A program made the translations under genes and the position numbers. From contig JAKZAN010000004.1 of the NCBI GenBank assembly GCA_023053545.1, positions 11,346,001 to 11,410,000 on the forward strand: a stretch of DNA of 64,000 nucleotides, read 5' to 3'. This DNA is from Lepidurus packardi (Eukaryota > Arthropoda > Branchiopoda > Notostraca > Triopsidae). Below the pieces are notes generated by a model. It was not told the DNA's origin. It ran no database searches and worked only from the letters and a program-made list of their open reading frames with translations. This document shows, piece after piece, positions 1 through 64,000 of this stretch. Each line of letters opens with the position of its first letter. Position 1 is the stretch's first letter.

Positions 1-140
1 CGCCGAAGAAAAGCGAGGACTCCGAGTCCTCAGGAAAATGAAAATGAAAAAAGGAGACACCTTTTGTCTAAATAAACAAGACGGAAAGCCGTTTTTTATT
101 TATTGTATTTTTATTTCTTGGCTAAAAGCAAGTGTTGTTC

Positions 141-214
141 CTTCCCAAGATCCTCCCAAGATCCTCCCAAGATCCTCCCAAGGTCCTCCCAAGATCCTCC
201 CAAGATCCTCCCAA
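141..214. repeat. 11-bp tandem repeat
   Basis: About six to seven copies of the unit GATCCTCCCAA lie head to tail, with one A-to-G variant copy. It is a short minisatellite with no associated gene. Confidence 0.85.
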
Positions 215-2363
215 CCACCCATCCGCCCACGATTCTACCACCGCTTGTCTTTTGGACATTGGGGGGGAAGAAGGTCCATTGACACATGCCTAAATTTGGA
301 TCGAACCGGGGCCTGCCAATCCCCCAAAATTCATGGTTGACAGACGTCTTTGGAGGTGCTTTGTCCGGCTGTCTCGTTTCGTTGTTTTCACTAGTCGAAA
401 CTTGTCCTTTTTTTTGGAGTATTTGACTATTTTAGCGCGCATTATCCTAGAATAAAATAGAATAAATGCAAAAAACTGTTGGCCCACTTGGAGAAAATTC
501 CGGGAAAAAACAACGCTCAATCCAAGTATTTTTTTTTTTGCTAGCATAGAAAGAGGGAGGAGTTATTCTCAGAAAAATAATGGCTTGGAGAATCACACTT
601 TTTTGTAATTTTTTTTTTTTTATTTTTGCTTTTTTTTTAAATCTTTGCTTTAAGGACTAAAAGAAAGTTCGAGTTATCGAGTTGCTTTTTTAAGCTTAGA
701 GGGCGCCACTGGATATTTCCCCCCGCGTTTGGATTCGTCTTGGGCTGCTGTGTTTAACGTGGATTTTTTCCATTAAAAAAATAAATAAAAATAAAAATAA
801 AATAAAATAAGACTAGTCCATGGTGGTGGTGTTGATGCACCGAGTTCCCACACACATGGACACACACACACACAGCCAAAGTAGGCAAAGTAGACACAGT
901 TCTACCCTACTTAGACCATACAGCTTTTCTACATTGCCCATGCTTTTGTCAGGTAAAAGATGCTTCCTTTGTCATTAGTCACCGCATAAGCCCGTCGACA
1001 GGTTCCAGATGGACCATTTTGCCGTTACACATCATTACTCTTTCTCTACTCCTTGAAAACTCGTAGAAGGATGCTCCGATCGCGCCCTCCTCCGAAAAGT
1101 CTTCTTCCAGCACACAGCGCTTCTCATTCTGGGATATCTCACCCATCTTTTCCCGTTCTAATGGAACCGCGTGTAGTAAGGAAAGCCGGGCATAGAAAAA
1201 CTTACCATTTATCAGATGCTAATACTCGGAATATAAGCAGTTGTAACCCGGGATTGCTCTTCTTCCACTGCAGCCCCTCCCTGCTTGAAAAAAAAAAACG
1301 AAGGAAAGTACAGTCGATCATCGCATCCATCACAGAAAACTGTATTTCTTAGCGGAAATGGAACGTTGAGTTAATTTTTTGGAAATATTTTCACATTTTC
1401 ACATGTTCACATTTTCATTATTGCACCATTGGATTGCCTTTCCTTGAGCTCCAATTCGTGTTCCTGTTGACGAGTTCCTGGGCCAGCTGAAGAGGGAGAT
1501 TTTGAAAAAGGGGGTGGTAGGAGGGTGCGGGGGGTGGTCGTGACGGGTCGAGACGGAAAGACTGGCATAACAACAACAGCAATCCACAACAACAACAATG
1601 AAAACAAGGTTATCGGCCAATAGAAGCGTCTTCTTCGCTTTTTTCGTTGTTGCCCCAGTTATCGACATCGAAAGCCCACTTAGACGCCAAACCTGGTCGG
1701 ACCTTTCAGAAGGAACTGAACTGAAGGTTACGTGTGTGTGGAGTAAGTTAGTATGTTTGTTACGCACTACTTCGGTTAACAGTCCCCGGTTCTCCCCGTC
1801 AACTCGCCTACACACACACAACAGACTCGCGGGCGCTTCATTAATAGCAGGAATTTTTGGGGTCAGGGGGGGTTGACTAACTCGTGGGGGGGGTGAAAGT
1901 TGTTGGCTGTTGTTCTTAGTGGCGGTGGTCCCAGGCTCGACTGAAACCCCACCATCACCTTATTTACGCCGACTAAACAAAAACAGCCTCGTAAACATGA
2001 AAGTGGAGGTCAGACCCGCGCGCACGCATATATAGGACGCTTTAAAACTCGCCTAGAGAGCGTAGGGAACGTAGGGAAGCCCATTTTACCAGGATCCCCT
2101 TCTGTTGGTGTATAGTATGCAAATCAAGCTACAAACAAACCTTGCTCAGCGAATGTGTTTCTGTGCATGGACTTTTATAACGTTTTATTTCTTGGCGAAT
2201 TGGCGAGCTTTCTTTGGTTTCGTATTTTAGCCTAAGCCTATTTAGCTTAAAATTGAAATCTTCAGTTGAAAATTAGCAAAAGTGTCCCACTAAATTAAAA
2301 AAATAATAAAAATAAGTAAATACAATGGATCATGTCTATGGTTCTTTTTTAAAAAAAGCTTTC

Positions 2364-2476
2364 AACTCGATTTTAAAACATTCTTAACAGAATTTAGAGT
2401 GTGCCAACTCGATTTTAAAACATTCTTAAGAGAATTAAGAGTGTGCCAACTCGATTTTAAAAAATTCTTAAGAGAA
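2364..2476. repeat. Short direct repeat, three copies
   Basis: The motif CAACTCGATTTTAAAA followed by (C/A)ATTCTTAA(C/G)AGAATT recurs three times with small changes. It lies in AT-rich non-coding DNA. Confidence 0.75.
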
Positions 2477-4302
2477 TTAACAGAATGAAGAAGTGAAATA
2501 ATGAAAATATAGTGAATACAAAACTAATGAATGTAAAGGAATAAATGAACCAATAAAAGAATCAAAATAGGAAAGAATTTAGCGAAATAAACGGGTGGAA
2601 ATAAATTGTACAGGCATTAGATGCTATATTAGCGTGTTCACGGTACGGACAGGCCTTGTAGAGGGGACCTTGCTATGGTAGAGTGTCCGCAAGTCCACCG
2701 CGCAGATGGGGGATTTTGATATGGAGGGTTTGTGTGTGTGTGTATGTGTGTCGCTCTCTCGGTTCTCTCGGTTCCGGTAAAGTGGCAGGGGAGCATACAA
2801 TAAGCAGGCCAGCCCCCGCTGCCGTGGCCTCAGTAAGCTAGCAACGCTCGCACCCTACACTCGACGCAAACCCGGTTTGGGCGACGAGCGACCGTGAACC
2901 TAAGCGGCAGGCGCCCGTCCATGCCCCAGTGGTCACACACACACACTCGTGCTTCTGGCTCCCTCGCTCCGTTACTACCAGCGTGTTCAGTTTTGGTTTT
3001 GTTTCGGTTCTGTTTAGTTTAAAAAACGGAGCACTACCAGCACGCGTTTTTTGTATATTAAACTGCATTGCAAGTTGCGTTTGCCCCCCCAAAAATTGTC
3101 GTCAAGTGGTGATTCCCAGTGGCCGTTTTTAACTCAAAGTTTTTAACTAAAAGAGCGTACTTGATTATTGTTCCTACTATTTCTACATGCTGCAGAATGG
3201 TTCGCGTCAACCCAGGTAAAAATGCATCTATACCGTAAACATCTACTCCCTTGCTTAAAACGCACGTGGCTTTGACTAAGCGAGCGAAAAAAAAAAAAAA
3301 TGTTGTTTTTCCGCATTTTTCCGTGTTTTTCCGTGTTTTTCGGTCGAGTTCTCGGGAATCTCCGGAATCTCGGTAAGGGCAAAGGAAAAAAGACGAGGCA
3401 GGCTTTTAAGAATTGAGCCTGAGAGGTGCTAAAAACGTGCTTTGGGGAGTCCACCCGAATTTGGAGCTGATTGCCTCATCGTTTGATTTGTTGGTGTTTT
3501 CTCTCTCTTCTTCTATGGGCGAAAGGGAAATGCTGAAATGCCGTCAGGAAAGGGAATGCTGGGATGATTTTGTTGGTGCGGGTCACGAGTCATTAGGTAA
3601 CTTCTCCCCCCTGAGCTTTTGGCCCCCATAACATGCCCATACTCGATATTCAGCACAGCTATACTGACTTCGACTACTTCGAGCGACCGAACGTTTTTAT
3701 AACCCCCGCCTCCCCGAACACCCCTTTGCGTTGGTAAGCCAGCCCACCCTCATCAAACGGGGGGAGGGTTAGAGAAAGAGGGCGATATCATAATTAGCAT
3801 GAGTGACGTCACTAACGCTCATCACGGCGTCCCTTAGTCAAATTTCTCCCCCCAGAAAAGAAAAGAAAATTTGGAAGAAGAGGGGGGTCTTCTGTTCCTG
3901 TTGTCGGAATACGATTCTATGACTTAACCATGTGGGAAGGTCGCACTTGGCTTGCAATACAGATAGTAGCGAGGTATGAGAAATTGAGAAAGGTAATTTT
4001 TTGTGGGGGGGGGGGGGAAGCCATGTAAAGCGTAAGAGTGGGACCGAGTTGCCAACAATGGATCAACAATGGATCCCAAATTGGCCCAAAGGGGGTAATT
4101 GAGCCCATGAACTTGCACACACTTACGGTGTGCGAGAGACGGATCTTGAACTTATGCGTGACACTTTGCTGGTCATTTGGAGAGGGGATTGTTTATGGCG
4201 TATGTGAAGACTTTGAAGACCCGAAGGAAGAAAGGAAGCTATTGTTGCGGCTTATCTAATAATGGCATGGAGAAAGTTCTGGGCTGGGGCTTTGAAACGC
4301 TG

Positions 4303-4387
4303 ACTTGTAACCCTTGTCCATGTGCAAAGGTAGCTACCTTTGCATATGGACAGCGGTATAAGCGACAAAAGCGTGGAGGGTTATAAG
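4303..4387. repeat. Foldback element with a 38-bp central palindrome
   Basis: At 4315-4352 two 19-nt arms meet with no spacer and pair at 18 of 19 positions (left arm ends GCAAAGGTAG, right arm begins CTACCTTTGC). An outer pair, CTTGTAACCCT near 4303-4313 and AGGGTTATAAG near 4377-4387, extends the symmetry. It lies about 170 bp before the FoxP first coding exon acceptor and could be a decayed MITE or a cruciform-prone site. Confidence 0.7.
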
Positions 4388-4569
4388 TTACCCTGTAATT
4401 GAAGTAATGGAACGGAATTATGTGGGATTTGTATAAAGGGGGGGTGCATGCATGGGGACCATTCACGGGGCTTTGGGAATCGTTAGCAAATTCAGTAGAT
4501 TCATGGCATAATAAGACTTATTGTTGCGGGGTGGCTCTCGCCTTTTATGCTCATTTACAGGATGTGAAG

Positions 4570-5539
4570 ATGGAGCCCGAGCCTGACGAGGAAGGCGTCA
4601 TTAATTTGTCCACCTCCCGGCGCCCTTCCACCTCCAACACCCCCAATAGTGGGGGTGGCCCCGCCGCCACCGATCTGGAAAAATTGTACGCTGCGAACAA
4701 GGTAAGCGAACAAATTTACTATCCTTTTTCTGTATTTTGCACTTGTTCAGGACTTGAATTGTTTGAGGATTGCGAAGAAATGTAAAAAGAAAAGACGTTT
4801 TTTTGTTTGGTTTTTTCTTATTTCTTATGGGCCATGAACGCGCGGTCAGGTGTTAACCAAACTGCGGTCAAGGTTTCCAAAGTTGCAAGTTGAAGATGCT
4901 GCAGCACGTTTCTGGTTCATGGCCCGTCTCTGGAGAGCATCTCAATGGGAGAAAACAAAAGGTCTTGTGGGGGTAGGACTCTTGTGTGGTGAACAAAAGT
5001 TTGGGAGCGCCACCTTAGCAGCATAGGGCATTTTCATTGTTGCTCGCTCGGTCTGCGCTCTCCCAATTGTCAACTTTTGGGGATGTATACTTTTGGACTC
5101 GTACACAGCGGTACAATTTGGGGTACATTTTCGGTCTTTTTTTTGCGTTTTTTTTTTTTGGATACCCAAAATTGGCAAGTTTTGGTGTTGCGCTCCTAGA
5201 TTCAAAACATTACAGGCGTCTATCCGCGCAAATAAAAAAAAAAAAGAAGAGAAAAAAGGAAGGTAAAAAGTGAGGCCAAAGAGGCAAATAAGCCGAAGGA
5301 AACGGGAGGGAAAGGGGTCTTAAAGATGAGGGTTAAAAGTAACATTAATGGGTAACTTTGTGGGGGGGGAAGGGGGTTCTTTGGGTTGATCGGAGCCAAA
5401 TGGGAGGTGAGAGACGCGGGGATTTGATGGCAGCTTGATGGGCGTCGTCGACGTCGTTTTGTTCCACGGTCAGCGTCGTTTCGTTCTCAGGAGGGTCCCA
5501 CTGAAAGGATCTACTTCTTTCTTGGCTAAAGAGGAGGTA

Positions 5540-5573
<34 letters not shown>

Positions 5574-8500
5574 CAGGAAAGTCAAGGAAAAAGACACGAG
5601 TGAAAGGGGCTATTGTAGTGGACACTGCACTGCGGTTTTACTAAGCTTTTGCAAATTGGACTTAGTGACTTCTAGAATGCACCCCAAATTGTCACTCCAA
5701 AATGTCAGAAAATCCAAACATGACATTGAGAAAGTTACCAAATTAAGCATTGGAAGGTTTCAATGGCAGTCTTATCGTGTGACACTCAAAAATTTCAAAA
5801 AACCAAACATGAAATTAAGAAAATTACAAAATTAAGCATTGAAAGGTTTAAATGGCAGTATTATCGTGTGACACTCAATTATCGTGTGACAATCAAAACA
5901 TTAAATTAAGAAAATTACCAAATTAAGCATTGAATGGTTTCAATGGCAGTATTATCGTGTGACACTCAAAATTTCAAAAAATCAAAACATTAAATTAAGA
6001 AAATTACCAAATTAAGCATTGAATGTTTCAATGGCAGTATTATCGTGTGACACTCAAAATTTCAAAAAATCAAAACATGAAATGGAGAAAATTACCAAAT
6101 TAAGCATTGGAAGGTTTCAATGCCAGTATTATCGTGTGACACTCAAAATTTTCAAAAAATCCAAACTGAGAAAATTACCAAACTAAGCATTGAAAGGTTT
6201 AAATGACAATCTTATCGTGTGACACTCAAAAATTTCAAAAAATCAAAACATGACATTAAGAAAATTACAAAATTAAGCATTGGAAGGTTTCAATGGCAGT
6301 CTTATCGTGTGACACTCAGAAATTTCAAAAAATCAAAACATGAAATGGAGAAAATTACCAAATTAAGCATTGGAAGGTTTCAATGCTAGTATTATCGTGT
6401 GACACTCAAAATTTTCAAAAAATCCAAACTGAGAAAATTACCAAACTAAGCATTGAAAGGTTTAAATGACAATCTTATCGTGTGACACTCAAAAATTTCA
6501 AAAAATCAAAACATGACATTAAGAAAATTACAAAATTAAGCATTGGAAGGTTTCAATGGCAGTCTTATCGTGTGACACTCAGAAATTTCAAAAAATCAAA
6601 ACATGAAATGGAGAAAATTACCAAATTAAGCATTGGAAGGTTTCAATGCCAGTATTATCGTGTGACACTCAAAATTTTCAAAAAATCCAAACTGAGAAAA
6701 TTACCAAACTAAGCATTGAAAGGTTTAAATGACAATCTTATCGTGTGACACTCAAAATTTCAAAAAATCAAAACATGACATGGAGAAAATTACCAAACTA
6801 AGCATTGAAAGGTTTAAATGACAATCTTATCGTGTGACACTCAAAATTTCAAAAAATCAAAACATGAAATGAAGAAAATTACCAAATTAAGCACTGAAAG
6901 GTTTCAATGGCAGTATTATCGTGTGACACTCAAAAATTTCAAAAAATCAAAAACATGAAATTGAGAAAATTACCAAATTAAGCATTGAAAGGTTTCAGTG
7001 GCAGTCTTATCGTGTGGCACTCTAAAAAGTAATGCAAAAAAATTTAAATTAAAAAAATAAGAATTGAAATGGTAAAATGTCATGTTTATCTGGCGTAAAA
7101 GCTTAATACATGGGTACTGATTTTTTTTCGAGTTTTTTTGGGGTGCCTCATTCAACAATGGACACCGACCAGAGCCTTTATAATACACCAGGTTTTTAGA
7201 ATAAGTATAGCAATAATCTATAGTTATCATACATTACATTGTGACGGTTTATACCTAGGCTAAACATCGTTAAACATCACTAAACATCGTTCACTTGTAA
7301 AGTTGCTCAACTAGTTCCCAGAACGGGGAATAGTTTATAGGTGTGCAGATGACAAACTGAAAATTCATTTCCATGAAGCTTAAGGCAACACATTCCCATA
7401 TTTCCACACTTTGGTGTCAAAAAATTGCTTTGCTATCAGAATATATCTTGCAACGCGCAAAGGATGGACATTTCACAATTGTGTTGTTCATTTCCGGAAA
7501 GTAGACTCGTTCCAAAGCGAAGAAATAAAGCTTAAACAATTCCAATTCTTATTAGGTGTAGTACCTTCAACACATTCTCTCAAGAAAGTCTATTTGAATG
7601 ATAAGAAATTAACGTTTTCGCGTTGCCAATGATTGTGTTTTTGCAAGTTTTCGGGGCAGAAGTATTGCTTCTGGTTCAGCCGCTAATCTTGTGCAAAAGA
7701 TTAGCTAGGTCGCAATACCCCATTTCTTATGGAGCATTTCTTCTTGGCATTTCAATGCCCCATTGGTAGGTTCACGTAGTGCCGACAGTGACAGAAGCTA
7801 GATTCCAACAAAACTTTCGAATTTTCACCGGTTATGGTTTACGCTAGAAAATAAACGCCGCTTATGAGAAGACCGATTCCGATCTTTATTATTGGTTATT
7901 TTCTATATTTCTGTGACCAAAACGCACATTCTTATGTCTCAACCTAGTCCTAACTCAACGAGCTTTAAGTTGTCGAGACGGGACTTGAGCATTAGCTAAT
8001 GTTCATCAGAGTTAAAGAGTCAGTTCAAGAATCAGAGTTCAAGAATCAGACGAAAGAATCAAGAAATCAGAGTTAAAGAATCAGAGCTTTAAGTTGTCGA
8101 GACGGGATTTAAGCATTAGCTAATGTTCGTCAGAGTTAAAGAGTCAGTCCAAGAATCAGAGTTCAAGAATCAGACGAAAGAATCAAGAAATCAGAGTTAA
8201 AGAATCAGACGAAAGAATCAAGAAATCAGAGTTCAAGAATCAGAGCTTTAAGTTGTCGAGACGGGATTTAAGCATTAGCTAATGTTCGTCAGAGTTAAAG
8301 AGTCAGTTAAAGAATCAGAGTTCAAGAATCGGACGAATGAATCAAGAAATCAGAGTTAAAGAATCAGACGAATGAATCAGTAAATCAGAGTTAAAGAATC
8401 AGAGCTTTAAGTTGTGTAGACGGGGCTTGAGCATTAGCTAATGTTCGTCAGAGTTAAAGAGTCAGTTCAAGAATCAGTTCAAGAATCAGAGTTAAAGAAT

Positions 8501-11500
8501 CAGAGTTCAAGAATCAGACGGAAGAATCAAGAAATCAGAGTTAAAGAATCAGAGCTTTAAGTTGTGTAGACGGGATTTAAGCATTAGCTAATGTTCGTCA
8601 GAGTTAAAGAGTCAGAGTTAAAGAATCAGAGTTCAACTTCGTCAATTGTAAAACTTGGTCAACAGTTGATGGTCGTTAACCTTCTTGTTTCTAGAAGACT
8701 CACTTAAATGTCTTTAACTCGGGAAGATTAACTCGGAGTAGCCTAGGTATTACGATCTATGAAGACGGTTCCAAAAGAGAACAATTTCCCCCGTTGTGCA
8801 GATTGAATGGGGTCTTACTCGACGGTATAAGTATGAATAAGGTCGGTTTAAAAGTGCACAATCTTGGGTGGGATTCCGTCGATTCTCTATCACGTACCGT
8901 GGAACTTGGCTCAGTACAGATGTCCAGTCCAGTCCAGTCCGTGAAGCATGATATGTGAATAATTGTAGGAAAATTGAACCATTGCGATTTGCTGTCTGTA
9001 ATTTGGCTATGCATTGGTTCAAGAAACCGTTTTCGGTTATCCCAGAGCTACACTGAATCTAAATGCAGCCTTTTTATCGAAAATTCACGTGTAGAAAGTC
9101 TGCCCCGGGTCAGATCCTAGTGGAGCGACGTTTGTACTGGACTTGGTTGGTATTGTCATATTCTATGACGAAAGGAAGAAGCTGGGAGAGCATTAGGACC
9201 CGGGTTTTTGAAATCCTTATTCATGGCATCATGTCTTATTCACGGTCAAATGAATGGTTATAATCACACAAAATCCACGGAAATTCCTTATAAACTTCTT
9301 AGGTAGACTTTCTTGACCTTTCCGCTTCTTGACCTTTACGCAATTTCATGAAAGGTCAACGGGTACTGCATTCGAGGTCACGGCCGGGTTTTCTTACTCC
9401 AAACCTTGCCGAATCATTTAGAAGGCTTTCAGATTTCCGTTTCTCGATCAGCCCTTCCAATGTGATCAAGCTTCTCTTTCACATGGCAATCATGGCAATC
9501 ATGGCTGCTCTCTAATCTCACAAAAGCACCGCGTATGATTTTTGGCCCTTTTTTCCCCTTATAATACGAGAAAAAAAAAATTCTAAAAATTGACACGACT
9601 TCGGTCCAAGCCATTGGAGTTGTTTGACGTCTTAGCTGGACCATATGCAGATGATAAGAGAGTTCCAAGCCAGGACTCGTCGATAAAAAGCGTATTTGGT
9701 GTTATGTGTATGAGCAGAAGTGTCATGTTCTAATCTGGGTTGCTCATGCACCATAGAATCCGGTCCATGTGTGGATGTGAGTGTATGTGTCGCGGTTGCT
9801 CCCTTGTGTCAGCCGATAGCCAACACACTGGACAAAACGTTTAGTCTTTTATCGCTATTCAAAGCAAAAGGCGTCGCTTTCCCCCCGTTTGCAGTAAAAA
9901 AAAATCGTAGGAAATCCTAAAGAAAAAGCAAGAAAAAAATGAATAGACCCAGTCAGATCGAAAGGGGCGGAGCTTGAGCCGTGAACGGACACTGACAATT
10001 CCCGAAAAAAAAAAACGATTAAGAAAAGAAGGGTATCCCATACGCCGCGAACGAAACCTCCCGGGATTTAGCGATTTGCTGACGCTAGCTTAGCAAAAAT
10101 TACCTTTGAATTCCCCCTAGTACTTGGTGGTACAGTTTACCCTTTTCGCCTTCGATTTTTTTGGAATGAATTATCGCTTTCGCTTCAATTTGGGTTAAGG
10201 AATCGAAGGGTAAATCGTCAAAATTGAACAAAATTCTCAATTTGGAACACTGGACCCCCCTCTTCCCATCCTACGAAACACGAATTCTAGAACTATAAGG
10301 TTTTGAGGTTGAATTTTTGTTCATGAATCGAAGGGCATTGTCAAAATCATCCGAACTCTCACCTCTTAACACTGTACCCCCCTCTTCCCATCCTACGAAA
10401 CACGAATTCTAGAACTATAAGGTTTTAAGATACTTTCGCTTCAATTTTTGTTCATGAATCGACAGTTTACCCTTTTCGTGTCTATTTTTTTGGAATGAAT
10501 TATCGCTTTCGCTTCAATTTGGGTTAATGAATCGAAGGGTAAATCGTCAAAAATGAACAAAATTCTCAACTCGTAACAGTGTACCCCCCTCTTCCCATCC
10601 TACGAAACATGAATTCTAGAACTATAAGGTTTTAAGGTACTTTCGCTTCAATTTTTGTTCATGAATCGAAGGGCATTGTCGAAATGAACCGAATTCTCAC
10701 CTCGTAACACTGTACCCCCATGAAATTCATGAATCTACAGTTTACCCTTTTCGCTTTGATTTTTTAAAATGAATTAGCGCTTTCGCTTCGATTTGGGTTA
10801 ATGAATCGAAGGGTAAATCGTCAAAAATGAACAAAATTCTCAACTCGTAACACTGGACCCCCCTCTTCCCATCCTACGAAACACAAATTCTAGAGCTATA
10901 AGGTTTTAAGGTACTTTCGCTTCAATTTTTGTTCATGAATCGAAGGGCATTGTCAAAATGAACCGAATTCTCACCTCGTAACACTGTACCCGCCTCTTCC
11001 CATCCTACGAAACACAAATTCTAGAACTATTAGTTTTAATGTACTTTCGCTTCAATTTTTGTTCATGAATCGACAGTTTACCCTTTTCGCTTCGATTTCT
11101 TAAAATGAATGATCGCTTTCGCTTCAATTTGGGTTAATGAATCGAAGGGTAAATCGTCAAAAATGAACAAAATTCTCAACTCGTACAACTGGACCCCCCT
11201 CTTCCCATTCTACGAAACACAAATTCTAGAGCTACAAGGTTTTAAGGTACTTTCGCTTCAATTTTTGTTCATGAATCGAATGGAATTGTCGAAATGAACC
11301 GAATTCTCACCTCGTAACACTGTACCCCCATGAAATTCATGAATCTACAGTTTACCCTTTTCGCTTCGATTTTCTAAAATGAATTATCGCTTTCGCTTCA
11401 ATTTGGGTTAAGGAATCGAAGGGTAAATCGTCAAAAATGAACAAAATTCTCAATTCGGAACACTGGACCCCCCTCTTCCCATCCTACGAAACACAAATTC

Positions 11501-14500
11501 TAGAACTATTAGGTTTTAAGATACTTTCGCTTCAATTTTTGTTCATGAATCGACAGTTTACCCTTTTCGCGTCGATTTTTTTGGAATGAATTATCGCTTT
11601 CGCTTCGATTTGGGTTAATGAATCGAAGGGTAAAACGTCAAAAATGAACCAAATTCTCAACTCGTAACACTGGACCCCCCTCTTCCCATCCGACGAAACA
11701 CAAATTCTAGAGCTATAAGGTTTTAAGGTACTTTCGCTTCAAATTTTGTTCATGAATCGAATGGAATTGTCGAAATGAACCAAATTCTCACCTCTTAACA
11801 CTGTACCCCCATGAAATTCATGAATCTACAGTTTACCTTTTTCGCCTTCGATTTTTTGGAATGAATGAGCGCTTTCGCTTCAGTTTGGGTTAATGAATCG
11901 GAGGGTAAATCGTCAAAAATGAACAAAATTCTCAACTCGTAACACTGGACCCCCCTCTTCTCTTTCTACGAAACACAAATTCTGGAGCTACAAGGTTTTA
12001 AAGTACTTTCGCTTCAATTTTTGTTCATGAATCGACAGTTTACCCTTTTCGCTTCGATTTCTTAAAATGAATTATCGCTTTCGTTTCAATTTGGGTTAAT
12101 GAATCGAAGGGTAAATCGTCAAAAATGAACCGAATTCTCACCTCGTAACACTGGACCCCCCTCTTCCCATCCTAAGAAACACAAATTCTAGAGCTATAAG
12201 GTTTTAAGGTACTTTCGCTTCAATTTTTGTTCATGAATCGAAGGGCATTATCAAAATGAACCGAATTCTCACCTCTTAACACTGTACCCCCCTCTTCCCA
12301 TCCTACGAAACACAAATTCTAGAGCTATAGGGTACTTTCGCTTCAATTTTTGTTCATGAATCAAATGGCATTGTCAAAATGAACCACACGCTCACCTCGT
12401 AACACTGTACCCCCCTCTTCCCACCCTACGCAACACAAACTACTCCCGGAGCTAAGGTTTTACACTGACTGGACTCATCGATCGTAAATGAGCTTGGTAC
12501 GTGCCCTTCACCACCGGGGCGATAACTTCATCACACGATAGACACGTGGTTGCAGTTTATTCCATTTATTCCAGTTATTCCATTTATTACAAGCAATATT
12601 ATGCCAGCGGCAACTAGCTTTATACCAGCCTTTTCGGTATTGACGGATCTTGGACATGTACTGGAGAGCGCGTTTTCGCTTTGGACAACGATATTTCCCC
12701 AAATTTAAAAAAAAAAAAAAAAAAATTGACTGTTTTATTTACTTAAAAAAAAAGAAAAAAAAAGAGAAGAGTATGGACACAAAGTTCGAGTTTCGTATGT
12801 GTATGTATGTATGTGGGAGGGAGGTGAGTGGGGAGTACGTGCAAGTGACGGGAGGAGGATAAGGAACTAAAGGAAGGTACAGCGAGAACGGCTGTGTGTT
12901 GTTTCAAGTCCCTGACGCCATCATGGGCTCTATTTACTTCCCGGTACTGCAAACAAGAGCTATTTACAAATGTTGAAGCACTGGGGCTGGCTGAAGGCTT
13001 ATGGTCCTTTTCCTCCTCTTTTTTTTTTTTTTTTGTTTTGTCCATGCATTTCAGCTGCCTAGAAAAAAAAAATATGAATTGCATAAGCATATGCCAGCAT
13101 TCATATTAACTAATACACCTTTACCTTTCCACCCGCACCGCACCGCACCGTACCGGTGCGGTGCGGGTGGAAAGGTGCGGGAGGAAAGGAAGACCAAAAG
13201 GCAAATGTGGCACGCCTTTAACTTCCCACCCATAGCACAAGTCACCCTCAGCTTGTTTTCGGGGGGGTGAAATACACAACAGACAACAGGACAGGGGGTA
13301 AAGCTCGTTATTGATCGTTGTATATGGCTTAACGGGGGTACATTGTTTTCCTTGGACCCACCTTGTACACAACCCTTCCCACCCCTTACCCGTCTTCCCC
13401 TGCAGTCGGACCGCCGAATCTAACGAAAGCACCCCTTTCTAGCGAGAATAAATAAAAAAGATGACTAAAAAAATAACAAGGCGAGAAGGATGACCGCATG
13501 CTATATGCTCAGCAGCAAAAATAGCCAGTATTACTTCGTCACGATAGCTCGCTAGCTAACGGACTTTGGGGTGAGCACACCGACAACTTTTTTTTTATTT
13601 TTATTATTATTTGTATTTATTATTATTATTTTTTTTAAAATTATATTGGCGTACAGGCATAAGCCTGTTGCCAAAGTTTATTATTAAAAACGTACATTTA
13701 AAACCGGGTAGGGTATTATTATTACTGTCTGTATTTTTAGTATTTTTATTTATTACTAATTTCTTACTATTATTTTGTATTTATTATAATTATTATTATT
13801 ATTCTTACAATTTTAGTAGTTTTAATTGTAGATTTTTAGTAGTTTTTAATTGTGGTCTCCAAGATTTTTTCTTTATTATTATTTTAGTATTACACTTTTA
13901 GTAGTTTTAATTGTAGATTTTTAGTAGTTTTTAATTGTGGTCTCAATTTTTTTCTTTATTATTATTTTAGTATTACAATTTTAATAGTTTTAATTGTAGA
14001 TTTTTAGTAGTTTTTAATTGTGGTCTCAATTTTTTCTTTATTATTATTTTAGTATTACAATTTTAATAGTTTTAATTGTAGATTTTTAGTAGTTTTTAAT
14101 TATGGTCTCAATTTTTTCTTTATTATTATTTTAGTATTACAATTTTAGTAGTTTTAATTGTAGATTTTAGTAGTTTTTAATTGTGGTCTCGAAGATTTTT
14201 TTTTTATTATTATTTTAGTAGAATTTTAGTATTTTAGTAGTATTTTAGTTATTTTAGTATTTTAGTAGTTTTAATTGTAGATTTTTAGTATTTTTTAATT
14301 GTGGTCTCCAAGATTTGTTCTTTATTATTATTTTAGTATTACAATTTTAGTAGTTTTAATTGTAGAATTTTACTAGTTTTTAATTGTGGTCTCAATTTTT
14401 TACTTTATTATTATTTAATATTACAATTTTAGTAGTTTTAATTGTAGATTTTTAGTAGTTTTTAATTGTGGTCTCCAAGATTTTTTCTTTATTATTATTT

Positions 14501-17500
14501 TAGTATTTTAGTTTAGTTTTTTTTAGTATTTTAGTAGAATTTTTTAGTAGAATTTTGTAGTAGAATTTTTTAGTAGAATTTAGTAGTATTTTAGTTATTT
14601 TAGTATTTTAGTAGTTTTAATTGTAGATTTTGAGTAGTTTTTAATTGTGGTCTCGAAGATTTTTTCTTTATTATTATTTTAGTACTACAATTTTAGTAGT
14701 TTTAATTGTAGATTTTTACTAGTTTTTAATTGTGGTCTCGAAGATTTTTTCTTTATTATTATTTTAGTATTTCAGTTTAGTTTTTTTTAGTAGAATTTTT
14801 TAGTAGAATTTAGTAGTATTTTAGTTATTTTAGTATTTTAGTAGTTTTAATTGTAGATTTTTAGTAGTTTTTAATTGTGGTCTCAATTTTTTTCTTTATT
14901 ATTATTTTAGTATTTTTGAAACTTTTTTTTACCCTCTTCTTTCCAAATAGCGTAGGCTTGCTAGATTAGTTTTTAACCGTTGATGGAAGTTAATAAGCCG
15001 ATCGGGGTTAAAAGGGGGTTGACCTTGCCCTTCGATCAGGTTAACGGAAGGGTAATGGGGTCAAGCCCAGTGCAAGCTGCATTAAAAAAAAAGGGAAAAA
15101 AATTGTGGAAGTAGACGTGTATTCCCAATAGTTGCAATAAGACCCCAAAAGAAGGGCAGAAGCAAGACAGTGGCCAGAGAGCTATTGTTGGGGGAGTCCA
15201 AGTCGGGTCGTTTCCTACAGGGTGCAATGGCTGGGGAGATTTGGAGTGTCTCTTGTATTGTCCAAAGTGTATCTCGTGCTATACAGTGGACTGTTGGCAG
15301 GAGCCGAAGAAGAAACAAGCAACTTCCAGATAATCAAGATGAGAAAAAGCATGGACTGAAAAGTTTTACGAGCTTGGGCCAGCGTCCAACAGCACAAAAC
15401 AATGTCATGAATAATGGAACGGCCGATGAGTAAATAAAACTCAAACCAACCCCCCATTCCACCCTCTTGCTATATGCTATGCTCTCTATTCCAGATATAC
15501 CTTTGGCAGGTTTAAGTTTACCGTTTCAGTGAAGAGGGGGGACTCTTCTCACAAAGAAAAAGCAAAGGATTTGCCCGAGTATATAAATGTGTATGATATT
15601 CTCCCTTTTCACGTTCACCACGAGTGCCTTTGCGTCCCTTCAAAAACGTTAGCGGGCCTTTATTGACTTGTAATTCCAGGCCAGTAGTATTGTTTTTAAA
15701 GCTTTTATTGGGTATTTTTATTTTATTTTTGATGAAGAGGGGAGAAATATCTAGCATATAAAAGGGTCCGAAAATGTCTGTTAAGTGTACAAATAAAGAG
15801 TCACGACGAAATAGAGAGAACATTTGCCGGGCTTAAACAAAACCCCCCAAAATAAATAAAAAAAAAAAAATAAATAAAAAAGAAGAGAAAAAATGAGTCA
15901 GTTCCGTTGCCGAGCGTTGCATTGCGTTGCCAAGAAAGCATGCCATGTAAATATTTGGTCTGCTTTTTGCAGAGATGCAATGTTGTTTGCTTCTCCCGGC
16001 AAAGACGAATGCCATCCATCACAAATTAAAAATGTTTGTATTTATTTATATTGCTGGGTAACTACTTGTTTTGCCCCAACTCGTTGCTATACCTTGCTCT
16101 TCCCGTTTTTTTTTGTTTTTTTTTTGGGCTCTTTTTTTGCTTTTTTTTTTTATCTCGCTCTATGCAGATTTACTCGCTCAAACAGCCTCCAGAGGGGGAG
16201 TTAAAAGGGCAAAAGAAAAAGGCAAGTTTTGATAGCTTATTTTTCAATTTTTGTTTTCGCATTCGGTGAATAAAAGGGACGGGATACTATTACATGGACC
16301 TGTAGTACTTGTGCTGACAGAGGCATATATTAACTCCCCATATCCCAGATAGATATCTATGCCCTAAGTAATAAACAAGAAAAAAAAGGGAGCTGCGTTG
16401 GCTCTATTCATGCAAATCAAGCTTGAGTCGGGCTTTGCCTTCGTGTTATTAAACTTGGAAACTTTTTTCTGCGAAACTTTTGTATTACAAAAGACAATTG
16501 TGCCATTTTTTTATTTTTTTTCTACATTACTCTACATTTTGCTACGTGCGTGGTAATGGGAATAGGCCGATTTAGCTACTATGCATGTGCGTGAATGTTG
16601 GAACCTCGAATTTCTTTGATTTTTCTGATTTTTTTTTATTTTTTTTTATTTTTCTTGGAACTTTTTTTCTGGGAAACTTGTCTTAGAAAAGACAATTGTG
16701 CCATTTTGGCCATTTTTTCTTTTTTTTTCTACATTACTCTACATTTTGCTACGTGCGTGGTAATGGGAATAGGCCGATTTAGCTACTATGCATGGGCGTG
16801 AATGTTGGAACTTCGAATTTCTTTGATTTTTCTGATTTTTTTTTTATTTTTTTTTATTTTTCTCGGAAACTTTTTTCTGCGAAACTTGTCTTAGAAAAGA
16901 CAATTTGGCAATTTTTGCCATTTTTTTCTTTTTTTTTCTACATTACTCTACATTTTGCTACGTGCGTGGTAATGGGAATAGGCCGATTTAGCTACTATGC
17001 ATGTGCGTGAATGTTGGAACCTCGAATTTCTTTGATTTTTCTGATTTTTTTTTAATTTTTTTTTTATTTTTCTTGGAACTTTTTTTCTGGGAAACTTGTC
17101 TTAGAAAAGACAATTGTGCCATTTTGGCCATTTTTTCTTTTTTTTTTCTACATTACTCTACATTTTGCTACGTGCGTGGTAATCTGAATAGGCCGATTTA
17201 GCTACTATGCATGGGCGTGAATGTTGGAATCTCGAATTTTTTTGATTTTTCTGATTTTTTTTTTTATTTTTCTGATTTTTTTTTATTTTTCTTGGAACTT
17301 TTTTTCTGGGAAACTTGTCTTACAAAAGACAATTTGGCAATTTTTGCCATTTTTTTCTTTTTTTTTCTACATTACTCTACATTTTGCTACGTGCGTGGTA
17401 ATGGGAATAGGCCGATTTAGCTACTATGCATGTGCGTGAATGTTGGAACCTCGAATTTCTGTGATTTTTCGACGCTGCTCGGGCGCCAAAGCATGTCGTG

Positions 17501-20500
17501 GAAATCAAGTTCCTCGACTCGCTTTCGTCTCCAGAGACAGGTGAATCTGAATCTGCTAAGCCAGGCGTTTTGCGCCCTTTAGTCCCCTCTTTGCATCGCT
17601 TGAACAGAGAAAAAAAATGGAGGACCAGTGTCATACTGATGTGTAAGGGTATTTTGTTGAAAAATCCAATTGTCAGAAATCTGGTATTCCTTTCTCACTT
17701 TTTTTTTATGGATTCTATGGATTCTATGTATTCTATACTCCCCACCTTCAACTCAATTGGATTGGAGTCAATTCAATTGATTGGTTAACGCCGAGCATTG
17801 CATATGCAATCGAATTGACCCGCAAACTGGATTCTTTTTTTACACTTGAGTAAACACACGTGTGACATGCTAGGGGCCACCAGAGTTTTGGTTAGTTAAA
17901 CCTGATAAGAAGAAAAAAAAAAAAAAGGGGGGGGGGGGACGTGTGTCTGCTTTATTATAAAATATGCCCCGGTACACGTTCTTATGTCGCAGTCACACTA
18001 TCACACTATCCAATAAGAGGCTATGGAAATGCAATCGTGTATATATAATATATAATAATATAATATAATAGTGTATGGAAATGCAATAGTGTAGAGCAGT
18101 TTCAGTATAGGTTTCGCAGTGAGGTGACAAGGATATCTTCCAATGTGAAGGTTTGATTTGGAACTTGGGAATCTTTTTTCAATCCCGCTTCTGGTTTACC
18201 TAGCCAAAAGCTGGAAGTTCTGAACTCGGGAATCCAACGAGTTTTAGTGTATTCACTCACAGAGGTTTCACAGTAGGGTAACAAGGATATCTTCCCATGT
18301 GAAGGTACTGAATCGACTTTCTCGATCTTAGAGGATCTGTGGGTACTCAAAGTTACATTGGATTGACAGACTTGAGCATCGTCATTTCAGGTAGGCATTC
18401 CGAATCTACTAGGCGAAGCGGTTCGCGAAGAGAGAAAAAACCTTCGCAAAACAGGGTACTCGAGGGAGTTATGGACTGCCTTACGGTGACATGTCAAGGC
18501 TTAGTAACGGGTGCTGAAAGTTGGCCTATAGTGACTTCAGTGTAGTGTAGCAGTGTAGTGAATCATCTCTTACCCACAAAGTGCAAAACAAACCTTCAAT
18601 ATACAATACAAACCTACAGGCATTCCAAACCTCCCTCGAGTACCCGAACGGGTAAGAGATGATTCAGTACACTGTCAATACACTATAGGCCAAACTTTGA
18701 GCACCCTTCACTACGCCTTGCCAAGTCGCAACAATGAAATTCACGACACGGTATATTCCAAACCAATGTTTCAATGCATCATCTCTTACCCACAAAGCGC
18801 AATACAATCAGACCGGACCGTATGGCATTCCAAACCTCCCCCGAGTACCCGTACGAGTAAGAGATGATTCAGTACACTGTCAATACACTACAGGCCAAAC
18901 TTTGAGCACCCTTCACTACGCCTTGCCAAGTCGCAACAATGAAATTCACGACATGCTATATTCCAAACCAATGTTTCAATGCATCGTCTCTTACCCACAA
19001 AGCGCAATACAAATCGGACCGGACCGTATGGCATTTCAAACCTCCCCCGAGTACCCGAACGGGTAAGAGATGATTCAGTACACTGTCAATTCACTACAGG
19101 CCAAACTTTGAGCCTTGCCCTGTCGCAACAATGAAATTCACGATATTCCAAACAAAATTTGAAACACACGGATATTCCAAACCAATGTTTCAATGCATCG
19201 TCTCTTACCCACAAAGCGCAATTCAAATCGGACCGGACCGTATATCATTCCAAACCTCCCTCGAGTACCCGTATGGGTAAGAGATGATTCAGTAGACTGT
19301 CAATACACTACAGACCAAACTTTCAGCACCCTTCACTACGCCTTGCCAAGTCGCAACAATGAAATTCACGACACGGTATATTCCAAACCAATGTTTCAAA
19401 GCATCATCTCTTACCCACAAAGCGCAATACAAATCGTACCGGACCGTATGACATTCCAAACCTCCCTCGAGTACCCGTACGGGTAAGAGATGATTCAGTA
19501 GACTGTCAATACACTACAGACCAAACTTTCAGCACCCTTCAGTACGCCTTGCCCAGTCGCAACAATGAAATTCACGACACGGTATATTCCAAACCAATGT
19601 TTCAATGCATGCCATCTAGAGCTAAACAATATCAAGTGATTTTTAGCCTAACCTAAGTAACCTAAACCTAACTAACTCTGGCTTCCCTTCAACAAGCGGA
19701 ATCTCTCGCCCCTAAACCTAACTTAACCTTGTCTAGCTCCAGATGGCATGCCGTTTGTAGTAAATTGCAAGCGATCAAGGTATTGACTTGTCAAGGCTTA
19801 GTGAAGGATGCTAAAAGTTGGCCTGTATTGACAGTACATTGAATCAATCCGTACCCGCGCTTTGTAAACCTTCGCGACCGTTTATCAACTGCATTGGGAG
19901 GTTTGCGAATACCTTTGATGCCTTTGATACTCTGGCCTTTTTCATGAATCTTTCTCTTGGGATTCAGCAAGTTGGTTTTACAACCTTTGCATTGGAAGAT
20001 TCCCTTGTTATCCTGTGGAAACCTCGGTACTGTGCTTGTAGAGCATAGGAGTAAAAGTGTACCGGCCAAAAAGGAATCTTTTTCAAGGGTCTTGTTCTTC
20101 TCTTTCCGACCACACCTTTGCTACCTTGAATGTCCTGCAGCTCTGTGATTTTTTTTTATTATTATTAGAATATTTTAGGCTCCTTTCTGTAGTATCAAAG
20201 CCAACGTTAACAAGTCTTTAAGGTGCGTATATTCCAAGAAAGTTTGGGAGGAGTTCGTGCGCCTTATTACGAGGTTCCTCGATCGATTCATAAATTTGTT
20301 CCCACCCAGTTTTTCACGCTTGAGCTCTGTAAAGGTTGCATATCACATAATAGGCCTTGGTTCTTTTCTTTTTTTTTTTTTTGACTTCACTTTTACCTTC
20401 CCCCACCCTACTGGGGGGGCAAGCGATCCGATTTTGATTTCTTTCTGTTGTCCGTGCAAAGGGGGCGTATTGATTAGCGTGTCACTTGGTCCCGAGATGC

Positions 20501-20955
20501 CATTTATTAAAGGCTTATTCTTAGGTCAGACCAGCTGAAAAGGTGAACGAGGCCAAAGGCAAAAGGAGGGAGGGAGGGAGAAAGAGCACAGGATAATTAT
20601 TCATAGGTTAGCCTCTGACGTCGTTTATCTCAAAAGCGCCACAACCGTGCAAGACCGGCTGGTGCAACACGCGGGGAAATGAATCACTGCAATTACAAAA
20701 GAATTAACAACGGTTACTTAGCAACCTGTTTCGGAATCTGTTCACGGCGAATCCGAATTCTTGGATCCGGGCTGTTCCCAGGGTATCGGTTATTTCCGCT
20801 TCTTTTAGGTTCTTATTGGGTCCTTGGAGAAAAAAAATGTGATGTAGTAAAAAATTGAACAGAACGACGATGGAGCGAGAGAAGGAACGATAGTACTTTC
20901 CAAGTCATAAGTGGGTATCCAACGACGAGTCTTGTTCACAGTCCATTACGATGGT

Positions 20956-20989
<34 letters not shown>

Positions 20990-21545
20990 CCATAGATACA
21001 CCCTCGTCGTCCGCAATACCTTTTTTATGCCCCACTAATAATTCCCCGAACTTTTACCAGGGCCAATGTCAAAACCTATAACTGGCATACACACTTCTCT
21101 TTAGAGGCTAAAATACATAAAATAAATACAATTCAATTTACAAAAAGGAATTAAGGGCCTTTTTCACACCTTTGTTTCATACCTTTTGTGAAAGGTTCCT
21201 CCGAAGTTAAGTGGTTAGTTTCAGTTCGTGTTTAGTGGTTTAGGGATGGTTAGGAAGATATGTCAATTTTAGGTAATTATTTTGATATATTTATATTATA
21301 TTTAATATAATATAAATATATAATAATATTCATAAATATAATAATATATTTCATTCCTTAGGTAATTATTTTTAAATATTTTGTGGTTAACAGCTTTGAT
21401 GGTCATTTGGGTTTCGAATTAAGATCGTGGGTTTGAAGTACGGGAATTTGCGTCAATCAGGAGTTTGGGCGATATATATTGCGAGACCCCTTAGCAAAGC
21501 GAGTTCAGGTCCCAGAGAGGAAGGAGGGGTTTTGGGAATAGGAAA

Positions 21546-21597
<52 letters not shown>

Positions 21598-24500
21598 ATG
21601 GGGAAGAGAAGGTTTTGAATCAAAGTTCCAGGTCCCAATCCCGCACGGATGCATTGATCTTATGTATTACACACATGTCGTAAGAACATATCTGTGCGGA
21701 CGAAACGGTGCCACCCTTCGTGTTGCCATGTGCACTTTCCTGATGATTCGAATCTGGTTACGTGGAAACAAAAGGGGGGAAAGAAGAAATAGAGGAAACT
21801 CTTGGACGTGAGGGGTTAAGGGTAGAGCTGTGTGGGTTGCGGTTAATAGTTAAAACTTTCACGAGTTTTTAACTCTTTTACGTCCTACCCCCGGAAACTG
21901 GAAGAGCGACTTGGAATTCGGTGGTCGACAGGGTAGCTGACAGAATGGACTTGTACTTTGGCGGACAGATCCAGGATCTTTATCGGACAGACTAGTGGCT
22001 TCCTCTACTGGAACCAGTCACCGGGGAGGTTTTTTTTTATTATTTTATTTTATTGTTTTTGCGGTATGATTCCTTGATAGGAGGGCTTTTAAACTGCGGT
22101 ATTCTAAGAACCATGGAATTTGTTCCAAATTATTGGCAGTAGCCGTTCAGGAGTTCTTGGCATACAAACTTTGGGTCGTGACGTCACGCCCGTGGCATGG
22201 CGTGGCTTACGGCGCTTGTTGACATCTTGTTGTTTACTTCCGTCCTTTCACAAAATAGGAAACACTTTTAAACCTGTCACGGTCTGATTTACAACTGAAG
22301 TGGACGGGAACAAATTTCGTGAATTTGCCATGTCAAATTGGTAAATAAAAACACAAGTACCCATCTTTCTTCAATCTCACTACTAGTTTACCAGCCAATG
22401 CTGCATATTTTCAACGCCGGAACCCAACGAATTGTAGTGCATTACTTGTCAGGACTAGAGTATATAGCTTTTCCAGGCTCTGGAACTTTATATTATGGTC
22501 AGGGCAACGACTAGCTTCTTATTGGTTTTGCGTTATGATTCATTGTTAGGAGGGACCTTTAAATGGCGGAAACTGTACTTGGTAGTCTTTTTGAAATCCA
22601 GCTTCTAGTTTCCCTAGCCACGCTTCAAATTTTCCACACGGAACCCAACGAATTGTAGTGCATTACTTGTCAGGACTACAGTATATAAGTTTTTCAGGCT
22701 CTGGAACTTTATACTGTGGTCAGGGCAACGACTAGGTTCTTATTTTGCGTTATGATTCATTGTTAGGAGGGACCTTTTAAATGGCGGAAACTGCGCTTGG
22801 TAGCCTTTCTGAAATCCAGCTACTAGTTTCCCTAGCCACCGCTTCAAATTTTCAACGGGGGAATCCAGCGAGTTTTAGTGCATTACTTGTCAGGACTAGA
22901 GTATATAGGTTTTTCAGGCTCTGGAACTTTATACTGTGGTCAGGGCAACGACTAGGTTCTTATTGGTTTTGCGTTATGATTCATTGTTAGGAGGGACCTT
23001 TAAATGGCGGAAACTGTACTTGGTAGTCTTTTTGAAATCCGGCTACTAGTTTCCCTAGCCACGCTTCAAATTTTCCACACGGGAACCCAACGAGTTTTAG
23101 TGCATTACTTGTCAGGACTAGAGTATATAAGTTTTTCAGGCGCTGGAACCTTATACTGTGGTCAGGACAACGACTAGGTTCTTATTGGTTTTGCGTTATG
23201 ATTCATTGTTAGGAGGGACCTTTAAATGGCGGAAACTGTACTTGGTAGTCTTTTTGAAATCCGGCTTCTAGTTTCCCTAGCCACCGCTTCAAATTTTCCA
23301 CACGGGAATCCAACGAGTTTTAGTGCATTCCTTGTCAGGACCACTGTGTATTAGTGCAGGCTCTGAAACCTATACTGTGGTCAGGCGTCAACGCTAGAAT
23401 AAGACATTAGAGGAAACCATAAGAGGGGGGTCCAGTCTTTAAAAAAAAGGAAGTTTGTTTTAAGTAACGTCTTTTTATTTGGGTCGTTTTAGTAATGGCT
23501 ATACGCATATAACACACGTACTCGTACTTGTACCTGGGGGTCTCTATCTATATATTCCGTATGCAGTTTGGGTTCGGTTGACGCTCTCTATCTTTGCTTG
23601 GCGAAGAAGGCGCGGGGATAATTATGGCAGTCATCCCGGCAGTATAGTGGTGGCCGATGTCTCCTTTTCATAGCGTGCTGATTTGCATGCGTTTGCGTTA
23701 CGTGGTGTGCTGTATATAGCATTATAGACAAAAGACTAACAGAGGGCGCGGGGGTGGGGGTGGGGTTGGGTTGCGTGGTCAGATAAGAGAGAAAACCTCG
23801 TAGCTTGGTGGTGGGATGGTGCTTAGGGTGGGAACCAAATACCGGGTTAGTTGCTGTTTGGAAAAGTAGAACGGGTGGAAGCGAGATGGTTTTGTATCAT
23901 ATAAAGAAGGGGTTGCCCCCAAAACTGGAGTTGGTAACACATCGATCGACACACCCCGGAGCGGGGGGTGGGGGGACTTTCCCGTTGCAGAGTTACGACG
24001 ATGAATTGGCACTATTTAACCTCAAGGAAAAGTCTTGACGGACGATCCCCTTGAAAAGGGAAGAAACATATCAAATAAAAACGAAATAATAATAAAAAAA
24101 GAAAACGTCCGAAAGGAAGGTGGGAGGTAAAAGACAAGGGAGTTGGGAAGGAGGGAACCCTTGAGAAAAAGAGGCGTACCCAATCGATGGCAAAGCATGA
24201 TAAAGTGAGTGAATGCGAGCCGGAGGAATCTAATTTCTCTTCATTGAATTTCCACCACGGCCTTGTTAACGTTGTTAGACAGTTTAGTTTAGAGGTGACG
24301 TCATAAATCTTAACCCGAACCCTTTTGCTTTTCTACATCTTTTTTTCTTTTTATAAATCTTTTCTTTCGCTTGCTATTGGTATTCCAGGTTGGCAGTCAT
24401 ATCATGTTGTCAGCGTTGCATCCTCATAGTCAATTATCCTCCCCGCCGGTGTCCAAACGCTGGTCCGTTCCCAGCGAATCGGAGCAAGTGTACCGCGAGC

Positions 24501-27500
24501 ACAAGCGAGAACGAGAGGAATCGTGGCAGCGGGTCGAAGAGGAGCTCCGGAATAACAACAACGGGCTTGGGATCGGTTTCTCCCGGGTGAGTGCGAGTCC
24601 CGGCTTCCGCATAGCTGCGTCGGCCAACGAACGAAAGAGTGTCAGTAGCGGCAGTGAAGCCGGGGATGCAGCGGCAGTGGGCCCGAAGGGTCCCACCGCA
24701 CCGTCACCGGCGGCAGGCCCACCTCCCTTGCCGTCTTCGGCCAGCACCGGACCGGTGCATCCGCTGCTTTTATCTCACGGATTGGCCCTGCAGCAGCACG
24801 TGCAACAACTGCTCCAGCAACAGATGCTCACACCGCAACAGTTGCAGAACTTGATGCAGCAACACCAGTCCTTTTTGCTGCAACAACAACAGGTAAAAAA
24901 AAAAATTGTACCTTTTTTTTTAACTTGATTTATATTGTAATATATCGTATTTTTATTTTTCTTATTAATTTTACTGTCTTTTTATTTTATTGTATTTACA
25001 TTATGGTAAGTATTTGTATTTACTCTAAGTATATATAAAGTTTTTACTGTAATTATTGCAAATTATCTTTATATAAATATATTTTTTATTAATTTTATTG
25101 TATTTTTATTAAATTATGGTAAGTATTTGTAAGTATTTACTGTAAGAATATAGAAAGTATTTACTGTAATTATTGCAAAGTATCTTTATATAAATATATT
25201 TTTTATTAATTTTATTGTATTTTTATTATTTTATTGAATTGACTTTTTGTCATAATGAATTAGATTGTAGTTTTATTAATTAGATTGTATTTTTATTAAT
25301 TAGATTGTAGTTTATTTTGAAAGTGAATTCCTATTGATGCATTCGAAGGGTTTGGTGGTGATTTTTGTACTTGAAATTGGTTTTTATTTTGTTTGCGTTA
25401 AATTTTGAAGTAATATGAGAATTTTTAAGTGAATTCCTACTGATTCTATAATTTTAAGAGAATTCCTGTTGATGTATTCGAATGGCTTGCAATGATTTCG
25501 TAACTTGAAATTGTGTTTCTATTCTTGACGGTGCAATTGAAGCAAACCTTGGCGGATTTGGGTCGGAAACAACTCGAGTCGGCCATCCAGCAGCTCCAGG
25601 AGCAGTTGCAGATCAACTTGATCCAGCAGACGCAACTCAATCAAGGCTCGGAAGCCGAGAAGAAGAAGAGTGCGGCGTTAGTGCAAACTTTAGCCATGCA
25701 ACAGCATCATCTCATGCAACAGCTCCAGATCGCGCAACGGCATTACATCATGTCGCTCCAGCATATGAATACGCTTACTCCCAACGGAGCCAGTGGAGGA
25801 GCAGGTAAAGATTCCGAAGGCAACAACCATGCTTGGAAACATTCCCAGAGTGTGGCTTCTGAGTCACCCGATTCCAGCCCTGGCGCACCGTCTTCCAAAT
25901 CCGCACCTCATTTAGATGGTAATCAGTTCTGGGGTTAGGAAATGTGTTCAAAAACCTTTTTTTTTATATGCTTAACTGGCTTTCATTCCCAACGCTTTGA
26001 TATATTTCGTTATTTTTCGTTTTTAATTCTTACAAATTCTTAAAAAATTCTTAAAAATGAGATTTATAATTGTAATGTTAATCGCATGGAAATGTGATCT
26101 ATTTTGTTATTTTTCATTTCAATTTCTTGAAAATTCTTGAAAATTCTTCAACATGAGAAAATTTATAATTGTAATGTTAATCGCATGGAAATGTGATCTA
26201 TTTTGTTATTTTCCATTTCAATTTTTGAAAATTCTTGATTATTTCAATTCTTGAAAATTCTTAAAAATTCTTCAACATGAGAAAATTTATAATTGTAATG
26301 CTAATCGCATGGAAATGTGCTCTATTTTGTTATTTTCCATTTCAATTTTTGAAAATTCTTGAAAATGAGAAAATTTATAATTGTAATGTTAATCGCATGG
26401 AAATGTGATCTATTTTGTTATTTATTATTTCAATTCTTGAAAATTCTTAAAAATTCTTGAACTTGAGAAAATTTATAATTTTAATGTTAATCGCATGGAA
26501 ATGTGATCTATTTTGTTATTTTCCATTTCAATTTTTGAAAATTCTTGATTATTTCAATTCTTGAAAATTCTTAAAAATTCTTGAAAATGAGAAAATTTAT
26601 AATTGTAATGTTAATCGCATGGAAATGTGATCTATTTTGTTATTTTCCATTTCAATTTTTGAAAATTCTTGATTATTTCAATTCTTGAAAATTCTTAAAA
26701 ATTCTTGAAAATGAGAAAATTTATAATTGTAATGTTAATGGCATGGAAATGTGATCTATTTTGTTATTTTTCATTTCAATTTTTAGAAAATTCTTGAAAA
26801 TTCTTGAACATGAGAAAATTTATAATTGTAATGTTAATCGCATGGAAATGTGATCTATTTTGTTATTTTTCATTTCAATTCTTGAAAATTCTTGAAAATG
26901 AGAACAGTTATAATTGTAATATTAATGGCATGGAAATGTGATCTATTTTGTTATTTTTCATTTCAATTCTTGAAAATTCTTGAAAATTCTTGAAAATTCT
27001 TGAAAATGAGAACAGTTATAATTGTAATATTAATGGCATGGATATTTTTGGGGTCAGGATTTCGAAGTGAGCATCTCAATGGAAATGCTGGGAACGGCAC
27101 CGACAAAAGTTCAATCGGAGCCGGAAATAGCCATACTGGGAAAGAAGATCGGCCTCATCCATTGTACCATCATGGCGTTTGTAGATGGCCCGGCTGTGAA
27201 ATCCCATGCGAAGATTTTACGGCTTTTTTAGAGTGAGTGGGCGTTTTGTTTTATTTTATTTTTCAAGAAAATCCGATCTTTTTTTGCCTTTTTTTTGGGT
27301 GAAAACTCGTTTGGTTTCCGTGTTCCTTTTCGTGCAAGGAAAGATTTTTATGCCACAATTCAACATGGCTTGTATTTCGGTTATAGGCACCTGAATACCG
27401 AGCACGTGCTGGATGACCGTACGACGGCCCAAGCACGAGTGCAAATGCAAGTCGTATCCCAACTGGAACTACAACTTCAGCAGGAAAAGGACCGGCTGAG

Positions 27501-30500
27501 TGCCATGATGGAGCACTTGCATCGGCGTCAACTGACGGACAATACCAACCAGCCGGTTCCGCCGCCTCAGCCGCCGAGGGAACACCACCACCACCAGCTC
27601 TCTTTACCCACCGCACCTGCAGCGTTGCCACCCCTTTCGCTCCCGCTGCCGCCCCCTTTACCCCCACCTTTACCCTCAGCGTCGTCGTCAGCCATGACCA
27701 ATTCACGACTCTCTTCGCCTCCGGGCCATTTACCTCCGCAGCGTATGTCACCCTCGCTGGCCGCCTTGGTTTCGGCCACTTTTCAGCGCGGGGGTAACGT
27801 GCTAGGCTTACCTCCGTCGCCCCATCATCTCACGCCTCCCACCCCTAACATGAGCCATGCCGTACGTCGAAGAGTCTCGGATAAGCCCCCCATGTCCATC
27901 AGCATGGGTAAGTGAAGCCTTTTTGGCAAGTTCTTTTACCTCGCTTGTCGAGCAGTGTGGAGTTTTTATCTCATTGAAGATGTTGAAATTGTTTTAATAA
28001 GAGATAAGGATCATTGTTGGGCAAGGTAAGAATACCTGTTCTACGTTAGGTTCCCCCTTTGATGAAATTCGGTTACGCAAACGAAGCTTTACGGAGCGCT
28101 CAGCTATGGATATCTCAGAAGGTAACGTATTTAGACAATAAGAAAGAAAAACGTTGAAAAGAGGGGAAAAGTTAATGCGATTGGCGGGGGGCGGTCGTAA
28201 TGATGGTGGGACACAAACCTCTCTTCGATTAGTCTCTCACACTGTTAAATTGTCTGTCCCAACTTGACTTGAGCGTCGTATTTTCTCGTTAGCTATCCGG
28301 CTGTCACTTGCAACCCAACTGATTTAATTTACTTAGTTTGTGACCTTTTCTTGGGCAAACAAACAGAAAAGAAAGTTGCCTGATTCTTACTGGATTTTTC
28401 TCCTTTTTTCTGTCTTTTTTCTCGGGGCTTCTCTGTCTATGTGGCCTATGCACACTTCCAGGACTCCCGTATCTGTTGGATAGGGCAGGACTGGATGTGC
28501 AACAAGGTAAAAAAATAAATAAAAATACTTTAACACATTTTTTTACCTGGAAAAACTTTGCTATTTTACGCATTTCGTGCGTGAGACTGTGATTCGGATT
28601 TTTAGTAATTCGCGTACTGCTTTCTTTGTACAGAACTCCATCGAAATCGGGAATTTTATCGCAATGCTGATGTCCGTCCGCCTTTCACATATGCATCTTT
28701 AATACGTCAAGTAAGTCTGTGTCCAAGAAACAAGAAAAAAAACAAGAAACGTTCATTAAAGCCATGGTGAACTGCAAATAGTTAGCATTTCTGGCAAGAG
28801 ATGGCACTTGTGTCATACCCATACATCGTGCAACACGTTCTCTAGATTTAGTTACAAACGTATGAAATGTATGACGGAATCAAAAAGGACACTAGTGTGT
28901 CACTGTCTAACAATGAAGTTTTCATTTTTCAGATAGTGGAGGGAAAAAAAGTGCAAGTTTTAGTTAACCTAACCTAACCTATCCTATTCAAACTTAACCT
29001 AACCTAATGCGTTTCCAATTCAACAACCAATTTTCAAATCGAGAGACATCTGTTTGCCATTCTTGTTCGGGAGAACGTTTTGCAACAATAATACACAGTT
29101 TTATCTCCGAGTTCCGAAACCGGAGAACCTGTTGATATGAGAATTATACAACTTGAAACAAATTTTAAAATTACAAAAATTACAAAATGAAAACAAATTT
29201 AACGATATAATTGAACAATTCTTTTTTAAAGTATCTTAATACAAATATCTTAAAACGCTGCGTCAAAACATTCATATATATGATTTATTTACTATTTTCA
29301 TAACTTGAATAAGTCTAAATAAAGCACATATCTAAATGCTTGACGCAGTGTTTTAAAATATCTGTATTAAGTATTTTCAAAAAGAATTTTTCAATTATAT
29401 CGTTCAATTTCTTTTAAATGTATGTTTCCAGTTTTGTTACAAGCTGTAACAAGCTGTATCCTCGTGATATAGGGGTTGGTCAGCAGTGCCATCTTGTGAC
29501 AAAATCGATCAACTACTTGCAGTTCACCTTCGCCTTAACCACCCAAACAAGCGTTTCGGTGTTCCTTTGCTTGTTTTAAATACCAGAAAAAAATCTATAG
29601 TTCCACAAATTTCTCATTGCAACACCCTGTTAACGCACTATAATCTAGGCTATCGTGGAAGCTCCAGATCGCCAATTGACGCTAAATGAAATCTACACGT
29701 GGTTCCAGAACACGTTTTGCTACTTTCGGCACAACGCTGCAACTTGGAAGGTAAGAAATTGTCTCCATCATTCCACTTTTGAGTTCGTTTGACTGTTCAT
29801 TAGTACAAAGAACCCCAGTAACGCCCCCGGAAGGAGGGTTCAAACTAATGTCTAGGCGCGAAATTCAAATGTTTAAGGTCGAATTTTGGGTGGTTTTATT
29901 TTGGATTTATTTTTTTTTCACGTAGTTTGATTCTGTTCTTAGTAGTGTTTTTATTTTTTGTTTAAAAATCACCCCAGAATGCCGTTCGCCACAACCTGAG
30001 TCTGCATAAATGCTTCATGCGCGTGGAAAACGTCAAAGGCGCCGTATGGACCGTGGATGAAGTTGAATTCCATAAAAGAAGGCCTCAACGAGCTGCACAG
30101 GGGTAAAGAAACAAAAAAAAAAACGCACAGGCACCTAGCAATCCGAGCTAACTCATCTTATACTGCCAAGTTTTCCGATTCACCACCCTATTATATCACT
30201 TTTTTTTCTAACATCTCTAAATTCAAAAAAAAAAAAAACAATCCGCACTTGATTTTTCACTTTTTCACGCACCAACTGTCTTGAGATTGTTTCTTCATAT
30301 TGAACTACTCCTTACATTAATTTCTTCTAATTGTTATTCTCATAAGGCTAATGAAATTCCGTGGCAGCTTGTACTTCCCATTTCTTCACATAATTCTGTA
30401 ACTCGCCAGCACTTTTTTTGCTAATCGTTCTATTTACTTGTGTGTGGTTTGGCGAATAACCCCCTTCGCATTCTTTTTCTTACTGAATTGAGAATTTTTT

Positions 30501-32865
30501 TGAATTCCCCCTTATTTTTTATACGTTATTTTTTTATACAATTCGGGAAAAAAAACTCCGCCGAGTTTGGTGAATGGCTTGGATTTTTGACCAGGAAATT
30601 CCTGCAAAGTAACCCCCCAAAAATGCGAGACAATTTGCCTACTTTTGGGGCGTTTTAAGTGTGAATGACTCGCCCAGATGTTTTTTTTTCTTGTTGGGTT
30701 TGTTTTTCTTCTTTCTCTCTCTTCTTCTCTGTTCTCTCTCTCTCTCTCGTCCTCCAGAATGCCATTCGCACCAACTTATCCTTGCACAAATGCTTTGTGC
30801 GCTACGAGGACGACTTCGGCTCCTACTGGATGGTTGACGACGCCGAATTCGTTCGCAGAAGACATTTGTCCCGGGGTCGACCCCGTAAATTTGATGCTTC
30901 ACCTTCTTGTTCCCAGTCCTTAAATTCGCTTCATCATTTAGCAGCCTATTCCCACCATACTAACCACCAGTCCACGGCTGCTGGACCTAGTCCTAACAAT
31001 CCTAACCATCATCAACATCCCCTGCATCCTGCGCCCAACTTCGATTTCCAGGCTGTGTCCGCTCTGTATACTCTCGGAGCAGCTTTTCCCCGTAATTCCA
31101 CCCCTACAGCGCCCAATTCGCACAGACCTGTGGCACAGTAAGCAGCAAAACATTTCTTTTAGCAGAAAGAGCAAAAAAAAAAAAAGATATTATGAGTATT
31201 TTTATTAATTTTTTTGTTTACTTTGGAGGCACCACAAACATAGAGGCAGAACTTTTGTTTAGAAAATTAGAGTCGAGTCCATGTGTTCGGTTCGAAACTT
31301 TTTGATTGTCCTCCCATTTCCCCCCCTTCATTTGAACCATCCGGAGATCACGAAGCAATAGAGCTTCTGCATTTTGGAAAGTGAGGTGTCCATAGCCCGC
31401 TTTTATTGACATTAAAAGGGAAAAAAGTGAAGTGAACTGGATTTAAGTTCCCATTGCAAGTGTTTTCTCGAGCTGGGGCCGCATAGTCTTGGCTGTCGAA
31501 TGATTCGTGCTTGGCTACGCATGGCTTAGTGGCACACTGATTCGAGCATGTAATTTTGCATGATTTCAAGGTGAAAACTGGTCTGACTTTGGTATCTCAA
31601 TACCTCGCCGCATCCAACACTTGGACTTATCTAGCCTTCTTGTGTACTTCCTAAAAAGAAAAGACATTTTTAATTTAACATGGGAAAGTCCCGAGGAAGT
31701 TAAAATATAATGTGTTTCTTGTGCGGTAGGGGGATGCAATCCAAGAGTCCTACGTTGACGCCAAGTCCGACGTTATATGGTGAAACGCTGAATGCTAGCT
31801 TACAAGTAAAAATGATTTACCAGATTTTTAATTATTTATTTATGTTTCTATGCTTATATTTTATGTAGTTTTTACTTTTTATTATTTATTTTGTTGTTAT
31901 TAGAAGACTAATTATTCATTTTAGGCGGCTTTGGCGGAGAGTAACTTGAATTATATACAACGTTCCGTGAATGACAGTCCGGTGAATTTACCTGAAGATA
32001 ATTCCAGCTTAGAAAAGTAAGAATACAAACATGTCCAAGAATTCTGTTCGAAAAATTTCAAAGCCAATGTTCTGAAGAGGTATTGTAATTATTATGTTTT
32101 TGTATCGATAGTTTACAAGACACGTGTAGTTATTATGTTTTATGTTTTTGTATCGATAGTTTACAAGACAATGTAATTATTATGTTTTTGTATCGATAGT
32201 TTACAAGATAGTGTAATTATTATGTTTTTGTATCGATAGTTTACAAGATACGTGTAATTATTATGTTTTTGTATCGATAATTTACAAGACACGTGTAATT
32301 ATTATGTTTTATGCTTTTGTATCGATAGTTTACAAGACAGTGTAATTATTATGTTTTTGTATCGATAGTTTACAAGATAGTGTAATTATTATGTTTTTGT
32401 ATCGATAGTTTACATGATACGTGTAATTATTATGTTTTTGTATCGATAATTTACAAGACACGTGTAATTATTACGTTTTTGTATCGATAGTTTACAAGAC
32501 AGTGTAATTTATGTTTTTGTATCGATAGTTTACAAGACGCGCCCATGCGTTTAGTATGCCGTCCTGGCGTAGGATCCCCGGTAAAACGTCCGAAGCTAGA
32601 AGAGCCGTTAGGGGACGGTATGGGCATGGTGTCCCAACCAGAACTGAAGAAAGAAGACGAGGCTGAGAAAGACGGCGACAGCACTTTGTTACGATCTCGA
32701 CTCGAGTTTTATCGACAGGAAAGTAATGAGGAGAAACTTAGCGCTCATTACTTGAACCGCACGTTAAAAGTGGAAGTGGATACCTTGAACCATTCGCCTC
32801 CGGCAACCACCAACGACTTTTACAATGCAACGCCCAATTTGAGTGCGGCCACAAAAGTGGATTAA
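4570..32865 (+). CDS. FoxP: Forkhead box P transcription factor
   Basis: FoxP proteins are nuclear DNA-binding factors that dimerise through a zinc finger/leucine zipper and bind DNA with a forkhead domain. Coding exons: 4570-4701, 24389-24892, 25543-25918, 27058-27232, 27387-27907, 28050-28121, 28462-28506, 28634-28710, 29649-29750, then either 29978-30102 or 30758-31137, then 31730-31805, 31925-32016, 32529-32865. All junction phases agree, giving about 877 or 962 residues. Visible parts: a Gln-rich stretch (about 172-250), a C2H2 finger (C379, C384, H397, H402), a leucine zipper at about 410-440 ([13 protein letters not shown]), the forkhead from about 622 ([12 protein letters not shown]), and a C-terminal LNASLQAALAES segment shared with vertebrate FOXP2. 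The first ATG follows CAG/GATGTGAAG; an upstream exon could add residues. The exon 3 acceptor has a weak pyrimidine tract and is the least certain boundary. Confidence 0.95.
5542..5573. repeat. T32 homopolymer followed by CAG
   Basis: Thirty-two consecutive T residues run directly into CAG/GAAAG, which resembles an extreme polypyrimidine tract with an acceptor. No coding exon follows it, so I treat it as simple sequence. Confidence 0.9.
5680..7025. repeat. Satellite of about 88 bp with a higher-order trimer
   Basis: About 15 copies of a unit containing TATCGTGTGACACTC, a run of A residues, AAATTACCAAATTAAGCATT and GGTTTCAATGGCAGT. Landmarks recur every 85-93 bp. From about 6114 onward three variants repeat together as a block of about 264 bp, seen twice and starting a third time. 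This indicates recent amplification of a trimer. Confidence 0.92.
7965..8635. repeat. Nested tandem repeat (short unit inside about 116-159 bp units)
   Basis: An inner unit of 13-15 bp (AAGAATCAGAGTT and variants with CAGACG) is repeated inside a longer unit marked by GAGCTTTAAGTTGT and AGCATTAGCTAATGTT. The longer marker appears five times, spaced about 116, 158, 159 and 151 bp, so the inner array changes copy number between outer units. Confidence 0.9.
10110..12440. repeat. Complex satellite, about 2.3 kb
   Basis: Two related modules alternate. One carries CCCTCTTCCCATCCTACGAA and TTCTAGAACTATAAGGTTTT; the other carries CAGTTTACCCTTTTCGC and CTTCAATTTGGGTTAATGAA. The CTTCCCATCC landmark recurs about twelve times with spacings clustering near 121-133, 204-210 and 270 bp. 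Module shuffling with internal deletion explains the mixed spacing. Confidence 0.9.
13124..13175. repeat. Perfect 22-bp-arm hairpin
   Basis: The left arm 13124-13145 (CCTTTCCACC then GCACCGCACCG) is the exact reverse complement of 13154-13175, with an 8-nt spacer. GCACC repetition lets the arms pair in more than one register. It lies in FoxP intron 1 with no linked ORF. Confidence 0.9.
13600..14920. repeat. AT-rich satellite of about 85 bp
   Basis: Units contain TTTTAGTAGTTTTAATTGTA, TTTTTAATTGTGGTCTC and TTTCTTTATTATTATTTTAG, repeated about ten times with insertions of TTTAGTAGAA-type sequence. The translated ORFs in it are low-complexity products of the repeat. Confidence 0.9.
16440..17470. 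repeat. Tandem repeat of about 208 bp, five copies
   Basis: Each unit contains TACATTTTGCTACGTGCGTG, GGGAATAGGCCGATTTAGCT, ATGTTGGAAC(C/T)TCGAATTT and long T runs. Copy ends lie near 16590, 16795, 17005, 17215 and 17435. Differences between copies sit mainly in the T runs, which suggests recent expansion or homogenisation. The similar predicted peptides in this block are repeat artefacts. Confidence 0.93.
18095..18310. repeat. Direct duplication of about 155 bp
   Basis: A segment with GGTTTCGCAGTGAGGTGACA and AAGGATATCTTCCAATGTGA is repeated near 18265-18310 with minor changes (GGTTTCACAGTAGGGTAACA). Confidence 0.7.
18580..19610. repeat. Tandem repeat of about 204-214 bp, five copies
   Basis: Units contain CATTCCAAACCTCCC, GAGTACCCGTACGGGTAAGA, CAATACACTACAGGCCAAAC, TTCACGACACGGTATATTCC and CATCTCTTACCCACAAAGCG. 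Within each unit ATCTCTTACCC and GGGTAAGAGAT are inverted relative to each other, about 70-80 bp apart, so every copy can form a stem. The array ends directly at the TIR element starting at 19607. Confidence 0.92.
19607..19751. mobile_element. 145-bp MITE-like element with 18-bp terminal inverted repeats
   Basis: The ends 19607-19624 (GCATGCCATCTAGAGCTA) and 19734-19751 are inverted repeats matching at 17 of 18 positions. The interior has clustered CCTAA and AACCTAA words but no ORF. I see no clear target-site duplication. It abuts the last unit of the preceding array. It looks like a short non-autonomous DNA element, superfamily not assignable. Confidence 0.6.
20958..20985. repeat. T28 homopolymer
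   Basis: Twenty-eight consecutive T residues in FoxP intron 1. Confidence 0.9.
21547..21596. repeat. G50 homopolymer
   Basis: Fifty consecutive G residues, flanked by GGGAATAGGAAAC and TATGGGGAAGAG. Such a tract can form intramolecular G-quadruplexes. Its true length is uncertain because most sequencing methods misread long G runs. Confidence 0.85.
22040..23395. repeat. Tandem repeat of about 225 bp, five copies
   Basis: Units contain TTATGATTCATTGTTAGGAG, GGCGGAAACTGTACTTGGTA, TAGTTTCCCTAGCCAC, TTTTAGTGCATTACTTGTCA and GTGGTCAGGGCAACGACTAG. The GTTAGGAGGG marker lies near 22530, 22755, 22980 and 23203, with a diverged first copy near 22065. The first interval contains an inserted or diverged segment with TGACGTCA (22179-22186) that resembles the element at 62.6-63.1 kb. 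Confidence 0.9.
24296..24303. promoter_or_regulatory. CRE-type site TGACGTCA upstream of FoxP exon 2
   Basis: An exact CREB/ATF consensus octamer lies 86 bp before exon 2. Occupancy is unknown. Confidence 0.4.
24930..25330. repeat. AT-rich intronic duplication in FoxP intron 2
   Basis: A segment with ATTATGGTAAGTATTTGTA, AATTATTGCAAA and TCTTTATATAAATATATTTT appears twice, followed by three copies of an AATTAGATTGTA-type unit. It fills most of the intron between exons 2 and 3. Confidence 0.75.
26030..27045. repeat. Tandem repeat of about 100-125 bp ending at the FoxP exon 4 acceptor
   Basis: About nine units contain ATTTATAATTGTAATGTTAA, CGCATGGAAATGTGATCTAT and TTGTTATTTTCCATTTC with variable runs of GAAAATTCTT. 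The last, partial unit (TAATATTAATGGCATGGATA) runs to within about 15 bp of the acceptor at 27055-27057. Confidence 0.92.
28966..29008. repeat. Interstitial CCTAA (TTAGG-type) run
   Basis: Three perfect AACCT units at 28966-28980 are followed by a diverged spacer and AACCTAACCTAA at about 28996-29007. TTAGG is the ancestral arthropod telomere repeat, so this is a short telomere-like tract inside a FoxP intron. Confidence 0.7.
29195..29410. mobile_element. Foldback/MITE-like element with about 77-bp arms
   Basis: The left arm 29195-29272 (begins AAATTTAACGATATAATTGA, ends GCGTCAAAACATT) is an imperfect reverse complement of 29334-29410 (begins AATGCTTGACGCAG). A spacer of about 60 bp separates them. 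There is no ORF. It lies in the FoxP intron before exon 9 and its transcript would form a long hairpin. Confidence 0.8.
29978..30102 (+). CDS. FoxP: FoxP alternative forkhead exon A (canonical helix 3)
   Basis: This exon completes the forkhead domain with [13 protein letters not shown], then [16 protein letters not shown], nearly as in vertebrate FOXP. It starts in phase 0 after a CCCCAG acceptor and ends in phase 2 at a GG/GTAAAG donor, the same phases as exon B, so either exon can join 29649-29750 to 31730-31805. If the donor is not used, translation stops at once (GGG TAA), giving a protein that ends just after the forkhead. I infer mutually exclusive use because inclusion of both would shift the frame and duplicate helix 3. 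Confidence 0.92.
30758..31137 (+). CDS. FoxP: FoxP alternative forkhead exon B (divergent helix 3, long His/Pro/Ser tail)
   Basis: This second version of the forkhead C-terminal half reads [13 protein letters not shown], then [17 protein letters not shown], a basic RGRPRK patch and a tail rich in Ser, His, Asn and Pro. The His of RHN in recognition helix 3, equivalent to FOXP2 H554, is Thr here. The W and F core positions are kept, so the fold should persist with altered DNA contacts. The acceptor follows a long CT-rich tract (about 30705-30757) and the donor is CA/GTAAGC. From memory, insect FoxP also has a paired exon of this type, which I treat as homologous. Confidence 0.92.
32080..32528 (+). 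repeat. Minisatellite built from the FoxP last-exon splice acceptor
   Basis: Units of 38-48 bp contain TATTATGTTTTTGTATCGA followed by TAG and TTTACAAGA. The true exon begins at 32529 with the same TTTACAAGAC after the same TATCGATAG, so the unit spans the intron-exon boundary. There are ten upstream copies; eight end in TAG and two in TAA. Copies 2-5 and 6-9 look like a duplicated four-unit block. Confidence 0.93.
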
Positions 32866-33442
32866 GATTCTTCTCTTGCAAGTAAGAAAAAAGGAAAAAA
32901 ACCGGAGAGACAACACGAAAAAAGGAGAGGAAAAGACAAGGGGGGTACATTGAAACGGCGCTCCCAAGTCAAGCATTCCTTTACGTATGCACATGTAAAA
33001 CCAGCCAGCCATAGCAAAATTGAATGTCGAAGCAAAGTGTCCGTGCGAAAGAGTTTGTTGTGATATGGCGCCCAACTGTAAAAAAACCAACAAAAACCAC
33101 GTGTTGATCGTGCATCTTTTTTGTCGTTGTCTTTTGTTGGTTTCGTATCAGCTTAATGGTAACCGTCTATGGTTGCAAAAGGATGGTTTTTTGCTCGACT
33201 CTTGCTTTTATCCATATCTGATCTGACGCTAATTAGTTTTCATCGCAACAAATACCTCAAGTCGAGCTAGTCTTTTTTTGGCCTAGATTTTTTGCCCCTT
33301 ACAAATTTCCATTCGAAAAGGAAGTTAAAGCTATATCCTCCCTCTTCACATGGCTTTTTACTATTTCCAAATTACTATAAATTTTACTCTAAATTTGTAA
33401 GCTTTCGTGCGACAAGTGATTGTTCTGTTTTGATCGAGTATT

Positions 33443-33461
33443 CCCCCCCCCCCCCCCCCCC
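33443..33461. repeat. C19 homopolymer
   Basis: Nineteen consecutive C residues (G-rich on the minus strand) in the FoxP 3' region. Confidence 0.9.
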
Positions 33462-34041
33462 GAGCCGGTTGATTAAGAGACGGAGTTTTGATCTCGTGAT
33501 ATGCAACACGTGATAGAAAAATTGGCATGGTTTTTAGAACTCGGGCCTTTGCCAAGGAAATAATGGCATTGGAAAAAGAGTTTCTCACGACCGGGTTTTT
33601 GAGTTTAATGTTCAGTTCCTATTATCTTTGGCGTCAAGTTTTGTGCCAATATTTCGCCAGCAATAACTATGTGTCAATTTTTTTTGGAATAGAATCTTTT
33701 CTAGGTTTGATCTAGTTGGGCTCAGCGCGCATGTTCTGTTATTTTTTAGTGCAACAAGTCGTTTTATTTCTATTATTGTCTCGGTTTTCACAAGCGAAAA
33801 CTTGGTGCATCTTCGTTGTAAATGAAACACTGCCCCAAGTGTTGAAGGGCAAGATTCTTAATGCGATAACTAGGGTTGCATCGTGGCATTTGTAAAAGAT
33901 CGGAACAGTTTCAACGAATGTATCTTGTTTCAATAGACAATTGTAAGACTGCGTTGTCATGTTCCTTTTTCTTTAAACCATATAACCAGTATAGAAGAGT
34001 TTTCATTCTAGTTGAAACTTTCCATGAACAGTCAAGTTTAG

Positions 34042-34047
34042 AATAAA
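34042..34047 (+). terminator. Candidate FoxP polyadenylation signal AATAAA
   Basis: AATAAA in the context GAATAAAGCCCCG. A second copy in the same GAATAAAGCCCCG context lies at 34122-34127. Both are downstream of the FoxP stop and upstream of EEA1. Confidence 0.5.
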
Positions 34048-34315
34048 GCCCCGATTTGAAAGCGGCAGTCGACAATGCACCCGATAGATGGCGCGGACCG
34101 ACTATAAACGACAAGAAGAAGAATAAAGCCCCGCGCAGTTATTCTTCATTCCCGAGTCGTGAACGCCATCTTGTGACACAAACAAAACGAACGTTTCAGT
34201 GCACCATAACAAAACCTTGTTTTTGCCGATTACGCCCATCTTGCTACAATGGATAATTATTATTACTAGTGAAGACTTAATGATTATCTACAACTTGTAA
34301 GAATCTTTGGTGAAC

Positions 34316-37300
34316 ATGTTCAATATCAGGAATCTGGTCAACCGCATCTCCCTGCCGGTATGCTACTACTTGAAAAGCTTAGCTTGCCAATGTCATTTTT
34401 ATTTTGACAATGAAATGTGTGTTTCTTAGGGTGGCACTGGCAGAGATAGTACTAGTAGTGATGAAGCTTCGCCGGCTCGAAATCCAGGATCTGATCTTGG
34501 TATGACAGAGGCTGAAGGGTTTCTGTGTCCTACTTGTATGATTGCATATTCTACTCAAGAAGAACTGCAGTCGCACTATGAAGTAACGCATCTTGAGCCT
34601 GGTAAAGTTAAAAACAAATTGCACGCCAAGACCTTTAACATCTTGAAAGTTGTGAGTGATGACGGTGTCGTTTATTTATTTGTTTTTAATCTAGCTACAA
34701 ATTATCTTTGCCCGGTGTGCAAGATACGTTGCAGGAATTCGAGTGAGCTAGAAAACCATTTCGCTTCCAAACATTCCCCCAGCAAGTCCAGCGACGTGGA
34801 AGAATTACGACAGGAGTTAAATGAGCTAAATACCACATTAAGAGTAAAAAAATATAAAAATTCCTTCCAAGTCTCAAGACTTTATAGTCTTTTGCTCTAG
34901 GAGGAGCGCTGGTACACAGAAGAGTTGAAGAAAGAAGTGGACCGACTGCAAAACACCCTCAACAGCCAAGATAATGGGGAAGGAGGTGATGTCCTTAAAC
35001 TTCACATAAAGGGATTGGAGGAAACTAAGCAGCTATGTAAGCATGCCGTACTAGAAAAGAAATTTAGTCCACTTTCTAACTATTTCTCGCTTAACTTAAC
35101 CCCTAAAGTGTCGTCAGAAGTCATTCTTTTGAGAAAACAATTAGCAGAAGCTTTGGAAGTCACCACCAGCTTGAAGCAAACCAACAGCCAGCTTCTGCAG
35201 TCCAAGTAGAGAGTTTTAGTCTTCGTTTGTGTTTCAAAAGCGACTTTTGACGATAAATTTGTAGGGGAAGTGAAGAGAACCTGGCTGAGCTGGTAAATAC
35301 TTTAGAAAACCAGAAAGAGAGCTTGGAAAGAGAGCTTAAATCCAGTCTACAGACAACTCAAAAGTAACTTGTAGTGTTTTCTTTCACATTTTTTGTTATT
35401 GTCTCATTGTTTTAGTGACGACAAGACGGATCAACTGGAAAACAATCTAAAACAAGCACAGGAAGAAATCAACCGCAGTAAAACCATGCTCGCAGAATGG
35501 GAGGCCAAACATAGTGCGTGGGAGGCCGAAAAGGACCATTTAATCCACGCCCAAATCAAGTTGGAAGAAGATTTACGTACAGTTGAGCAGAGCAAAGAGA
35601 AAGCTATGGCAGAACATGAAGGAAACTCCATTTCACGAGAACAAGATTTGCAAAAGCGTCAAATGGAGATTGAAACGCTGCGTAAAGATAGAGAAGAGGT
35701 AAAAAAGGCAAAGGTCGTGCCACACTTTAAGACCCCATACTATTTTATGTTAGGCGGACGCAATTGTCGTGCAATTGCGGGCCGAAGTCACAAGTTTGCA
35801 GGAATTACTCAACCAATCTATGCATCAAGCCAAAGGGGAGCTGTCGGATCGTGAGACGGAGCTGTTCAATTGCAAATCCCAAGTGCGGGCGTTAGAACGT
35901 GAGGTTGGTTCTTAAATCTCTTTGTCTTTCTTAAACCTTTATTGGGGGTTGCTTTGACGTGCTCAATTCTCTTACGTTAATTGGATCAAGATGGCAGAAT
36001 ACAAATCTCGGGTCGAAGAACTCAGTCATTCCCATAGATCCAGAGACATTGAATTCCAAGCTCTCCAGGTTCAGCTCACTGACCTCCAGAAAGTGAACGA
36101 GTCCCAAGTAACCAGCCTTCAACAGTGCCAAAAGGAAGCCGAGGCCCAGATTAGCGTGATCGAAGACTTGAAGCAAGAGTTGGATGTCAAGTAATCAAAA
36201 ACATGCTTTGTCACCACTTCAAACTCTTGTCCTTTTTTTTTTCTTTTTTTTTTGCAGAGCAAAAGAGCTCAAGGACGGGGAAAGCACAGTCATCCGACTA
36301 AACGACACGATCACTCGACTGGAGAAGGAACGTTCAGAGCTATTACTCACAATTGAAGCTGGCGAAGGCGTCAATACGGCTATACAGCAACTCCGAATGG
36401 AAAATGTATGCCTCACTTTGAGGAAGCCATAGCATTGACAGATTGATGTTTTGTAGGCTTCTTGGCAGGAAGAACTGACTACTACAAGACACTCACATGC
36501 TGCTGAGACGACCGAGTGGCAAGACAAGGTCCATGCCTTGCAGAAGGGCAAAAAAGAGCTGCAATCTATGAAGGACAAGGCTGAAGAGTCCAAAAGCCAG
36601 CTCGAAAAGTCCTTCGGCGAGTTAAAAGCTGAAGTTGAAGCCGGAAAACAGAAATTGCAAGCCGCTCAAGACTCTCTAACTGAAAAGGTACATGTCTAAT
36701 ATATCTGCCAAGCTGTCCTAAATGTCTCTGTTTGGCTAATGTTCAGAAAATTTTGGAAAAATTTGTTTTTTTAGGATGTAAATCTTGCCAAAGTGACTAG
36801 AGAATGCGAAATCGCGCAAAGAAACTGGGAAGAGGAAAAAGAGCGGTTTGTGGCGTCTGAGGCTAAATTAGCGCAAGTAAAGGCGGCAGGGGAAGACAAG
36901 TTTGCGGAAATCAAACGAGCGCATTCTCAACTGCAAAGTGAACTGCAGCTTTCGGACAAGAACGTGGCTGATGGTCAAGCTCAGCTAAGCGACCTGGAGA
37001 AGACGCATGCCACGCGAGTCCAACAGTTGACAGAGAAGCTGGCTCAATTGCAAGACGATAAGGTCAAAGGGGAAGACCTGTCCAAGATCCAAATGAGAGA
37101 GAAAGCAGCCGATTTAGAGCGTGTTGAAGCGGAATTGAGACAAACAAAGATCCAAAGAGACGCTCTGGAACAGCAAATGAATTCGACGCAGGCCGAATTG
37201 AAGAAAGTGTCGGAATTGCTGGCTGCGAACAAAGATGTTCTCCTCGAGAAAGAAGAATCTCTCAAGACTTGGGAGCAGAAATTTTCCGAGTCGCAAGCTA

Positions 37301-38742
37301 GTTTGCAAGACAAGACGGAAGAAGTTGTCGCATTATCGGAAGAAATGAATCGTTCCCACGTCAAACTTCAAAATTTGACCGAGGTAGAGCTAATTTGCCA
37401 TAGTTTTTTTTTTAATTTCATTCCTTTCCGACTCCCATCATGGCGTAGGAGTCGAAAGTAGTAAAGACACAAGTCGTTGAACATGCAGAGCTGTTAAGGG
37501 AGAAATCGGCTGCCATTAAGGAATTAAAGGAGAAGACAGAGTTGTTGTCGTCGCAAGTGGAACAAGCGGAAGTGCAGTTAAAGTCTGCCAATGAGAAGTT
37601 ATTGGCTAGTCAAGAAGAAGTGGCAAGTTTCCAGCTAGTCAAAGTGCAGCTTGAAGGCGAACTCGATCGTTTGAAAAACGCTAGTACCAAACAGAAAGAA
37701 GACCTCGAAAAGGTGATTTGTTCTTATGACTTTGGTGTGGCACCCCCAAAATCTTCTCTCTTTTTTTAGGAAATGTTGGAGCTCAAGGAAAACACACATA
37801 TTCTCCAAGCTGAAAAATTGTCGCTCGAAAATCACTTTAGTCAAGAAAGATCGTCGTTTCAGTTAAGCCTCGAGAAACTAGAGCGAGACATGTCGGTTTG
37901 CGATATTGAGAAGAACAAATTACTGCAGGGATGGGTATAAAAAGAAGGCTGCTTCGACGGAATAGCTTATTTTTCTACCTAATTCGCTTATTGTAACTTT
38001 CTGTTAGAATAACGACAAGGATCTTTGGGAGAAGCGGAAGCAAGAGTGGCAAGAAGCGCAGGCTCTGCTACAAAAGCAGAAGCAAACGCTGACGGAGAAC
38101 GTGAATATACTCAAAATAGACTTGGCTCAAAAGGAGAAACGGCTTATTGATATTCAGACCAGCTTGGATGACACGGTATCTGCTAATCTAGGTAAATTTT
38201 CTATTATATATTGTATATTTCGTGATTGTATTGGGAAAAGACTTGATTTTTCTTTGACGTTTTAAGAATTGGAAGCGCGCGTAAGTGTTTTGGATGATGA
38301 AAGGAAAGAGTCTATGCAGAAATGTGCCGATTTGGACCACGAGTTGGAGAAATTGCGTACGGTGACTGTGGATGTTCGCAGACGTTTGGAAGACAGTCAA
38401 GCAGCTTTACATGAACTCTGCCGTGAAAACCAAAGCTTGCAGGTAAAAACACCGTCAAAGGGAACTCTAAGCTCTTCATGTTTTTTCATTTAATTTTGAG
38501 CTATGGCTTTTTGATAGATGGAGAATGCCAAGCTGCAAGGACAGAAATGGGCGGATGATTCAGCTGCGGCGTCTTGTTCGGCGTGTTATAAAGAGTTTTC
38601 GTTAACTGTACGTAAGCATCATTGTCGGAATTGCGGACAGATTTTCTGCAATGACTGCTCTGCCAAAAGTGCCATTGTGGGCGGCAGCAAAAAGCCGTTA
38701 CGTGTGTGCGAGACTTGTTATAAGGAACTGGGCTCTCGATAA
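34316..38742 (+). CDS. EEA1: Early endosome antigen 1 (C2H2, coiled coil, FYVE)
   Basis: EEA1 is a Rab5 effector that tethers early endosomes, binding PI3P through its FYVE domain. Exons: 34316-34357, 34430-34601, 34695-34843, 34901-35036, 35109-35205, 35265-35363, 35416-35698, 35754-35903, 35991-36190, 36258-36405, 36457-36687, 36775-37383, 37449-37712, 37770-37934, 38008-38191, 38267-38442, 38518-38742. All phases agree, giving about 1,109 residues, shorter than human EEA1 (about 1,411). A C2H2 finger (C47, C50, H63, H68) is followed by a second finger-like unit (C77, C80, H93, H98), then the EERWYTEELKKEV segment conserved with human, then a long heptad-rich coiled coil to about 1030. The C-terminal FYVE has the WADD, RKHHCRNCG and RVC signatures. 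The shortest intron is about 50 bp. Confidence 0.95.
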
Positions 38743-39367
38743 GAGCTCCTTGGCTTTTACCGAGAGAAATTATAAGTTAACTATATCTTATTCGCTCTCT
38801 CGTAATCGGATAGAAGCATTCGAACCCAATTTTGTAACCGTTGTTTGAAATTCCAAAAGTAAAAAAATACCCCCGAACCCTGGAACAGCCTTGAATTTTT
38901 TTTTTTTTTATTTTATTCAAAAAAATTTTTCAAAAAAATATAATTTTTTGTTGTATGATTCGTAATTTTTTTGATAAAAGCGAATTTTTTAATATTTTTT
39001 ATAAATTTTTCAAGAAAAGCGCCAAAAAGGGGGCGTGACCTAAAAAATGGACGAATCCTATTGGTGGATTGGACCAAAAAGTGGGCGTGGCTCCTTTTCG
39101 AGCTGGGAAAGCGTTTTCTGGGCTTTTTTCCATAAGGATCCCTGCACGATCAAGGGGGTCCCCTTGAAAAATCGTCAAAAATTGAGAGCCTCGCCCCTTT
39201 CCCTGTTCCCAACTCCCTCCCCTGCTCGGTTTCCTATCCTCGATATTCGAGCTCGTAATGCCGAAGCATCACAATTTCGAATATGGGAATAGGAACCTTG
39301 CCGGGAAGGCATTTGGTACAGGGAAAGGGAGCCATTTAATGTTTCGCATTTTCGACGAAATAAAGTG

Positions 39368-39434
39368 CCTCGACCGGGAATCGAACCGAGGACCTTTGGG
39401 TCCCCAGTCGTGCGTGTTATCCACGCGGTCATGG
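39368..39434 (-). mobile_element. tRNA-like segment, probably a SINE head or tRNA pseudogene
   Basis: On the minus strand the sequence has a B-box-like GGTTCGATTCC and an upstream A-box-like CGCGTGGATAACACGC in tRNA order. The T stem has one mismatch, the acceptor stem fails after three pairs, and no normal anticodon stem forms, so a working tRNA is unlikely. The adjoining 39175-39367 may be the SINE body. Confidence 0.5.
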
Positions 39435-39891
39435 GCTTATATATAATAATCGTTGAAACACCTATAAATACAATTATGAACTGAGCCAGTGTACGGTGTC
39501 AGGGTGGCACCCATCTTTTGTTCGATTTATCTATATTTATTATTTATTTATACATGATGGTTCGCCTACAGGCGTACCTTGTATTCTCTAGTTTGCATTA
39601 TCATACTGTATTTCTTTGTATATTTCAAAAATTTAATAAAAATTGCTTCTTTATTTTTGTTCACGAGTGTCATGGAATTTTGTTCGTAATGGAAAATAAT
39701 TGCAAAGCCATATATTTTCTTTTAAATTATTTGTATTACACACATACAATACACGTGTATGGTCGTTATGGACCACACAACTGGACAATCAACTGGACAC
39801 AAATCACGTCCATTCAGTTATTGAATGTCCCTTGCCACCCCGTTATTAGAAATTGCGCCGAAAATTACTCGAACATAAAATAAATATCATT

Positions 39892-39897
39892 TTTATT
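39892..39897 (-). terminator. Polyadenylation signal for CDC6
   Basis: AATAAA on the minus strand, 64 bp after the CDC6 stop codon. A plus-strand AATAAA at 39879-39884 could serve EEA1, so the two 3' ends would nearly meet. Confidence 0.6.
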
Positions 39898-39960
39898 CCG
39901 TGTCTCGAATTTACAGAAGATGTAAAAGAAGCGTGTCGTGCTACTATGGGAGTCTTAAAG

Positions 39961-41893
39961 CTATTTGGATTTGGCCAGAAGGTCGGTCTGAGATAAAATG
40001 GAAGACATCAAAGTTTTATCCTGTAGAGTAGCTTCCACATCTCTTTCGTCATAACGCATGCTTACCTATATGAAACAAACAATAAAATTCATTAGAAACA
40101 GTTCATAAATCCTTACAAGCTAAAAGAAAATGAAGAAAAAACGTCTTACTTTGGCCAAGCGAGCTTCTTTTTGTGCTTTAATACTCAAAATTCCTCTTGA
40201 CTCCACCAAAGAGCAGAGATTTTGGAATTCACTATGGTCAATAGAAGGAAGATTATGCTTTCTGCAAATCTTGGCGTAGGTATCGTGTAACTGCAAGGTT
40301 AACAACAAGATTAATACACCAGCGACTCGGAAAATATAAAGCACTAATCCCCATTACCTTCCCCATGGTGACTTCTTTAGTTTTGCTGGCTTTGGAGAGC
40401 AGTAGTAAAGTACAAACTAAAATCTTCTGTTGTAAAGGCAGGCCATTTTCATCCGAATCCAATTTCGTGGTAACGACATTGCCATAGGTCCTATTCCACA
40501 AGGCTAAGATCTGTGCCAAATCCACTGCTTTGACGGCAACCGGTTTAACAGCGTTTGCTTTCAAGGGAGAATTCCCATGATCGGGCACCGTGTGAAGAAT
40601 AAGTTGCTTTTTGGCCTCATTTTCGTTCAACTCAATCGCACGTCGACAAACATCCAAAGCTTTCCGCAAATCACCCGAAACGGCTGCGACTTTACCACTC
40701 AGGAACTGAATCGCGTTCGGTTTGATAAGCAAGCCACTGTCGGACAGTTTTGCCAGCCTGGCTGACAAAATCTGGACGATTTGAGCTTTCGTGTACGGTG
40801 GGAAGTTCAGCAATTGGGGTTTGGCAGCTAGTCGAGTTTGAAGTCGCAGTAAAATGCGGTCTGTAAGGTCTAACGCATTGGCAATTCCAATAAGGATAAG
40901 GCGAGAATCGGCTAAGGCAGGCAGTTCAAAAACGCTGTAAACCACGCTTTGACAGCTTGTGTTTAATTGATCCAATTCGTCCAGAATCAACACCCTAACA
41001 AAATAGTCAATTTTAAAATTGTACAACTTAAAAACGGACATTAATCCTTACACAGGTTTATTCTGGCGAGTCACTACTTGCTCCAGAAACCGTACAGTTT
41101 CTCTTTCGGATTTGTAGGAGAATTTGGGGTCCAATGCCTGCGCGATTCGGGTATAGACTTGCGAAGGCGTCCGTAAGGACATGCAGTTGATAAAAACCGT
41201 CTTAAAACTTCCCATATCGTCCGCCTTTTGCTGCAAGAGGTGGAGCAAACAAACCGTTTTGCCCGTGCCTGGAGCTCCGGATATGTACAGACTTCCAGGT
41301 TGAGAAGTGGTCAAGTGTCTCCTAAGGAAAGTGTTCAAAACTTCAAGCTGAGATTCGCGACAGAGCAAAGTGTCTGGAACGGAAGTATGAAGGGCTTGTT
41401 TGGCTTCTTGGTAGGGAGAAACTAAAGAGAACGAATAAGATGGGTAAAATTAACTTGTAAATTAGATAAAAGTAGAGAATTTAACTACCGTTGGGGACGC
41501 TGAGCTGCAAGGAAGCTAGCTTTGATGACGGAGAGGAAACAACTGCTTTAACAGGACTAGATAAGGCTAAAGTGACTCTATTTTCAGCCTGGCTAACAAC
41601 TTCTGTCTTGCTCGGAGTTGAAGACCCTGGTTTGCTAAACAAGGCCCGTTTGACTGCTCCTTTGCTAGGACTTGTACTGGAGACTTGCGAATTTTCGTCC
41701 TGAATAAGCTTGGCCTTTTTCTCTGGTGAACATGATTTCACTGGCTCGGAACCTGCAAAGTGAAAGTAGATATAAGTTACGAATCTTCACTATGAAGGTT
41801 TAGCAAAGAAGATGAATTATTCTTACCTTTGGAAGTCGCCCTTGTTACACGTTTCCTGCTTGGGAAGTTCAACACTGTCTGCACTGAAGCCAT
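39961..41893 (-). CDS. CDC6: Cell division control protein 6 (AAA+ licensing ATPase)
   Basis: CDC6 binds ORC at origins and loads MCM2-7 with Cdt1 in the nucleus. Exons in transcript order: 41893-41827, 41752-41489, 41421-41052, 40994-40358, 40290-40150, 40065-39961; about 527 residues against 560 in human. Walker A is GAPGTGKT (about 159-166) and Walker B is VLILDELD with DELD at about 239-242. The GIANALDLTDR sensor-1 region and a C-terminal winged-helix region follow. The N-terminal tail is basic and carries four S/T-P-x-K sites (SPEK, SPSK, TPSK, SPVK), the usual CDK-control pattern. ORC1 is excluded by the absence of a BAH domain and by size. Its start codon is 323 bp from the divergent MALSU1. 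Confidence 0.95.
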
Positions 41894-42216
41894 GGCACTA
41901 TTTCAAGGAAAGAAGAAACTTTTCACTCGATTAACACACTGTTGGGAGTAAAACGTCGTTTAAACAAGCTTCAACTGCGACAGATCTTGCACGACTCCAA
42001 AAGATGAAACCCAAAGTGCAATTGAGCCAGCTGCAAGCTCACAAAAGGACCCGACAATGGACCGCGCGTAAATAAAGAAAGAAAAGGCGCCAATCCCATT
42101 ACCATAGCAACCGCTTTCATGACGAAGCACGTGGCGTCACACCGGTTCCCTTGACAGCATTCTATAAACAGAAACAACAATAACAAAGAACAGGCTTGTT
42201 TTTATCTTATTCTAAG
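41894..42216. promoter_or_regulatory. Divergent CDC6/MALSU1 promoter region
   Basis: This 323-bp spacer must supply both promoters. On the minus strand, 42083-42094 reads ATTGGCGCCTTT, combining a CCAAT-type word with an E2F-like GGCGCC core. Nearby are CCATAGCAAC (RFX half-site-like) and GCACGTGGC (E-box). CDC6 is a well-known E2F target in animals; binding here is inferred. Confidence 0.5.
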
Positions 42217-43206
42217 ATGAGTTTAATTACGAAAATTTACCAGACTTTAAGAAGCTCAACTACTTCAAAAATCCAAGGCCTTTACCCTACACGTGCTGCA
42301 CAAGTCTGTTCGTGTCCAAGTGCCAACTTTAAGCTCCAAAACGCCGTAATTAATCCGCAAAGTATAAGTAATTACATTCAGTTTCGCAACACTCAAATTC
42401 AAAGCAGAAGCGTTTGCACTACCAGAAGGAACTATGCAAAATACACAGATGAAGAACTGCAAACGATTATTAAGGAAATTGAAAAGGATTTCGGCTTAAC
42501 CACGCCAAAAACTACATCCGACCAACCACGGCAAGCGTCAGCCGAAGACTGGCAAACACTCGGCCAAGATGCCGAAGAAATCGAAGAATACGACGAGCTT
42601 AGAGGCTTCAGTAGGCAAAGTAAACCTTCTTGTATATTAAAACAGTTACAGTCTTAAAGAAAACCTATTTCTCTTTGCTTTAGGAGGCAAAACGGGCGTT
42701 TTTGACATCGAAGAACTCATACAACTCCTCCGCCAAGAGAACCTACAAGACATCTGCGTAATCGCAGTCCCACCTTCCATCCAGTACGTGGATTACATGG
42801 TCATAACTACCGGGAAATCTGCTCGACAACTCAAGGCGGTTGCAGAATTTGTGCGCAAAGTATATAAACGTCGTATAACCCCGAACGAATTTGTTCCCAA
42901 TGTCGAAGGCAAGAAATCCAGTGATTGGGTAGCTTTGGATTTGGGTAAAAAAACTTGCATTTATTTGCGTCCTTCAATACTGAAATAAAATAATAAGAAA
43001 GAAGTATCTAAACTGTTCGTGTCTTAGGGAACATGGCTTTGCACATTTTCACGCCAAAGGCTCGCCAACTTTACGATTTGGAAACGTTATGGGCCGTTGG
43101 GCCGCAATATGACGATGTGGATCATGAAGTAGTTCCAGCCACCCAGTTACTAGCTCAGTATTCTACTCCTGTCACATATGGGCAACAGCATATCGCTACT
43201 ACATAA
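42217..43206 (+). CDS. MALSU1: Mitochondrial ribosome silencing factor (RsfS/MALSU1 family)
   Basis: MALSU1 binds uL14m of the mitochondrial large subunit during assembly and blocks early joining of the small subunit. Exons: 42217-42619, 42684-42944, 43028-43206; about 280 residues, all phases agree. The N-terminal 80 or so residues are rich in Ser, Arg and Gln with no acidic run, as expected for a mitochondrial presequence. An acidic linker follows, then the RsfS domain from about residue 140 (TGVFDIEELIQLL, YMVITTGKSARQLKA, DWVALDLGNMALHIF, YDLETLW), all hallmarks of the family. The ATG at 42217 follows TCTAAG. It pairs in function with MRPL15 about 8 kb away, though the two are not co-transcribed. 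Confidence 0.94.
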
Positions 43207-43443
43207 GTGCTACTAATTGCTTGAATACAATTTGACGTTTCATAGTTTCAAACTCCCAAGTCGCATCACTAAATAGTACATATGATTACTAAACCCATTA
43301 CAGATGAAAAAAAAATTGGATGGAAATTATGCAGATGTCAACGAGGATGAGATTGGGTGAATGACCGTTTTCCGAAACAATTTAGCCACACACAAAAAAT
43401 TCGTACATGAAATTGCGAAGCCAGAAGTTACTACCTTCCGAGA
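43207..43443. other. MALSU1-DNAJC7 convergent spacer
   Basis: A 237-bp gap between two stop codons. I see no consensus AATAAA for either gene; AATACA at about 43224 is a possible weak signal for MALSU1. Confidence 0.5.
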
Positions 43444-46400
43444 CTAAAAGTTGAAACCAGGATGACCACCAAACCCTCCTTGTCCGCCCATATTTGCTCC
43501 TCGGAAAGCGCCGCCAAAAAACGCTTGGAAAATGTGATTAGGATCCACGTCTTTCACAATTTAAAATCAATCGATTACTCACGATACAACAAATATAAAT
43601 AAATTAATTACCATTATGGAAGCCGCCCACATCCATGTCTTCCAAATCCTGGCCATTGTCGTAACGCGCCCGTTTCTTTGCATCCGATAAAACGCCGTAG
43701 GCCTCGCCCAGTTCCTTAAACTTCTTTTCCTGCTCCTTTCGTTCGTGTTCTGAAGCGCTCGAGTGGCGATCTAAATAAAAAGGACACAAAATGGATTGAA
43801 AATGGCGAAAATCGTTAACAAAATGAGTCAAATAGAAGGAAATCTCACCTGGATGGTGAACAAGCGCTCGTTTCTTGTACGCCTTTTTGATTTCGTCTTC
43901 ATTGGCATTACGATCCAAGCCCAGGATCTTGTAATAGTCTTTACGCTGCGATTTCTTCAACGCGAGCTTAGCTTCTTGCAAAAGTCGCTTGTTTTGGGGA
44001 CACTTATCCATCTTATTTACCGTTTCGTAGTCTCGTATCGCTTCCTCGAACTTCTCGCTGTCCATATAGCATTTAGCTCGTCGTAAGTACGGTTTGATGT
44101 AAGTTTCATCCAACTTGATGGCTTCGGTGCAGTCCACAATGGCGTCTTCGAGTTTGTTGAGCTAAAAATTCCAAGAATTCCGTTTACTCATCTTCAAAAA
44201 CACCTTAATAGACTCTAAAATTACCTTTACGGATACTAAAGAGCGGTTAAAATACAATTTGGAGTTGGTGAGCTTGTTCGCGGAGTCGATTTTCATGGCA
44301 GCCGAATAAGTATCGTAAGCTTGTTGTAATTCTCCATTTTTAAAGGCCTTGTTGCCCTCCTCCTTCCTGGTCTTCAAGAGCTTGGCTTTCTGCGAACAAA
44401 ATTAGCATGAGCACGTTTTCCTTTCTCTTTTGGGAACAAATGTTAGCTTACCTTGTAAATCTCGCTGGCTTTTTTGTGATCCGGAGCAAAACGCAAGACT
44501 TGGGCAAAGACTTGGAATGCCTTTTCAACGTTATCCTGGTAGTAATACACCATTCCTTTAATCAACATAGCGTCCGCGCTGTTGGGATCTTTCCGCAATG
44601 CATCACTAAGAGTAAAAAAACTTGCCTTAAAAGAGATTTCCATCGATTTTGCCCAAATTTCAAGTACCAGGCAATATCATCGGCTTCTCTGTAGCGTCCT
44701 AACAGGATAAAAATCTCTGCCTTCGACAATTTCAGTCGAGCGCATGCTGTGGCGTGTTGCAAAGCAAGTTCAACGCGGTAAAGCGCCTGAAAACGAGAAA
44801 TTAGTTCAATCTGTCGTCGTTGGTAAGGTATTGTCCTTCCAGACAACGTACAAGACGATAATCATGTTTAGCCACGGCTTTGTGTAACTCATCTTCGGCT
44901 TTTTGGAAACTTTCCACGTCTTTGTAGTCGTTAATGATGACAGAGTTCTTCGGGTCCAATTCTTGTGCTCTGGTCAACGAACTAATGGCCGCTGCGGCGT
45001 CTCCCATGACCAGGTTACATTTAGCCATACGGATATAACCCTGCAGATACAGAAATAGCTCGTTAACGTCCCACAAGTATGTGCGAATCTCTTACTTTGG
45101 TGAAACTGGGATCGAGACGAACACTTTCTCTGGCGTCTGATAAAGCCGCAGCGTAACTGCACATCATCATCAAACATGCTGACCTGTTGCCATAATACGA
45201 GGCGTTTTGGGGACATAACTCTACAAAATAGCAAAAAACGTAGAATACATTTGAATCTAAAAATAAACTCTTAAATTCTTACCTATTGCGCGAGTGTAGG
45301 ATGAGAAAGCTTTAGTGTACTCTTTAGCTTTGTAATGAGTATTTCCTTCTTCTTTAAACGTCTCAGCAATACTAAAAAGAAATACATATATTCATAATTA
45401 GCTTTTGTAGAAGAATCATCTTAAATTATCATATATCTACTTTAAAACTTCAAGCATACTTTAAGGATTCCACATAAATCACCAATTTAACACTAAGCGT
45501 CTCAACAAAATGAAAACAAACAGTCCTACTCAAGTCTACCTGTCTAACCGCCCTAACGGATCATAAACGGGTTGCGGGTCCGCAGGCTTGGCTTGACTCT
45601 GCGCCCACTGATCCGCGGTATGAGCCGACGTGGATCTTAAAACCGGGGCTTCGGTGCCAGCCGAAGCAGTAGTGGACGCTGAAGCGGATCGGATAACCTC
45701 TGAGGGCCGCATATTCGCGCTAGCGAACGTTTTGGTGGGCGAAACTCGTGCGCGCGGGGGTTTGGGCGAACTGGGCGACGGCGAAGGCGAGCGTCCTGTT
45801 TTGAGTGGCGAATTGCGAGGCAGTGACCCTCGCCGTGACAAAGTCGGCGACTTCGGCGGGCTTTTGCGTGTAAACATAGGAGACGCCATCTTAACGCTGG
45901 TCGACTTGGGAGTCGGCGACTTTTGACTTGGCGACCTTTGACTGCATGGCGTGGTAGATTTCACTGTTGTCGATCCCGAAGAATGTCTGGACTGGTTTCC
46001 ATGGTTCGAATCGAACGAATTCGACTTGGAAGTCGGGTAGGAAGACGTTACATCAGCAGAAGAGAAGGAAGACGACTTGGAAGTCGGTCCGAAATGGAGA
46101 TCGCTGGGTGAAGGAGACAAATCGGCCGTGACGAAAGACGAAGACTTGGACATTCCGTTCATCATGGACGACGTCGACGACTGTCGAGACATGGACGTCT
46201 TCCAAGACGGCGTCGATGAAGAAGAATGTGACAAATTGATAAAAGAAGACGCGCTGCCCGATTTCCGCGTCGGCGAAGGCGATTTCATGGGTGATTCACC
46301 GGTCCGTCGCCTCCTGGGCGGAGCTGGACTCGACTGGGGACTCGGTGAAGGCGAAAGCGAGTACGTGGCGGAAGACCTTTTCACGTGCTTCACCCTAGGA

Positions 46401-49400
46401 TGGACACTAGGTGGTCCGTCTTCCTCGTGAACCGTGAACAGACCCTTCTTGGTGCCAAATTCCGCCGACTCTCTGTCTGCGTCCTCGGCTCGCTTCGGTA
46501 AAAGTCCTTCAGCTTTGAGCTCCGCCATAAACAGGTCAAAATCGCTCACGGTCTGCGCCTTGTCTTTACACTTGTCATCTTTATTGTTGTTGGCATCCAT
46601 GGAAGCTTGCGAGACTAAAGTTTCCGTCGAGGAGGTTTGGTTTCCGCAACCAAACTCTTCTAATTCGTCTTCAGGCCGGGTTCGTTTCTCTGGCGATACT
46701 TCCCGCTCAATCGGGATGATCCTCACACGTGGCTGACTGACCTTCTCGCTCTTCACCTCGGTAGTGCGGACGGGGATGACGTAAACCTTCGACGTCCCCG
46801 ACTGCGATTTGCGTTCCACGTTGATACTCGTCCGATGTTGCGTCCGATTTTCCTTCTCCTCCGTCTGGATGCGGATCGGGATGATTCGCACGTGGTTCTT
46901 GGGTACTGGATCGGTACTTTCATGCGTTTTGAACTTCTCGGAGGATCCCTCGGTGGGGGTTGGCGCAGGTGAATGCGGCTCCGAGTTAATTATAGGGATG
47001 ATTCTCACGCTTGGATTGTGGATTGGATGAATGGGGACAATCGGCTTGGCGCGAGGGCTAAACTGCTCTTTCTCTTCATCCTGCGACTCCCGAAATACGC
47101 CCAATGGCCGGCTAGGGTTGGTTAACACACGCAGCGTGCAACTTACAAACGATCGGTACGTGTTCTTGGGACTGGCTGATGACGGAGCATGGGAATCGCC
47201 CAAAATATCCGCTTGCTGTCTCCAGCGTGTTCCAAAAACAACGCGGGTGGCGCGGAACGGTGGACTCGTGGTGTCACTCGTGTTATTTTCGGCTCCTGAA
47301 GGGCCATTCAACGCTGATCGACTGTATTGCGCCGCGGATTTGTTCAACAACTTCTCCAGACGATCATTCTGGGCTGCCAAACCACTGCTCAAGTTCCTCT
47401 TCCCCTCTCCGGACGCGTTTTCCTCTAGTTTCTTCTTGTAAGACACATTCACGCTCCCGGAAGCCGTTCCGGAAGGGCCTCCAGCGGTTCTGCCCGCATT
47501 GTTCTGCAATGATCGGTGGCTCGGCCGATCTGGGTAACCCCGGCGAGCCGGAGAAGAGCTCGATGGTATTCCCAAGCCTGTTGCTGACGTACTCGAGCTG
47601 CCGTTTGCTGTATAAGGATCGCGCCTTATATAGTTTCCGTTATGACTAAGTCCTAATGAAGAATTCGGAGCGTGTTTCACTACGTATTCTCGATTGCTTG
47701 GCGGACGGTAGGAATTCAAATCGTACGTTCTATGACTCCCGTTGCTGGAGGAATTCGTGAGATTCGACGACGGTTTGTCACTTGGCCGATTCCGTGATGA
47801 CGTCATCGGCGTTCGGTCCAACCAGTACTTGCTCCTGGTTGTGCTTGAACCCGTCCCCGGATTGCCTGATCCCACTGTAATTCCATCAATTTTATACATT
47901 TTTTCGTGACTTCAGAAAGACTAAGAATCATACTAACATCATACAGTTTCACAGTTTCAGAATTTTTCTTTTTTTTAGACAATTTCGGTCTAAACTCGAC
48001 AGTTTTGTCACTATCACAGTGATTCCCAGGCGCGGAGATGGATGGACACAATACAAACAATACAAAAACCCGCCCCTATGACACCTCAACCTCTCACGGA
48101 GTGAATCCCGATGAGGACTGGTCTAACTGTGGGAAAAAGCGAAGAGAATCTCAAGGCAAATCGGACTTCGGGGGTTCTCGGCCGGCGGATGCATAGATGA
48201 GAGAGGTGGAAGCGAAAGTGGCTGTTACACGACTCTCGGTTTGAAGGCCAGCTTCATTGACGTCATCTCTCCAACACCACACACTATATCCGAGACATCG
48301 GGCAAGAAAAAGCGCTCCAAACTCACAGCAGGTTCGAACTGACAGCTAGAGATGGAATCACGCCACGCCAGATTAAGAAAGAGCGAAATTCAAGGTAAAA
48401 TCTCTTAACGATGAGCAAGGGTAAAACGTTGATTACTTGCAAACGTTGTTCAAAATTCAAAATTTACCTTTCCCTTTGACCGAAAACGTGTTCGCGAAAC
48501 TGTTCAAATACGGCTTAAGTGGAACAAGGAAAGTTGCAAAATGAAAGGGAACGCTTTGGCGAAGTGTCCAGTGTCCCCTTTTGGCCTCAAAAGGAGCAAA
48601 CGTAATTCATCGTTATGTATGGGCAATACAATTGCGCAAGAAGAAATGCATTGGATCGAAAAGGCGTTTACAGTAAACGCAAACGCGTTTGTAACTCGTT
48701 TTATTGGGAAACTTTTCCACGAGTAAAGGTGATTGAACTGTGGGGTCAAACTCTATCCAAAAGGAAGAGGAAAAACATCGACTTCCACGTTTGGGTTTAA
48801 AATGTTTATCGTAAAGCCAAAACGAGACAGACGTTTTTGTTAAGGTTACGGTGCAAGATCATTATGTTAATTTTCAGCGAGGGTGTGATGGGGTCTTTCT
48901 CTGGGTGTTGCGACCTTGTCTCGTGACCACCCAAACTACACCACACCCAACACCCAAACTTAGGAAAACAGACCTAAACTGCTGAAAAGAACCGAAAACA
49001 CCCTAAAAGTTGCTTAAAAACCCCAAGTTAATAACGATTTCCTTAAGTGATGAGAAAACGGAAGATGGATAGATTTCCATAAAAGATTCCCAAGTTTAGG
49101 TAATGGATTTCCCCTTAAAATCAATTAGATTAATTACTATTTTTCTATGAATTATTATTTACTTTTTTTTACCATTTTTATATTTATTTAATTATAAGAG
49201 ATTAATAATTTTTTGATTTTAAGAGATTTAAAAATTTTAAGAGATTAATATTTTTTAAGAATTTATTTTAAGCTTCGTTGGGAATTTTTTTAGATTCTTA
49301 GGTAACCTGCGTAAACAAGGATCACTCAAGCAAGATCTTTTTGGTCCTTTTCTTAACGCTTTTTCAACAGAATGGTCTTTGTCTGTGTCAGCCAGTATAA

Positions 49401-50187
49401 TTAGATAGGCTTTCCTGGCCACCTTTCAAGAGGAGGTGCTAAGTTAAGTTTGGGCTGAGGAAGTACGGAAATAACTGGGATGCAACTTTTGTCTCCGAAG
49501 CAAAACCCTTTTAACTTCGTTCAAAAGCTCAAAAGAGCCTCCGTTTCGCTTATTTACTCAACCATCCTGCTGCTGGTGGCATTGGCACTCAAAACTCATT
49601 GGCCCAAGCACAAAGAACATAGAAGTTAGTATTCTGGTCCTTAAGCTGCTGATATTTATGCATATTCCAGGTAATTAAATTTGATAAAGTATACCTTTTG
49701 GAACACAGTCACGTTTAGAATGGAAATCGCTTTTTCCCCGTCTGGCATCGCGTGTTTTATAATACATGATGAAATATTGAACACACCACGACACGAGCGA
49801 AACAAACACGGAATTCTGCATCAGCTACTTAGCTAGTAGCCCCACCTGTGCATCTGGAATTTTACTAATTAATAAACGAATCTGTAATAGACCTTTTTGA
49901 ACCCTTAACTTGTTCCTATACCCCCTAACATGATAGTTTGGGACGCGATTCTAGGGACTAAACATCAATTGTGAGGGTTTAGTAAATGTTAAAACATGGA
50001 AGGCTACAATGAAACTTCAATATTGAAACTCTACTTACACTTCAGGGGGAGTGACATCTTCGATTTCGTCGTTTTCCATGGGTTCCTCGACGTTCACAAT
50101 CTCTTCCAGAAACTTCACATCGTTGTCACTGATGTCTTCTTCAATTCTTATCTCTTCAACGTCGGATTTTGCCAACAGGTCAGCCAT
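43444..50187 (-). CDS. DNAJC7: DnaJ homolog subfamily C member 7 (TPR2), conventional isoform
   Basis: DNAJC7 is a cytosolic co-chaperone that binds Hsp70 and Hsp90 through TPRs and stimulates Hsp70 through its J domain. Exons in transcript order: 50187-50039, 45371-45283, 45220-45096, 45040-44852, 44786-44668, 44605-44452, 44389-44225, 44161-43849, 43770-43612, 43550-43444; about 522 residues against 494 in human. Exon 1 encodes an acidic leader ending VTPPEV, then TPR repeats from [10 protein letters not shown] through about residue 390, then [20 protein letters not shown] and the HPD triad (about 433-435) split by an intron, and a Gly/Phe-rich tail. Exon 1 is assigned by its phase-2 donor and its acidic character, like the human leader. 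Intron 1 is about 4.7 kb and contains the large ORF described separately. Confidence 0.93.
45540..47899 (-). CDS. 786-codon Ser/Pro-rich disordered exon, probable alternative N-terminus of DNAJC7
   Basis: An open frame of 787 codons on the DNAJC7 strand. The ATG has AAA before it and an in-frame TGA five codons upstream. I recognise no domain. It is rich in Ser, Pro, Arg and Lys, with SP/TP sites, KSSSF-type repeats near the C-terminal half and a motif VRIIPI at about 298, 337 and 392 (VYVIPV at 372). A short Lys/Leu-rich helix candidate lies at about 155-195. The frame ends GAC AGG TAG, and AG/GTAGAC is a splice donor in phase 2, which joins in frame to the TPR exon acceptor at 45371. No AATAAA lies between them. 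Fusion would give about 1,259 residues. If unspliced it ends at 45536. Confidence 0.7.
47900..50038. other. Rest of DNAJC7 intron 1
   Basis: No ORF with recognisable features. An exact TGACGTCA lies at 48258-48265, about 360 bp upstream of the 47899 start codon, and another at 47798-47805 inside that ORF. This stretch could hold an internal promoter. About 49100-49300 is AT-rich. Confidence 0.5.
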
Positions 50188-50744
50188 GTTTTTCGTTTAA
50201 CAAACGAACCAGCAGGAACCGAACACTATCAAGTTGAATAGGAATCGATTCGTAACACAAAACGATGCCAATTCCCCGCGCTACCTTGAAACAATGGCTT
50301 TTGTTTCGTAAATTTAGCAGAAAAACGGGAAAATATCTCGCCCTTCTTACCGACCTTGGACGAGTGAGTTCAGGAATGTAAGGAAAGGAAGAAAACTCTT
50401 TATGAGCACTTGTATAATCCGAGATTTAAATCTGGAAAAACCTAGATTAGAATTCCCTTGCAGAAGAGGATTTTCCACGTAAGAATATGGACCAACTGCG
50501 AGTACTACAATGTGGAAGAACTCACGTTTCTTCCGGTTCTCACTTTCTCAGGTCAGGATGGCGAAACTGTCCGCAACTTTGGAAATGGGTCCACAGGTTC
50601 ATGGCACAATGAACCCTTGGCTCCGCCTACTTTTTCGCAACTAGTGCAACATATGATATTATTAACATGTCGCAAATACAATTAAAGACGAAGCATTTGG
50701 GTGCTAGATTTAGATTTTATTATTCTATGTGTTTGGCAAAGTGC
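50188..50744. other. DNAJC7-MRPL15 spacer
   Basis: MRPL15 ends and DNAJC7 begins in the same direction here. Apart from the MRPL15 polyadenylation signal I see no clear element; the main DNAJC7 promoter should lie here. Confidence 0.5.
50716..50721 (-). terminator. Polyadenylation signal for MRPL15
   Basis: AATAAA on the minus strand about 25 bp after the MRPL15 stop codon, giving a very short 3' UTR. Confidence 0.6.
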
Positions 50745-51813
50745 TCAGGACTTGTAATATTGTTCAAGTTCTTCATGAACTGGAGCGAGGACACGCCGAT
50801 CTTTTAAATTAACCACCCAGCCAGGTTCAAGGCCATAGAACACTTGTCGTGGGTCTTTTCGTTCGAGTAACATGTTTAATTTGGGATCTTCTCGTAAGTT
50901 AGGCAGGATATAGCCGAATTTCTGCGCTAAAATTAAGCGCTCTTGTGCTACTTCCTCGGGATCGGCTAAATAGCCGCGGTTTTTGGGATTTGAATAGAAT
51001 GACACCAAATCTTGGGGTGGTAACTGGCGTTTGGGAATGGGAGCGCCTTTGTTGAAGAAGTTTAACGGATTGATGAGGGCCCATAATGACATTATGTCAT
51101 AAAATGCTGTGGTGATTACCCCGCCGTTACGTTCGACAGCAGCAATCACTGGTTCGGTAGCCCATTGTACTTCCAAGTTGATTTTCGCACGAAATATATC
51201 GGCTCCCTAAGAGGAACGACGTTAGTTCCGTTTAATAAGTTAAAAGGAGTATTAAGATTACTTCGTCGAGAAGCTGGACACCATACTGTCTTTCGTCAGG
51301 CTTCAAAAAGTACAGTTTTGTGTTACAAATGGCAGCTAGGTCGATTGGTTCCTCAGCATTCAGTCTTCCGGTGTCAATCATCTTTTGGATCTGCAAAAGG
51401 GAGATTGGGGGGTATTCTCTCCGCATACTGTAAGTAAATAAAACTTTAAATGTGTTTCATTTTCGTGATAAAGCGATAGAGGTAGTACTGGTGTCCTTTG
51501 TAGTAAGTTGGCTCATAGGGCACTCGAAGATAGAATGGATTGTTGCCTGTTTCGTAGCCTAAACGCATGTAGTTTTGACGTTGACCAGATCCCTTGTTAC
51601 CAGCACCATGTTTATCACCACCATGTTGACCTCTTCCTCGCTTTTTCTAAAAATAGTAAATACATGACAAATAATGAATGTTTGTATTTGGGGGAGACTT
51701 TATATGGGAAATTAGAAACTTACTGAGCTTCCAGCTCCAGGATTTGGCCGCAGATTGTTTAACGCCACACGTGGAAGACTTCTAAGCAAATCTAGAGCCT
51801 TTTCTGATGGCAT
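50745..51813 (-). CDS. MRPL15: Mitochondrial large-subunit ribosomal protein uL15m
   Basis: A structural protein of the mitochondrial 39S subunit. Exons in transcript order: 51813-51724, 51646-51489, 51427-51262, 51206-50745; about 291 residues (human about 296), all phases agree. The L15 signature KKRGRGQHGGDKHGAGNKG follows a short N-terminus containing LLRSLPRVALNNLRPNPGA. Also visible are MRREYPPISLLQIQKMID, and the mitochondrial-type C-terminal extension with GYLADPEEVAQERLILAQKF. The exon 2 donor (CACCA/GTACTA) is chosen so that the junction reads GHHMRREYPP, matching the family. Confidence 0.95.
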
Positions 51814-52961
51814 ACTTAACTCTGAATCGTTTTAAATATCACGGAACACGAATAAAAACAATGTTTTTGCCGGCGTGCAAAGCGAATGCGAACTGTGATC
51901 GCAAGCTCTCACTAGGCTTGGGAATTTTCCTTTATGTTAATTGAGAATTGATCGAAAATCCACCAATTCTTCATTAAAACCATTCACTATATTGTTCAAC
52001 TAAAGCTTTGAACTTTATTACAGCTGTGGGGTCACATATCGCTCTTATAAAAGCAAATATTACACAAATTAACATTAACATTCGCCATGTCCGTCTGCAT
52101 TTGTATTATTTTTTTTATTATTTTCTTTAGTTATTATAAACCTTTATATTAGAAGATACCCTTGTTCGCATATAGATGACCCGATATACTGTGGGTAACG
52201 ATAAAGTCGAATAATAATATTGCATTATTTTAAGGGATATAGACATTTGAGAGGACCCACCAGCCGTGTCTTGCGTGTCAATAGCGGAATTATCTACACC
52301 TTTCCCGCACCTTTGTGTAAAATTCCGTATAGCTAGTCTCCCATCAAAAAGCGTTCCAAATGTTAATTAAACTATCCACCCTGTCCATATAAATAATGAA
52401 AAGGCAACTGGTTATTTTCTTGACAGTAGTGCATTTACATAGTACGCAGAGGTACATATAGAACAACAGTAGTAAACACAGAAGAGTGGCGAGGGTCGCA
52501 TAAACGTCCCAAATTTCAACAAACACCAGCACAGAGACACAAAATAAACCTCTTTTCTGATAAAAACAATACTCCCACTCATTTCTCTCAGTCGATATAT
52601 ATTTATAATGGGTCCTCCTGTTTCTACTCATGTTCTTTTTGATAACGGCTCGAAGTTCACAGGCACATGTGCAACTCTAAAAAATAGTTTTTACGTTTTT
52701 TGCTCCAAAAGAAAAACAAAACCATGAATTTTAAATAAACATGAACCCGTTCTCGAAGAAACTTGTCTTGAAAAACTTCTGTCAGCCTTCCCATGCAGCC
52801 ATTCATGAGAGTTAGGACAGTAATAACGCTTAATTTAACTATTCTTGTTTACTTTTCATCGAAAATGCTATTGACTTGAAACCAATTAGCCTGTTGCCCT
52901 TCGACCGTAACAATAAAACCTTGGTGATGTTCCCACGAATATCCAACTTGGTTCTATATCT
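51814..52961. other. MRPL15 promoter and VMAT 3' flank
   Basis: A 1.15-kb spacer between same-strand genes. No ORF resembles a conserved protein. It is AT-rich and should contain the VMAT 3' UTR and the MRPL15 promoter. Confidence 0.5.
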
Positions 52962-55872
52962 TTAAGGAACTTCGTCATCTTCGTTCTGGTACGCAACGTA
53001 ACGCACCGATGACTTTTCATTCATTAACAAGGACTATAGAAACGTATTAGCAAAACTCCCATTTGAAACTTGAGATAAAGAACATACTTGGTTCTCTTCC
53101 TTCGATGGCGGCGATTTCAGGAAATACATCAGTGGCGCGTACATGAAGTTAATCATGGCAATGCCAAACAACATCCAACCAAAGCCAATGGTTTGGACCA
53201 ACGTTCCACTCAATGCCGGACCTTCAAAGACAAATACACAAATAAAATATAATATATAATAAAATATAAATCAAGAAAATATTATAATATTTAAAAAAAT
53301 AAAATCTGAAGACACTTTGACACTTTTTGACTAACCAATCGCAAATCCTAGACAGAAAGCCACATCTCCGATGGCGTACACTGATCCATAGACAGAGGCA
53401 TGTCTCAAGTCGACCAAGTAACCCAATTCAGGCATCATGGAACTGTCAACCATTCCTACAGCAAAACCTAGGCCAGCATTGGGTAATATCAAGTCCTCGA
53501 TCCGCCTCGCAAAAGGAATCTGTTGCAACCGGAAAGATAAAAACATAAAAGAGAAGAAAGGACAGAAAAATAACATAGTTGCTTAGGAACCGTTTTGAAT
53601 AACAAGGAAGGATTTTCTTATGTTTACGCATATGAGGCAAATGCCGATGATAATCAATCCTATCATCGAGGCTAACCACCGACCAATTTTATGGCCCAAG
53701 GGTCCAAATAAGTTGGTTCCAATAAGATATGCAATAGACGCAGGTAGGAAGGCAGCACCTAATTGCCATCGGGGAGCAGACATGGTGTCCATCATCCAAA
53801 TAGGTAAAGAAGGTTCCAGCATAGCTATTCCCATATTGCCAAACGTGATAGCACCTGTAATAATAATAAATAATACTATAAACACTAAATAACAGCAAAA
53901 ATAATGTCAATCTTATGCTAAAACAATCAGTTTAGTGAGGAAGTTCTAAAAAAGTCGTTTTGAACTTGGATTACCAGCCGCGACTATGATATACGGATCC
54001 GAAACCAAGGATTTCATGGAAGGCGGGTTCTCGGGTTGTTTAGCGACAGCTGGTTGTAGTACCAGCAGTTGCAGAACTGTAAAAACACACAAAAAAAGAA
54101 GAATTTTGTTCAATTTCTTAAGAATGTCCAAGGTAATAAAAGGATTTCTGGAGCAAGAATGAGTTTACGGCCGTCTAAGAGTGCTAAGCCGGCGAGTATC
54201 AGAAAAGGCGCTGTTTTGCCCACAAACTGGTACATGATTCCTCCAAACGGTGGTCCAATAAGCACTCCCAATGCTAATCCTCCCAAAGCAATACCCATAG
54301 CGTTTCCGCGTTCCTTATCATTGGTATAGCATGCAGCCAACATTCCCATGCCTGTAAAAGAAAAACAAAAGAAAATTTCAGATTTTCATTAACTCGTAAC
54401 GCAAAAAGAGTTAACCTGAGACCGATGAGCAGGACGATCCGATTCCTTGGAGTGCGCGGGCCATGAACAGTACCAAGTAGGATCTTCCGAACGCGAAAAC
54501 TGTTGTTTCAAAATGTAAAGCCAGGGTTATAAACAAGGATAAAAAAGGGCATAAGAAGAACGGTAATTACTGATGGTAGATATGAACATAATGACGAAGC
54601 CGGCGAACATAGGGATGCTGTATCCAATCCTGAGGAAATGAAAAAATCGGATTTAAAACTCTTTGAACTTTTATCTCTCTTCGTTTTCGTTTTTTTTTCT
54701 TCTTTTTTAAAAGACATTTTCCTCGTGACCTGATGTAAAAACTATTGTTTAAGCCAAGAGAAAGACTAGGAGTAATTAAGTACTTTGTCGACTCTAAGAC
54801 CGTATCAGTTTGCACTGAACCTTAATTTGGACGAAGATTTCAAAAAGAATTAATTTAAAATTAGAAAGAAGAATTGTAATCTTTTACTTTTTATTTTGTA
54901 TAAAGAGTCAAGTCGATCGGGATTGGGAACTCATTAAGTAACCTCCACGACCTGTACTTGCATGTAAGCCTTCTTTAACGAGCAAAAGATTACACAGGGT
55001 AGAATAAATGTCTAGGAGGAGCGGAGAAGGAAAAAATTCAGCCTTAAAAACTAAAAAAGAAATTGAGGAAATAGATCCATTTTCCTTTACCTGTTGGTTA
55101 ACGGTCCTACAAAGGGATTTGCGAGGAGCTGTATAAACGCCTTGGAAGCGAACATAACTCCTACTTCCACGTTTTCATGCAGGAGTTCTTCATGCTTGAG
55201 TTTTTCTTTCAGATCAGCTGGACTCAATGTAGTGGTACTTATCGCCTCAGCAATAGCAGCACAGGGAAAAGAAGCTAATAAAGTGGCGTTTTCCCCAGAA
55301 GGACCAGGATCGAAAGGAGTTGTATTCTGTGGCCGTTCCGTGGATAAAACCGAAGACATGACTTCCATAACGGACTCTGTAGCGTCAAAGTCATGGTGAT
55401 GTCGAATCGCGTACAAAAATTCGGGAATGATGGGCACTAAAAAGCAAGACAATAAAAACTAATAAGAAACATGCAATAGACAATTACAATACATTAGCGC
55501 AGTAATGCGTTGAACAGTAACGTAGTAATAGAATGTACAGGATAATTAATTTCATTACTTAACAAGCTTTCGCCAAGCAATAACAAACACTAGTGCCATC
55601 TATGGCTGTTGCGCCTCAATAATTTAAGGTGTATGCATTAGAAGAAAGTTGATCCATTGATTGGGAAGTAATGAAGCATTCCAAAGTAATACTGGATTTA
55701 TTTACGTACCTACAGTGGTGAGTAGCATGTTGTCGAGCAGAAGAGCAATTGCTACGATGACCAGCACTAGTCGACGAGATTGACGACATTCCTGCAGCCA
55801 TTTGCCCATCCGGAATTTCCATTCTGTTGGTGCTCCACCCGTAGGTGGTGGCGAAATTGCTTCCGATGACAT
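52962..55872 (-). CDS. VMAT: Vesicular monoamine transporter (SLC18 family)
   Basis: A proton antiporter that loads dopamine, serotonin, octopamine or histamine into synaptic vesicles. Exons in transcript order: 55872-55710, 55436-55091, 54629-54571, 54499-54416, 54351-54169, 54076-53975, 53854-53628, 53519-53336, 53221-53088, 53012-52962; about 510 residues with 12 expected membrane spans. TM1 carries the essential Asp ([17 protein letters not shown], about D47). The large luminal loop has sequons N92 and N104. [20 protein letters not shown] and [17 protein letters not shown] are VMAT signatures; VAChT differs at the latter. The cytosolic C-terminus is short and acidic ([12 protein letters not shown]). 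The untranslated 5' exon and promoter were not found and probably lie beyond 56 kb. Confidence 0.94.
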
Positions 55873-56769
55873 GCTCTGCAAATAGAAACGCCCTTTAAAC
55901 TCCTGAAGTGTTCCTTTAATTTCATTCCTTGAACCATTCTTCCAGTTCTTTTAAGTCTATTGAACCCTGAGTGCCAGAATTCCTATATTTAATCTACTTT
56001 TTCCAATACATATTTCTTCAATAAATAAGCGTGTTACTTAGAGTTTGGGGAATTTTTCTCTTGTAATTTGCAGCAAGTAAAGTATGGAGTCAGAAAAGAC
56101 CTGGGTAATCGAATGACTTGCTATGCAGAAATAGGATCCTTAGAGCAGCTACAGGTTGATTGCATTCAACTTTGGATAACTACCTCAACTTGGTAATTCA
56201 GCGTTCACATTGAATTTGCCTCCTCGTCCAGCAAGGCAAGTGCCAATCTAGCCTTTGATAGGCCTCATTAGGAAGTAAGCACAGGGCTGAAGGGAAACCA
56301 GGGATGGGAAAGAGAACAATCCCGGAGTAGATTGCGCGATCCTCGTTGTTAACAAGAAGAGGAGAGAAATAAAAGCCCTGGCTGTCTTCAGCCAGCAAAG
56401 GGAGAGAGCGAGAGAGAAGCTTAATTAACTTGATACCAGTAAAAACCACAGCTTCTGGTTTCTTCCTTGCTCGCAAAAGAAGGGTTTTTTGGAATATATA
56501 GAAAGGTTAAACTATTGTGCGAACGGTTACATTGTCTGTTAAGTACAGCTCGTGTACCAGGCTAGAATTTCAATCGGAACTTATTACGTGCCGGTTAATG
56601 AAGACCCCTGAGAAGAGGGCCAATTAAGAAAACCAACAGACTAAGAATGATAAAAACCTCGAATGTGTCGTACTCCAATCAAATCCGCCGTTTACTCTTA
56701 GCTTTTCAAACCTACAACCCCTTTCTTAGTTGAAAACTTCCTAATTGAAACCCAAGTTCTAGATCTGAA

Positions 56770-57720
56770 CAAAAATTCATCGTTGTAGACCATCCAAAAC
56801 TAAGAATTCATTGTTGGAGCCAAATATGAAGCTTCTAATTCAATATCTGAACTAAAGGATTCATTTTTTGAACCCAAAACATTAGCTGGCTTTCGTTTAG
56901 ATGTAAACTAAGGGATTCATTGTTGGAATCAAAGTGCGAAAGTACCTATGCCCAAATTTCATTGTTGGAGCCAAATATGAAGCTTCTAATTCAATATCTG
57001 AACTAAAGGATTCATTTTTTAAACCCAAAACATTAGCTGGCTTTCGTTTAGATGTAAACTAAGGGATTCATTGTTGGAATCAAAGTGCGAAAGTACCTAT
57101 GCCCAAATTTCATTGTTGGGTGCCAATATAACCTATCTAGTGCTGTACTGTATTTGAACTAGAAATTCATTGTTGGTTCAAATTCAAGCTAACTTTAGTT
57201 CTAAGCCCTAGCTCAGTTTCATTGTTGGAACAAAATGCAAGCAAAGTTAGGGTTATCAGCCGAGTTCATTGTTGTGAAAGAGCACGAAATCTCTACAGGT
57301 GTTTTCCAGGTTCCATAAGGTTTGAGGAGCTTTAATGCATGCTTTCTAGACTTTCTAGACTTTCAAATATGAAGCTTCTAGTTCAATATCTGAACTACAG
57401 ATGCATTGTTTGAACCAAAAACATTCGCTGCTTCCTTTTAGATGTAAACTAAGGGATTCATTGTTGGAACCAAATTGGGAAAGCAAATGCCCAAATTTCA
57501 TTGTTGGGTGCCAATAGAACCTATCAAGTGCTGTATTTGAACTAGAAATTCATTGTTGGTTCCAATTCAAGCTAACTATAGTTCTAAGCTCAGTTTCATT
57601 GTTGGAACAAAATGTAAGGTGATCAGCCGAGTTCATTGTTGTGAAAGAGCACGAAATCTCTACAGGTGTTTTCCAGGTTCCATAGGGTTTGAGGAGCTTT
57701 AATGCATGCTTTCTAGACTT
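56770..57720. repeat. Repeat block rich in SOX-like CATTGTTG octamers
   Basis: Two tandem copies of about 151 bp (from about 56807 and 56960) and a second duplicated segment (about 57125-57360 and 57510-57720). The exact octamer CATTGTTG occurs 13 times: 56809, 56918, 56960, 57069, 57111, 57168, 57220, 57267, 57459, 57499, 57551, 57597 and 57634. Its reverse complement contains AACAATG, matching the SOX HMG consensus. The block lies 0.9-1.9 kb upstream of the VMAT start codon. Confidence 0.85.
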
Positions 57721-60700
57721 TCCAAAGCTCTTGCAATAAAAAACGACGGAAGCTTTTAGTCATTTCTCTTCGCTCTACTCCCCATTTTACGTTTTTTAAA
57801 AGCTTTCTTTTCGTGCACACGTCGAAAAAAGGAGAGACTGAACGAAAGAGAGCAAGAGAAAAACGAAAAAGAAACACCTCGCTTGCTAAATGTTAACCTT
57901 TTGCCAAGGACACTATTCATTTGCTTCGGTTAGGGCTTGCTGTTATATTGGCTAAGTGCACGGATCCATCAGCATGAGGTGGTAATATACACTTCCTAAC
58001 TTCCTAAGTTGTGTCTTTCTACACGAACCACAGTTCGTTTTGCACCTTCGACTTAAACATCGACTAGCCAAACTTCCTTGACTTACGCTTATAAGCGTTC
58101 CTTTAAACTGAACTTTGACAGTTTACGGAAGTCGACTAGTCCATCAAAACGACACGGTAGATTCGTCTTCATCGTTTAGCAAACATATGGAGCAATCATA
58201 CTGTTGCTGTCTTAGAATATGTTAAAAACATAATATTGTTAAGAAAATACTCATCTTAGGCATCGGTCAAGTAAACACATACGCAATAATAGATAAGGAG
58301 GCGGGGCAAAGTTTTAGCCTGGGCACATGACTAGCCATTGCCTAACTTGCCTAACATTGTCATTGCCTAACTAGAGACCTTCAAAGTCGGCTTCAAAGTC
58401 CAAGTTGACTAACTAAATCAAACTAAACTTTCCTCAAAACAAACGGGGATCATCCTTCCAATACTGTACTGTACACAGCACGTGAACTGCCCACGTCGTA
58501 CCATGCGTTAAAGTATTGCCTCTGTACATTCTACTGCCCATGGTAATACATACCACCCAGCAATCCAAGAAATATAAATAACGATAAAATGTATCAGAAA
58601 CTACTTACAATTCACGTCTAAAACTTGGAAATCTTGGTCAAATCGTGTTTGTCGGCTAAGTCATGATTCCCTGTCTAGAAAACACAAACAATTCAAAGAA
58701 AAGTATTAGCCATATCTTCCACAATCTCTTTCATCTTCTTCTTCTTCTAAGAAGGGGAACAAGCGTTCGTGTATGCTATATCGATTGCCTATAATAAAAG
58801 GTGATGGGTGATTACTTATAGTAAAGTAACCGAAAGATAGAGTGCAAGATCTTTCTCTTCCTTGGATTGTTGGAACGAAAAACGAAAAAGTACCCGTTTA
58901 TACGAGCCCAGTTCATAAACGGAATGGATGGCCGGACAATCCAACACGCTCGCATCATAATCGCTATAAAATTCGTCTTTTGCGATGCAAGCGTATCGAT
59001 TCCCCGTTCCATATATCCGTATAAAACCCCACAGAAGGCGATAGATAAACCATCCCATTTCCCGAATGCAATTTACCTGTGGCAGGGGCTGTCGTACGGA
59101 GAACTCGAGCTCGTTTATTTTTATTTTATTTATTTTTTTTAGCGAGTAGAATTCAAACTTCTTTGCTGCTCTGCTCTTTTAGTTTGTCTGCCAAGATGGT
59201 CTGGGGGATCCGGGTCGCACAATCGAGCGTTTTGGGGATTCCGGCTGATTCACGACCACCAATGGGCTAACTGTGTGTGTATGTGTTTACTAGGCGACGT
59301 CGAACAGACGACTGGAGCGGCGTCGACGTCTCAAACTCCCCTAAAAAGCCTTCGACGCCTTTGAAGCTTACACTCAAGGATTTTCTTTGATACTGGCACT
59401 CGGGTGGCTGTTCCCTATACTCAACCAAGTATTCAATACGTAGATAGCCCGCCTCCGCGCCCCACTTGCTGGGCTGTGAGATCGCGACGCAAAGAGCGCC
59501 CCGAGTAGAAATACCGGGCCTTTTATATTCAAGAGGAAAACACAAGGCTATATAAGTCGTCGTCCCAAAATGTCAAGCCACGCCTTTCCAATTTACTAGC
59601 GCATATTTGAGAAAAACCTTTTCCCTTTTTCGAACTTTCCAGTTTGTTTTTTCTCCTGCTCTCTCTAACTGATAGCTCTGGAACATGTTTTCTGAGCGAT
59701 AATACTAATACTCTTTCAGAAGCCATCTCTATTGACACTTTTTCTTCTTTTTTCTTTGTTGCAATGTTAACTTGTTGCCACGTGAACTTTTTCTTCATTT
59801 TTCTCCGCAACGTTAACGACGGTAAGGACAAAACTACCTTCGGACCTTTTAATACCGCCTGATAAATCATCTAACTATTCGATATGATGCCTGGTGAGAG
59901 TTTGGTTGAAGTTCTGGTTCGATAGAATCAACAGCCACGTGGATGGAGCTGGATAAATACCAAGAGTCAAACGCGCTGGGGGCACGCCAACGTCACCTGT
60001 TGACTTGGGGCGCTCGGAAGAACGACAGGACACATTTACAGCAAACAAGGCTTGGAAATTTAAACATGACAGACGTGTGGTTTCTCACCCTTTTTTGCTT
60101 CGATAGCCCTATACTGGCTGACATAGACAAGTGATCAGGAAAAGCTTATCCTGTGGGTACTTTTCTTTCCCCGCCATCAGCGCCCCAAAACCGCGCCGAA
60201 AGTCTTTTGTTTGGGGACAAGAAGCTTCAATTAAGGGAGTGTGGGATTTCTTCTATCCGGACTGAGTGTTGAGTGTGCACTGTATACAGTACCGTCAAAG
60301 GAACCCTACACTTTTAAAGAAAACCGTTGTGGTAGATAAAAGCCTTTTATTTTCCAAATCAAAGAACGCTAGGACCGTTACAGAGAATCCTAGCTTAACT
60401 AGAGAACTAGAGACATTTTGAGAAAATTAAACAACCTTAAAGAGTCCAGTTTATGAGAATACTAGCTACAGTATTAAGATGCTTCAGCAGAATTCCAAAT
60501 GAATTCAACTCAGAAGCTGTAACCCACTTTTTTAGCCGTTTTTTATGTTTGATTGCGGAAGAAGATCATTGGCTTATTGGACATACCGTTCCTTTGTCGA
60601 TGATGTACGAGCTTTCCACCTTGCTAACAGATAGGAGAAGAGACTAGGATATCTAAAGGGTTCTAAAAGGAGTGGGTTGAAGTTCCATTGTGTCACGCGA

Positions 60701-61080
60701 GAGTCATAAGCACCAAAGGGGGACAAAAGACAACCTCATTAATGTGCGCCATCACATCAGCAGTCAACCCTTCCTCAAAAGAATGAAGCATTCCATGCTT
60801 TACTTCACCCCTATTTTACTCCTCCATACGAACTTCCATATAGCGCAATCGGTAATGCATTAAGGTAGCAAAAATATACCAAGTGCTATCACGCTTTTAA
60901 CGTATGCTACACCAGGCAACCCACCGGGTTCCCCATTTACTAATCATGCAATGTATATTAGCTCTACCCAGAATACTCTAATACGCATAATTAGTATGTA
61001 AATCACGTCCTTTTCGCCTAAAAGATACACTAGAAATTACCGAATACACCCACTTCCAAACATTAGGTACTAAGGGAATA
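57721..61080. other. VMAT upstream region, no gene recognised
   Basis: Mixed unique sequence with many short ORFs and none with family features. A TATATAAG word at about 59549-59556 (+) is the only core-promoter-like word I saw, and no gene follows it. Untranslated VMAT exons may be here but cannot be placed without transcripts. Confidence 0.4.
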
Positions 61081-61400
61081 CTTCTCAATACTTGAAATCA
61101 ATTTTCAAACACATAGATGGCGTGATTTTAAATATATAATAATAATAATAACAACAATAAAAATATTAACAAAATAATGGTGTTTTATAATATAACGTAC
61201 TTTGTGTGAAGTATGTATAATACAATATATGTACACAAGTACATAGTAAAAATTCCGAGTAGATCACTAAAACTACACTTTGATCTGAGCCAAAAGGCCG
61301 AGAAGCGATAGGTCACTCAAACACATTTTTTAGTACTCAATACTTAATGTTAATTTTCAAACCGATAGATGGCGTGATTGTAAATATATAATAGCAATAG
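61081..61400. repeat. Direct repeat pair flanking a U2-like fragment
   Basis: A segment with CTCAATACTT, AATTTTCAAAC and TAGATGGCGTGATT(T/G)TAAA followed by ATATATAATA occurs at about 61083-61148 and again at about 61332-61400, 250 bp apart in the same orientation. The interval contains AT-rich DNA and the U2 5' fragment. Confidence 0.75.
61272..61309 (-). pseudogene. U2 snRNA 5'-end fragment
   Basis: Read on the minus strand, 38 nt match the conserved start of spliceosomal U2 RNA (ATCGCTTCTCGGCCTTTTGG, then AGATCAAAGTGTAGT) with about one difference. Similarity stops just at the branch-point-pairing region, where GTAGTA is GTAGTT, and no Sm site or later stems follow. It is a truncated copy, either a retroposed fragment or the head of a U2-derived SINE. 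Confidence 0.75.
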
Positions 61401-62629
61401 TAATAAAGTTATAATAGAAAGTAATTTTGAAACAAAATTCCTGAAACGTTGATTTAAATTTATTAAAATACTAATTGTGATGGCCGTAAAGAGAAGATAA
61501 GCACTGAAAGTACTGAGACAGCAACGTATATAAATAAACCTCCCCTTTTTGGCTCGATTCATTACTGAGAGTGCGATGCAAGTCACTCCCTACCGCCCTC
61601 TTTGGCAGTCAAGAAAACGGGAAGGAAGTGCGGGCAAGATGGGCCACGAAATGGCACTTTACACATGGTAAAACAGGTTAAAGATCACTGAATGCGATTT
61701 TCTCCAGCTCAGTATGCCCACTGAACACAATTCGACCTCTTGCTCCCTCCTCTTCTGTCCTACAAACGAACAGTCGACTTGAACGGCAATTACGGCAGAA
61801 GAAACCAAACCAACCAAGCGGACTTTTCTTCCTCAAAAAAATCCTTCGATAAGACACATAAAAGAGGTAACGAAATCTCCAGATTGTACTTTTGCTCTCA
61901 AGCTCTAAGGCAGAAATCTCTCAGATACAAAATAAGTTGAAACAAAAACGTTGGGAAAGTATCTCACCAAATATTATTACTATTTCACTCTGCAGAAGTA
62001 AACCCCACCTCTTCTTCAACATTTCTTCCGAGTTTTTACAGTACACTCTTGCCTAGCTGCCTCCTATTCTCAAAGCTTTTCTTCAGATGAACGTAATTAC
62101 AACTCGCCCATCTGTTGCGTGGCAGGCGGCGACGGATACATGGAGGTTCCTAATGAAGTTATGAAGGAGAAGAGAGAAAAACGTAGCCCAGGACTTTTAT
62201 TGTGATATAACATAACATTCCGCCTTCTCTTCCTCCCTAAATATATATATTTCTCTGAGATTTTCATCACAACCGCAAGCGTTCTTAAGTATGACGGCAA
62301 GAGCCCGATCTTAAGTCTCCTGGCACCTTCATCGGTCCCAAGATTACTCTCTCATTCCATTGCTGCCGTCGTTTATGGTTTGCCACCCCACGAAAAGCGG
62401 CTTACAACTGACCATTGTTCCTCTCCAGTTGTCTGCGGACCTTGTCAGGGATGATCGGTATCATAATTCCTTCCTAAAGTCAACTCGAAACAATTCCGAC
62501 AACGCGACGAAAAAATAGAACCACTTTAACGCACTACTTCAAATGCAACAAATCGCATGATTCTCCATCAACCTTTCATCATAGTTTAGATTAGGTTAAG
62601 AACAACAAATGTTGTTTCAAATTGGTATG
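61401..62629. other. Intergenic sequence, nothing recognised
   Basis: No gene, structured RNA or repeat array that I can support. Confidence 0.4.
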
Positions 62630-63075
62630 ATTAGCCGTTCACGAGTTGGGGGGATTCAAACTTTTCATCGTGACGCATAAGTCGCATAATACAGCACCTC
62701 TGTGACGTCACAGAGGTGTTGTGGCGTGACTAACGGGCTCCCATGACCACTACTGTTTACTTCCCTGCTTATAACAGTAAACAAAGCTCCAGGACCATGG
62801 TTACACGTCTGTGACGTCAGAACGCCATGTGGGCTCAGAGTAAGCTTTATGATTAACCGTTCACGAGTTAGGGGGATTCAAACTTTTCATCGTGACGCAT
62901 AAAGTCGCATAATACAGCACCTCTGTGACGTCACAGAGGTGTTGTGGCGTGACTAACGAGCTCCCGTGACCACTACTGTTTACTTCCCTGCTTATAACAG
63001 TAAAACAAAGCTAAGGGACCATGGTTATACGTCTGTGACGTCAGAACGCCATGTGGGCTCAGAGTAAGCTAAACT
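62630..63075. repeat. Tandem duplication (about 220 bp) carrying CRE-centred palindromes
   Basis: Two near-identical units start at about 62632 and 62853 (both with CCGTTCACGAGTT). Each contains a 24-bp perfect palindrome, at 62695-62718 and 62918-62941, with arms CACCTCTG and CAGAGGTG around TGACGTCA, and a second TGACGTCA further on (62812-62819 and 63036-63043). A related partial unit follows, with TGACGTCA at 63118-63125. A diverged relative lies at about 22140-22250. Confidence 0.88.
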
Positions 63076-64000
63076 AATGCTTAAAACAGTAAACGTAGGT
63101 TTTGAATACCACGTACGTGACGTCAGAAAGCCATGTGAAAAATTTCTTTCTTTAACATGTCCACTAAAACTTGGCGCATGGTGGAAAGAAACATATCACT
63201 CGAAACTAGATTTTGCGCTCTTTTTTTCTCAAGAGAACAATTTTGATGTTTCGTCGGAATTACTTGGTAAGTTTTAAGGTGGATAAACATGTTTCCTCTT
63301 CGTTTTCCCGGGATTATCTTTTAACTCGGCTCGTTTCATTTTCAGGATGAATCACTTTTCTTCGTGAAAGGCGATATCTGGAGTGCAATGAAACATGGAG
63401 CCTCCTCCTGTCATGCACTTTCTCCTGGATCGCTCGGATCAATAAGGCGAAAAAGGGGAACGTGTATCATAGGGACTGAAAATCTTACTCTTGCACTAGA
63501 CTCACCCATTATGCTATCCATCAAAGGGTATATGCTAGTCCGGTTACTGTCCGTTGAAAGAAACCCCCCAAAAGTGCCCGAAAAAGGTCGAGAAAAAAGT
63601 AGAAAAAAAAAAATAGAAAATCTTTCAGAATCAGGCTTATTGGCAAGTGAGAAAGCTGGAACGCCAGTTGGCACTTAGGATTAGCTCTCCAGTTTCCATA
63701 ATACATAGATTTTTCTTTTATTAGTGCACATCATCCAGTTTTTCTCTTTTTCTTCTTCTTTTAAGACCTGCATAAAAGGAATACAATGTACGTGCAATAA
63801 ATCAATCACAGTTGGACATGTGCGTCGATCCCAAAATCCCCATAATAAGAACTTGGAAAAATACACTAAGGAATGTTTCGTTTCTTCTCTATAAATTCTT
63901 CAATTTTGGTTCGGATTTTCTTTACAAATCCTCAGAATTTGTCTACAAATCTTAAACGCCGCTCAGCATTTACAGATGTTCAAATATTAACTTTTATTAC
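63076..64000. other. Window end, no gene recognised
   Basis: The ORFs of 66 and 104 codons here have no recognisable motif, and their frames include low-complexity Lys runs. A gene continuing beyond the window cannot be excluded. Confidence 0.4.

Follow-up and report, generated by a model that had tools for sequence, protein, structure and literature searches.

Minisatellites across intron–exon borders

The closest described counterparts of the repeat analysed here come from amphioxus. 'Mirages' are minisatellites that lie across intron–exon borders, and the sections of PMC3087553 devoted to them describe such arrays in the globin genes BflGb6 and BflGb9. The BflGb6 mirage contains the 3' end of an intron and the 5' part of an exon in units of 150-160 bp, with six and three units in two haplotypes (PMC3087553), and the units of the Adh3 mirage are 10-72 bp long (Canestro et al. 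2002 NAR 30:2871, as cited in PMC3087553). But how is a gene with such a border still spliced? According to the same sections, RT-PCR and cited Adh3 data suggest that regular splicing is undisturbed, but as far as these sections show the RT-PCR was not designed for rare decoy junctions (PMC3087553), which counts against the explanation preferred below.

Other cases can be compared with the present array, which lies at the last intron–exon border of a FoxP gene within a window of 64 kb (the whole stretch of DNA analysed). In intron 4 of trout irak3 the first 15-17 nt of the exon are repeated four times directly upstream of it, an arrangement like that in FoxP; the part of PMC6763605 that covers them does not say whether each repeat takes in an acceptor AG. 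The duplicated 3' splice sites of Reed and Maniatis, as excerpted from PMC9225289, likewise set proximal against distal acceptors in series, but those sites were experimental and the FoxP array is natural. Tandem duplication also creates splice signals in Drosophila (PMC2891723, in the passages concerned) and reportedly in potato (PMC4974935); in these cases a new intron is gained, whereas the FoxP array multiplies an existing acceptor. For a human interferon-induced transcript, a minisatellite is reported that likewise multiplies one of the splice signals of its gene, in that case the donor (Turri et al. 1995 NAR 23:1854). The repeated sites of the FoxP array are acceptors instead. The human transcript is reportedly 6-16/IFI6. 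Two further papers that mention a minisatellite and a splice acceptor, PMC3039753 and PMC3549977, show no minisatellite of acceptors in the excerpts considered.

The FoxP gene and its last intron

The gene model is complete and holds a FOXP-CC domain (E 8.3e-33) and a Forkhead domain (E 3.6e-27, both for form a) within one open reading frame, and the structures nearest to the form a forkhead are FOXP4/P2/P1. The true acceptor was placed from the frame and the exon chain. A second FoxP tail was looked for and none was found.

24404..32865, + strand: FoxP gene, coding model; open frame of 828 aa (form a) or 913 aa (form b)
24404-24892, 25543-25918, 27058-27232, 27387-27907, 28050-28121, 28462-28506, 28634-28710, 29649-29750, + strand: exons common to both forms, 5' part
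29978-30102 or 30758-31137, + strand: alternative exon of form a or form b, respectively
31730-31805, 31925-32016, 32529-32865, + strand: exons common to both forms, 3' part
32017..32528, + strand: last intron, 512 nt; donor AAA/GTAAGAAT
32084..32538, + strand: minisatellite spanning the intron–exon border; 11 copies of a 38-48-bp unit, 169-bp higher-order period
32520..32528, + strand: true acceptor, TATCGATAG
32529..32865, + strand: last coding exon; 112 residues including a split codon, then TAA at 32863; first 9-13 bases repeated in the array

Anatomy of the array

Eleven copies of TATCGATA[G/A]TTTACA make up the array, ten of them decoys upstream of the true acceptor. Its tandem units stand head to tail and fall within the roughly 10-100 bp of minisatellites, and each copied 3' splice site comprises a T-rich tract, TATCGATAG and the exon start. 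Spacings between copies are 48/40/40/41/48/40/40/41/41/38, and the 169-bp blocks 32084-32252 and 32253-32421 are 97% identical. The last base of the AG or AA falls at 32111, 32159, 32199, 32239, 32280 (TAA), 32328, 32368, 32408, 32449 (TAA) and 32490, and at 32528 in the true site. How closely do the copies follow the exon? Nine of the ten decoys reproduce the first 9 exon bases exactly (decoy 8 matches 8/9), and 9 to 12 of the first 13 are matched. The preliminary description had proposed that a minisatellite made ten copies of the acceptor in front of the last FoxP exon, eight of them with the AG kept, and these positions confirm both points.

32103..32111, + strand: decoy acceptor 1 (TATCGATAG); would leave a 95-nt intron; 29 residues, then stop
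32151..32159, + strand: decoy acceptor 2; 13 residues, then next TAG
32191..32199, + strand: decoy acceptor 3; 13 residues, then next TAG
32231..32239, + strand: decoy acceptor 4; 35 residues, then stop
32272..32280, + strand: copy 5, AG lost (TATCGATAA); 29 residues, then stop
32320..32328, + strand: decoy acceptor 6, slightly lower score; 13 residues, then next TAG
32360..32368, + strand: decoy acceptor 7; 13 residues, then next TAG
32400..32408, + strand: decoy acceptor 8; 27 residues, then stop
32441..32449, + strand: copy 9, AG lost (TATCGATAA), one 169-bp period from copy 5; 19 residues, then stop
32482..32490, + strand: decoy acceptor 10, 38 nt before the true site; 21 residues, then stop

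Copies 5 and 9 sit at equivalent positions of consecutive 169-bp blocks, so the simplest account of their AG loss is one mutation that was later copied, and this is probably what happened. It had been suggested that the two TAA copies reflect drift or selection; with both looking like one copied event, selection on AG retention is unsupported.

TATCGATA occurs 11 times in the window, always inside the array and more often than by chance (mean 0.64 in 100 shuffles), and a two-unit DNA query against the 108.6-Mb assembly, with very common words skipped, returned six matches, all in the FoxP array. A dispersed satellite was rejected, as the unit search matched this array alone. Among the 253 acceptors predicted in 304 kb (253 acceptors and 248 donors were kept after excluding predicted exons scoring <3), just one besides that of FoxP has a duplicate, and a single one; to count as a duplicate, a stretch had to lie in the acceptor's own intron and match it at 22 or more of 28 positions. 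A test for arrays near acceptors gave a weak P of 0.02; it was one-sided, included FoxP and counted overlap as near.

Border-duplicating minisatellites are already known from amphioxus, and FoxP adds one more. Like the BflGb6 mirage as excerpted, the array is a tandem repeat of an intron 3' end plus an exon 5' part, both taken from its host gene, and many units, though not all, keep the splice signal (8/10 AG). Near-identical units are found in both, and the Adh3 range of 10-72 bp includes the 38-48 bp seen here. Relative to the amphioxus mirages as described in those sections, the FoxP array differs in its host, its ten extra copies and its 169-bp higher-order period, and because the exon it borders is the last one, splicing to a decoy would shorten the protein. 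The amphioxus mirages have been shown to be unstable in length (PMC3087553, in part), whereas the FoxP array is known from one assembly.

Reading frames after decoy use

What would a decoy junction do to the protein? All ten decoy frames reach a stop after 13-35 codons, with loss of the 112-residue last-exon segment. This bears out the expectation of a missing C-terminal tail of about 110 residues. The more specific claim, a stop after about 13 codons, holds for four of the eight AG-bearing decoys (2, 3, 6 and 7) and fails for the others, which run longer. The TAG of the next decoy serves as the in-frame stop because the unit length of 40 is 1 mod 3. Forms that re-enter the true exon in frame were considered for decoys 1, 2 and 8, which are in frame by length, and rejected, as they stop first. 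Is the early stop a matter of design? Among 5000 simulated sequences with the dinucleotides of the array, the median is 9 codons to a stop and 93% stop within 35. Early stops are thus the null expectation for such AT-rich sequence, and design was rejected.

Strength and context of the acceptors

Six of the eight AG decoys have the same 23-base scored window as the true site and the same score (3.51, the 64th percentile among 163 training acceptors); the remaining two score 2.13 and 2.66. GC of the next 100 nt is 0.23-0.26 after decoys 1-8 and 0.56 after the true site, and the minimum among 222 predicted exons, 0.31, lies above the values for decoys 1-8, although this yardstick is biased by the choice of the comparison exons by codon usage. 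Decoy 10 is the sole AG decoy with exon-like GC downstream (0.44), which counts against dominance of the true site. In a human set, acceptor choice was not dependent on GC differential (PMC9225289, in the excerpt concerned). Splicing to decoys 1-4 would make the intron 95-223 nt long, and in introns of such size proximity favours the upstream acceptor, according to the same excerpt (PMC9225289). Of 287 introns predicted, the 220 for which both flanking exons were retained have a median length of 86.5 nt, and 13.6% of them are 512 nt or longer. The arguments on decoy use therefore conflict, proximity pointing to decoys 1-4 and exon-like composition to the true site. The choice of 32529 by the gene predictor is not independent evidence, because 11 FoxP acceptors, the true one among them, served to seed its acceptor matrix, and because it applied a coding penalty to arrays.

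Competing explanations

Which of these sites is used? We consider it likely that the array is a 'mirage' minisatellite in which the true site is dominant and any decoy use is minor. A tandem duplication straddling the last FoxP intron–exon border would have taken up an acceptor complete in itself (a likely branch site with T-rich tract, AG and exon start), which slippage or unequal exchange may then have multiplied to ten extra copies, in part by duplicating the 169-bp four-unit block. The coding exon follows the last copy alone, and decoy use, if any, would be minor and yield tail-less FoxP. Splicing probably goes mostly to 32529, as this site alone leads into the exon-like sequence of the coding exon and known mirages seem not to disturb splicing. 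Leakage could instead be substantial, with the near decoys, favoured by their proximity, or decoy 10, favoured by the exon-like sequence around it, taking a considerable share and much FoxP being tail-less. Six decoys with a local score equal to that of the true site, short decoy introns and the proximity rule (PMC9225289, as excerpted) speak for it, as does the AG-free stretch of 28-40 nt before each AG copy (26 nt at the true site), which leaves room for its own branch site. However, GC downstream of decoys 1-8 falls below that of all 222 predicted exons, and the amphioxus mirages are said not to disturb splicing; these passages of PMC3087553 moved the odds from leakage to normal splicing, and leakage on this scale seems unlikely, if still worth considering. 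Might the eleven near-identical acceptors even form a length-dependent splicing dial, array length setting a ratio of full-length to tail-less FoxP that matters or is selected? The architecture permits a length-set ratio, as raised in the preliminary description: with such a putative dial, each extra unit would lengthen the true intron and add a competitor, shifting FoxP to the tail-less form, and unequal exchange would make heritable isoform-ratio variation in one step. Mirage length differs between amphioxus haplotypes (PMC3087553, same sections), and truncated FoxP forms are described in flies and bees, though they arise by intron retention (PMC6372147, in the part on these forms). The dial nevertheless appears very improbable, with early stops that match the null expectation and two AG losses that look like a single event.

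Could the splice-site content be incidental, the array being a putative factor-binding cluster that works at the DNA level? TATCGATA resembles what we take to be the DREF/BEAF-32 motif of flies, 11 perfect palindromes lie within 455 bp, and the motif occurs 21 times in 304 kb against 8.7 expected from base composition: 11 in the array, six in a second cluster and four elsewhere. At 640-860 bp beyond a predicted start codon, the second cluster (window-relative 82717-82940) falls inside what was predicted as a first intron. But the shorter CGATA occurs less often than expected (186 vs 327.5), and duplication of the FoxP acceptor is in itself enough to account for the array, which leaves this idea with little credence. 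Near-identical blocks are also hard to assemble, and the BflGb6 mirage appears misassembled in the draft (PMC3087553, in part), so the copy number could be an assembly error. Against this, the array sits in a 12.9-Mb contig and its units vary, as those of real arrays do, through point changes and by 8 bp in length; we see only a slim chance of such an error.

Implications and other observations

Although striking as a mirage, the FoxP array probably does little harm. It extends a phenomenon tied to cephalochordates in the sections of PMC3087553 on mirages to the FoxP gene of an animal whose assembly spans 108.6 Mb. The array also parallels, in nature, the duplicated-acceptor experiment: seven of its eleven copies share one scored window, two lack the AG and can serve as internal controls, and the context becomes exon-like along a gradient, a setting where the trade-off between proximity and exon context could be read.

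A tRNA scan of the window found no tRNA, and an Rfam scan gave one U2 match, of no bearing on the array. The intron folds modestly better than its shuffles (z -2.36), 3 of 100 of which fold equally well.

FoxP and the array in its last intron

The FoxP gene lies complete on the + strand of the window (C3:11346001-11410000; assembly of 108.6 Mb in 344 contigs), with 12 exons joined. Its open frame encodes 828 aa with the forkhead-ending exon 29978-30102 and 913 aa with 30758-31137. The 828-aa form carries a FOXP-CC domain (E 8.3e-33) and a Forkhead domain (E 3.6e-27), and the structures nearest to its forkhead are FOXP4, FOXP2 and FOXP1. The two alternative exons (125 nt, VENVKGAVW type; 380 nt, YEDDFGSYW type) share the same phase, so the tail exons can be joined to either; the donor of the longer one, CA/GTAAGC, overlaps an in-frame TAA, and this exon can thus also terminate the protein. 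A short interstitial TAACC (TTAGG) array, the arthropod telomere repeat, sits inside a FoxP intron (28965-29007). A second FoxP array covers 25998-26997; by eye, its partial last unit continues to about 27043, leaving ~15 nt to the acceptor that opens the zinc-finger exon. The 3' end of the gene is as follows:

32017-32528, + strand, last intron of FoxP
32529-32865, + strand, last coding exon of FoxP

The last-intron array spans 32084-32538 (Tandem Repeats Finder; best rows 32084-32537 and 32140-32538). Upstream of the true acceptor its region is repeated ten times, as the preliminary description had observed. Nine of these ten decoys reproduce the first 9 exon bases exactly, and agreement over the first 13 is 9 to 12 bases. 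The array has a period of 169 bp, made of units of 48+40+40+41; blocks one and two are 97% identical, and blocks two and three 95% over the first 60 bp. How did two copies come to have TAA instead of TAG? They are units 5 and 9, separated by one period, and position 32129 is G in block one and A in both blocks two and three. The simplest account is a single change copied along with the block.

Are the decoys competent acceptors?

A home-made gene predictor was used to train an acceptor matrix on the 304 kb that surround the window. The true acceptor scores 3.51 (64th percentile among 163 training acceptors), more than 98.8% of the 17762 + strand AG dinucleotides. Its 23-base window recurs unchanged in decoys 1, 2, 3, 4, 7 and 8; decoys 6 (2.13) and 10 (2.66) score lower, and the equal scores of copies 5 and 9 are meaningless, as the matrix leaves the AG itself unscored. 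Each AG copy follows an AG-free stretch of 28-40 nt (26 at the true site), which would allow every one of them a separate branch site. If so, and if the scanning model described in an extract of PMC1431707 holds, the choice among acceptors would fall at branch-site selection.

What would a decoy produce? Joining exon 31925-32016 to decoys 2, 3, 6 or 7 gives 13 residues and a stop at the next TAG. The stop proposed earlier after about 13 codons is right for these four and wrong for AG-bearing decoys 1, 4, 8 and 10 (29, 35, 27 and 21 residues, respectively); copies 5 and 9, which lack the AG, would yield 29 and 19 if used. All decoy frames stop at 32554 or earlier, against 112 residues from the true acceptor, which bears out the predicted loss of a tail of about 110 residues. 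Early stops need no explanation, since they also arise in simulation (5000 sequences with the dinucleotides of the array; median 9 codons; 93% within 35).

Use or by-product?

Substantial leakage of splicing to the decoys draws on the Reed and Maniatis proximity rule, by which the upstream of two acceptors is preferred; as described in an extract of PMC9225289, the rule is valid under intron definition, not exon definition, with a switch cited at an intron length of 200-250 nt. Splicing to decoys 1-4 would give introns of 95, 143, 183 and 223 nt, and the 220 predicted introns have a median of 86.5 nt, with 13.6% reaching 512 nt; taken together, this favours the decoys. Exon context favours the true site: GC over the 100 nt downstream is 23-26% for decoys 1-8, below every one of 222 predicted exons (lowest 31%), and 56% for the true site (decoy 9, 34%; decoy 10, 44%). 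The same extract reports acceptor choice independent of GC differential in a human set. We consider such leakage unlikely, and a tuning role for the array highly improbable.

Mirages, the amphioxus minisatellites that span intron-exon borders, offer a precedent (PMC3087553, in extract). Units in the Adh3 gene are 10-72 bp long; in mirages many repeats, not all, keep the splice signals. The FoxP array, known here from one genome sequence, agrees in the two features compared, units that join intron end and exon start and a splice signal kept in many copies, and departs in none. Those authors took their RT-PCR and the Adh3 data to suggest that regular splicing is undisturbed, allowed for cryptic use, and proposed that mirages can give rise to new introns. 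PMC2915984, PMC3618361 and PMC2572611 cite, by its title, work on a human minisatellite that carries multiple splice donors. Most likely the FoxP array is a by-product of tandem duplication, and normal splicing probably dominates.

Other arrays and neighbouring features

The 304 kb hold 52 merged tandem arrays (9.9% of the sequence). Among 253 predicted acceptors, that of the last FoxP exon is matched by ten similar copies within the same intron (at least 22/28 bases matching), and one at window-relative 207509 (gene L021) has one tandem duplicate, exon bases included, 290 nt upstream; the remaining acceptors have no similar intronic copy at this threshold. Two of 248 predicted donors have one or two similar copies. 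A minus-strand predicted donor at window-relative 144442 (L015) has one intronic copy with 26/28 bases and the GT kept.

Fourteen of the 52 arrays lie inside predicted introns; 5/14 reach to within 20 nt of the acceptor or past it (P 0.02 against random placement, one-sided, FoxP included), and 0/14 come that close to the donor. Only the FoxP array runs past the acceptor AG. The other four end 7-12 nt short of the acceptor border, as if growth were tolerated up to this border and not across it:

window-relative 64883, intronic array in predicted gene L007
window-relative 140464, intronic array in predicted gene L014
window-relative 179253, intronic array in predicted gene L018
window-relative 204504, intronic array in predicted gene L021

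Six TATCGATA palindromes cluster in the predicted first intron of L008 (window-relative 82717-82940). A U2 snRNA match at 61180-61309 (minus strand) is perhaps a degraded copy, as it covers 130 nt of a 192-position model and barely passes the Rfam threshold (50 bits vs 46). Non-coding DNA also holds homopolymers of 50 G (21547-21596) and 19 C (33443-33461).
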